From NCBI RefSeq assembly GCF_040436345.1, contig NC_133225.1:24114040-24178039 (forward strand): 64,000 nt of DNA, in the 5' to 3' direction. This DNA comes from Pagrus major (taxonomy: Eukaryota > Chordata > Actinopteri > Spariformes > Sparidae). The position numbers and the translations under genes are program-made. Below the pieces are notes generated by a model. That model saw nothing but the letters and a program-made list of their open reading frames with translations, was not told where the DNA came from and searched no databases. Below, one piece after another: positions 1 through 64,000 of this stretch (positions are counted from its first letter, which is position 1; every line of letters starts with the position of its first letter).

Positions 1-19
1 TTGTTTTTATTGAACTCAC

Positions 20-491
20 CCTCCACTTGATAGACTTCACACTCAGTCAGGTTGAGGTCGTTGCCATGCATCTCTGCAGCATTGAAGTTGTAATAATTTC
101 CTGGATTGTTATAGACAACAGGCTGGCTTCCATTGACAAGAACCAATGCTTCACCAAAATATGGACCAGAGTTACCAATCATTCTCACTGCATGAGCATG
201 ACTAGTGACCGGATATTTGAGGAGCTTTTCTCCACTGAAAGTGAAGAGAAAGGCCTGGTTATCATTCACATACTGTCCAGACTGACTGAAAGGTTGTTTG
301 GTGTAACCTCCAAACACAAAACCGGAGACGTTATAGCCCACAGACACTGTGGGACTGCAGTTGTCACATCGTTGGTGGAAGGCTGCTCCGGTGAAACCAT
401 GGATGCTGGCCTTGTACAGCAGCTGGAGTTTGACTCTCCCCAGCTGGGAGCAGATTGTTCTCTGCTGGCTCTTGGTCAGCCTGGGGTTCAT
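20..491 (-). CDS. ifi44-like: Copy 1: TLDc exon of an IFI44-like GTPase gene (partial, rest off left edge)
   Basis: This is the first coding exon of an interferon-induced protein 44-like gene. It is 472 nt, the same length as in every other TLDc copy here. The start codon is at 489-491 with A at -3. The exon ends in phase 1 at a GTGAGT donor (14-19). The frame is open throughout and encodes a TLDc domain, seen in the TGYVFGGYT-like stretch ([12 protein letters not shown]), the DNQAFLFTF strand and the GPYFGEA motif near residues 109-115. A noncoding leader continues to about 561. The linker and GTPase exons must lie left of the window, so completeness is unknown. The leader just upstream of the ATG is almost identical to that of copy 6 and different from copies 3-5, so copies 1 and 6 are probably sisters. 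Confidence 0.88.
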
Positions 492-1116
492 AGTGACAGT
501 TGGTCCGCTGAAGTGTGTGAAGGATGCTGAATGAACCTTAGATGGTTACTCACTTTGGTGTCTAAACATAAAAAGAAACATGGATGCATTGAAATGCAGG
601 ATATCTATATTTAATTGAGCTTGGTCGATTCCCCTGGATAAACCACTTTCATGTATCATCTAAATTGCATCCAGTGTTCAAGTTGCTTTTAAAAAACAAA
701 CAAACCCAGTATATCAAGATTTTTTGACAGTAGCTACCTTGGCCCAGATTCAGACAGGAACTGAAAATATTTCCTGACAAAAACAAAAAGAAACAGGTTT
801 TTCCACACCTCATTCATATTTGAATGGCAGCTGAACGATTAAATCACTTTCTGTTTGCACTCACACTGCCAAAGAATGGGTTTGCTATGTTTTTCCATTA
901 GTCAAGGCAAATTCTTTTGTACTGTAATTTTTTTTAGCAATTTCTGGCACAAAAATTTCCCTCGGGTTAGGAATCGCACAGTATATAGAGTAATAATTTT
1001 AGGCAAAGAAGTTAATTTGAACTGACGTCTGTACTGTGTCACAACTTCACCTCATTAACATAAATAATATCTGACATGCAGCAAAAATATTGAGCCTGAA
1101 GTGTTTTCATCCTTAC

Positions 1117-1241
1117 CTCCTTCTCTTCTCGATATTTGAGGAAGGTGACCAGCTTTCACAGTATTTACTGTAAAGAGATGTTTATCCAGGATGTCAGGCA
1201 AGACTTCTGCTTTCTGCTGGACAGTCAACATGAAGTGAAAG
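1117..1241 (-). promoter_or_regulatory. Copy 1: noncoding first exon end and upstream region
   Basis: A GTAAGG donor (1111-1116) follows a purine-rich exon end. It matches the first-exon donor of copies 3-6 in sequence context and lies about 0.6 kb upstream of the TLDc exon, as in copy 6. The exon start is not defined. A GAAGTGAAAG string at 1232-1241 is at best a weak IRF-like site; the clearer motif seen in copies 3-5 is not preserved here. Confidence 0.5.
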
Positions 1242-3919
1242 TAATCAACACAGAATGACAAAGATTTTTATGTGTGCTCACTGTAGCTCCTCCTTTCAGT
1301 TTAAAGACGCCCTCTGATGAAAATCAAGTTTTTAAAGAACCAGTGAACACATTATTTCTGCTTTAGAACTGCAGTGTACCAAGGACAGTCTAAAAACTCA
1401 CAAATCAAAGGAACAAGTAAGTCAACTTCATCGCTCTCCATCTCATTAAAATAATATTGCTGGTGATGAGCTGTATTCAGAATAAGTCAGGTGTGCAGAT
1501 GTAGCTAATTATCTGTATTTTGCATTCCAAGTTTCCCTACTTTCAAAAAAGGGCAGGTACATTTCAGCTGCAGTGAGGGGGGACGGGCTAGAATCCTGGT
1601 TAATTTGCATATCAATAGAAGCTCGCATATTTAATTAGGCCAAGTTGTAGAGTTACATACAAGCCATTTTAAAGCCACATGAGGATTTTTTTTAATGGGA
1701 AAAAAACTGCATGAACATGCATCTATCCTGTTCCGAGGTCTATCATCAACAGTTACCGCATGCAGCTAACATTAGCAGTTCTAGGTGACTCACGTTAGGC
1801 CCGTTCAGCCCTTTCATCACTTAATCACCATGTTCACTGGGAGCTTCCTGTGACCTGGTTCGACAGTCGGCTACTTTGATATCTAGCTGCAATTTCCATT
1901 CAGAGCTCATGCTCTCAGATACTATAAATGTGTTGAATAATGGCCAGAAAAGTGTTTTTGCAGAACATTATAATGTCACAGTGAAACTTACCTTTGACCT
2001 TTTGGATATGAAATGCGACATCACTTCATCATTTTATCCTATTAAACATTTGTGGAATTTTGTCATAATTAGTGGATGAATTCCCATGGCCAAAACCTTG
2101 TTTTGTTGTGAGGTCACAGTACCACTGACCAATATATTTGCACAGGTGTGCACCATCACATGCAGTGGTGGGGAATACACCATCCTGCTGAGTACACTAT
2201 GCTTACACCAAGAGATGTTCGGTTGTCCTTGCTGTTTATATTATTATCATGAGCCTACGTGATTGCTGTGTGATTTTTGTGGACCAAATATTTATTCTGT
2301 TTGATTAATTTTCCTTTATCTTACCCTCTGATATCCGCGGTCTTTAATGTGAAAAGATAATTCCACTCAAACATTACAGCCCAAAGTTTAAAGCTATTGA
2401 TCTCCTTGAGATCTTTTTGAGCTGTAGGCTATTTTGCCAAGACAGCTTAAATATAACCTTGTAGGTTCCTCTGGATCCTCCTGTTCTGGTACCTACACCA
2501 GCAACAGCAGAATGAGGAAAGCTACCAATGACAGCTCTCCTGATGACGGCTCATACTACCAAACAGGCTGAGCAAAGACGAAAAACAACAAGGCAAACAG
2601 AGCTCCCTAGAAAAAAGAAACTGGTCGTGCAAGTGTGGTGACATAGAGACGAGGGAGGGAACTGCTAACTGCAAAACATACAGGAAGTTAGCTAAAATGA
2701 TGACAACACTAGCAGCAGCTTTGAGGCTTAAAATAATCAAATGAAATAATAGCACAACAGTCATACCTAACATGTGCACACAGTACATGGTGGTTTCCCT
2801 GTTAGACTTCGATTCCAATGTTCGAACATCATCGGTTTCTTCTGTACAAACAGACTGAAGGAGGCAAAGCCGATACACTCTAATTAAATCTGACTGCCAA
2901 CATGCTGACTGTGACTACAGCCTATATTACCTGCACAGAGGACAAAGAACAGAAAGACAATGAAATGAATGTTAGAAGAAGAAGTGTAGTCATCATGCAG
3001 TAAAACAACACTGCATACTAGTAAGTGATGTGTTGGCTTTTCAAACATGTTTGCTTGTAATGAAATTCCTTTAAATCAGTTAACAATGTAACAAAAACCC
3101 ACCGTAAGATTACATTACACGTAACGAAAAAACAATAAAAACACCAGGCAGGAACACAGTCAACATGAAGAGCAGCTCTGAAGCTCGATATCTGATATAA
3201 TATAAAATGTAGTCATTTAGCCATTTATCTGGTGTCACCACATGATAAGGACAGGGAACCCATCTTGGAATAATGCATGAATGCTCCTGAATCGGAATAA
3301 TGGATGTTTTTCCTGTTCTTCTCATTCTGATAAAATGACATGAAAGCAATCAGACAGCCTGACAGGGAAACACTGATTTATTGGCCAACATCGGTATTGG
3401 CTGATATTCCCCTTGAGGAAAATAAGATGGATGGCAAAATGTTTATCTGTTGTCACATCAATTTTGCACCGGCACATTCATGAGCTACAGCCTCTCTATG
3501 CATCTGCAATCCGTTTTTAAGGCTGTATAAGTGTAGAAAAGTTCTTCTCATTGAGTAGGTCGTTGTATATCGGGCTAAAAAGGCTTTTGAAGGAGTTTCT
3601 TTTCAAATAAAAGTTTTTTTTATGTGAAAGAAAGGTCTATTAAAGGTTGTTTCATAAATCTGTTTGATTGAATTTGTGCTCTTTCAAAGAAACAAAATGA
3701 ATAACAACAACAAATAAGAAAAAAAGCAACTATTTGCCAAACTGTTATTCTAAACATCTGTATCAGCCCAGATTTTCACAGCCAATGAATCACTCGTTTC
3801 TGAGAAATGGTCTGGGCTGCTTCTCCTCCAGTTAACCTGACCCAGACTGGACGAGGGGTCGTTTTGAGGGACATTTCATTACACTTGTACAGGAATTGAA
3901 ACACCTGTTCTGCTAATTC
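1242..3919. other. Intergenic region between copies 1 and 2, no gene seen
   Basis: This is AT-rich sequence with scattered short open frames on both strands and no recognisable domain, splice pattern or similarity to other parts of the window. The last part (about 3830-3919) resembles the 3' flank of copies 3-5 (a shared GAGGGACATTTCATTACA string) and is probably the 3' UTR of copy 2. Confidence 0.5.
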
Positions 3920-6900
3920 TTACTGTTCTTTAATTTCAATGTTGCTGAATTGGTCGCTGATCTCATCAAAGTAATTATCAGCAAAGCGAAGCATCTGCTT
4001 GACGGCGCTGAGCAGCAGGATGTCGCAATTTGGGTCCAACTCCAACTCCTCGCTGTAGTTCCTCACCGGAACAACACAGGACAGAGACACACCGAGCCGA
4101 GCGCTGACCTCCTGCATCTGGATCAAAAAACACACAGCATATCATATAGATCGTAGTGGTAGTGGTAGAAGTATAGATAGTGATATAGTTTATACTTTTT
4201 GACCCCATAAAACAGACTAAATCTGCGCTAATTTCAGTGTAATCTCTCTTTTTTTCCTTTCTTTACCACAGCAGAAAGGTTGTGCGGGTTATGTTTGCCC
4301 ACAATTCAACAATAACTCTATTACTGTATAACTGAGTCATTAAACGTATACACACTTATACATTCATTGAAAATGTACCCAACATCATTTTACAATAATA
4401 TTCTGCTATTTTCGAAAAGCAGTTAATTAATAACTGATCATTTCTTTGACATGTTTCCAGGAAACTTGTTTCAACTGGTTTCTGCTTAGCTGCTGCTGAT
4501 CGCGCCATTTTATTTTCCAACTGGTTTCTGTCTAACATTTGCTCATCACGCAATTTTAATTTTCGGCTAGTTGGAATACAACTCACTTCAATTTAGTGGC
4601 CTGCTGAGGGAAGGTTAGACAGAAACTAGCAGGTAGCAAGTGAAATAATTGAACTAAAACAGACAAAAACACAGGAGGGGAACTGAATAAGATAACAAAT
4701 GCTAAATGAATTAAATTTTGGTTGATTTTTAAGCCACTCATTAACACAAACATAAGAATTAAGGAGTCGATTTAAATTTCTTTTTCAGAATAAATTCCTA
4801 CAATTTGAAGTTGATCTCACCATTTCCTTGATGTAGCCGCTACTATAAACGTTCCTGATGTCCTGTGAAACAAAAGGACAGGCTTCATCCACTTTAGTCA
4901 TCAGGACCAGCTGAGGAATCCCTGAGAACCAACAAAACAAAAAGACAATTTTCAAATACTGAACTATTTATTTTGGAAAAGAAATCTATGTGTATCTACT
5001 GTACTGTTCTGCTGCAGAGTAAAGCTACTACTTGTATAGTTACAATGCTATTAAAGTATCTATCATTCATTTTACTTTTGCTTTCTATTGTTTAACAAAT
5101 GAACGCCTCACTGGAACATACTGTGATATGTGTAGTTCTGTACATAAGCATTAATATGAACTACAGTGCATGTTAACCGTCCTTACTTTCTACAGTTCTT
5201 TTTGTTATTTTCTTTTGTCTACTTTTAATTTTTAAAAAGCAGCCCGTTAACAGGTGTAAGTAAGCATCTTGAAGTGCATCAGGTGCTTGTGCCTGATTAT
5301 ATATTGCAGGAGGGGCGGATTGGCCATTGGGAGTACCGGGACTTTTCCCGGTAGTCCCATCAATAATGGGCCGATGGCTGCCTGTTTTTTATTTTTTATT
5401 TGTTTATTTATTTTTTGCTGCGCCTTGCCATGATAACTCTCCCAGCCCAGGGGCAGAGACATGCACCGGCCCACAGAGCTCCGCTGCAGCCTGCAGACAC
5501 AGCAGAGGCCCATTGGCTTGTCTATCTAAAGACCTGGCCCAATGGCCCTATGATAGGCCCTATGATAGGCCCTATAGACCTGGCCCAATGGCCCTATGAT
5601 AGGCTACAGAGGCCAGGAGTCCCACCCACGCATGTTCTAGACCCCCCCTAGTCCAATCACCTTTAATGACAAGCAGTCATGATGAGAGAGAGAGAGTGAG
5701 AGAAACAAACAACACCAGCACATGAAAAAACGAGAATTACAAAATGGAAAATGTGGGTAAAAAACGGAAAGGCGGAGCTGAAAAACAAAGAGACAAGGAA
5801 AAAAAGCTCTCGCAACTGACGCTGCTAAGAGCAAAAAAAATTCCGAAATGTTTGCTGCGGGGGCCAGCGTGGCCGGAGCTAGCAGCAGTGATGCTGCTGC
5901 TTCAGCAGGGGGTCAGTTGGACAGTGAGGCAAGTGAGGCTCCCGCTGCCATGGTGGTGGTGCAGGAGGAGCAGGTGGAGGAAGACTTAAGCAGGTGTGTG
6001 CCTGCCACTACTCTTGGATATAGTTGCACTTTGTATTGCATTGTTATATGAGTGAGTGATAAATACACACTCTTGAATCTTAAATCCTTTCTCCAGTATC
6101 ATTCTGAAGAGCAAGTGAGCAACATACTGTGTAATCATTATTTATTTTATTCAAGGCTCCAGAATATTAGGGATATTGTTCAGTATACTACTGTTATTAA
6201 GGGCTTGTGTGTTTATATGTACATCAACGGAGCGAGTTCAAGGTTCAAGGTTCATTTATTGTCATTAAAAAACATGCTTTCACATGAACTGAGTTGGCAC
6301 AGTATCTGTGTGCGGACTTGTTTTTACTGACCCATCAAGTTGACCTTTTTGCGGGTCGCTTCCAGCTTCTCCTCCAGCTTTGTGGGCATGATGGAGACCT
6401 TGCAGGCATCAATGACGTAGGCCACACAGTGGATCTTGTCCTTGAGGCCTGGAGACCGACGGTAGCCGTGGGCCTCTGAGTGCAGCGGAGCTGTGGGGTT
6501 GAACTGTGAGTCACACAGGAGAAAGCAACGGACAGTTTGTGTTACAGAAACAAACTACAACCAAATCAGTGCGTCATCATGTGTTTATAATCCTGCTGAA
6601 TGTTACAAAAAGCTCTACCTGATATTGATCTGGCAGATGACCTTTGAGGATGCTGATGATATCATCCACATCAAGCCCCGCCCCCGTTCCTTCCTCCAAT
6701 CCCATTGTGTCACACAAGATGATTGGCAGAGGTTTTCCTCCTCTTCCAGCTTTCACAGAGTAGCTGCGAAACTGTCAAGAAATAAGTAATGCAGTTTATC
6801 ACATAAAATAACCCCAGCAGTGCACACCACATAGCAATGCTGAGTGTGGTCAGCGGGGCAGCCAACAAACCTGAGAATTTCAGCAAGTATTTTTTAAAGA

Positions 6901-9900
6901 CACAATCTAAGAGAACCTTTTCGTACTCTTGGAGAAACAGGCTGCAGGATTTAATTAAATGTGTTCTTTTTTTATTTTTGAAAATAGATTGAGGCAATCT
7001 AGAGTGGACACTCTACGAATGATTCACTTCTTCTGTGCTTTCAAGCCATCAGAATAATAAGTAAGAGACAATGCCCGTCTACGTGTCCATTATCAGGAAC
7101 AAATGGATGACATGGAGGCCAGAACCTTCCAACACACAGCACTAAGTCCAAAGAGTGGCGTAGGGATGACGTTTTTTTGTGGGCTAACCCAGAAGTTAGC
7201 TCGCCCTGGCTCCCCCGACATAAAACCTATGGGATTTTGAAATGGATTTTGGAATATCGCTGAAAATAAGCTCTGTGGCAAAGACAAGTTTATGATACTT
7301 AGCCATTTTGTTCAGCAGGAAAATCTTCACAGATGAACACTTTTGTGATTATCAAAGCGTAAATTAAATCACTAGAAGTATAAAGTTAATGTGTGGCTAT
7401 AAACGGACTACACTGCGGTCGCATGACTTAAACATCACCACCACTAAGCATGCGTAGTTGTAAAGTTAAGTTAGAATAGTTTGTAACTAAAGTCGGCCTG
7501 TAAAGACAGCGTAGTGAGGACATGATTCTCTGTGTTCAGTGTGAAGACATTTAATGTCCGTGACAACTTCTGTAGTCTTATATAGCCACGCCTTTTTCAA
7601 GACACGTAAGCGCACTATAATTGAACTGTGGGACATTTAATGATGTATATTATGTCATAGAACAAAACATGTAAACATCTTAAGCTTGTGTTAACAGCAG
7701 ACCATAATTCAGGCATTTAACCAAAAACCCATTCAAAAACCCGTTGACAGTTCATGGGAACTGGATGTGCAAAAATGCTTTCTGATTTCCTGGTTTTAGG
7801 ACCCTTTACTACAGCACATACTGCGCATACAACGTTTCATGAACAAATGACTGGCTGAAGTAGTGAGTTGAACAGCGAATGGAATCAGGTTGTAGTGGGT
7901 CTTAAACGCACATAAAGTCAGTTACCCTGCTTTTTCAAATCAAACAGGGTTTAACTCACCTTTTAATGAGTTATCCATACTTGTTTTGGACAGTTCAGAC
8001 AGTGTATCCTTAGTTACGCACTTTATAATTAACTACAGCCCTGAGTGTAAGCTGTTGCAGCTTGTGTGTTACATGCGCCACCTGGTGGTGTTCAGGGGGT
8101 GATGCACTACATTTTGTGAGAGCCGACATCAGGCCACTTCCTCGCCACCACTCAAAATTAAAATTGAATATTGGGATATTTTAGTGTTTCACTTGACTGT
8201 TTATTCTGTGACATATCTGAATTTTTATTTTGTGTTGTTTCATTTGACCTTTATTGCATATCCATGCACATGCATACATGCACCCATATCCCAATATCCC
8301 TAACACATTTTGAGTAGTGTATGTTACTGAATGGAGAGAGACAAATCGTTTTAAAGTCCTGTTTGAATTCTGCCATGAAGTATACATATGATGTTTGTCA
8401 ATTCAAAAGATCATTTTCCAAGTCAAGAAAGTCGTAGTTTGTCAGAAAACTAATTGAAATATAAGACTGTGAAAATGAGTAATTGGAAAGACTACATAGA
8501 CAACAGTGTCATCAGTTACGTCATCTCTTTAAACGGTCACCAAACCCATAACTGAAACCTTGTGGAGCTGATCTGATATATTAGCTTATTCACAAAACTG
8601 ATGAGCTCTCCTTTCATATAACTGCAGTTGTCAATAGGTCCAGATTTATTGTGATTTCATCTTTTTTGGTACCTTTTCTGTGCCGAGGCAGCACATGGTG
8701 TTGTTGACAGAACTTTGAAACGGTTGTTTGAGTGATTGTTGTAGCATGAGCTCACCTGTGTGGTGAGGCTGGTGCTGGAGCTGCCAGAGATGGCCTGGCT
8801 GGTGACGTGGCCTCTGAAAACAGAGTTGATAGAGTTGAAGAAGCTGGACTTTCCAGCTCCAACTGGTCCAATGAGCAGAACCCGAACCTGGGACACAGAG
8901 CTGACTGTGGGCTTGTAGCTCTTCATACTCTCCATCAGCTCTGTCCTCTTCCTGCAGGAACAAGAGCAGTTTTATAGATAATCTATTACCATATAGGACA
9001 ATTTCTTATCATAACTTCCTCAAGTTTTTGTGTAGTATGACCTGGTGCAGTATACTGTAACATATTAAAGAATAGTACAGTAATTCCATTATATGATGGA
9101 AAGTTATGCACAATAAAACTTACTCATTTTCCCAGACAACCGGCCTCCATGGCTTCTTAAACTCTGGGATCGCTGTGGAGGAGCAAAAATAGCTTTTTAA
9201 ATGTTATGGTTTTCGTTATTTACTTTTATTACAATATTGTCCAGCTTTTTCAAGTTTTAATTTTGTTATATTGTAAAGACTAACAAAATAAGTAAAGTAA
9301 ATGAATCTAAAATATAAGCATCTGCCTCAGAAAACACCATTTAAAAGTATGTAGCAGTGAGGGCAGGCAGGAAGGAGATGAGTTATATAAGTGACATTCT
9401 ATGCATGTGCAATTCAACTCTGAGTGATTATGCAGAGAGTTTAAAGTTCGTAACTGTTGTGGTATTTTTGTTTCAGGTAATTAAAAATTGCAAGTCAGCA
9501 CAGTCTGAGACAAAGCTCCAGACCGCCAGTCCACAGTGGCGATCGCTGCCACCCAAGGATGCAGATTTTAACGCGTCCAACACCTGATGTGACACCTTCA
9601 GACTACTGACTAGACAGTCATGATCATGTTAACACTGCTGTGGAACCAGTTCTGGAAGTCCAAAAAGCCCAAATCTACAAAGTAGTGATGTATATGCTCC
9701 ACAAATGCTGGACTGAATGTAGGAGTGAACGATGTTGAAAAATAAATACGCTTGGTTTTCTGAAATTGACTCCTTTTATCTTAGGCCATGAACTCACGAC
9801 ATTGTGACTTCTTTATGACTTGATTATGACTTCTTTAACTTTTAGGAGAGTATTCATTCAATGACTATACTTAGCTAAAGTCTGCCCCTTACTATTTCCC

Positions 9901-11378
9901 ACACTAAACTGAGATTTTGACACTTGTGGATCTTCAATTTGCACTACTGTCTATTATTTGTCAGTTGGTGTTAAAAGAATATTTAAAAGAAAATTAGAGT
10001 CTTTAGGAATAACTGAGAGATTTAAATGACTATTGTGAGTGAAGCATTGAAGGCAGATATTGGCTCTTCAGACCAGGTCAATGAGTCTAAGTCTCAAGTA
10101 TGTCATTTTTTTGTGCAAGTCAAGTCACAAGTTGTGTCAAATTAAATCGAGTCCTTAGCTCAGGCAAGTCAAGTCACTCTTTCCCTACCCAAGAAACTCT
10201 TCAAAGAAAAAAGACAAGGTATTAGTACCTGTCAAATAATGATATTAATGAACAATTTAGCCTAATAGTGAATTGGATGTTTGTTGAGTTTGAGTGAAAT
10301 AAATACTGTATAATCAAACAAATACCTCAGAAAAGCTTTCTTAATTTCTTCTCAGTCAAAAAATATTCCTTCCCCGTCACCTTTAAAGAGTGAAATACTG
10401 ACGGTCGGACGACATAAAACGAATCTGAAAACATAACACGAACACAGACAAGTCGTTCATTCATTTGAATCGTCATGTCTCCAGTCAAGTCACAAGTACT
10501 TAATTTCTGTTGATTCAAGCTGCAAGTCATCAAAACCATGACTTGAGTTGACTGAGTCCACATTTCTGTCCAGTTCTAGTTTTACAGAGAAGTCAGTTTT
10601 CTGGTAATGACATTAATGGTACAACTTGTGTTTATTCTGGCAGAACCTCAACAAATTACAACTAAATAAGAATATTAGTTGGTAGCTTGGTGGAAGAAGA
10701 GTTTCCATTTTTTAAAATGCAACGTGTTTTAGTTTATGAAAACAGGAAAAAGGTCAATTCTCTTGTAGATAGGATCAATGTTCAGTCTAACTGTATCAGT
10801 TGCAGAAGTGTGACAGGAACAGTAATGATGAGGCCTGCCTTGTGCTTGATACAATCTGTTGGAAGCATGCTTAGGATCAATATTTGGTTGTTAAGAGAGA
10901 ACTCACCCTCCACTTGATAGACTTCACACTCAGTCAGATTGCGGTCGTTGCCATGCATCTCTGCTGCACTGAAGTTGTAATAACTTCCTGTACTGTTATT
11001 GACAACAGGCTGGCTTCCATTGACAAGAACCAATGCATCTCCAAAATGTGGACCAGCGTTACTATTCATTTTCACTGCATAAGCAGGACCAGTGACCGGA
11101 TATTTGAAGAGCTTCTCTCCACTGAAAGTGAAAAGAAAGGCCTGGTCATCATTAACATACTGTCCAGACTGACTGAAAGGTTGTTCGGTGTAACCTCCAA
11201 ACACAAAACCGGAGACGTTATAGCCCACAGACACTGTGGGACTGTGGTTGTCACATCGTTGGTGGAAGGCTGCTGCGGTGAAACCATGGATGCTGGCCTT
11301 GTACAGCAGCTGGAGTTTGACGCTCCCCAACTCGGAGCAGATTGTTCTCTGCTGGCTTCTGGTCAGCCTGGGCTTCAT
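3920..11378 (-). CDS. ifi44-like: Copy 2: IFI44-like TLDc-GTPase, complete, seven coding exons
   Basis: Coding exons, 5' to 3': 10907-11378, 9124-9172, 8756-8951, 6619-6771, 6332-6503, 4821-4921, 3920-4117. They join in frame to 446 aa, close to the length of human IFI44 and IFI44L. Residues 1-157 form the TLDc domain. A short linker exon (IPEFKKPWRPVVWENE) leads to the G domain: P-loop GPVGAGKSS at about 202-210, G3 DTMG at about 260-263, and G4 TKVD in exon 4821-4921 (reads LMTKVDEACPFV). The C-terminal exon ends SNIEIKEQ. IFI44 proteins are interferon-induced cytoplasmic GTP-binding proteins with antiviral or feedback roles. Copy 2 is the most diverged TLDc copy and its intron pattern differs from the others: intron 3 is short (172 bp against 1.1 kb), while introns 2 and 4 are long and carry repeats. 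A hAT-like fragment sits in intron 6. No premature stop was seen. Confidence 0.9.
5307..6000 (+). mobile_element. hAT-like element fragment with decayed transposase N-terminus
   Basis: The start is CAGGAGGGGCGGATTGGCC followed by a GGGACTTTTCCCGG block, which I recognise as the terminal sequence of a fish hAT-type repeat. Downstream, frame 5744 onward reads MENVGKKRKGGAEKQRDKEKK, a lysine-rich start typical of ZMYM1-like hAT proteins. After the A-run near 5800 the frame shifts by one base to an Ala/Ser-rich segment (from 5848) ending in EEQVEEDL at a possible donor (about 5991). The rest of the transposase is absent. The fragment lies in intron 6 of copy 2, antisense to the gene. It includes a short tandem repeat of a CCCTATGATAGG unit (about 5540-5605). 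Family assignment is from memory. Confidence 0.5.
7100..8130. repeat. Repeat-like insertion in intron 4 of copy 2
   Basis: Intron 4 is about 1.98 kb in copy 2 but only about 106 bp in copies 3-5, so about 1.9 kb has been gained here or lost there. A stretch near 7160-7270 (GACGTTTTTTTGTGGGCTAA, then CCAGAAGTTAGCTCGC) resembles a dispersed fish repeat. I found no transposase frame and no clear terminal repeats, so the limits are approximate. Confidence 0.35.
10070..10560. repeat. Dispersed repeat rich in CAAGTCAAGTCACAAG motifs
   Basis: This segment has many AAGTCAAGTCACAAG and GACTTGAG strings in both orientations (10105-10180 and 10480-10560), a composition typical of a common teleost interspersed repeat. 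It lies in intron 2 of copy 2, which is about 1.7 kb against about 240 bp in the other copies, consistent with insertion. Confidence 0.4.
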
Positions 11379-11944
11379 GCTGGATGGTTGTTCTGGTGAA
11401 CTTCCTGACCCTGGGTGATAAGTCCTATAAATAGTATCACAGTAATTTTAGGCTATATCACGATGCACAGAATACTGTATATCTCAATGTTTTTAAATCT
11501 CTGCAGTTTTTAAAGTGTCATGTTCTCGATTTAACCGTCACAATTCAATTATTTTTTAAATATATTTTCTTCAGATATCAAACCAGATAGTTATCTAGCA
11601 ATGTACAGTATGTTTTTTTATATTTTTTTTGATAAATACATAATACAAATGTGAGCTCTTCCGACTGGGGGTGATGGCAGTTGGATGGCCAGCACTGTAT
11701 CAGGCTGGCCATTGCCCTTTTTGCCCCCCTTGAGGCACCACTGTTCTGCACATGCACCAGTACAGTCATCTCAGTTTAAAGATTCATTCATGCATAAACT
11801 GAACTCTTTTATTACAGTCTTTTATCCACACAATTTTATATAAGAGAAATGTTTCTATTTTTCCCTTGATATATTATTCCATTTCAATGAATGGATTTCA
11901 ACACTAATTTATAATACATCATCAACAATGATATAAATTATAGT

Positions 11945-12023
11945 AGATATATATATGTATATAAATATATATATATATATTCATTCATTAGTTCATTATC
12001 TACCGCGTTTCCGTGAGGGTCGT

Positions 12024-12062
<39 letters not shown>
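11945..12062. repeat. (TA)n microsatellite, duplication breakpoint
   Basis: Two TA tracts are separated by a short unique stretch (11985-12026). Just past the second tract, sequence from about 12160 rightward is duplicated at about 32365, where it again follows a (TA)n tract. Confidence 0.8.
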
Positions 12063-12067
<5 letters not shown>

Positions 12068-12473
12068 GTCACATTTAGTCTTCTATACTGATCACATTCA
12101 TGTTCTGTTGAAACTGAGAGTCCATTATTATTAGTACAGATGTTTTGCATTACAAACACTGTCTAAAGTAGGATAAAATATGCATGTTTTCAGAGTATAG
12201 TAATAAAATACTGTCTAACTGAGGTGAAACTGAACAGTCACCATTTACTTAAATTCGCCAAAACTAAAACAGAAAATAAAGATGAACATTTCAGCCGAAC
12301 AGCCGTCAGTCCCACACACAGCCCCATACAGCATTTAAATTAAATGTATATGCGCACTTTGGCATTTCAGTCTATAATATGAGAACTACTAGATACACAT
12401 CTTCTAGTAGGACAGGCAGCAACTTCATGTGGAAGTTTGGCAAAAGAATTTAGTACTAATATTTCAGTTTTAC

Positions 12474-12620
12474 CTCTTTTGTTGGAAGAAGCAGCTGAAC
12501 GACTTTCCAAAAGATGAAGATGTGCACAGGATGGAGGCAGTTGTCCCCTGATGCAGCAGACTCAGGCACACAGGCAGTCAGCATGAATTCGACCGGAAGA
12601 TGGCCTTCAAAATAAGAGCG
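12474..12620 (-). promoter_or_regulatory. Candidate noncoding first exon of copy 2 (duplicated at 32680-32826)
   Basis: An AAAAGAG|GTAAAAC donor lies at 12468-12473, about 1.1 kb upstream of the copy 2 start codon. A possible acceptor for the TLDc exon lies at about 11425. The same sequence recurs at 32680-32826 because the surrounding block is duplicated; there it lies 2 kb upstream of copy 4's own first exon. The GGCCTTCAAAATAA string at about 12602 resembles one next to the IRF-like motif of copy 5, suggesting a diverged promoter. Transcript data would be needed to confirm it. Confidence 0.3.
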
Positions 12621-14107
12621 TAACGTCGACTCGAAGTGTCAGTAAGTGTAGTAAATTGCTATTTCTAATTGTAGGCTACTGATTTGTTTAAAATGAACAA
12701 AGGATGAAACTTCAGGCTCTCAGGCATAGAGCGACAGGAGTATGCACCACTGACTTTTCTGCCATCCATATCTCTTTTGTAATTCAATTTATGTTTGTAA
12801 ATAAATCTGTAAATAGATTTAAATGCATCTTTGGTGCCTCTCCCTTATTTGCCATGGCCCTTCGAGCTGTGGTGACACGTGTTCCTGAAAATACTTCACG
12901 TCTTCATCTAGATTTAAATGATCAGATAAGACCAGAGCCTCATCCTTGGGTGTATCCTGATCTGGGACAACAGGTGTGATAGGTGCCATTTGGGAAGTCA
13001 GAGGGTTGAATTAAACAGCATATTTTATACATGTTTGGAGTTTTCAAACCATTTCCTCAAGAGGACTAGTGTTTGTTTGTCCAGTGTGTTCCATGTTTGT
13101 TGTGTTGTTAGGAAGAAAGCAATATTACTTCTTTGCGTCCTGACAATCTGAACCAACAAGTTCACTCAGAGTCAAGAAATCAGCTGAAAAACTGGAAGCT
13201 GCTGAGCCTTTTCATTATCAGTATGAAGCTGAGGAGCTGAGAAACATCAAAACACACAGAAAGCTTTAAATAGAAGTATTTTCTTTCAGGCAAAAGTGTA
13301 TTATTCAAGGTGTACTCTTCTTACTACAACTGGAAATCATACTTATGGCCCTTCACCAGCGATGAAAATACATACAACAGCATGCATGGCAATAGTACAT
13401 TCCCAAAATATTGAGTTTATGTCATCTTCCCCCTTAGTTACATCTCAAATGTTTTCCTTATTTTCACTTGTCTGCATTTGGTCCAAAATTTAACACACAA
13501 ATAATCATTTTATTTTGAAGGGTATCATACGTAGCCTACACTTCAGCTGCCTTGACAGACACACTTTAACTTTCGTTTTCCCGTCCGACCAAAACAGCAT
13601 GACATCGTTACTGCATTAAACGGACATACACCCTGTTAAAAGAGTTTGCAGTCTATCAGCTTCCCAGTATGACCACTCTCCTCTCGCTGGTGGCCACTGA
13701 GCAGCTCCACTGGAGGATATACTGCATCAATAGCATAGAAAGCAACAAATGACTGACTAAACAGCCCTATGGTCTATTTAATTATGTTTTAATAAACTAT
13801 TTCAGGCTGTTTGTTCCCAACCACAGAGCATGATTGTTATGATTATTGAGGGCAGCTGCCAATTTATAGTACAAACCACTCAGAAACAGGTGGTGAGTGA
13901 GATTAGAGGTGTGTGACTGTGTTTAGTTAACAGTTTGCTGTACCAAAGTCCAGTTACAAAGGGAGGGAGTTTCTCAGCTGGTCTGACTTCAACACAGTTT
14001 GCTGTATAGTAACTGTCTGACCTGCATTCATATTTTTTATTCATTCATGCACGTTGAGTTTCTGTTCAATTACAAATGAAACAGAATGAACTGATTTAGG
14101 AGCAGTA

Positions 14108-14345
14108 AGTGCTGTACAGAGTTGTTAAGGACGTGTGTGAGCTCTGAGTTTCAAAGTCCTGAGGGCCACAACCAGCCTAAGTTTAAAAGCCTGCGACTCC
14201 CCTCCAGTTAGTTAGAATTGAAGAAGCCTCTTGGATGAGAGGTGAAACATCTTCAAGAAACTGAAACACGTCTAGTTGCCTACGATACAGCACTTAGAAC
14301 CACCATGACCCAGATGACTGAGAACCTTCATCAACATGATTTGGG
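14108..14345. repeat. Partial copy of the fold-back or retroposon-like repeat
   Basis: It contains GAAGCCTCTTGGATGAGAGG and the CGATACAGCACTT end of a very common teleost dispersed repeat. A second partial copy is at about 34373-34560, and the fuller inverted form is at 24009-24296. Here and at 34 kb the left arm is missing. At 14257-14268 it contains GAAACTGAAACA, which fits the ISRE core by sequence alone. Confidence 0.55.
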
Positions 14346-15202
14346 AGTTATCAATAAAAGCAAGAGTTTCTAAATGCTCCACCACATCTAGTCTGGTCAA
14401 CAAGAGCTTTTATTGTTATTGAGTGTATTTATAACTAGAAGGTAAAGTTAAATGTACAGAACATTCAACACAGAAATAATAAAGATTACCTGCCAATACA
14501 ACCATCCGACCACCTGCAAAGTTGTTTTCCTGACAAACACTGTAGGGAAACAGATGCAAAACACCAAAACCAAAGTGTAGGTAACAGTGTAAAGTGGAAA
14601 TACAGTTGGAATAAACCCAAATGGTCTATTTCAATTATCTATAACTTATAATTTAGTCACACATGTACCATGTGAACACAGAGCAGTCATAACTTGTAAT
14701 ACGCTCACACAACAACTGATATTACATTAAAACTGAGGAGAACAAAATGAGACTCTTTTTAGAGGACTAGGACTCAGATTATTGGATTTATCCTATTTGG
14801 CACCACCAAGGTTCAAAAATCAGGATTCTTCTCGGTTCACAAATCAGTGAGAGCTGATAAACTTCTCTGAATCTGCTGACTGTGACTGTCATGTTAATCA
14901 CATGAAACAAACAATAAAAGGATAATGGTGAAAAACTTAATGCCAAATGAAAGAAAATGAAAAAAAATATTAATATTTCGCAGCGAAGGGACACAATCAA
15001 AATGAGAACAGCTCACTGAAGCCAGAAACTAGAGGTGCAGCTAGGTCTAGGACATACTAGAGGCACTACATCTCCCAGCACTGCAAGGGGTGCTTGGAAA
15101 AGACTAAGGAAGAGCAGCACAGTGCTGGTAAATGAATGGATCATTTTGAGGGACATTTCATTACAGATGTTCAGGTTATTATATCTGCTGAACAAATGCT
15201 TA

Positions 15203-18200
15203 TCATTTTTTGACTTCAATGTTGCTCAATTGGTCGCTGATCTCATCGAAGTAATTATCAGCGAAGCGAAGCATCTGCTTGACGGCGCTGAGCAGCAGGA
15301 TGTCGCAGTTTGGGTCCAACTCCAACTCCTCACTGTAGTTCCTTACGGGAACAACACAGGACAGAGGCACACCGAGCCGAGTGCTGACCTCCTGCATCTG
15401 GATCACAAAAAGTTCAGATGAGGGTGATTTATAGTTTAGTTTTTCCCAAAGATTACAGAAAATTGTGCCAACTTTTGTAAAATCACAGCTAAATTTGTTT
15501 TGATTTGTCCTTTCAACTCTGGAATAAACGATGCCTATCCTACACCAGTCAAGTACTGTTATCTATCTAAATTAAATTACACACACTGATGGACAGACTT
15601 TGACTGGCTTGTCAGTTAAACGTATCAATTAAGGCCTAAAAACACACTACAAACCACAAATAATCAAATCTTATAGCATTTTTTCTTCTGTATAAAATCC
15701 TCACCATTTGCTTGATGTAGTCACTCTTATAAACGTTTCTCACGTCCTCTTTCACCAAAAGGCAGGCTTCATCTACTTTAGTGAGCAGGACCAGCTGAGG
15801 AATCCCTGAAAACACCAGAGAGAAAGAACATTTCCAAAATGCTGGAGATTTTTACAGTTTATAGGAATAAGCGACACATGTTTGTGCTAGTTATAACTTG
15901 ATAAATCACTAAAGATGATGTCAGCCTGTCAAAATATGATGGGGGCTCTTCTAAAGTAAAAATAAAAATCTGTTGCAATTTAAATGCCGTTTAATCGCAA
16001 TTCTAACAAATATATGTTTCTTTTTATAACTTTTCTTAAAACAATAACTTTTTAAGGGAAATCTATGTATCTAAAATCAATCTCTTGTTTACTGATTCAC
16101 TATTGCCTATATAACAAACACTAGAATCAATGGCCTGATCCCAATGTCCCCCTAAAGCCTTAAGCCCTCACAGACTAGGCTGACATCAGCTGGTTAGTGT
16201 TCGAGTGAGAGTCTGGAAGGGGTTGAAATGGTATAAGAGGGAATGGGACAGCACTTTGTGATCTTTCACTTCAGCTTGTAAGTTTGAGACCTTTAATTTG
16301 ATGTTTTAAAACATATATCCTCATAATAAAAACAAAGACCAGGAGTACATATAAACTCAGATGAAAACATATTCAGTCAGAGGTTTCAGGGGAAAAGTTT
16401 CATATTGCTTCAAATTTTTTTTGTTGTCTAATAAACTGAGTGATCTGCTTAAAAGAGTAGTGTCCTAAGACTTCAGTCTTTGATTTAGAAAATTCTCTAT
16501 TTGTGAATAAAAAATGTTGCATACAGAATAATGAAAGCATCCAGATTATTGTCATTTTTAAAAAAAGTGTTTTCTGGGTTACCCTGGTAACCCATGGTAA
16601 CCTTATGTTTAATGTTACAACGTGTTCAACTGTGTGTAATTCCCACAGGCAAAGTCTTCAGAAATGCGAACTTATGGGAAGTGGCCATAAGGGGCTAAAT
16701 GTCTGTGCGAGAGCCCTCAGTCACTTAAATATTGACAGTGTGACATCCCCGAACCCTCGTGGATTTACCATGAACACGCCTCAAAGTATGTGAGTGTTGA
16801 CATTGGAATTGGGCCAATTACACTCAAGTAAGCAGTGAATTGAGCTTTCAGACACTTACTAGTCATCATCATTTTGCATTGTTGGACAACTAATTTTACC
16901 ATTTATAAAATACAGAGCATCTCTGTGGATTGTTGGCAGAAAGTTGTGTGCGGCTGTAGCATGTATGTTGTACTATGCTGACATTGAGAAAGCAGACACC
17001 CATACTGCTACTTTCTAAGAGTGTGTGTGTATGTATATTAACTGACCCATTAAGTTGACCTTTCTGCGGATAGCTTCCAGCTTCTCCTCCAGCTTTGTGG
17101 GCATGATGGAGACTTTGCAGGCATCAACAACGTAGGCCACACAGTGGATCTTGTCCTTGAGCACTGGAAACTTACGATAGCCGTGGGCCTCCGTATCCAG
17201 AGGAACAGAGGGGTTGAACTGAGTCACACAGTTGAGGGGAAAGACAGAGACAGTTTGAGTTAACTAAAACCAAATCAATGGCTCATACATTCAATATCGT
17301 GCTCCATGTAACAAAAAGCTGTACCTGATATCGGTCTGGCAGATGACCTTTAAGGATATTGCTGATGTCATCAATATTAAGTCCAGACCCTGTGTTTTCC
17401 TCCAGTCCCATGGTATCACACAAGATGATTGGCAGAGGCTTTCCTTCTCGTCCAGCTTTCAAAGAGTAGGAGCGAAACTGTCTCGTACAAAGTGAAGGAA
17501 TAACAAATCACAAAACAGGGACAGGGCAGAATTTTCATTTTTAAAATCAGTCAAACAGAAATCATTAACTGTCAGGAACTGACCTGTGTGGTGAGGCTGG
17601 AGGTGGAGCTGCCAGAGATGGCCTGGCTGGTGACGTGGCCTCTGAATACAGAGTTAATAGAGTTGAAGAAGCTGGACTTTCCAGCTCCAACTGGTCCAAT
17701 GAACAGAACCCGAATCTGAGACACAAAGCTGACTGTGGGTTTGTAGCTCTTAATACTCTCCATCAGCTCTGTCCTCGTCCTGCAGGAACAAGTAAAGATA
17801 AATGACTTTTTCATTGACTGAATAACTTGTTTGTTGATTTAAGCCTGAAACAAAATTTCAGATGACATGTTTTGGCAAACGTTTGCCATTCAAACATAGT
17901 CACTGTATTATCTTAGGAAACTAAGCAATGCACTGCAGCAGATGGGGTCAGAAGCAAAATCTTTTAAAAAATATCAACCCAAAAAAATCACTATGAGTTG
18001 TAGCGGACATTATTTCTAGAATATTTTCACCATGATACATTTCTGTCTGACAGCTGTTTACGACGTGAAACTGAAGACCTTATATCTACACAATAACAAA
18101 AAACAAATTGACTGATCGAGGCAGCAATAGATCAGACTCTCCCGTGTTCTGTGAGGTACAATTACTGTTTTTGCCAAAAGAGTCTGGTTGCTTTGAACAG

Positions 18201-19660
18201 AGTGTAGAAGGATATACCAGCTTTAGATTCCTGTCTGACTGCAATATAAAATCGTGAAGATGTTCTAATAAAGTGTACACTGAATTTAATTTTTTTAGAT
18301 AGGCCTTTTTTATGGGTAAAAATTATGTTTTGCTGCAGCCCCAGTCAGCAGTACATTGCATAGCTTCCTACTCCTGTACTTCTGCTGCTTTTCCAAACTG
18401 GCGGCATGCTGACGACCATCTACTGTAGGCAGTACACCGACTATAGATAAATATTATACAGCCCCAATTCACAAGCTCACAATAGAAACAGGAAATGACA
18501 TTGAATTTTCAGCAGTGACTTGGGTTCTGTCCAATCACAGGCAAGGAGTGTTGTCTCACGTTTCCTTAATCCCAAATGTTGCTGTGTTCGATGTGTTTTG
18601 ACCCTTAGGGCCAAAGTAATATACTGTATGTGTGTTCATTATAACGTCATCTTGATTTACACATTCTGCTGTCTTTTCAGATCATCAATTTGCGTCATAT
18701 TGTATATGGAAGTATAGTATGGTATTGTATCATATTGTATCGTGTCGTATCATATTGTATAGTGATCTCTCTTGAAAATTATATGGCGGCGGGTCTCAAT
18801 AAGATTACCTGTCTGAGGTCAATAAAATATACTGTACTATAATGAAGCATGTTAATAGCATTGTGTGCAGGATGGCAGCTCTCTCCATCTTACTCAGATT
18901 CCCAGATTACAGTCCTCCATGGCTTCTCCAGTTCTGTGGTCTCTGTTGAAGAGCAAATACAACTTTTACGAAACAATGATCTCATCAAATTTGATAAATG
19001 TATTGCCCATATATACAACTTGTTTTTGTTTACTTTGTGATGGGTTTACATTCACTTTAAATCCTAAATCACCTGTGGGCCAACACAGTGTTGGGAGGTT
19101 TAAGGGAAAAAACAAAACTGATCGCTAATTGATTTATGACAACAACAAAAACAAAAAACCAACATGTGTTTATTTTTATCGAACTCACCCTCCACTTGAT
19201 AGACTTCACACTCAGTCAGATTGAGGTCGTTGCCATGCATCTCTGCAGCATTGAAGTTGTAATAATTTCCTGGATTGTTATAGACAACAGGCTGGCTTCC
19301 ATGGACAAGAACCAATGCTTCACCAAAATATGGACCTGCGTTACCAATCATTTTCACTGCATGAGCATGACTAGTGACCGGATATTTGAGGAGCTTCTCT
19401 TCACTGAAAGTGAAAAGAAAGGCCTGGTCATCATTCACATACTGTCCAGACTGACTGAAAGGTTGTTTGGTGTAACCTCCAAACACAAAACCGGAGGCAT
19501 TATAGCCCACAGACACTGTGGTCCCGCGGTTGTCACATCGTTGGTGGAAGGCTGCTCCGGTGAAACCATGGATGCTGGCCTTGTACAGCAGCTGGAGTTT
19601 GAATCTCCCCAGCTGGGAGCAGATTGTTCTCTGCTGGCTTCTGGTTAGTTTGGGGTTCAT
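15203..19660 (-). CDS. ifi44-like: Copy 3: IFI44-like TLDc-GTPase, complete, seven coding exons
   Basis: Coding exons, 5' to 3': 19189-19660, 18894-18942, 17584-17779, 17325-17477, 17047-17218, 15705-15805, 15203-15397. They join in frame to 445 aa. The TLDc domain is residues 1-157 and the linker [16 protein letters not shown] is about 159-174. P-loop GPVGAGKSS is 202-210, G3 DTMG 260-263 and G4 TKVD 356-359. The C-terminal exon has [17 protein letters not shown] and ends EVKK. The start codon has A at -3 and no upstream ATG was seen in the leader (19661-19729 plus exon 1). Predicted role: an interferon-inducible GTP-binding protein. It is nearly identical to copies 4 and 5 outside a patch at residues 97-108 and 120. 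Copy-specific changes include Glu at residue 88 in the SEEKLL stretch and Phe in SFVSQ before the P-loop. Confidence 0.93.
16347..16560. repeat. Unnamed interspersed repeat in intron 6 of copy 3
   Basis: It starts around CAGTCAGAGGTTTCAGGG and runs through AATAAACTGAGTGAT to GAATAATGAAAGCATCCAGA. Equivalent copies lie in intron 6 of copies 4 (about 26054-26250) and 5 (about 36525-36700). Unlike the genes, related sequence also occurs inverted at 44736-44870 and direct at 59110-59290, outside any gene copy. It is therefore more likely a mobile repeat than simply intron sequence. Family unknown. Confidence 0.45.
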
Positions 19661-21016
19661 AGTGGACAGATGGTTTTCTAGTGTGTAAAGGATGCTGAGA
19701 AGACCTTTGCTGTTTACTCACTTTGGAGTCTGAAATACAAAAAGATGTACACAGATTCATTAAAAGTACAGGATATAATGTAGGTTGTCTTTATTTCAGT
19801 CTGTTCCCAACATCTCCTAAACTGTAGCACTCAGTACTTAGTAACTGTTTTTTTCAAAAAATATATATGTAAGAGTAATGATGGAAAAGGTCTGTGGTGC
19901 AAATACTGAATGATCTTTGAAATTCTCTCAGTGAAAACTATTAGTGCTAAAAAAGAACACAATTGCCAAAAAAATAAAAACACTGATAAAATCATCACTA
20001 AACTACAAAAACAAACAGCAATAAAATAACCATTCAAACAATAACATTACAAACTTACCCATATTTTAAATTCAAAATATAGTTTACTTCATCCTATATA
20101 TTTCTGAACTGGGAATGAGTGGATCAGAAGAAAGATTAATTTACTTGTTGTTGATAAATGTTCTAATTGATGAATTGTGTTATAAACACAGTGCATATGT
20201 AAGTTGGTCCAGTAGCTGCTGTCATCAAATATACATATAAATTAAAGATCAACAAATGTTTCCCTGTATCAAAGTTTAAAGGCCTTATTTGTAGAAATGT
20301 TGTTTCCAACACATGTGAGATATTACAAACTCTATATTTAATGAAACATTCAAAAAGCAGTCTTATTTTAAACACTGGATGTCCTGCATATTTAGCAACC
20401 TTGCCACAGATTCTGACGGAACCTGTAAATATTTTCTCTCAAAAGAAAAGGGGTTTACCACATCCTGAGAGCTCGTGCCTACATTAGGCTTTACAATAAC
20501 TTTCGATTTCCTGGAAACGTTTTGCCACACCTAAATTATTACAGACTGCAGCTGCTATAATAAGACATAAGGGTTTTTGTCAAAATGTGTTTTAACATCT
20601 TTGAACTATTGCCAATTTATTTTAGAATCATATTAAAATCGTATTAACTTTTTAATAACTACGTATTTACGTAGTCTCCATCGGTTTAAATCAGTGAACA
20701 GCTCATCGTTCTTGTATCTGTTCCTATCAAGGTTAAAATAAAATAAAACAAAAGAAAATACATGGGGTGATCAACACTCTCCAGTTTCGGGGGTAGACTG
20801 TAATCCAGACAAAGTACACTCGAAGTTTAGAAATAAGGTACACAGTAACCTGTAAACATAAACTTACAGTAACCTGTAACAGTAACCTGTAAACATGAAC
20901 TTAAGCAAAGTTAGAATTCTGCCAAACCTTCAGTCACCAAATCAAATAAAGCCTTCAAAGGTCACTGGCTAACAAGAAAATCTTAATATAAATCCTTGAA
21001 TCTTTTTCATCCTTAC

Positions 21017-21138
21017 CTTCGTCTCCTGTTTATAGTTGAGGAAGGAGCCCACGGTTGACGTGTGTAGGCAAAAATGACAGGATGTCTGCCAGCCAGGTGG
21101 TTCCTGTGCCACTTGGCAGACCTGGCGGAAACGAAACT
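21017..21138 (-). promoter_or_regulatory. Copy 3: noncoding first exon and ISRE/IRF-like motif
   Basis: Exon 1 ends at 21017 (GACGAAG|GTAAGG donor, 21011-21016) and is followed 1.3 kb later by the TLDc exon (acceptor at 19730-19731). GGAAACGAAACT at 21127-21138 (plus-strand reading) fits the IRF core AANNGAAA and is one A short of a full ISRE. It is about 110 bp upstream of the donor. Equivalent motifs stand at the same aligned place in copies 4 and 5. Confidence 0.6.
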
Positions 21139-21557
21139 GGTGTTGCCTTGAAAATAAAAGTGAAGTTTGTCTCTGAATACAGCAATTAACTGCGTATTCT
21201 GGATGCTGTAGAAATTCTTCATTTTTTAAAGTGTGCTTTCAGTGTAGCTCTAGCAGAAAGCAAATTTACCTTTAATCCCATCTGTCAAAGCAATACAATA
21301 CTTGACACACAATTGTCCTCATACATCATAGTCTTATACTAAAGCTATTTTTTCAGTGAGGCGTATTGTTTTAAATCAGGGCTGCCTAAAATTTGTGCTC
21401 CATAAGGTTTTGTTTGGCGCACAAGATTTTTCTAATAAAATAAGAAATCAAATAAAACATTTTAAAAAATGCTCTTTATATATGTAAGATCACTTATTAG
21501 AATTTTTGTCATAATCTGAGCATGGTAGGCAGAGCCTAGAACCATTTTGCGTCTTAC

Positions 21558-21937
21558 CCCTTGTATGGTGTTCGGGTCTAATGGACCCAGGGCGCGCGTG
21601 TGTGTCTGTGTGTATGTGTGTGTGTGTGTGTTCCCCGCACAAGGTTGCAACATTGTTGCAAAATTCAAGCACCAACACCATCTGCTCTCACATTCCTGCA
21701 CATTTTACCCTCTGTCTTGAGGAGTAGCACTTCATAAATGTGATCCAACAAAGGTAAAGGGCAAATATTAACCATATATGCTGTTTATATTGCTTGTAAT
21801 TGGGATAAAGTAAACATCTGTTGAGTATTTAACATACATTTTTTTGATTGTGTTGAATTAAAAACCCCAAAATGCAGCGGGTCCACCAGACCCACGAACA
21901 CTGGCTGAATAACAAAAATATGAACACCACACAAGGG
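21558..21937. mobile_element. piggyBac-like nonautonomous element, 380 bp
   Basis: The ends are CCCTTGTATGGTGTTC and, inverted, CCCTTGTGTGGTGTTC (15 of 16 match). The right flank is TTAA (21938-21941) and the left flank TTAC (21554-21557), a one-base decay of the TTAA target. The paralogous flank at about 44193-44205 has an uninterrupted GTCTTAAGAAGACAG, proving the insertion. It has a GT-rich tract inside and no transposase. Confidence 0.8.
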
Positions 21938-22382
21938 TTAAGAAGACAGTAGGTGTGTGCTTTAGGCCCATGGACCACCATTAGGATTCGGTTTTGGCCC
22001 TTCGCAATGTATCCTATTATTTGGTGCCACCAAAGTTGAAATATCATCATACCTCCTTACCTCGGCAAGATTTTAGCTGGGACCCCCTTGCATCGCAGTC
22101 AATTTCACAATCAATTTTCATACACAGAAACTGCATGTATGTATTCAATATTTTAAAAGTGCATCTGAAGAGAGAAAAGAAGTACATGTGACCACTGGAT
22201 TTTACATTTGAATTAAAAAAAAACAGATGCTTGGTGTGTGCTATACATAAGACTAATATACTGTAGACTAATAATGAAAATATGATGAGATTCATTCAGC
22301 TTTATCGTCATTGCAATGCAATTCAGTCTAACCAGAGTGCAAAAAGCAGTAAAGTGCAGTGAAATTATATATATATATATGT

Positions 22383-23288
22383 AGTTTCACCTCTGGACCT
22401 CAGCTCTCCCTACTGGTGCGGGGGAGCGGTGAAGCAGGGGATTCAGAATTAGAATTCCTTTATTAGTTCCACAAACGGGGAAATTTGTGCGTCATAACAG
22501 CCAAAGGACAGTTCAATATAACAATAAGCAATAATAATAGTAAAAAATAAACAATATAATAAAAAGGTAAGAAGAGCTACAGCAGAAATAGAAATTGAAT
22601 CGCATAAAAATAAAATGTACAAATATAAACAGTGTAATTATAAACAGTGTGGGCAGTGTATTGTTATGTATGAAGTATGAAAGTAGTAGGCTAGTATGAA
22701 AAGTAGTATGAAAATTGCCCAGTTAGTGCAAACCAAAATGAGAAATGATCATCTAATAGTGCACAACTAGCTTGCTTCCAAATAAAGCACATTTCAGTCA
22801 TAATAATATTGTGAATAGCCTATTAGTTCAATAAAAACTTATTTTTTTACTTTTAGATTTTTTTTTCTGTTCTTTTTTTTGGGGGGAGGGGATTTACTGA
22901 TTATTAAACAATGCTATGTCCGAAGTAAGCTAACAAGTTAGCACTCTGCTCCAACAACGGTTACTACGATCATTAAACTATTCATTTCATTCACTTTATC
23001 ACATTGACGTTACTGTACCTCTATCTTTTTCACGTTTTTCTTCCTCTTCTTTCCTTCTTTTCCTTCCCTGGGCGCCGGATGGGTTCAGTCTTTTGGACAT
23101 AGTGGTTCCGCTACAGTACTTATACATCTCCCTCTTGGTCTTTATATGGGCTTATATAATATTTCGAAATAATGGTAGTAATAGCACTGGTAAAAAATAG
23201 TAATTATTTTTCATTTATTTTTTTCTCCCCCCAGATGACGGCGCCCTTAGCATTCGCCTATACAGCCTATGCCAAGGGCGGGCTCTGA
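22383..23288. mobile_element. hAT-type element remnant with nested insertion
   Basis: The left part (CACCTCTGGACCTCAGCTCTCC, about 22389) and an inner part (TAATAGTGCACAACTA, then TTGCTTCCAAATAAAGCACATT) match the intact hAT-type element at 41015-41857. The right end reads GCCAAGGGCGGGCTCTG, which inverted gives a hAT-like CAGAGCCCGCCCTTGG. This abuts AGTTTATGTCATC, the start of the block shared with 13417. The 5' terminus is missing. Confidence 0.5.
22441..22756 (-). mobile_element. Retroposon 3'-tail-like insertion nested in the hAT remnant
   Basis: It begins with AGAATTCCTTTATTAGTTCC followed by ACAAACGGGGAAATTTG, a signature seen at the 3' ends of teleost LINE/SINE-type elements, and then A-rich sequence. 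The related element at 41139-41150 reads straight from GGGGATTC into ATCTAATAG, which marks this stretch as an insertion. No coding sequence is visible. Confidence 0.5.
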
Positions 23289-24008
23289 GTTTATGTCATC
23301 TTCCCCCTTAGTTACATCTCAAATGTTTTCCTTATTTTCACTTGTCTGCATTTGGTCCAAAATTTAACACACAAATAATCATTTTATTTTGAAGGGTATC
23401 ATACGTGGCCTACACTTCAGCTGCCTTGACAGACACACTTTAACTTTCGTTTTCCCGTCCGACCGAAACAGCATGACATCGTTACTGCATTAAACGGACA
23501 TACACCCTGTTAAAAGAGTTTGCAGTCTATCAGCTTCCCAGTATGACCACTCTCCTCTCGCTGGTGGCCACTGAGCAGCTCCACTGGAGGAAATACTGCA
23601 TCAATAGCATAGAAAGCAACAAATGACTGACTAAACAGTCCTATGGTCTATTTAATTATGTTTTAAATAACTATTTCAGGCTGTTTTGTTTACAAGTTCC
23701 CAACCACAGAGCATGATTGTTATGATTATTGAGGGCAGCTGCCAATTTATAGTACAATTCACTCCAATGAACAGTTAAGTTCAGTGATGCAGAAACAGGT
23801 GGTGAGTGAGATTAGAGGTGTGACTGTGTTTAGTTAACAGTTTGCTGTACCAAAGTCCAGTTACAAAGGGAGTCAGCTGGTCTGACTTCAACACTGTTTG
23901 CTGTACCGTAACTGTCTGACCTGCATTCATATTTTTTGTTCATTCATGCACGTTGAGTTTCTGTTCAATTGCAAATGACTAAACAGAATGAACTGATTTA
24001 GAAGCACT

Positions 24009-24296
24009 AAGTGCTGTATCACAGGCAACTGGACGTGTTTCAGTTTCTTGACGATATTTCACCTCTCAGGCTTCTTCAGTTCTAACTATACTGGAGGGGA
24101 GTTGCAGGCTTTTACACTCTATGTGGGAGTGTCCTTACAGAGTTGTTAAGGACATGTGTGAGCTCGGAGTTTTAGAGTCCTGAGGGCCACAACCGGCCTA
24201 ATTTGAAAGCCTGTGACTCCCCTCCAGTTAGTTAGAACTGAAGAAGGAAAGGAAGAAGAAACTGAAACACGTCTTGTTGGCTACGATACAGCACTT
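24009..24296. repeat. Fold-back (long inverted repeat) in the 3' flank of copy 4
   Basis: The outer ends AAGTGCTGTATC (24009-24020) and GATACAGCACTT (24285-24296) are exact inverse complements. The arms continue imperfectly for about 90 bp around a spacer, with GTTTCAGTTTCTTG on the left and GAAGAAACTGAAACAC on the right. The related copies at 14.1-14.3 kb and 34.4-34.6 kb have lost the left arm. Each arm contains an ISRE-core match (24036-24047 and 24258-24269). Confidence 0.65.
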
Positions 24297-25135
24297 GGAA
24301 CCACCATGACCTGGATGACAATCATGATTTCGGAGTTAGCAATAAAAGGTCTTGTTGGCCAGACCAGATGTGGTGGAGCATTTAGAAATTCCTGCTTTTA
24401 TTAATATTGAGTATATTTACAACTAGAGGGTAAAGTTAATGTACAGAACATGCAAAACAGAAATAATAAAGATTACCTGCCAATACAACCATCTGACCAC
24501 CTGCAAAGTTGTAATCCTGACAAACACAGTAGGGAAACGGACTCAAAACACCAAAACCCAAAGTGTATGTAACAGTGTAAAGTGAAAATACAATTTGGAA
24601 TAAACCCAAATGGTCTATTTCACCACGTGAAGACAGAGCAGTTATAACTTGTAAAACGCTGACACAACAACTAATATTACATAAAACTGAGGAGAACAAA
24701 ATGAGACTCTTTTTAGAGGACTAGGACTCAGATAATTGGATTTATCCTATTTGTCACCACCAAGGTTAAAAAATCAGGATTCTTCTCGGTTCACAAATCA
24801 GTGAGAGCTGATAAACTTCTCTGCTGACTGTGACTGTCATGTTAATCACATGAAACAAACAATAAAAGGATAATGGTGCCAAACTTCATAATGTCAAAAG
24901 AAAAAAAATGAAAGAAAATTGAATATTTCGCAGCAAAGGGACACAATCAAACTGAAGCCAGAAATTAGAGGTGCAGCTAGGTCTAGGACATACTAGAGGC
25001 ACTACATCTCCCAGCACTGCAAGGGGTGCTTGGAAAAGACTGAGGAAGAGCAGCACAGTGCTGGTAAATGGATGGATCATTTTGAGGGACATTTCATTAC
25101 AGATGTTCAGGTTATTAGATCTGCTGAACAAATGC

Positions 25136-28100
25136 TTATAATTTTTTGACTTCAAGGTTGCTCAATTGGTCGCTGATCTCATCGAAGTAATCATCAGCGA
25201 AGCGAAGCATCTGCTTGACGGCGCTGAGCAGCAGGATGTCGCAGTTTGGGTCCAACTCCAACTCCTCGCTGTAGTTCTTTACCGGAACAACACAGGACAG
25301 AGGCACACCGAGCCGAGTGCTGACCTCCTGCATCTGGATCACAAAAAATTCAGATGAGGGTGATTTATAGTTGGGGGTTTTATCCAAAGATTACTGAAAA
25401 ATTGTGCAGACTTTTGTAAAATCATAGCTAAATTTGTTTCGATTTGTCCTTTCAACTCTGGAATAAACGACGCCTATCCTACACCAGTCAAGTACTGGAA
25501 TCTATCTAAATTAAATTACACACACTAATAGACAGACTTTGACTGGCTTGTCAGTTAAACGTATCAATTGAGACCTAAAAACACACTACAAACCTCAAAT
25601 AAAACAAATCTTATAGCATTTTTTCTTCTGTATAAAATCCTCACCATTTGCTTGACGTAGTCACTCTTATAAACGTTTCTCACGTCCTCTTTCACCAAAA
25701 GGCAGGCTTCATCTACTTTAGTGAGCAGGACCAGCTGAGGAATGTCTGAAAACACCAGAGAGAAAGAACATTTCCAAAATGCTGGAGATTTTTAGATGTC
25801 AGCCTGTCAAAATATCATGGGGGCTCTTCTAAAGTAAAAATATAAATCTGTTGCAATTTAAATGCCGTTTAATCGCAATTCTAACAAATATATTCTAGAG
25901 TCTGGAAGGGGTTGAAATGGTATAAGAGGGAATGGGACAGCACTTTGTGATGTTCCACTTCATTTTGTCAGTTTGAGACCTTAAATTTGATGTTTTAAAA
26001 CATACATCCTCATAATAAAGACAAAGACCAGGAGTACATATAAACACAGATGAAACATTCAGTCAGAGGTTTCAGGGAAAAAGTATCATATTGCTTCAAA
26101 AGCTTGTAATTTTTTTGTTGTCTAATAAACTGAGTGATTTAAGCAGAGACTCACAAAATGTGAGATATTAGTTGATGATTTAGAAAATTCTCTGTTTGTG
26201 AAGAAAAAATGTTGCATACAGAATAATGAAAGCATCCAGATTATTGTTGTTGTCTGTGTGTTTTCTGTCCTACCCCGGTAACCTTGTGTTTAATGTTACA
26301 ATGTTGTGTTCAACTCTGTAATTTCCACCACCAAAGTCTGCAAAGTGGCCATAAGGGGCTAAATGTCTGTGCGAGAGCCCTCAGTCACTTGAATATTGAC
26401 AGTGTGACATCCCCGAACCCTCGTGGATTTACCATGAACACGCCTCAAAGTCTGTGAGTGTGGACATTGGAATTGGGCCAATTACTCTCCAGTAAGCAGT
26501 GAATTGAGCTTTCAGACACTTACTAGTCATCATCATTTTGCATTGTTGCACAACTAATTTTCCCATTTATATGCTGACATTGAGAAAGCAGACACCCATA
26601 CTGCTACTTTCTAAGAGTGTGCATGAATGTATATTTACTGACCCATTAAGTTGACCTTTCTGCGGATAGCTTCCAGCTTCTCCTCCAGCTTTGTGGGCAT
26701 GATGGAGACTTTGCAGGCATCAACAACGTAGGCCACACAGTGGATCTTGTCCTTGAGCACTGGAGACTTACGGTAGCCGTGGGCCTCCGAATCCAGAGGA
26801 ACAGAGGGGTTGAACTGAGTCATAAAGTTAAGGGGAAAGACAAAGACAGTTGAGTTAACTAAAACCAAATCAAGGGCTCATACATTCAATATCGTGCTCC
26901 ATGTAACAAAAAGCTGTACCTGATATCGGTCTGGCAGGTGACCTTTAAGGATATTGCTGATGTCATCAATATTAAGCCCAGACCCTGTGTTTTCCTCCAG
27001 TCCCATGGTATCACACAAGATGATTGGCAGAGGCTTTCCTTCTCGTCCAGCTTTCAAAGAGTAGGAGCGAAACTGTCTCGTACAAAGTGAAGGAATAACA
27101 AATCACAAAATGTTGATCGGGCAGGACATACGTTTTGAAGTCAGGCACCACAAACAGAGATCATTAACTGTCAGGAACTGACCTGTGTGGTGAGGCTGGA
27201 GGTGGAGCTGCCAGAGATGGCCCGACTGGTGACGTGGCCTCTGAATACAGAGTTAATAGAGTTAAAGAAGCTGGACTTTCCAGCTCCTACTGGTCCAATG
27301 AACAAAACCCGAATCTGGGACACAGAGCTGACTGTGGGCTTGTAGCTCTTAATACTCTCCATCAGCTCTGTCCTCGTCCTGCAGGAACAAGTACAGATAA
27401 AAAAAAATTTAATTGACTGAATAGCTTGTTTGTTGTTTTTAGCCTGGTTGAGATTATTTGCACAGCCAGTTCACCTCCATGATGGAAGCAGTCATGGTTG
27501 CAGGTAAATTTATGATAATTGTTGAAGATTTGTACAGTTAAAAAACACAACAGCACAGCGGACAATTTCACCGCATAATGTTTTGCTTAGACGCTGAATC
27601 ATATATTATTATATATTATTATCTACGACAGCTTGTAAAGTAAGGGCCTATGGTGGCTCTGAGGGTCAACACACAACAAAATTTCAGATGACATGTTTTG
27701 GCAAACGTTTGACCGCAAAAAAGTGGATGAAGGCAAAATTGTATTGTAACTGTTTTTGCCAAAAGAGTCTGGTGGCTTTGAACACAGTATAGATGGATAT
27801 ACCAGGAGTATAAATTATTTATTGTTTTGCTGCGGCCCCAGTCAGCAGTACATTGCTTAGCTTCCTACTCCTTTTCCAAACTGGGGGCATGCTGATGACC
27901 ATCTACTGTAGGTAGTACAACGACTATAAACATTATACAGCCCCAATTCACAAGCTATCCCTTTAAAATGTCACGTGGAATTCTGAAAGCAGGCTTGAAA
28001 CAATTAGAAATGAGGCTGACTGTAGTTCACAATAGAAACAGGAAGTGACATTGAATTTTTGGCAGTGACTTCTGTCCAATCACAGGCAAGGAGTGTTGTC

Positions 28101-29150
28101 TCACCTTTCCTTAATCCCAAATGTTGCTGTGTTTGATGTGTTTTGACCCTTAGGGCCACAGTTATGTTATGTTATGTATGTGGATCGTATTCATTATAAC
28201 GTCATCTTGAGTTACACATTCTGCTGTCTTTTCAGATCATCACTTTGTGTCATACTGTATATGGAAGTATAGTATGGTATTGTATCATATTTATTGGGTC
28301 TCAACAAGATTACCTGTCTGAGGTCAATAAAATATACTGTACTATAATGAAGCATGTTAATAGCATTGTGTGCAGGTTGGTGGCTCTCTCCATCTTACTC
28401 AGATTCCCAGATTACAGTCCTCCATGGCTTCTCCAGTTCTGTGGTCTCTGTTGAAGAGCAAATACAACTTTTAACAGACAATGATCTCATCAAATTTGAT
28501 AAAGACATATATACAACTTGTTTTTTTAATCTTGTGATGGGTTTACATTCACTTTAAATCCAAAATCACCTGTGGGCCAACACAGTGTTGGGAGTTTAAG
28601 GGAAAGAACAAAACTGGTCACTAATTGATTTATGACAACAACAAAAAATCAACATGTGTTTGTTTTTATTGAACTCACCCTCCACTTGATAGACTTCACA
28701 CTCAGTCAGATTGAGGTCGTTGCCATGCATCTCTGCAGCATTGAAGTTGTAATAATTTCCTGGATTGTTATAGACAACAGGCTGGTTTCCATAGACAAGA
28801 ACCAATGCTTCTCCAAAATATGGACCAGAATTAACAATCATTCTCACTGCATAAGCATGAGTAGTGACCGGATATTTGAGGAGCTTCTCTCCACTGAAAG
28901 TGAAAAGAAAGGCCTGGTCATCATTCACATACTGTCCAGACTGACTGAAAGGTTGTTTGGTGTAACCTCCAAACACAAAACCAGAGGCATTATAGCCCAC
29001 AGACACTGTGGTCCCGCGGTTGTCACATCGTTGGTGGAAGGCTGCTCCGGTGAAACCATGGATGCTGGCCTTGTACAGCAGCTGGAGTTTGAATCTCCCC
29101 AGCTGGGAGCAGATTGTTCTCTGCTGGCTTCTGGTTAGTTTGGGGTTCAT
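25136..29150 (-). CDS. ifi44-like: Copy 4: IFI44-like TLDc-GTPase, complete, seven coding exons
   Basis: Coding exons, 5' to 3': 28679-29150, 28399-28447, 27183-27378, 26920-27072, 26643-26814, 25645-25745, 25136-25333. They join in frame to 446 aa, ending EVKKL. TLDc is residues 1-157, P-loop GPVGAGKSS 202-210, DTMG 260-263 and TKVD 356-359. Compared with copies 3 and 5 it differs mainly in the TLDc patch ([14 protein letters not shown], residues 97-110) and at LVYGNQP (118-124). Exon 7 begins with Asp (DIPQ) where all other TLDc copies have Gly (GIPQ), because of a change in the split codon. Intron 4 carries sequence like copy 6 (GGGCAGGACATACGTTTTGA) instead of the copy 3/5 version, hinting at exchange between lineages. 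Its promoter is separated from exon 1 by a 904-bp insertion. Confidence 0.93.
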
Positions 29151-30450
29151 AGTGGACAGATGGTTTTCTAGTGTGTAAAGGATGCTGAGAAGACCTTTGC
29201 TGTTTACTCACTTTGGAGTCTGAAATACAAAAAGACGTACACAGATTCATTAAAAGTACAGGATATAATGTAGGTTGTCTTTATTTCAGTCTGTTCCCAA
29301 CATCTCCTAAACTGTAGCACTCATTTACAGTACAGTAAATGTTTTTTTGTTTTTTTTAAAATATATGTAAGAGTAATGATGGAAATGGTCTGTGGTGCAA
29401 ATACTGAATGATCTTTAAAATTCTCTCAGTGAAAACTATTAGTGCTAAAAAAGAACACAATTACCAAAAAATAAAAACACTGATAAAATCATCACTAAAC
29501 TACAAAAACAAACAGCAAGAAACCATTCAAACATTAACATTACAAACTTACCCATATTTTAAAATCAAAATATAGTTTAGTTCATCCTATATATTTCTGA
29601 ACTGGGAATTAGTGTATCAGAAGAAACATTAATTTACTTGTTGCTGATAAATTTTCTAATTGATGAATTGTCTTATAAACACAGTGCATATGTAAGTTGG
29701 TCCAGTAGCTGCTGTCATCAAATATACATATATATTAAAGAGCAACAAATGTTTCCCTGTATCAAAGTTTAAGGGCCTTATTTGTAGAAATGTTGTTTCC
29801 AACACATGGGAGATGTCCTGCATATTTAGCAACCTTGCCACAGATTCTGACGGAAACTGTAAATATTTTCTCTCAAAAGAAAAAAAGAAGTTTGCCACAT
29901 CCTGAGAGCTCGTGCCTACATTAGGCTTAACAATAACTTTCGATTTCCTGGGAACGGTTTGCCACACCTAAATTATTACAGACTGCAGCCGCGATAATAA
30001 GACACAAGGGTTTTTGTCAAAATGTGTTTTAACATCTTTGCACTATTGCCAATTTCTTTTAGAATCATATTAAAATCGTATCAATTTTTTAATAATTACG
30101 TAGTCACGTAGTCTCCATCGGTTTAAATCAGTGAACAGCTCATTATTCTTGTATCTGTTCCTATCAAGGTTAAAATAAAACAAAACAAAATACATGGGGT
30201 GATCAACACTCTCCAGTTTCAGGGGTAGACTGTAATCTGGACAAAGTATGCTCGAAGTTTAGAAAAAAGGTACACAGTAACCTGTTAACATAAACTTACA
30301 GTAACCTGTAACAGTAACCTGTAAACATGAACTTAAACAAAGTTAGAATTCTGCCAAACCTTTAGTCACCAAATCAAATAAAGCCTTCAAAGGTCACTGG
30401 CTAACTAGAAAATCTTAATATGAATCCTTGATTATCTTTTTCATCCTTAC

Positions 30451-30536
30451 CTCCTTCTCCTGTATACAGTTGAGGAAGGAGCTCACGTTTAACGGTATGT
30501 AGGCAAACATGACAGGATGTCTGTCAGCCAGGCGGT
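30451..30536 (-). promoter_or_regulatory. Copy 4: noncoding first exon
   Basis: The GGAGAAGGAG|GTAAGG donor is at 30445-30450. It aligns with the first exons of copies 3 and 5. The alignment breaks at 30536 where a 904-bp element has entered, then resumes at 31441. Confidence 0.55.
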
Positions 30537-31440
30537 CAGCAGGGGTTGTAGCCGATTCCGTGGTCTGTCCAGGGACCATGGTCTCTGGCACGGACCAGTG
30601 GTCACTACCACTAGGGGTGCTAAAGACACCGGTCTGTCTTGTGGTCCTTGTCATCTGCCTGTTGTCTTACTGAGTGGTCTTTGAGTAGTTCTTGTACATT
30701 TAATACACCTTCTCCCTTTTCTCATTGTGTTTTTTCCCAGCTGGTCCTGACCCCACGGATCTTCATAATCAATAATAATAACAATATTAATCATAATAAT
30801 TCTGATATAGTGTATTTTATAGACAAAAGATTATGATCTCTGACATTTATCCAGCTAACAGTGCTGCCAAAACAACCGGAAAGGAGAGAAAATACTAAAG
30901 CCGCTTCACAGACCACAGGGACCACAGGGCAGATCACTGAGGAGCTGGTCAGGACCAGTATCTTTAGCGCCCCTAGTGGTTGTGACCACTGGTCCGTGCC
31001 AGAGACCAGCTGGTCCTGACCACAGGGATCTTCATAATCAATAATAATAACAATATTAATCATAATAATTCTGATATAGTGTATTTTATAGACAAAAGAT
31101 TATGATCTCCGACATTTATCAAGCTAACAGTGCTGCAAAAACGACCAGAAAGGGGAGAAAATACTAAAGCCGCTTCACAGACCACAGGGACCACAGGGCA
31201 GATCACTGAGGAGCTGGTCAGGACCAGTATCTTTAGCGCCCCTAGTGGTTGTGACCACTGGTCCCTGCCAGCTGGCCGGTGCCACAGACCAGCTGGTCGG
31301 TGCCACAGAGCAACTGGACGCGACCACTGATGAGCTGGTCGCGACCAGTGTCTCTAGCGCCCCTAGTGGCAGTAACCACTGGTCTGTCCAGAGACCATGG
31401 TCCCTGGACAGACCACGGAATCGGCTACAACCCCCTCTCT
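30537..31440. mobile_element. 904-bp inverted-repeat element in the copy 4 promoter, with internal 269-bp tandem duplication
   Basis: It is flanked by AGGCGGT direct repeats (30530-30536 and 31441-31447), and the flanks align to the uninterrupted promoters of copies 3 and 5. The terminal arms are inverted and about 90 bp long, sharing GGGGTTGTAGCCGATTCC, then GTCTGTCCAGGGACCATGG, with few mismatches. Inside, a 269-bp unit occurs twice in tandem (30741-31009, 31010 to about 31271). The GC-rich parts are full of small palindromes such as ACCAGCTGGTC. No transposase frame was found. The duplication length suggests a hAT-like nonautonomous element, but the ends are not a clean match. Confidence 0.65.
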
Positions 31441-31472
31441 AGGCGGTTTGTGTGCCATTTGTCAGACCTGGC

Positions 31473-31484
31473 AGAAACGAAACC
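31473..31484 (-). promoter_or_regulatory. Copy 4: displaced ISRE/IRF-like motif
   Basis: AGAAACGAAACC is the counterpart of the motifs at 21127 and 40916. Here it is about 1.0 kb from the first-exon donor instead of about 110 bp because of the insertion at 30537-31440. Confidence 0.5.
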
Positions 31485-31618
31485 GCTGTTGCCTTCAAAA
31501 TTAAAGTGAAGTTTGTCTCGGAATACAGCAATTTACTGTGTAGCTATTCTGCATGCTGTAAAAATCCTTCGTTTTTTAAAGTGTGCTTTCTGCGTAGCTC
31601 TAGCAGAAAGCAAATTTA

Positions 31619-31637
31619 CTGTTGTAGCCAATTTGGA

Positions 31638-31671
<34 letters not shown>

Positions 31672-32069
31672 AATGAATGAATGAATGTGGGTGTGTCAGT
31701 GGTGAGGCACTATGGTTAATATGGGTTACCTGCACACCTGTGGGCATGGGAGGTTGATCAGTCACACAAAGGTTAGGTGAGGGAGACACAACAGAGGAGT
31801 GGCAGGGAATCACTATCAGGGAAGCCACACAGTTTTTCAACCGTGTATGTGTGTGTGTGATAGCTGAATGAGTTTTGTATCACAGTCTTTGTATGAGCTC
31901 GTTTAAGTCTGTTGGCACCCGGCTTTTTGTAGGTGTTTTTTAAAGATCTAAAGTTAATAAAGTGTCAAACTCATTCCCATGGAGGACTTCATTTTTTACA
32001 CACCACCATGAGTTGGAAATGACTTCAGATTCCCTCATGTGGCCTTTTTTGTAGTTAGATTGCCACTAC
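31619..32069. mobile_element. About 450-bp insertion of unknown type in copy 4 upstream flank
   Basis: Copies 3 and 5 read directly from AGCAAATTT into CCTTTAATCCCAT. In copy 4 about 450 bp intervenes, starting TGTTGTAGCCAATTT and ending ATTGCCACTACA, weakly inverted ends. It contains a (GT)n and a (GAAT)n tract (about 31639-31688). The target duplication is unclear. Confidence 0.4.
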
Positions 32070-32285
32070 ATTTATCTTTAATCCCATTTATCAAAGCAAT
32101 ACAATACTTGACACACAATTTAGCCTCATACATCATAGTCTTATACTAAAGCTATTTTTTCAGTGAGGCTTATTGGTATAAATCAGGGCTGCCTAAAGTT
32201 TGTGCTCCATAAGGTTTGGTTTGGCGCACAAGATGTTTCTAACAAAATAAGAAATCAAATTAAAAAAAATTAAAAAAATGTGCTT

Positions 32286-32366
32286 TATATATATATGTAT
32301 ATATATATATATATATATCATATGTGTGTATATATATATATATACACATATACATATATATACACA
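32286..32366. repeat. (TA)n microsatellite at duplication junction
   Basis: Left of the tract the sequence is the upstream flank of copy 4 (GCTTTATATAT, as at 21474). Right of it the sequence is CACTGTCTAAAGTAGG, as at about 12160. The tract therefore marks the junction of two different flanks. Confidence 0.75.
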
Positions 32367-35300
32367 CTGTCTAAAGTAGGATAAAATATGCATTTTTCAG
32401 AGTATAGTAATAAAATACTGTCTAACTGAAGTGAAACTGAACAGTCACCATTTACTTAAATTAGCCAAAACTAAAACAGAAAATAAAGATGAACATTTCA
32501 GCCAAACAGCCGTCAGTCCAACACACAGCCCATACAGCATTTAAATTAAATGTATATGCGCACTTTGGCATTTCAGTCTATAATATGAGAACTACTAGAT
32601 ACACATCTTCTAGTAGGACAGGCAGCAATTTCATTTGGAAGTTTGGCAAAAGAATTTAAAACTAATATTTCAGTTTTACCTCTTTTGTTGGAAGAAGCAG
32701 CTGAACGACTTTCCAGGAGATGAAGATGTGCACAGGATGGAGGCTGTTGTTACCTGATGCAGCAGACTCAGGCACACAGGCAGTCAGCATGAATTCGACC
32801 GGAAGATGGCCTTCAAAATAAGAGCGTAACGTTGACTCGAAGTGTCATTTTTCAAGAATGGGATGGATTATTAACAGGATCTCAGCTTTTAAGTCTGATT
32901 TAACCTTCTCTTTTCAAATAATAATAAAAAATCTTAGTAAATTGCTATTTCTAATTGTAGACTACTGATTTGTTTAAAATGAACAAAGGAAGAAACTTTA
33001 GGCTCTCAGGCATAGAGCGACAGGAGTATACACCACTGACTTTTCTGCCATCCACATCTCTTTTGTAATTCAATTTATGTTTGTAAATAAATCTGTAAAT
33101 AGATTTAAATGCATCTTTGGTGCCTCTCCCTTATTTGCCATGGCCCTTCGAGCTGTGGTGACACGTGTTCCTGAAAATACTTCACGTCTTCATCTAGATT
33201 TAAATGATCAGATAAGACCAGAGCCTCATCCTTGGGTGTATCCTGATCTGGGACAACAGGTGTGATAAGTGCCATTTGGAAAGTCAGAGGGTTGAATAAA
33301 ACAACATATTTTATACATGTTTGGAGTTTTCAAACCATTTCCTCAAGAGGACTAGTGTTTGTTTGTCCAGTGTGTTCCATGTTTGTTGTGTTGTTGTTGG
33401 GAAGAAAGCAATATTACTTCTTTGCTTCCTGAAAATCTGAACCAACAAGTTCTCCTCAAGAAACCTGAGCCTTTTCATTATCAGTATGAAGACTGAGGAG
33501 ATGAGAAACATCAAGACTCACAAAAAAGCTTTAAATAGAAGTATTTTTAAGGCAAAAGTGTATTATTCAGTCTACTCTTCTTACTACAACTGGAAATCAT
33601 ACTTATGGCCCTTCACCAGTGATGAAAATACATACAACAGCATGCATGGCAATAGTGCATTCCCAAAATATTGAGTTTATGTCATCTTCCCCCTTATTTA
33701 CATCTCAAATGTTTTCCTTATTTTCACTTGTCTGCATTTGGTCCAAAATTTAACACACAAATAATCATTTTATTTTGAAGGGTATCATACGTAGCCTATA
33801 CTTCAGCTGCCTTGACAGACACACTTTAACTTTCGTTTTCCCGTCAGACCGAAACAGCATGACATCGTTACTGCATTAAACGGACATACACCCTGTTAAA
33901 AGAGTTTGCAGTTCATCAGCTTCCCAGTATGACCACTCTCCTCTCGCTGGTGGCCACTGAGCAGCTCCACTGGAGGAAATACTGCATCAATAGCATAGAA
34001 AGCAACAAATGACTGACTAAACAGTCCTATGGTCTATTTAATTATGTTTTAAATAACTATTTCAGGCTGTTTGTTTACAAGTTCCCAACCACAGAGCATG
34101 ATTGTTATGATTATTGAGGGCAGCTGCCAATTTATAGTACAATCCACTCAGAATCAGGTGGTGAGTGAGATTAGAGGTGTGACTGTGTTTAGTTAACAGT
34201 TTGCTGCACCAAAGTCCAGTTACAAAGGGAGTCAGCTGGTCTGACTTCAACACTGTTTGCTGTACAGTAACTGTCTGACCTGCATTCATATTTTGTGTTC
34301 ATTCATGCACGTTGAGTTTCTGTTCAATTGCAAATGACTAAACAGAATGAACTAATTTAGGAGCAGTAAGTGCTGTACAGAGTCGTTAAGGACGTGTGTG
34401 AGCTCTGAGTTTCAGAGTCCTGAGGGCCACAACCGGCCTAAGTTTTAAAGCCTGTGACTCCCCTCCAGTTAGTTAGAACTGAAGAAGCCTGAGAGGTGAA
34501 ACAGCACTTAGAACCACCATGTCCCGGATGACTGAGAACCTTCATCAACATGATTTGGGAGTTATCAATAAAAGCAAGAGTTTCTAAATGCTCCACCACA
34601 TCTGGTCTGGTCAACAAGAGCTTTTATTGTTATTGAGTGTATTTATAACTAGTAGGTAAAGTTAAATGTACAGAACATGCAACACAGAAATAATAAAGAT
34701 TACCTGCCAATACAACCATCCGACCACCTGCAAAGTTGTTTTCCTGACAAACACTGTAGGGAAACAGACGCAAAACACCAAAACCCAAAGTGTATGTAAC
34801 AGTGTAAAGTGGAAATACAGTTGGAATAAACCCAAATGGTCTATTTCAATTATCTATAACTTATAATTTAGTCACACATGTACCATGTGAACACAGAGCA
34901 GTCATAACTTGTAATACGCTGACACAACAACTGATATTACATTAAAACTGAGGAGAACAAAATGAGACTCTTTTTAGAGGACTAGGACTCAGATTATTGG
35001 ATTTATCCTATTTGTCACCACCAAGGTTCAAAAATCAGGATTCTTCTCGGTTCACAAATCAGTGAGAGCTGATAAACTTCTCTGAATCTGCTGACTGTGA
35101 CTGTCATGTTAATCACATGAAACAAACAATAAAAGGATAATGGTGAAAAACTTAATGCCAAATGAAAGAAAATGAAAAAAAATATTAATATTTCGCAGCG
35201 AAGGGACACAATCAAAATGAGAACAGCTCACTGAAGCCAGAAATTAGGGGTGCAGCTAGGTCTAGGACATACTAGAGGCACTACATCTCCCAGCACTGCA

Positions 35301-35415
35301 AGGGGTGCTTGGAAAAGACTAAGGAAGAGGAGCAGTGCTGGTAAATGGATGGATCATTTTGAGGGACATTTCATTACAGATGTTCAGGTTATTATATCTG
35401 CTGAACAAATGCTTA

Positions 35416-38400
35416 TCATTTTTTGACTTCAAGGTTGCTGAATTGGTCGCTGATCTCATCGAAGTAATTATCAGCGAAGCGAAGCATCTGCTTGACGGCG
35501 CTGAGCAGCAGGATGTCGCAGTTTGGGTCCAACTCCAACTCCTCGCTGTAGTTCCTTACGGGAACAACACAGGACAGAGGCACACCGAGCCGAGTGCTGA
35601 CCTCCTGCATCTGGATCACAAAAAATTCAGATGAGGGTGATTTATAGTTTAGTTTTTCTCCAAAGATTACTGAAAAATTGTGCAGACTTTTGTAAAATCA
35701 CAGCTAAATTTGTTTCGATTTGTCCTTTCAACTCTGGAATAAACGATGCCTATCCTACACCAGTCAAGTACTGGAATCTATCTAAATTAAATTACACACA
35801 CTGATGGACAGACTTTGACTGGCTTGTCAGTTAAACGTATCAATTGAGGCCTAAAAACACACTACAAACCTCAAATAAAACAAATCCTATAGCATTTTTT
35901 CTTCTGTATAAAATCCTCACCATTTGCTTGATGTAGTCACTCTTATAAACGTTTCTCACGTCCTCTTTCACCAAAAGGCAGGCTTCATCTACTTTAGTGA
36001 GCAGGACCAGCTGAGGAATCCCTGAAAACACCAGAGAGAAAGAACATTTCCAAAATGCTGGAGATTTTTAGGTATCAGCCTGTCAAAATATCATGGGGCC
36101 TCTTCTAAAGTAAAAATAAAAATCTGTTGCAATTTAAATGCCGTTTAATCGCAATTCTAACAAATATATGTTTCTTTTTATAACTTTTCTTAAAACAATA
36201 CCTTCTTAAGGGAAATCTATGTATCTAAAATCAATCTCTTGTTTACTGATTCACTATTGCCTATATAACAAACACTAGAATCAATGGCCTGATCCCAATG
36301 TCCCCCTAAAGGCTTAAGCCCTCACAGACTAGGCTGACATCAGCTAGTTAGTGTTCGAGTGAGAGTCTGGAAGGGGTTGAAATGGTATAAGAAGGAATGG
36401 GACAGCACTTTGTGATGTTCCACTTCGGCTTGTAAGTTTGAGACCTTTAATTTGATGTTTTAAAACATATATCCTCGTAATAAAAACAAAGACCAGGAGT
36501 ACATATAAACACAGATGAAAACATATTCAGTCAGAGGTTTCAGGGAAAAAGTTTCATATTTCATATTTTTTTTGTTGTCTAATAAACTGAGTGATCTGCT
36601 TAAAAGAGTAGTGTCCTAAGACTTCAGTCTTTGATTTAGAAAATTCTCTGTTTGTGAATAAAAAATGTTGTATACAGAATAATGAAAGCATCCGGATTAT
36701 TGTCATTTTTTTAAAAGTGTTTTCTGGGTTACCCTGGTAAGCTTTCAGACACTTACTAGTCATCATCATTTTGCATTGTTGGACAACTAATTTTACCATT
36801 TATAAAATACAGAGCATCTCTGTGGATTGTTGGCAGAAACTTGTATGTGTGCTGTAGCATGTATGTTGTACTATGCTGACATTGAGAAAGCAGACACCCA
36901 TACTGCTACTTTCTAAGAGTGTGCATGAATGTATATTAACTGACCCATTAAGTTGACCTTTCTGCGGATAGCTTCCAGCTTCTCCTCCAGTTTTGTGGGC
37001 ATGATGGAGACTTTGCAGGCATCAACAACGTAGGCCACACAGTGGATCTTGTCCTTGAGCACTGGAGACTTACGGTAGCCTAGGGCCTCCGAATCCAGAG
37101 GAACAGAGGGGTTGAACTGAGTCACACAGTTGAGGGGAAAGACAGAGACAGTTTGAGTTAACTAAAACCAAATCAATGGCTCATACATTCAATATCCTGC
37201 TCCATGTAACAAAAAGCTGTACCTGATATCGGTCTGGCAGATGACCTTTAAGGATGTTGCTGATGTCATCAATATTAAGCCCAGACCCTGTGCCTTCCTC
37301 CAGTCCCATGGTATCACACAAGATGATTGGCAGAGGCTTTCCTTCTCGTCCAGCTTTCAAAGAGTAGGAGCGAAACTGTCTCGTACAAAGTGAAGGAATA
37401 ACAAATCACAAAACAGGGACAGGGCAGAATTTTCATTTTTAAAATCAGTCAAACAGAAATCATTAACTGTCAGGAACTGACCTGTGTGGTGAGGCTGGAG
37501 GTGGAGCTGCCAGAGATGGCCTGGCTGGTGACGTGGCCTCTGAATACAGAGTTAATAGAGTTGAAGAAGCTGGACTTTCCAGCTCCAACTGGTCCAATGA
37601 ACAGAACCTGTGCCTGAGACACAGAGCTGACTGTGGGTTTGTAGCTCTTAATACTCTCCATCAGCTCTGTCCTCGTCCTGCAGGAACAAGTAAAGATAAA
37701 TGACTTTTTCATTGACTGAATAACTTGTTTGTTGTTTTTAGCCTGAAAAAAAATTTCAGATGACATGTTTCGGCAAACGTTTGCCATTCAAACATAGTCA
37801 CTGTATTATCTTAGGAAACTAAGCAATGCACTAACCCTTTTAAAACCCAAAGGTACACAATAACAAAAAACAAATCGACTGATCAAGGCAGCGATAGATC
37901 AGCAGCTCACATATTCTGCAAGCCTAAAATTATTGTTTTTATCAAAGGAGTCTGGTTGTTTGAGAGAGAGTATAGATGGATATACCAGCTTTAGATTGCT
38001 GTCTGACTGCAATATAAAATCGTGAAGATGTTCTAATAAAGTGTACGCTGATTTAAATTTTTTTAGATAGGCCTTTTTGAGGGGGGAAAATTATGTTTTG
38101 CTGCGGCCCCAGTCAGCAGTACATTGCTTAGCTTCCTACTCCTGTACTTCTGCTGCTTTTCCAAACTGGGGGCATGCTGATGACCATCTACTGTAGGTAG
38201 TACAACGACTATAAACATTATACAGCCCCAATTCACAAGCTATCCCTTTAAAATGTCACGTGGAACTCTGAAAACAGGCTTGAAACAATTAGGAATGAGG
38301 CTGACCGTAGTTCACAATAGAAACAGGAAATGACATTGAATTTCGGCAGTGACTTGGGTTCTGTCCAATCACAGGCAAGGAGTGTTGTCTCACCTTTTCC

Positions 38401-39468
38401 TTAATCCCAAATGTTGCTGTGTTTGATGTGTTTTGACCCTTAGGGCCACAGTAATATACTGTATGTTCATTATAACGTCATCTTGATTTACACATTCTGC
38501 TGTCTTTTCAGATCATCACTTTGTGTCATATTGTATATGGAAGTATAGTATGGTATTGTATCATATTGTATCGTGTCGTATCATATTGTATAGTGATCTC
38601 TCTTGAAAATTATATGGCGGCAGATCTCAATATGATTATCTGTCTGAGGTCAATAAAATATACTGTACTATAATGAAGCATGTTAATAGCATTGTGTGCA
38701 GGATGGCAGCTCTCTCCATCTTACTCAGATTCCCAGATTACAGTCCTCCATGGCTTCTCCAGTTCTGTGGTCCCTGTTGAAGAGCAAATACAACTTTTAC
38801 AAAACAATGATCTCATCAAATTTGATAAATGTATTGTTTTTGTTTACTTTGTGTTGGGTTTACATTCACTTTAAATCCTAAATCACCTGTGGGCCAACAC
38901 AGTGTTGGGAGTTTAAGGGAAAAAACAAAACTGATCGCTAATTGATTTATGACAACAACAAAAGAAAAAAAACGTGTTTATTTTTATTGAACTCACCCTC
39001 CACTTGATAGACTTCACACTCAGTCAGATTGAGATCGTTGCCATGCATCTCTGCAGCATTGAAGTTGTAACAATTTCCTGGATTGTTATAGACAACAGGC
39101 TGGCTTCCATTGACAAGAACCAATGCTTCTCCAAAATATGGACCAGAGTTACCAATCATTTTCACTGCATGAGCATGACTAGTAACCGGATATTTGAGGA
39201 GCTTTTCTCCACTGAAAGTGAAAAGAAAGGCCTGGTCATCATTCACATACTGTCCCGACTGACTGAAAGGTTGTTTGGTGTAACCTCCAAACACAAAACC
39301 GGAGGCGTTATAGCCCACAGACACTGTGGTCCCGCGGTTGTCACATCGTTGGTGGAAGGCTGCTCCGGTGAAACCATCGATGCTGGCCTTGTACAGCAGC
39401 TGGAGTTTGACTCTCCCCAGCTGGGAGCAGATCGTTCTCTGCTGGCTTCTGGTTAGTTTGGGGTTCAT
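35416..39468 (-). CDS. ifi44-like: Copy 5: IFI44-like TLDc-GTPase, complete, seven coding exons
   Basis: Coding exons, 5' to 3': 38997-39468, 38725-38773, 37482-37677, 37223-37375, 36945-37116, 35921-36021, 35416-35610. They join in frame to 445 aa. The architecture matches copy 3: TLDc 1-157, P-loop GPVGAGKSS 202-210, DTMG 260-263, TKVD 356-359. It is the closest paralogue of copy 3 in exons, introns and flanks. Copy-specific changes include GNCYNF (Tyr to Cys) in TLDc, SQAQVLF before the P-loop, and SEALGY where the other copies have SEAHGY or TEAHGY. Its promoter keeps the IRF-like motif at the usual distance. Two hAT-type insertions lie further upstream (41.0 and 42.2 kb). Confidence 0.93.
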
Positions 39469-40812
39469 AGTGGACAGATGGTTTTCTAATGTGTAAAGGA
39501 TGCTGAGAAACCCTTTGCTGTTTACTCACTTTGGAGTCTGAAATACAAAAAGATGTACACAGAATCATTAAAAGTACAGGATATAATGTAGGTTGTCTTT
39601 ATTTCAGTCAGTTCCCAATATCTCCTTAACTGTAGTACTCAGTACTTAGTAAATGTTTTTTTTTTAAATATATGTAAGAGTAATGATGGAAAAGGTCTGT
39701 GGTGCAAATACTGAATGATCTTTGAAATTATCTCAGTGAAAACTATTAGTACTAAAAAAGAACACAATTACCAAAAAAATAAAAACACTGATAAAATCAT
39801 CACTAAACTACAAAAACAAACAGCAATAAAATAACCATTCAAACAATAACATTACAAACTTACCCATATTTTAAATTCAAAATATAGTTTAGTTCATCCT
39901 ATATATTTCTGAACTGGGAATGAGTGGATCAGAAGAAACATTAATTTACTTGTTGTTGATAAACGTTCTAACTGATGAATTGTGTTATAAACACAGTGCA
40001 TATGTAAGTTGGTCCAGTAGCTGCTGTCATCAAATATACATATAAATTAAAGAGCAACAAATGTTTCCCTGTATCAAAGTTTAAAGGCCTTATTTGTAGA
40101 AATGTTGTTTCCAACACATGGGAGATATTACAAACTCTATATTTAATGAAACATTCAAAAAGCAGTCTTATTTTTAAACACTGGATGTCCTGCATATTTA
40201 GCAACCTTGGCACAGATTCTGACGGAACCTGTAAATATTTTCTCTCAAAAGAAACACACACCCTGAGAGCTCGTGCCTACATTAGGCTTTACAATAACTT
40301 TCGATTTCCTGGGAACGGTTTGCCACACCTAAATTATTACAGACTGCAGCCGCGATAATAAGACACAAGGGTTTTTGTCAAAATGTGTTTTAACATCTTT
40401 GCACTATTGCCAATTTCTTTTAGAATCATATTAAAATCGTATTAACTTTTTAATAATTACGTTTACGTAGTCTCCATCGGTTTAAATCAGTGAACAGTTC
40501 ATCGTTCTTGTATCTGTTCCTATCAAGGTTAAAATAAAATAAAACAAAAGAAAATACATGGGGTGATCAACACTCTCCAGTTTCGGGGGTAGACTGTAAT
40601 CCGGACGAAGTATGCTCGAAGTTTAGAAATAAGGTACACAGTAACCTGTTAACATAAACTTACAGTAACCTGTAACAGTAACCTGTAAACATGAACTTAA
40701 ACAAAGTTAGAATTCTGCCAAACCTTTAGTCACCAAATCAAATAAAACCTTCAAAGGTCACTGGTTAACTAGAAAATCTTAATATAAATCCTTGAATCTT
40801 TTTCATCCTTAC

Positions 40813-40926
40813 CTTCGTCTCCTGTATACAGTTGAGGAAGGAGCACACGGTTAACGTGTGTAGGCAAAAATGACAGGATGTCTGTCAAACAGGTCTGTCA
40901 AATGGCACACCTGGCAGAAACGAAAC
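40813..40926 (-). promoter_or_regulatory. Copy 5: noncoding first exon and ISRE/IRF-like motif
   Basis: The GACGAAG|GTAAGG donor is at 40807-40812. AGAAACGAAAC at 40916-40926 stands about 110 bp upstream of the donor, as in copy 3. Confidence 0.6.
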
Positions 40927-41014
40927 AGGGGCGTTGCCTTCAAAATAAAAGTGAAGACGGTTTCTGAATACAGCAATTGACTGTGTATTCTGGATGCTGT
41001 AAATCCTTCGTTTT

Positions 41015-41857
41015 CAGTGGCGGTTCCTCACATGGGCAATATGGGCAGCCACCCAAGGCGGTTCACCTCTTAATAAGCGAATAAACGATAACCTCTGGAC
41101 CTCAGCTCTCCCTGCTGGTGTGGGGAGCGGTGAAGCAGGGGATTCATCTAATAGTGCACAACTAATGCAATTAGTAGGCCTAAGTCAGTCACATCACGAA
41201 TTGCTTCCAAATAAAGCACATTTCAGTCATAATCATATTTTGAATATTAGTTTAATAAAAAGTTATTTAATGCATGAGGTTTTTTTGACGAACAAATACA
41301 GAGCTCTTGATACGTGGAATAGTAGTTTGCAAACGCTAACATGAGCTTTAGATGTACTTTAAAGCCATTTATTAAGTATTATCCATCAAAGTAATACATT
41401 ACCTGTGAATTACTTTTATAGATAACACTTGGAAAAAAGCATTAGCTTAATTTAAGCGGCCTAAGTTGTTCGTTTATTCACTTATTAACTTAACATGATA
41501 TAAATACTTTCATCAAATTATAAACTTTACATAGAACTTATGTAATTGAATTTCATGGCAATTTTACATGTAATTGATACAAAATGTCGATGTTTTGAGG
41601 ACAGGCTGAAAAAGTGACATAGTGCACCTTCAAATAATCTTACATTTTTATGGAAACTGCAATAAAAATGCAGATGGTCACAAGTGAGGACTGCAAACCT
41701 TTCAGTCAATGTGAAATATCCTCTAGTACACATAAACACTACAAATGTAGTCAATTTTGACACATGCAATTCAGGCATCAAATAAAGCTTTAAGTTTACA
41801 CAAACTAAATTCAGTTGTGCCAGACAGAAATTACATAATCCTTCTCCTCTGCCACTG
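41015..41857. mobile_element. hAT-type nonautonomous element, 843 bp, with 8-bp target duplication
   Basis: It starts CAGTGGCGGTTCC and ends GCCACTG (inverse of CAGTGGC). It is flanked by TTCGTTTT on both sides (41007-41014 and 41858-41865). The empty site is visible in copy 4 at about 31568-31575 (CCTTCGTTTTTTAAAG). The internal sequence is shared with the remnant at 22383-23288. No transposase frame. Confidence 0.85.
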
Positions 41858-42150
41858 TTCGTTTTTTGAAGTGTGCTTTCAGTGTAGCTCTAGCAGAAAG
41901 CAAATTTTCCTTTAATCCCATTTGTCAAAGCAATACAATAGTCGACACACAATTGTCCTCATACATCATACTCTTATACTAAAGCTATTTTTTTCAGTGA
42001 GGCTTATTGTTTTAAATCAGGGCTCAGTTTGTTTTCCATAAGGTTTTGTTTGTTTTTTTGTTTGTAAGAAATCAAATTTATAAAATTAATTAAAATTGCT
42101 GTTAATGTTGTTTTATTTTGTGAGGTGAAAATGCTCTTTATATATGTAAG

Positions 42151-42530
42151 CAGAGGAGGATTAAGGTAGTCATGGGCCCCTAGGCTATTTTTTATGTGGG
42201 CCCCCCCTTATGCATCATGCTCTCCCAGAAAATTTTTTAATTTTGCACCATGTGTAACAGTGCAGGAGAATATTTGGCAAACATGATCCACATACACTCC
42301 AGTTAGCACACAGGTAGGTCAAATCGAATCGATGAGCTTGATTGGATGAGGTGACCCATGTCTGCCCAATCAGTGCTGTTTTGTTTGTTTATTACCCCAT
42401 GGACCAATAGAGGTCAATGATTTTTTCCATTATTGTACAAGTACCATAATTATACAAGTGTATTTAAATTTCTAAAAAATAATCTGACCAATTCAAGGAC
42501 CCCTCCACAGGGGTGGAGCAGCCATTTTAA

Positions 42531-42567
<37 letters not shown>

Positions 42568-44119
42568 GGGGGGGGGGGGTTCTGGGGTAGCACATGAGCA
42601 CCGCAACCACCTTTGGCCCCTGTTTCAGTCTCCAAAACTAATGCGATGCATTTCTAGATTTTCTTCACTAGGATATGCCAATAATATTGCATTCAAAATG
42701 TACATTATAGCACAACGCTCTTTAACCTAAGATATTATATATTCACAAGCAATCACATACCATGGTATTAAGAAATTAATGTCTTATTAAAGAACAAGTG
42801 TGAGTGAGTGAAATTGGCAAGAACACTGTGTTCCTCCCTCTTCTCTTGTGTTATCTCCCTCTCCTTCTCTCATGTTCTCCCCTTCTCCTTCTTTTGTGTT
42901 CTCCTCCTCTTGTCTTCTCTCCAACTTCTCTCCTGTTCTCTCCCTCATCTTCTCCATGCTCTCCTTTGTCCTGACTCCTGAACTTCCCTTCCTCAGAAAC
43001 ATCCTACATAAAGAACTCAATGTTAATATTCCTGAACATGTAAACTTAGAACAAACAGCCTTGATTTTGATTAGGAAACATTCAATTCTTTTGTTGTTCT
43101 TTTATCTGCTTTTTATTAATTATTTTACATATATTTTGTTGTTCTAATCTGTTTTAACTAATCTTTCATCCTAGCCTTTATTGTACTCTATATTATTTTA
43201 TTCCTCTTATTATGTAAGATTTTAATAGTTTTATTGCATGTCATTGTCTTCATTTCTATTCTTTTCTAGTTTCTGAGAGCAGTAACAGGGATGAGTTGAT
43301 GTAGGAGATTTTATTCATTGAAAAGAAGGTTTTGAGCTCCAACAAATAGCTTTAAGTTACGTAAATGAACACCTACATGGCATCAATGCAAGAATATGAA
43401 TGTACTACCATAAAATTGAATTAGTGCATTTATGGATTGAAAGCTAGCTTTCTGTTTCCCTCCTGTCACATAACTCCAATTAAATGACAACTTGACTTGA
43501 AAAAGAAGTCAATCTTCTGCTGCCTCTTCCTGTTTGGCATTCCTAACAAAAAGAATAATGATAATGTTGAATAATATCAAAATCAGTGGATGTCTCTAGA
43601 AAACTATCTGTCAGTTACCATTAACTTTACCTGGCTTGCATTAACTTTGTTTGCCACCTGGCTTGCTTAATATTAGCGGACATGCCACAAAGCAAGACAT
43701 AGTTTAGTTATTTACAGACAAAATCCTACATTATTAACTAGTTAAATAACCGTTTCATACCTCTGCTCTGTTCGCTGTCTGCGGCAGCGAGTGACGGCAG
43801 CTCCGTGTCAGCATGTACGTGTTTACTTTCCCAGGGGGCGGGACTAGTGGGTTTGGTCAAATGGCTGTGATTGGCTTGATGGCTGTCAATCAATCTAACT
43901 TGGCCAATGGGTTTTCATGTATGGGGGACTGAGGTGCGCTCCATTTTAGTACGCTGGTACACCGCGAGGGCGGGCCAACGGTTTAATACCTTAGGAGAAA
44001 GTCGGGGGGATTAAATCACCTTGTTTTAAAAGTCCCCCACGGCTGTGACGCCAGGGCCCCTCCACACGTGGGGCCCCTAGGCTGCAGCGTAGGGAAGCCT
44101 GTGCATTAATCCGCGTCTG
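42151..44119. mobile_element. hAT-type nonautonomous element, 1,969 bp, with 8-bp target duplication
   Basis: The ends are CAGAGGAGGATTAA and, inverted, CAGACGCGGATTAA (12 of 14 match). They are flanked by TATGTAAG on both sides (42143-42150 and 44120-44127). The empty site is at 21481-21488 in the paralogous flank. GGGCCCCTAGGC occurs near both ends. Inside are a GT tract passing into a G run (42532-42579), a CT-rich stretch (42835-42990) and no recognisable transposase; the short open frames there are low complexity. Confidence 0.85.
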
Positions 44120-44735
44120 TATGTAAGATCACTTATTATAATTTTTGTCATAATCTGAGCATGGTAGGCAGAGCCTAGAACCATTCTCTGTCTTAAGAAG
44201 ACAGTAGGTGTGCACTTTAGGCCCATGGACCACCATTAAGATTCGGTTTTGGCCCTTCACAATGGTGCCACCAAAATTGAAATATCGTCATACCTCTCTG
44301 GACACGAATTAAGACTTAATGAGGCATTGCAGATAAGCGCTGGTAAACTGCTCTGAATCTGCTGTCTGTGGTTGTGATCGAAACAAAGAACAAAAGGATT
44401 ATGATGCAAAACTTTTATGATATCATAATGCAGGAAAGAGTAATATCAGATAATGTGTTTGCTAGTCAAACTTTTGAACTTGTGATTAAAGGTCCATTAA
44501 ATTGCATTCTTTAGTCTAATAATTGAAAAATAAAATAGCACCCTTAACCCCCTAAATAATTTATGACTGAATCTGGGAGAAAATCACAGAGAAACACAGT
44601 TAAAAAGAAAAGCTCACATTTTCTTAAGCCAACTGGAGGTGCAGCTCAGGTCTAGGATTCATAGTGTTGTAACATTAAACATAGGGCTACAATGGGTGAC
44701 CAGGAGATGCCTCAAAACGTTTTAAATACTGTAAC

Positions 44736-44870
44736 AACCATTAATATGGATGCTTTCATTATTCTTTATGTCTTTTAAGTCTCTATTTAAATCACTCAGT
44801 TCATTAGGCCTAAGCAATAAAAACAAAGTAATAAGCTTTGGAAACAATGTGAAACTTTTTCCCTAAAACT
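44736..44870. repeat. Inverted copy of the intron-6 interspersed repeat
   Basis: Read on the minus strand it gives AGGGAAAAAGTTTCACATTG, then AATGAACTGAGTGATTTAA and GAATAATGAAAGCATCC. These match intron 6 of copies 3-5 but in the opposite orientation relative to the genes. It lies in the 3' flank of copy 6. Confidence 0.5.
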
Positions 44871-46975
44871 TTCTATTTTTGTTTACGTGTATTCCCGTAT
44901 TTTGTTTTTTTATTATAAGCATATATATTTTAAAGCATAAAATAAAATGTCCAAAACCTACAAGGCTAAAAGGAAACATCACAAAGTACAATCCCATTAC
45001 AATTATAGGCTACTATTTTGGTCCCTTGCAGACTCTTTCTCTCTCAAGTAATATTATTTCTATCAGCTGACCCTAACATAGCAGGCCAGAACTGGCCCTG
45101 CGGTCATTGATCTCATCGAAGTAATCATCAGCGAAGCGAAGGATCTGCTTGACGGCGTTGAGCAGCAGGATATCGCAGTTTGGGTCCAACTCCAACTCTT
45201 CGCTGTAGTTCCTTACCGGAACAACACAGGACAGAGGCACACCGAGCCGAGTGCTGACCTCCTGCATCTGGATCACAAAAGGCTCAGATGAGGGTTGTTT
45301 ATTACTTTCTTAAGACTCCAGAGAATTGTGCCAACTTTTGTAAATTGCAGCTAAATTTTGTCTTTTCAACTTCGTAAAGGTAGATTGTTATACTGGTAGT
45401 GTTTGTTTTGGTTGTGGCTCCCCATTACTAACTAATATTTCTGACCCATTATAGACAACTAACTTTTAAAGAAATTCACATGATTTATATATAAGAAATA
45501 TATTGTTTTTATAACCTGCCATCTCAATCGTGCATTTGTACACAAGTATTACAATACACGTGAGCCATTAAGGTCTGATCTCCCATATAACTTCAGGTTT
45601 TTAAGTTTCTAATGTGGCACCATGCTGTAAGGACTCAAAAGAAAATTAAGCCAATCCTACACCAGGCAAGTCATTCGAATCTATCTGAATAAAATAACTG
45701 CAAACCTACAGTATAACAAATCCTATAGCATTTTTTCTTTAAAATAAAATTCTCACCATTTGCTTAATGTAGTAACTCTTATAAACGTTTCTCACATCCT
45801 CTGTCACTAAAGGACAAGCTTCATCTACTTTAGTGAGCAGGACCAGCTGAGGAATCCCTGAAAACACCAGAGCAGAAAGAAGATTTTTAAAATGTTGTAG
45901 ATGTAGGTATCAGGCTGTCAACATATTGTTGTTGCTCTTCTAAAATACTGTACTTTAAGTGTTAACTCATAATGAATGTGCATGTACGTCTTCAGTATAA
46001 TAAGTGGGACTAGACTTTACCGACCCATTAAGTTGACCTTTTGGCGGACAGCGTCCAGCTTCTTCTCCAGCTCCTCTGACATGATGGAGACTTTGGAGCC
46101 ATCAACAACGAAGGCCACACAGTGGATCTTGTCCTTGGGCGCTGGAGACTTGCGATAGCCGTGGGCCTCCGAATGCAGCGGAGCAGAGGGGTTGAACTGA
46201 GTCACACAGTTGAGGGGAAAGACAGAGACATTTAAAACAACATCAATGGCTCTTACATTCAATATCCTGCTCAATGTGACAAAAAGCTGTACCTGATAAA
46301 GGTCTGGCAGATGACCTTTAAGGATGTTGCTGATGTCTTCTATATTGAGCCCCGCACCTGTGCTTTCCTCCAGTCCCATGGTATCACACAAGATGATTGG
46401 CAGAGGCTTTCCTTCTCGCCCAGCTTTCAAAGAGTAGGAGCGAAACTGTCTTGTACAAAGTGAAGGAGTAGCAACTCACAAAATGGTGACAGGGCAGGAC
46501 ATACGTTTTGAAGTAAGTCAATACAAACAGAAATCATAAACTGTCAGGAACTGACCTGTGTGGTGAGGCTGGTGCTGGAGCTGCCAGAGATGGCCTTGCT
46601 GGTGACGTGGCCTCTGAATACAGAGTTAATAGAGTTGAAGAAGCTGGACTTTCCAGCTCCTACTGGTCCAATGAGCAGAATCCGAACCTGAGACACAGAG
46701 CTGACTGTCGGCTTATAGCTCTTAATACTCTCCATCAGCGTATCCCTAGTCCTGCATAAGAGGACAGAGCTGATGAGTAACTTTTATTTTTCTAGGAGAA
46801 GGGTGAGTGTTGTTTTTTTGGCTGGTTCTTAAAGATATTTTTTGTGCACAGCCAGTTGACCTCTGTGATAGTAGCAGTCTTTGTTCTGGGTAAAGAAATG
46901 ATGATTATGATGAGTCTTTCATAATCTAAAATAACTGGTATAGCATGCCCAGTCGAGCATAGCAGTATTGCATGT

Positions 46976-47275
46976 CATGGTATAGTATAGTATAGTGTAG
47001 TATAGAATAGTATGGTATAGTACGGTATAGTACAGTACAGTACCATACCGTACCGCACCACACCGCACCGCACCGCACCGCACGGCACAGCACAGCACAG
47101 CACAGCACAATACAGTATAGTACAGTAAAGTCCAGTACAGTTTTGTATCTTATAGCACAGTACAGTACAGTACAGTGTGTGTAGTATAGTATAGTGCATA
47201 TACTATATATGCTATATTATAGCATATCATAGCACAGCATGTTATAGTATAGTATAGAACCTAGCTTATAAAATA
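46976..47275. repeat. Degenerate pentanucleotide tract in intron 3 of copy 6
   Basis: Units of five such as TAGTA, CAGTA, CGCAC and CAGCA run through the tract and drift from AT-rich to GC-rich and back. Copies 3 and 5 have a much shorter TATTG/TATAG tract at the same intron position (about 18707-18770 and 38535-38600), so it has expanded in copy 6. Confidence 0.75.
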
Positions 47276-47734
47276 GTATAATATAATGGTCTCTCTCTCT
47301 TGAAAATGAGAGGGCAGGTCGTAGTAAGATTAAGATAATGATGATGATTATAATGAAGCATGTTAATAGCATTGTGTGCAGGATGGCGGCTCTCTCCATC
47401 TTACTCAGATTCCCAGATTATAGTCCTCCATGGCTTCTCCAGTTCTGTGGTCTCTGTTGAAGAGCAAATACAACTTTTACAAAACAATGATCTCATCAAA
47501 TTTGATAAACATTTAACCCGCCTAGACAACCTTGTTTTATCTCTTTGTGATGAGTTTACATGTACTCAAAACTTAGGGTCAAAGAGACTAAACAAAAATT
47601 ATATACTTCCAGATTTGCTACAACAACAAAAACAAAATCTGTTTATTTATATTGAACTCACCCTCCACTTGATAGACTTCACACTCAGTCAGGTTGAGGT
47701 CGTTGCCATGCATCTCTGCTGCACTGAAGTTGTA

Positions 47735-49356
<1,622 letters not shown>

Positions 49357-50942
49357 TAATACCTTCCTGGATTGTTATAGACTACAGGCTGATTTCCATT
49401 GACAAGAATCAATGCTTCGCCAAAATATGGACCTGAGTGACTATACATTTTCACTGCATATGTGGGAACAGTGACCGGATATTTGAGGAGTTTTTCTCCA
49501 CTGAAAGTGAAAAGAAAGGCCTGGTCATCATATGTGTACCCTCCAGACTGATTGAAAGGTTGTTTGGTGTAACCTCCAAACACAAAACCAGAGACGTTAT
49601 AGCCCACAGACACTGTGGGACTGCGGGTGTCACATCGTTGGTGGAAGGCTGCTCCGGTGAAACCATGGATGCTGGCCTTGTACAGCAGCTGGAGTTTGAC
49701 TCTCCCCAGCTGGGAGCAGATCGTTCTCTGCTGGCTCTTGGTCAGCCTGGGGTTCATAGTGACAGTTGATCCGCTGAAGTGTGTGAAGAATGCTGAATGA
49801 ACCTTAGATGTCTATTTACACAAAGACACACAGATACAAAAAAAAACCCTTGAATATGTAGATTAATTGAATTTGGTTAATCCCACTGGATAACTATCAT
49901 CATGGTCGCACCCAGTGTTCAAGGTTGTTTGTAAAGTCATAAAAGTGACTCTCCTTATCCTCCTGAACAAACAATACTGATTCAAGAACACAAGAAATAT
50001 TTATTACCATATTCATTCATTATCAGGTCAGACTTTATTATCAGGTCAAGAGGTACGAGCACACCTAACAGAGAAGAACTGATCATGAATTAGTTTACCT
50101 GTCACTTTATGGAAACGAGGTAAAAATCTTGAATTTAAAAATTGAAGAAAATACTGTAGGATGGTGTGGTAAATGAAACTGATTTTACCCTGTACTCTAG
50201 ACATCAGATTTAAAAACTGGGCAACATCTCTGATAGAAAAATTGTTGTGGCCCAGATCTGCCCAACAAGAGAAACAATCATCTGGCCCACAGGACATGGG
50301 TGGTCCACACTTGTTTCCCAGATCTGAGCCACAAGCAGGCCATACCATGTCCTGTGTCAGCCAAGAGTGAACTGAATAAACCAGAACTAGAAATGTCATG
50401 TTTTCACTGTATCAAAGTTTAAAACCCCTACTTGTGAAATGTTTTTAATTAAATGCTATAATACCTTTTTCACTTGAATCAAATATTCAGTCTTGAAGAA
50501 CATAATATATAAAATAAAGTTGTTATTTAATTTACTTTGGATTGCTCCTCTATTCCTCCTCAGATGTATCTTAGTTTCATCTCTCCATTTACTGAAATGT
50601 GCAAAAAAAGTCTTATCTTAAACATCAGATGTCCTGTATTTCAGCAACCATGGCAGATTCTCAAAAAGACTCTCAAAAAACAAACAAAAACCAACAACAA
50701 AAAAAATTACAAAAGGTTTGCCACACCTTGATAGGCCTGCCAACTTTAAGGGTGGGGTAGGCCCTTGATTTGTAGGGCGTCCAAGTTTAGTTTGTTGCAG
50801 AAAAATACACCTGAACTAAGTCACAACTGTGCCATTCCTCAGTCTCAAAAATCAATGAAGCCTTACAAATCCCATTGGCTAACTTTACATTAGAGTATGA
50901 CAAAATCTGAAATCCTTTAATATTATCCTTACCTCCTTCTTA

Positions 50943-51121
50943 TCCAGATAGTTCAAGGATGTGACCACCTTTAATGGTGGTTACTGTATGTCCGATGTTC
51001 GAGTTGCATGTAGGAGTTACAAACTTTGATTTCATCATGCAACCCTGTGTTGTATATTGAACAATAAATCAATCTGAACCTTGAACCTTGCTCTCTGGCA
51101 GATCTGGCAGAAAATCAAACT
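50943..51121 (-). promoter_or_regulatory. Copy 6: noncoding first exon and decayed IRF-like motif
   Basis: A GTAAGG donor is at 50937-50942 in the usual context. GAAAATCAAACT at 51110-51121 aligns with the motif of copies 3-5 but has lost the second GAAA. About 100 bp of retroposon-tail-like sequence (51000-51100, with AACCTTGAACCTTG) lies between it and the exon. Confidence 0.4.
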
Positions 51122-53101
51122 GGAAGTCTGCAGACTAAATTGGTTTTGCCTTCAAATTAAAATGTAAATTTGTCTCTGAATAAAGAAATTTGCTGTGTGT
51201 TCTGAACATAATATAAGTAGAGACCAGGTTCGGATTCCAACCCATGACTTCTCACTACGCCAGACCACACCTGTCTTTGAACCCAGCCTTCATTTTGATC
51301 TTAACTACACACTTGTAAATATTTGCGACTCTATTCTGCACAGTTGGTAAGCTATTGTGCTGAGAAAAATCTGTCCACAGACACCTGGCAAATTACTCAA
51401 AATCCTGCTACAAAATAATCAGGTTCCTGCTACAAAAAGGACCACATTTTGCCATGACACACAGACTCACAATCTGAAAACATCATCAGCAGACGCTGTT
51501 CCAACTGGTAAAAATCACTCATGTTTAAAGAGAGCTTTCAGTGAAACTCTAGCTGAAAACAAATGTATCTTTACTTCAATTACTTGGTATGCCACCGGAC
51601 CAAGCACTTAACTACTTGGCACACACAATTACTTGTTTCCACTAAAGTACTCTCAGTTTAGTTTCCTCTGAACCAGTGTGTAATGCATGGCAACTACCTA
51701 AACGTGAGATCTGTTTTGTGTTTCCACCACAGACAGTACTCCTAAATGTAGTGCAGTTGTGCACAAGGGCTTTGGGAGTAACACCTTTCACTTTTCTAGC
51801 AGCTGGGAAACAACAGCTGCTGTTTTTATTAACAGACACACTGTGACCTTAACTGCCCAGTTAACAACATATACAAATTCCTTACCTTGTCTCTTTTCTG
51901 CACGCTCTCTTGCTTGACCACACACTCCCTGTGCACTGCACACATGTGGTTGTAACAAGGAAACAAGCTTGAGAAAAGGCTGCAGACAGCAAGACAGGTG
52001 TTTGGGAAATCCTGCATCTGTGTGCAGATACAGGATTGTGTCAACTCCACCTTTAAGTATCTCAGTGTGCTAGATAACTACACAGAAGGGTAATGAAAAA
52101 ACAGGACTGCCCAAAGCATTGTTTTTTTTTTGGTACCTACCATCTAATTATAAATTAACTTAACTGAACCTGCCCACTTGGTGGAAACCAAGGGTTGCCT
52201 AACGTGGAGTCCATGGGCCACAATTTGCCGGCCATAAGGTTTGTTTTGGCCCACCAGGTGTTTCTATTTGTTTTATTTTTTTTTACTGAAATACAGAACT
52301 GTTACAGTTGTTGCTATAAATCATGTTTCTAAAGCAAAGTGATCCATGTCACATGACCGTCACTGAGTTGGAAGAGAGAATATTATAGATTATACAACTG
52401 TATATAACAGAGGATATTCCCCTGGAGAGCTAACTGCATTAAGACCTGAGGCAGCTGTATGAGTATGAAACTTGTTGCACTTTACACTTCAATAGCCTTG
52501 ATAATGATGCCATTGTAAACACAATCGATAAGTGTTAGGTTTGCATTTTTATTTATTTAGTTGATTTCAGCAACAAATGTAAACTTTAAATTAATTCATA
52601 TCAAAAGTTATTTAAAAAAGGTATATCCTCTCTTTGGAAAAAGACAGGCTATCTGTGAAAAACTGTTATGACAGGTGTAGATCACTTGGAAACTTAATTC
52701 CTACCTACCATAAGAGAACATTTTAAGTACCAGATAACTGGTGAATGCAGCAGGTGTTTTGAATCCACTGGTACGAGTCACTCAAGAATGACTGTGGTGA
52801 TACCACTGGTTCTAGCATGAGATCCAACATCCTTGATAAAAAAGCAGAGATCACGTTTAACAGTAAAATATGACAGACATATTTTTTATATTTTATAGTT
52901 TTGTCCATTAAAATTGAGTAAAAAAGACAAGATATAGTAAAATTTTGCATGGTTTAAATGCAAAAGCTTTTTAAAAAATGCATGAAATCCACTGTGATTA
53001 GCATTAAAATTGCCACTAGGGGTCAGTGAAGTCAGATATGTTCAATTCCTCCACATAAGGGCTTGCTCTTGAGCTGTTGACATTCTATTACAACTGATTA
53101 T
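51122..53101. other. Flank between copies 6 and 7, no gene seen
   Basis: 51125-51210 and 51520-51570 align to the upstream flank of copies 3-5, and 52190-52280 matches the diverged GCCATAAGGTTTGTTTTGG flank found at about 21400 and 32200. The stretches between are unrelated and are probably insertions. No conserved coding frame or RNA gene was recognised. Confidence 0.5.
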
Positions 53102-55456
53102 TCAAATGCATTCGTCTTCGTATTGTGGTGTATTGTCCTGGAAATACAGGTCAGCATACTGCAGGATGTGGTCGATAGCACTAAGCAGAAGCACGTCAGT
53201 GCTCACATCCAGGTCCAACTCTGACGAGTAGTTCTTCACTGGGATGATGTAGGAGGTGGACATACCCAACATAGCTCCAGCTTTACCCATCTGCAAACAC
53301 ACCCAAACACGTGTGACTTTAATATTTTCACATCATCAATGTTCAGTTTCTGCAGCTGGTTGAAAACAAGGCCATGGCAAATTGGGGCATAGACACTAAG
53401 GTTGCCACAGTGATGAAATTATCCCACCGACTAATAAGTTTGTGACAACACCAATAATACCCGGTCCACTGGACTTTTTACAGGAAAAGATGCTCTCCAA
53501 ATAATCTCCTATATTCTCTCAGTTTCAAAATGATCCAGACATGAGGGAATCTGATAGCTCAGAGTTTCTAATTTTTGGAAATGTAAGCATAACAAAATCC
53601 TAAAATAATGTGCAGACACATTCTGTTCAGACAGTTAGTTACTGTGATTTGTTTTGACCTTACCACCCCTTTCCACACATGTAATGTAGGCAAACTCTTA
53701 AAGCAACTCTGAAGTAAGATGGATGATTTTTGAGTCTCATTCTCAGGTCGTCAAATACCTCAAATACATGAACATTTCTCAAACAGCGTATTGTTTATTT
53801 AAACCTACCATGTCCTGAATGATGCGGCTCTTGTAAACCTGGGTGACATCTTTGGCTGTTTCTGGACAAATTTGGTCTATGTGGGTCAGCAGAGCCACCT
53901 GGTGAACACCTAATGGACAGAATGTGATATATATATTATTAAGGTTTCAGCACAATAATCACAGAAACAGCATTTAATTGTTACATTCTAGATTGATTCT
54001 GGATAAATTATTGACAATTAAGATATATTTCAGAAGATGTACTGTATAACAAAAGTGTCAAACCCCACGCCATTCTGCACATCAGTCCAACAAAAACTAG
54101 TAGTTGTCAGTAAAATCTTTGATGCAATACCACTTAAATGTCAAAACAATTCAAACAAAAATCACAGTAATACACTGACAGAAGAACAGCTGTTCCACTT
54201 TGTTTTCACTTAAAACACAAAAATGCTACTGATGTGGGAGGAACAATATGTGTCTGTGTGTGAAAATATTTGTGTGTGCAGCTGCTTGTTTGTCCTTTTC
54301 TTACCCAAGTCACTGATGTGCTCTCTGAGCTGCTGGAAGGTGGTGCTGAGGCCTTTGGGGTAGCACGCGATTTTAGAGGCGTTCACCACAAAGGCCACAC
54401 AGTGGATCTTTTCTTTCAGGCTTGGCCTCTTCACATAGCCCACAGTCTCAGACCTCACTGGTTGATCTGGGCTAAACTAAAGGGAAAAATGACAAATCGT
54501 TTTCAAAAAACAACTCACGTTACATTCCAGCATTTTATAATTAGCACTAAACACAAGGTACAGCTGTGTTGAATTGGAAAAATTGAAAATTTGACCTAAT
54601 GATGGTGCTAGATGACAAGTCAGAGGATCACCAAAGTTCTTACAATTATAAGCATGAATGTTTTTACTGAATTTCATGCTAATCCACCCAATAGTGGTCG
54701 AGACATTTCTCTCACAACCACAAATCTTAACCTCACGGTGGAGCTAGAGGAAAAGTCAGAGGCTCACAAAATCATTAGGACTCATCCTCTGAGAACCAGA
54801 ATTTTGTGCCAGTTCATTAAGTAGTTGTTGAGATGTCTGACGCAAACAACTAATCAACAATATTGATCCTGCTTACCTTGTGTCCCTCAGGTACATGTCC
54901 TCTAATGATGGACAGGGCGTCATGGAGGGTCAATCCGGTCATCTCTCCATCCCCCAGGCCCATAACGTCACACAGCACCAGTCTGTTAGGATCCTCTCCT
55001 TTCTGACCACGAATGTTGAAGGACTGCAGCTGACACGGACAGAAAGAAAGTTAACTGGGTGGAATCCTAAAGCATGAGAACAGCCTCCCTACTGATTGAG
55101 GGCTTATGCCACTGTCCAACAAACTTGAAACATCTTTGTTCAGTGTCTTGTCTGTATCCAAATTTTAATCTTTGTTAATTTTGTTGTATTTCAGTTGTCA
55201 TCTTTAAACAATCTTGGAAAGCATCGGGTGTTGTCTGACAACAAGTTAGCCTACTGATGAAATGGCCAGTGTTTTTGGGGCTTCTGGTGCAGCCAGTTGA
55301 TATCTTGATAACATATCCAAACAAAGACTTCCCCTTTAATGTGCCAGTTATTGTTTACAGACCAGTTAGAAATGTTGGCTATAGTCTGACTCTGATTCAG
55401 CTAATACTGTGTATCTGCATAATAATAGAGATACATTTTTAACAACGAAAATAACA

Positions 55457-55491
<35 letters not shown>

Positions 55492-57999
55492 AATATAAGC
55501 CACATGGACAGACTTTGACAACGTAATAAAGCACTGGGAAAAAGAAAACAGCCTCTGGGTGTTTTTCCTTTTTTGCGTTTATTGATAAGACACCGTCCTG
55601 AATCTAATAGGGAATCACTGCCTTGCTCAAAGAAAGACAACCAGCAATGAATTTCAGCTCTCAATTACATATGAGTGCTCCATTTATACCTTCTTGGTGA
55701 AGCTGGTGGAGGAGGAGCCCACCATGGCCCGGTTGCTGACTCGTCCATTAAACACCGACTGGACTGAACTGATGAAGCTGGACTTCCCAGAACCGACTGG
55801 GCCCAAGAGGAGAACCCGAGCCTGAGTCACCTCTTTACTGCTTGGCCTGTAGGAGCTGACAGTCTTCATCAGGGTCGTCTTTTGTCTTGAGGAGAATTCA
55901 AGAAAATTGCTTTGAATAATAATCTAAATAAGCAGAATAAAGGCATGAGGGGAGTATAATAAAATAACTAATAAAAACTATTTTAAAAAGTGCAAGCTTG
56001 ACCGAATGTCACAGCTTTACTCACTCTTCTGTCCACTCCACGTCTCTCCATTGAGATTCCAACTTTCCAAAAGGTTCAGCTCCTGAAGAGTTTAAGAGTT
56101 GATGATGATTAAAGTGCATCCAATTGGATGTATTTTTCTAATTCTATTGATAAGTGTCAAACCATGCAGTGATACCACTTCCAGATATTTACAGAAGCTG
56201 CAATAAAGAAGTCTCGACTTTTAATTATTTTAACTTTTCACACTCTACGACAAGTTTACACAAGATTAAACATGAATGAAGACACTAAATACAGACACTA
56301 GAGACACTTCTGTTCATAATATTGAAGCTTTGTCTTATTGAAGAGATATATTCATTGTGAGTATGCAGAGGCAATAAACTAGCCGTCAAATATACTGTAA
56401 AGTGACACCAGGCTGGTTACCTACCTCACTGTAATAAAAACAACGGAAGCATAGAGAAAAACAAATACAGGTAATACAGGTAAGTTGGAGTATGCAAATA
56501 TAAGGCGGGAGAGTACAGGGATTACAGCTGTCCAACTTTATTACTGTCACTAGACAATAAGAGGTTTCATTATACTGAGGAGCAGCAGTTCAGGAAAGCT
56601 CCCAAGATTATTAGAGGTCAATTTGATGCACATGAAGACCCTTTTCCTTTTCTCTGTTTTTGGAGCATGTATTAACTGTTTGGAAAACCACAACACAGCA
56701 TCCAAACATTGGAGAAGAACTGTAACCTTTCTGCAGTGCATATTCAGTGGTACTACCAGACTATTTATATGGCATGGAACTGTTTAGTAGCTTACCTGAG
56801 AATGTAAAAGGTTTGTCCTCCATGTTCACAGTTGAACTGGTGGCTTTAACTTTGCTGAGACTCTTGTTAAAGGCTCTACACAAAGATTCTCTCCCCCCAT
56901 CTTCGGCGGCTGCTGCCATGCCAAAGGCAGGTTGGGCTGTAGAAGCTAAACCAAATGAAAAGCCTCGGAAGCTGAAGAGAGGAAGTAATCATATGCACAG
57001 TTAAAGCCAAGTAGCAGAAATTAACTGAATTATAACACTACATATGTGACCAAATAGTGTGATGTAAAATCGCTGCATTGGTGAGATGGAAAGAGAAAGC
57101 TGAGTAGGTTTCCTAAAGACAAATAAGCCAACTCTATCCACTCGAGTTTTGTAATGCAATTGGACTTGGAATAAATATAGTAATGCTTTCAGATTGTAGG
57201 ACGGGTCGGCCACCATCCAAAAGCATCATGTTTTGAGTTGGGAATGAGACTCAAAAATCTATTTTTCATACAAATACCACCTTTAAGACAAACTGTGACT
57301 TTATTGACTTTAAAAAATATCTTTTAAATTGACAAACATCATATGTGTAGTTCATGGCACAATTCAAGCAGGATCAAAAAACTGATGAAACTGTGTTGTC
57401 CATTAAGTTCAGTTTGTTTCATCAGTTTTATAAGTCATGAAAAAAAGTTTGTTTATTTAGCTTGTTTGGGCATAACAAAAAAAAACAGTGGATGGAGATA
57501 TTTCCCTTCTTATTAAAATTTCTTCCCCAAAACTACATGGTGCACCATTAATTTGATCATTTATATCATTTATATTGCAATGTGCATTGTATAGCCTAGA
57601 CACGCCCAGCGTCAACAGATGAACATTAGCAGTGTGTTATATCTGCGCCAGTACATTTATTGTTCACTGTCTCTGTGTAAAATGGACCAATAAACGTATA
57701 AAGTCTCTGACGCAGTTCAAGTTTAAAAACGACGGAAGATGACGTCAAGTCAACGTCAAGCTAGCTAACTAATGCTAAATATCACCCAGTTTAACTCCGC
57801 TCTCCAAGCTTTCAGAGAAGTTTACAGAGCTGTTGACAGTCTCCCACACAGTGAATACAATACACAATTACCACAGGTTAGTAATTCACCTGAACTGCCA
57901 CCCTTTGTGAAACTGAACTCTTGCTGAGTCTACCTGCCAAACTTCACTCTTTGAGAAATATTACCTGCGTTTTGCCGTTTCTCCGGTATCTTTCTGCAT
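53102..57999 (-). CDS. ifi44-like: Copy 7: divergent IFI44-like GTPase without TLDc, complete, eight exons
   Basis: Exons, 5' to 3': 57965-57999, 56796-56971, 56025-56082, 55690-55885, 54877-55029, 54305-54476, 53809-53909, 53102-53290. They join in frame to 359 aa. The four GTPase exons after the linker have exactly the lengths of the TLDc copies (196, 153, 172, 101 nt), confirming common origin. The N-terminus (residues 1-71) is unrelated to TLDc; it is Ala/Ser-rich with FSFGLAS and PAFGMAAAA. The linker is WRDVEWTEE, the P-loop GPVGSGKSS is 118-126, and G3 is DVMG at 176-179. G4 is THID at 272-275, where the TLDc copies have TKVD. The start at 57999 has A at -3. A short out-of-frame upstream ORF begins 14 nt earlier (58013) and overlaps the start. 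It is probably an interferon-induced GTP-binding protein of the IFI44 family. Confidence 0.88.
55449..55494. repeat. (AAT)n microsatellite in intron 4 of copy 7
   Basis: A run of about ten AAT units passes into GATAAT units. Confidence 0.9.
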
Positions 58000-58099
58000 G
58001 ATAACAGCTGCATGTAGACGTAGCGATCAACTACAGCTAAAGGACAAACCGAGAGGATAATAGAAACAGAGGCGGTGTCATTTCTGAGGAAAACAAAAT

Positions 58100-58111
58100 G
58101 AAAGTGAAACC
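58100..58111 (-). promoter_or_regulatory. Copy 7: canonical ISRE
   Basis: GAAAGTGAAACC (plus-strand reading) fits the interferon-stimulated response element GAAANNGAAAC exactly. It lies about 100 bp upstream of the copy 7 start codon and just upstream of the first exon, where ISREs of interferon-stimulated genes normally sit. It is the best ISRE in the window. Confidence 0.75.
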
Positions 58112-58176
58112 TAACGTGGGGACAGAGGAGGCACGGCTAACAGGGCTAACGGCTAATAAGCAGTAGCCCAAACAGT

Positions 58177-58599
58177 GGTGCGTTCCAATACAAGCAGGAT
58201 GTCGGAATTTTTGAGACGATATTCCCGACTTCCTATCTAAAAGCATCCCAGTCGGTTTTAATGTAACGTCCTTGGTCCTAGTGCATCTGCTCAGAAAAAC
58301 CTGAATTGAGTGGCAAGTCTGCGAACTTCACAAGTAACTACAGCAGCTGGTTTAACAGTTAAGGGCACTTCAAACAAGACAGGAGGAGTCGGCTTCTAAC
58401 GCATACTCTCAAAGACCTCCATTGAGCACAAAACAACTGAAAAGAAGTTAAAAAATGACAGCGACAAAGTTGCATTTCCTGCAAGTTTCACAAAACAAAC
58501 GCTACATAAAGTAAAAAATGATGAAGAGGTTAAAAAAAGAGAAAGAAAAAGTCATGTGTGTTCGGAGAACATTTTGTTCCGAGTGCACTGGAACGCACC
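58177..58599. mobile_element. MITE-like element, about 423 bp
   Basis: The ends are GGTGCGTTCCA (58177-58187) and its inverse TGGAACGCACC (58589-58599), with a further shared TCGGAA inside each end. No coding sequence. It lies immediately upstream of the copy 7 promoter. The target duplication is not clear. Confidence 0.55.
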
Positions 58600-59109
58600 A
58601 AAAGCACAGGTAAGCAGCAATTAAATACAGGTGGTGTTTCAGTAGCATCTAGCCTGCTGTTCTCCAAATAGTAAACATGTTGGTTTTGTGTAACTTATGT
58701 TGAGCGAAGTATCGATTTAAATAATCTTAAAAATTGTTAGATACTGATTGGCATGATTAACCAAATGTAGGCTTAAATGACACCTGGATATGTTTGTAAA
58801 AGTGGCCACAGTGCGATGGACGAAGTGCTATAAATGGTGAGTACCATGCATTCAAATCCCTGCAACAGTGAGGATTCTACCTTTTAAAAGCTTTAAATTG
58901 TCTCGCTCTTTTTTTAACCTTTTATTGAAAAGAGAACAAGTAAACCAAACAGTAGCACATAAGAAACAAATATAAGCGAAAATAAAGCTACATAAGGACA
59001 TCAAACAAGGAGAATACCAACAAAATGTACAAAACACAACATGAAATGAAAATTAAATAGAAAAAAATGAAGTAAGGAGAGAGACAGATGTGTACATTAT
59101 AGATCAATA

Positions 59110-59290
59110 TAAACATTAGACAGAGGTTTCAGGGTAAAAGTTTCAAAATTATGTATTACTTTTCTTTTGTTATTTTTTAACTTAAGTGATATAAGTAGTG
59201 AGTTTAGTTCTAAAAGACAAAGTGAAAATTTGTGAAGCGATCTAGAGAATATTTGTGTGAATAAAACATTTTGCATATACACATCACACA
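59110..59290. repeat. Direct copy of the intron-6 interspersed repeat
   Basis: CAGAGGTTTCAGGGTAAAAG, then TTTCTTTTGTTATTTTTTAA and TGTGAATAAAACATTTTGCA follow the same order as in intron 6 of copies 3-5, with more divergence. No gene exon is nearby. Confidence 0.45.
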
Positions 59291-59374
59291 TCAGATCTTG
59301 ATGAACAAATTATTCAAGTTGAACATTTTTACTGATGCACATTGTATAATTTGTTGAGAACAAAATGACCTAAC

Positions 59375-60058
59375 AACGGTCAATGGAAACCAAAATCATC
59401 ACAGCGTCTCGAGACTCTTTCACACCTGTCACATGTGCCCAGTGTGAACCTGCTGTCATCTGTGAAGAGAACGGGGTGCCAATGGTGGACCTGCCAATTC
59501 TGGTGTCCTCTCGTGAATGCCAAACGAGCTGAATGGTGCTGTGCTGGTCCTGTTTCTCCTCACGCAAAAGAGCAGATGCTGTTTCTGCTGCTGGCTTGAT
59601 GCCCTTCTACAGCCCTGTCCAGCTCTCCTTGTGTAACGGCCAGTCTCCTGGTATCTCATCCATGCTCTTGAGACTGTGCTGGGAGACACAGAGAACCTTC
59701 TTGCGACCGCACATATGGATGTGCCATCCTGGAGGAGCTGAACTACCTGTGCAACCTGATTGGGCTGCAGGTACCGCCTCATGCTACCATTAGTGACAAG
59801 GACACTAGCAGAACACAAAACTAGAGAAGGATGAGGAGAGAGCAACTGTCTGTGGCCTCCATGTGCAAAACCATTCCCTTTTGGGGGTTGTCTTGCTTTT
59901 GCCTCTCCATTGCACCGGTTGTCACTTTCATTTGAACCAAAGCAGGTGAAACTGATTCACAATCACTTGTGCTTCCTGAATGGACTGATTGATATCCCTG
60001 AACTGACCTGGTGTTATACTGTGACAATTAAGTGTTCGCTTAATTTTTTTGAGCAGTC
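59375..60058 (-). pseudogene. Decayed Tc1-like transposase remnant
   Basis: The frame from 59845 reads GSMRRYLQPNQVAQVVQLLQ and then SICAVARRFSVSPSTVSRAW, the DNA-binding part of a second Tc1 family, different from the one in copy 6. It then jumps by internal deletion and frameshift to a stretch resembling the FTD-containing catalytic region (about 59400-59470). The right end at about 60030-60058 (TTAATTTTTTTGAGCAGTCT) resembles the terminal repeat of that family. The left end was not identified. Confidence 0.7.
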
Positions 60059-63000
60059 TATTTGATAAGCAAGTAGTTGTAATTTATAACAAGATACTTT
60101 TTGATGTATGTGTGCCCATCTCTGATCGTCGGTTAATACATTTTTCATCAGTTAAATTCTTAACTGTGATTTAATCATGAATGACTCATCATTAACATCC
60201 CTAATTACACATAGACGATGAGTGTTTGTAATCATTCCCTGGTATTAACACACTTAATGTATGTATATTTAATGTTTCCTGTGTTTCTGCTCATTATTTC
60301 CACTAGAGGGTGCTCTATTCCTGTTTTTGAAGTTGTACACACTCATCTGCAGGCTGACAGCAGAGGTCAACCTGTGGTCACCCTTCAGTGTTTTTCCTCC
60401 ACAGGGAGACCCCACAGCTTGATATCCAAAACTTCCTCCGACAGTCCAGCCCTGACACACAATCACTGTCATCAATCAGTAGCTTTTAATAACTGAATGT
60501 TTTGATCAGAGTATTCATCTGTAATTATTGGTGGTGATTGCTATTGCTTGGATAAGAAACTTGCTTTGTGTACAAGTGAGTGTATGTGTGTGTGTGTGTA
60601 CTAGTGTGCGTTGCAGGGGTCATTTGACCTCTGTTTCAGAGGATTGTCTGACCAAAAGAAACACAAAAAAACTGTTATTTTTATGTACTAACAGCATTAA
60701 AAATGGTCAAATTGTATCCTAAAATACAGTCAGTCAAACCATAGTACAATGTGTAGTGATGTTTATTATTTCATTAAAGGGTAGATTCACATTTAAAAAA
60801 AGTGGGTCAAGTGGGTATCTTTTCAGTTTTTATCATAGTTTTAGGATAGACTTGGAAAAATTGGACAATAGTTTGTGAACTCATAGGTGTAAACTTAAAG
60901 AGTTTAGGAAGACTTCTTCCATACTTATGCATATTTCCCATGTTGTCAGCTCAGTCATCAGACTTCAACAAGTCTGATTTTGCCGTGATCTCTGTATACT
61001 TCTGTCTCTATAGGGTCGCTAAATCAAAATATTGAAAACTAAACACATTTGATAATGTTGTGAAGTCGTGTGGGTTCATGGGGGTTGTTGTCTCTTCATT
61101 GTTAAACAACTTCAGATGCAGATAAAAATATATATATATATGATTGTTATTCACTTTTCTCGACAATCTTAATCAATCTCTGACATGTTGTCTGATGTTT
61201 TCCTGGACATTAGAACGACAGGTGTCTAAATGATAGGCACCATTACCCGGAGTAGAATTTTGGATTTCTCTGGGTTTGAACATTGTTGTAAACATTTGTG
61301 ACAATGTCAGTGCACAACTCAACTAAATACTGTATATAAGAAAAGTCTTGTAGTTTTCAGACAGAAATGCTACATATCATATCTTGTTGCCATCTTACAT
61401 TAAACCTGGTCTTTTCTGGGCTCCTCTCTGCTGTCATTTCAGTGCTTTCTGACGTGCCCCACCATCACCTCAGGTGTTCATTGATGCAGCCTCCGATTGT
61501 TTTTCAGCTCCAGGTCTGGTGAGCCTTTCTGCAATCATCTATCAGGTTGGTAAGTCATCAAATCTCCAGATTTCTACTGCTACCACTCAAGACATCATTG
61601 AGAAAATTGGTATGCCAGCTTTTAAATGTCAGAAGACTTTTATTTTTTGATCAATAACAAGTAAAAACGTATTAAAAATAGAAACTCCACTGAATTTTTT
61701 CTCTTATGGTTGGAGGTTATGATAGTTAAGCTGGGAGAAGCGTGCTTACTCAGTGAAACCCCTCAAAGCTAAATAAACATGAAAAAGTCCGCAGGTTCTT
61801 TCAGGTCAGTCATCTGTCATCCAGCCTGGCTTTATCAGGATGTTTTGGCTAGCAGCCTGCGACTGATTGGGCCTAATAACAGCCCACAACAAGGCACAAC
61901 TATCTTTATGACCTTGTGGCCATGCCAAGCTTTTGCTGTGTCAGCTAAATATTTTTTTGTTTCTGGAGCCCCATGTAGATAGACAGGGAGAAGCTGTTTG
62001 GAAGAAGACATTAGGGGCAGGTTAGGAGATCCAAAACTAGTAGGAAAACCTGCCGTACCTGATATTCTCAAACAGAAGCATGAAACGTCTGACACATCAG
62101 TTAATGTTATAATTGGAGCAGCTTAGTTATATGAGGGCAACAAACAAAGCAAAAATAGAACCTGCTCCGGCTTTGAGGTCATGACTGGGTGTCATTAAAT
62201 GTGAGTGCGCAACACTATCTGTAGGTTGTTATCTGTGGATGGAGATTGAAGTCTGACGAACCAAAACATAGTCACTGAGAAAAACAAACCTCTAGATTTA
62301 ACCATCCTGTAACCAGATAACATGTCTAATGTATTTATAAATATGTGTAATGGCCACTTTAATAACTTGTGTGGTTGTGTCAGGTCTGTGGCCAGATATA
62401 GTAGTCAGCAGTAGTCTTCTGGTTATACTAAGAGATCATTTCCAGAGATGCAAATTAAAATTATATAAATGTTTCATTTTTTATATAAATGTTTTGAAAA
62501 AAAGATGTAGGATTTCTGCATTAAAATGCCTAAAAATGACTTTTTGTTGAGTTGTGTACTTACATTATCCCAAATGTTTCAAACTTAAAAAAAAAAAAAA
62601 CTTTACTAATAATCCATAAATTTACTCAAAGTAACAGTGTGTTCAATTTGGTTGCCACGGTCTAGCCTGCTTCCAGGATATGGAAATCAGTGAACAAGAC
62701 TAAACTGAACATGAATGAAAACATATATGCCTGAGTCAGATAGATTGTCATCAGCAATAGTGGTTATTTAATAGTGCGTTTAGCACCAGCGAAGCACATT
62801 TGACTACAGGATTATTTCTGTTTATTTGCGTCATTCATGCAATGTTTATATGCACTAAACAGCCAGATTACTTTACAGTACACCAGCCGTAAGCTAACAT
62901 TAGCCAGCAGTGGCCCTCACTGAGGGTGTGTGTGTCTGTGCGTTTGAAATTAGGTCTATCACTAAACTCAACTCTCACCAGAGACTCCAGTTGTGTCTCC

Positions 63001-64000
63001 TCTTTTCCCCCCTCTCCTCTCTGTAACGTTAGCTTCATGAAGTTAAGTACATTTCCCCTCCAGCTCCAATCAACAGTCAACTTTACAGAACATAGACACC
63101 CACCAATGGATGTCACCTGCACTGCTGCAGTCAGGTTGATACACTTTTTAATCTCAAAAGTTTAAAAGTAATGTGAGTTCTCTTCCCATCGGTAAACATC
63201 TCTGGATCAGAGCAGAAACTGACTCTGGATGTTTATTCCTCCAAATTGACAGCTTTAGTGGCTGTGCCTCCCCACTCTACCCGGCTCTTCCAAAACAACA
63301 CTCAAGCGAATGTCTTCTGTTTGGTTTTGATAGAGAGCCACCTAGCAGCAGAAGTTACATAGTGTACATTAAAGCAATGTTAATGGTGATGAACTGTAAG
63401 CTAGACAATATTGACTTTATTTTATTTATCAAATATGGCATTAGTGGGGACCATGTTCTTCAACCCAAACCAAAGGCAATAGAGAGAAATAATTATATAT
63501 GAGGCTGTGTACATCACTGAATCTTGCATACTGGAGTTTTATTTTAAATATAATATGATATGATAATGATAAAGTCCTGATAGTATGATAAAGTCCCGAA
63601 TCATTATTCTAGTCAGATATTTCCAAACCTGGGGTCCTGCAGTGCACAAACGAAACATTTCCAATAATTGGGCCAAGGGCTGTCATTGCTGCTGAATGCT
63701 GCTTCATGTAGAAAACAAGTGCTGGGACTGTTGACAGTGTAAAGTAATGAACTCAGTGTCTATATTTGAGGTACAAACAATACTCTGACCTAAATACACA
63801 CACTGAGCATTAAGTTTGATGTACCATTGCGATTTAAAAATGAAAACCTGTTCTTTAAACTCTGCCTGTCATTAGGACGATCACAGCTCGTCCATAGCTC
63901 CCTCCCTGGCATCTCTGTGTTTGTCTTGGGAGTGCCAGAATAAACATGAAAGCAGCTATTGATGTCAGCCAATGTACACTGAAAAGACATAATTAAAGTA
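60059..64000. other. Right-hand flank, no gene recognised
   Basis: This is AT-rich sequence with only short scattered frames, a TA tract (61126-61141) and an A run (about 62587-62602). I see no similarity to the IFI44-like genes, no splice-linked conserved frames and no RNA gene. An unrelated gene's intron or a true intergenic region are both possible. Confidence 0.45.

Follow-up and report, generated by a model that had tools for sequence, protein, structure and literature searches.

The dense patch of differences between two neighbouring copies of a tandem TLDc+GTPase gene array was read, with a probability of about 0.6, as a boundary of mosaic structure within an immune array that evolves in concert, at which a tolerant segment of the TLDc domain lies at the edge of inferred gene-conversion tracts. 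Tandem copies would exchange DNA, and conversion between them would have made the 5' part of the TLDc exon uniform; the segment for residues 97-122 would have kept older differences or taken short pieces from copies beyond the window (the whole stretch of 64,000 nucleotides from Pagrus major analysed here). Differences retained or imported in this way would be mostly amino-acid changes because the segment appears to tolerate replacement (omega near 1, vs about 0.5 in codons 1-96), and positive selection would not be needed for the abrupt contrast between copies 3 and 4. This combination of a mosaic boundary and locally relaxed constraint was preferred because the family tree of the copies differs between the two sides of the patch's 5' edge and a shared tract of 453 nt stops 4 nt short of the patch. 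If correct, the locus illustrates how a tandem immune array under concerted evolution can imitate positive selection: where the shared tract stops, differences rise abruptly, mostly as replacements.

Six TLDc first coding exons were located on the minus strand, with start codons at 491, 11378, 19660, 29150, 39468, and 49757 (copies 1-6). Linker and GTPase exons followed the TLDc exon in the same order in copies 2-6, and the remainder of the copy 1 gene lay beyond the window edge. The first coding exon of copy 3 (19189..19660, minus strand; 157 codons, ATG at 19660, splice donor after 19189) was defined by its reading frame and by Pfam PF07534, which scored 60.3 bits (cut-off 24.5) over residues 11-156. 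Exons e2-e7 of copy 3, encoding the linker and the GTPase (15206..18946, minus strand), were placed by tblastn with approximate boundaries at 18946-18893 (e2), 17787-17584 (e3), 17483-17325 (e4), 17218-17042 (e5), 15809-15705 (e6), and 15397-15206 (e7). The joined GTPase exons of copy 3 matched MMR_HSR1 at 25.5 bits (cut-off 21.9), and the P-loop GPVGAGKSS seen in this copy was found throughout copies 2-6. The array is thus one of tandem TLDc+GTPase genes, called IFI44/IFI44L-like for this domain pair alone, which we take to be the domain make-up of IFI44/IFI44L. The likeness to IFI44/IFI44L (also TLDC5) comprises the N-terminal TLDc (PF07534) and the C-terminal GTPase; the ISRE-like sites that precede copies 3-5 may point to interferon-inducible expression. 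A seventh, more distant GTPase gene (53123-55893, minus strand) had 31-52% identity to copy 3 over e3-e7, with a weak e2-like match at 56065-56024; tblastn found no TLDc exon upstream of it.

Over the TLDc exon, copies 3 and 4 differed at 12 of 471 nt, namely at nt 168, at nt 260, and then at ten positions within 76 nt (290-365). These 10 of the 12 differences fell in codons 97-122 of copy 3 (19295..19372, minus strand), the core codons 97-108 of which occupy 19337-19372, and codons 123-157 were without any difference between the two copies. Nine codons of the patch were changed; the residue was altered in seven (97, 100, 103, 106, 108, 120, and 122) and the change was silent in two (107 and 113). 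A scan statistic for 10 of 12 differences within 78 nt gave p 0.0001 with 20,000 permutations and 0.0003 in a rerun with 3,000; only these scan p values count, because the patch was picked from the same sequences. The differences are therefore clustered beyond chance, as the sequence-only reading had proposed for these near-identical copies. Near-identical 10-kb tandem units of this kind are prone to misassembly, and collapsed or switched copies could in principle give such a pattern; this explanation, like chance clustering, was judged very improbable in view of the scan result and of a reading frame that is uninterrupted in copies 1-5 and as far as a transposon in copy 6. Compared with copies 3 and 5, copy 4 had seven nucleotide states of its own in the patch, six of them residue-changing, and one in the rest of the exon (codon 56, silent).

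The corresponding patches lie, all on the minus strand, at 126..203 in copy 1, 11013..11090 in copy 2, 28785..28862 in copy 4, 39103..39180 in copy 5, and 49392..49469 in copy 6; residues 97-108 read SHAHAVRMIGNS in copy 1, GPAYAVKMNSNA in copy 2, and VPTYAVKMYSHS in copy 6. The residues 97-108 that had been quoted for copies 2-6 were exact (copy 1 had been left unlisted), and residue 120 was H, Y, or N as claimed. The flanks had been described as invariant, which applied to KYPVT on one side; on the other, GPYFG was shared by five copies, with GPHFG instead in copy 2. Among the six copies, residues 97-100, 103, and 105-108 varied, and residues 101, 102, 104, 109, 110, 112, and 113 were invariant. 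Many of the copy 6 states in the patch were unique. When the 78-nt scan was applied to all 15 copy pairs, p was below 0.05 in five (1-6, 3-4, 3-6, 4-6, and 5-6), each with its peak starting at codon 97, and was not below 0.05 in the other ten.

Amino-acid change across the six copies was concentrated at the same place. The densest 12-codon window of the exon started at codon 97 (13 changes vs a mean of 3.75, p = 0.003), and 26-codon windows also peaked at codon 97 (p 0.005). The densest windows for silent change started at codon 102 for 12 codons (5 vs 1.76, p = 0.73) and at codon 88 for 26 codons (p 0.20). When the coding exons of copies 2-6 were joined (454 codons), the top 12-codon window for amino-acid change lay at the C-terminus (start 443), a stretch in which copy 6 deviates, and 8 of the 12 top windows started at codons 94-103; the 26-codon maximum was at codon 97 (p 0.04), and the silent 26-codon maximum started at codon 265 (p 0.02).

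Evidence for a boundary came from an alignment of the three closest units (copies 3, 4, and 5) over 21060-18300 in copy 3 coordinates. At the 157 variable sites, the odd copy was copy 4 in 73 cases, copy 3 in 45, and copy 5 in 36, with three states at the remaining 3. A segment scan for agreement of copies 3 and 4 against copy 5 delimited a shared tract of 453 nt (19376..19828, minus strand), probably a conversion tract, within which copy 5 was odd at 15 of 18 sites vs 21 of 136 outside it, a contrast that 0 of 1000 permutations matched. The tract begins in upstream non-coding DNA, and its last site is 4 nt from the start of the patch and 5 nt from the first patch difference (19371). In a single-breakpoint parsimony scan over 74 variable sites of the six copies, the best cut fell at nt 267-289, which is the 5' edge of the patch (86 steps vs 90 for the unbroken alignment; 1 of 500 permutations as good). 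The partition into codons 1-96 and 97-157 was matched in 0 of 3000 permutations, and that of the patch against the rest gave p = 0.027. Seven of the 14 informative sites in codons 1-96 split copies 1, 2, and 6 from copies 3, 4, and 5, and 7 of the 13 in codons 97-138 split copies 2 and 6 from the rest. A PHI-like neighbour test gave p = 0.063, and incompatible site pairs numbered 20 of 45 within the patch, 49 of 153 within the rest, and 109 of 180 between patch and rest. Recurrent mutation could mimic part of this mosaic signal, since the permutation treats sites as exchangeable.

Gene conversion, which the sequence-only reading had offered as an alternative to selection, thus held in part. 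The near-identical tract of copies 3 and 4 ending just before the patch and the breakpoint in the tree both favour it; the spread of one patch among the copies was not seen. The copy 4 states ACT at codon 97, GTT at codon 106, AAT at codon 107, and TAT at codon 120 occurred in none of the other five copies, so that a donor for its patch would lie outside the window or the changes would be new, and no donor for the variable segment of copy 4 or copy 6 was found among the six copies of the window. The patch may also have changed later, within a single longer tract shared by copies 3 and 4, because these are identical again over codons 123-157.

Diversifying selection, in which residues 97-108 and 120-122 would form a surface contacting a partner or pathogen and replacements would have been favoured once copies 3 and 4 had been made uniform, was considered possible but unproven, at about one chance in four. 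The states peculiar to copy 4, nearly all residue-changing inside the patch, and an amino-acid peak beyond chance beside a silent peak that is not speak for it. Against it, a comparison of copies 3 and 4 showed the patch to be as dense in silent changes as in replacements. The NG86 counts for this pair were S 3.0/18.2 and N 7.0/59.8 in the patch (pN/pS 0.71), S 1/85 and N 1/308 in the rest of the TLDc exon, and S 11.5/200 and N 9.5/691 in exons e2-e7. The patch exceeded the rest of the exon in silent divergence (3/18.2 vs 1/85, Fisher p 0.016). Divergence in alignable non-coding DNA was 300/4892, and against this value the small number of silent changes in the exon outside the patch was not significant by itself (p 0.062). 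Over the 15 pairs, pN/pS in the patch ranged from 0.29 to 3.69 and was above 1 in 4 of 14, one pair being undefined as it had no silent change; in 14 of 15 pairs, all but copies 1-5 (0.017 vs 0.031), pN in the patch exceeded pN in the rest.

Codon models gave omega significantly above 1 only when the silent rate was held equal. Under that model, omega was 3.19 or 2.40, depending on the tree, for codons 97-108 and 1.88 or 1.52 for codons 97-122; it exceeded 1 on both trees for the shorter segment (2 dlnL 13.6 and 6.7), and the corresponding values for codons 97-122 were 5.2 and 2.1. With the silent rate free, omega was 1.51 or 1.16 (97-108) and 1.16 or 0.95 (97-122), not significantly above 1, and a rate-only model nearly equalled an omega-only model in fit (0.1 to 0.8 lnL apart). 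On a single tree, over six topologies, omega was 0.84-1.05 for the patch vs 0.47-0.52 for the rest. M2a brought no gain over M1a on two trees (2 dlnL 2.77 and 0.01; p 0.25 and 0.995). When a separate tree was used for each side of the breakpoint, omega was 0.49 for codons 1-96, 0.89 for codons 97-108, 0.92 for codons 97-122 (grid values of 0.5-2 kept), and 0.47 for codons 123-157. The neutral-scaled tree length was 1.38 for the patch, 0.77 for codons 1-96, and 0.63 for codons 123-157. The sequence-only reading had favoured diversifying selection and had named a dN/dS at or below 1 in this segment as counter-evidence, and in that respect the own-tree estimates and the M1a/M2a comparison went against it. 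In a power check with 30 simulations at each true omega (1, 2, and 3), estimates of 0.92 or less were obtained in 40% of simulations at omega 1 and in 0 of 30 at both 2 and 3; the omega test called selection in 53% of simulations at omega 2 and 67% at omega 3. An omega of at least 2 over the whole patch was rejected as unlikely, because no simulation at 2 or 3 gave a value as low as the own-tree estimate. Selection on a few patch residues is possible.

Non-coding DNA was used as a further yardstick for the density of the patch. Only 2 of 1760 overlapping gap-free 78-nt non-coding windows reached 10 differences (mean 3.09), and the end of the tract alone does not account for the patch, which is denser than nearly all of these windows. 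Compared with non-coding divergence, the patch total gave p 0.028 for copies 3-4, 0.12 for copies 4-5, and 0.34 for copies 3-5, values uncorrected for the choice of the patch; patch replacements gave p = 0.10, a further point against diversifying selection. Dense copy 4 clusters in intron 1 and a dense variable cluster upstream were rejected as proof that the patch is ordinary; they sit at indels and low-complexity runs, and gap-free windows seldom match the density of the patch, so that such a use of them would be over-reading. A drifting loop, produced by relaxed constraint or a local mutation hotspot only and with no conversion, would fit an omega near 1 and the raised total rate in the patch, and was considered unlikely, as it leaves unexplained both the tree breakpoint and the tract shared by copies 3 and 4 from the upstream non-coding DNA onwards.

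The position of the patch in the domain was approached through known TLDc proteins. In phmmer searches, the TLDc exon matched mEAK-7 (E 0.0016), NCOA7 (0.013), and zebrafish OXR2 (4acj; 0.038), which by sequence share the same TLDc domain; unlike that shared part, the patch lies past the end of the match, the matched stretches of TLDc-type PDB matches stopping at or before residue 95. A PDB search with the 3' part of the exon gave one weak unrelated match. An AlphaFold2 model built on six rows was unusable for placing the surface loop suggested by the sequence-only reading (mean pLDDT 42.6); its strands at 89-94 and 99-106 give no more than a hint of a hairpin. The pattern of invariant and variable residues would fit an exposed strand edge with V102 and M104 buried.

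The mEAK-7 TLDc domain contacts V-ATPase subunits E, A, and B through Gly276, His277, Pro316, Gln317, Tyr341, Thr354, Tyr367, and Lys384 (PMC9263379). Gly276, His277, Pro316, and Gln317 align to residues 32, 33, 72, and 73, and whether Tyr341, Thr354, Tyr367, and Lys384 fall inside the patch depends on the alignment. In a hand alignment on the FG motif, codons 97-111 correspond to mEAK-7 residues from about 342 to 367, a stretch that holds contacts with subunits A (Thr354) and E (Tyr367) and adjoins Tyr341, with Tyr341 at T96 and Tyr367 at Y111. The MAFFT mapping was discarded as unreliable (gaps of about 11 and 25 columns); it put A108 opposite Tyr341, P124 opposite Thr354, and either a gap or N129 opposite Tyr367. 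That the patch is a TLDc recognition surface, diversified by short conversion tracts that leave the remaining domain uniform, was judged improbable. If it were true, the manner or even the presence of binding to V-ATPase, or to a pathogen protein that blocks or mimics V-ATPase, would vary among the copies, and a patch proven to be a binding surface would name residues for the partner of IFI44-type TLDc domains. Two peptide patterns run against viral contigs gave 99 pattern matches and 0 relatives.

Tandem families such as MHC genes show gene-conversion mosaics around variable segments. The present array resembles them in having a tree breakpoint and an identity tract beside a variable coding segment, and differs in that a binding function of the segment, or selection on it, is only a possibility here. 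IFI44 is reported to be expanded in anchovy, with copy number variable among the species compared (PMC13403563), and to belong to the conserved salmon-human set of interferon-stimulated genes (PMC13030082). Its putative TLDc domain is given as 15% identical to other TLDc proteins (PMC5614904), and five TLDc proteins are tested in PMC8608904, the main text of which has 0 occurrences of ifi44. Among the non-subscription papers searched, those that mention both IFI44 and 'gene conversion' dealt with other subjects, as judged by title and abstract start, so that mosaics in IFI44 arrays may have received little description so far.

Upstream of copy 3, an ISRE-like site (GAAATCGAAAG; 20500..20510, minus strand) lies 850 nt from the ATG, and equivalent sites on the same strand were identified by comparing distances and flanks at 29937-29947 (copy 4) and 40298-40308 (copy 5). 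The putative site GGAAATCGAAAGTT is common to the three copies, in which it stands 797-850 nt upstream of the ATG. Across the window, 12 ISRE-like matches were counted vs 2.06 expected, with repeat copies counted apart.

The copy 6 TLDc exon is interrupted in codon 134, 3' of the patch, by a Tc1/mariner-type element of 1,622 bp (47735..49356, minus strand) with identical inverted ends (27 bp as printed), a TA duplication, and HTH_SB and Tc3_2 domains; because of this interruption, copy 6 is probably translated only in part. Elements of the Tc1 type fit a fish genome. An open frame at 59456-59956 (minus strand) with helix-turn-helix domains, the best being HTH_7, is perhaps a second transposon fragment. 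A second cluster of changes found only in copy 6 occupies TLDc codons 69-76 (49553-49530; S69N, Q73G, V75T, and N76Y), where Pro316 and Gln317 of mEAK-7 align.
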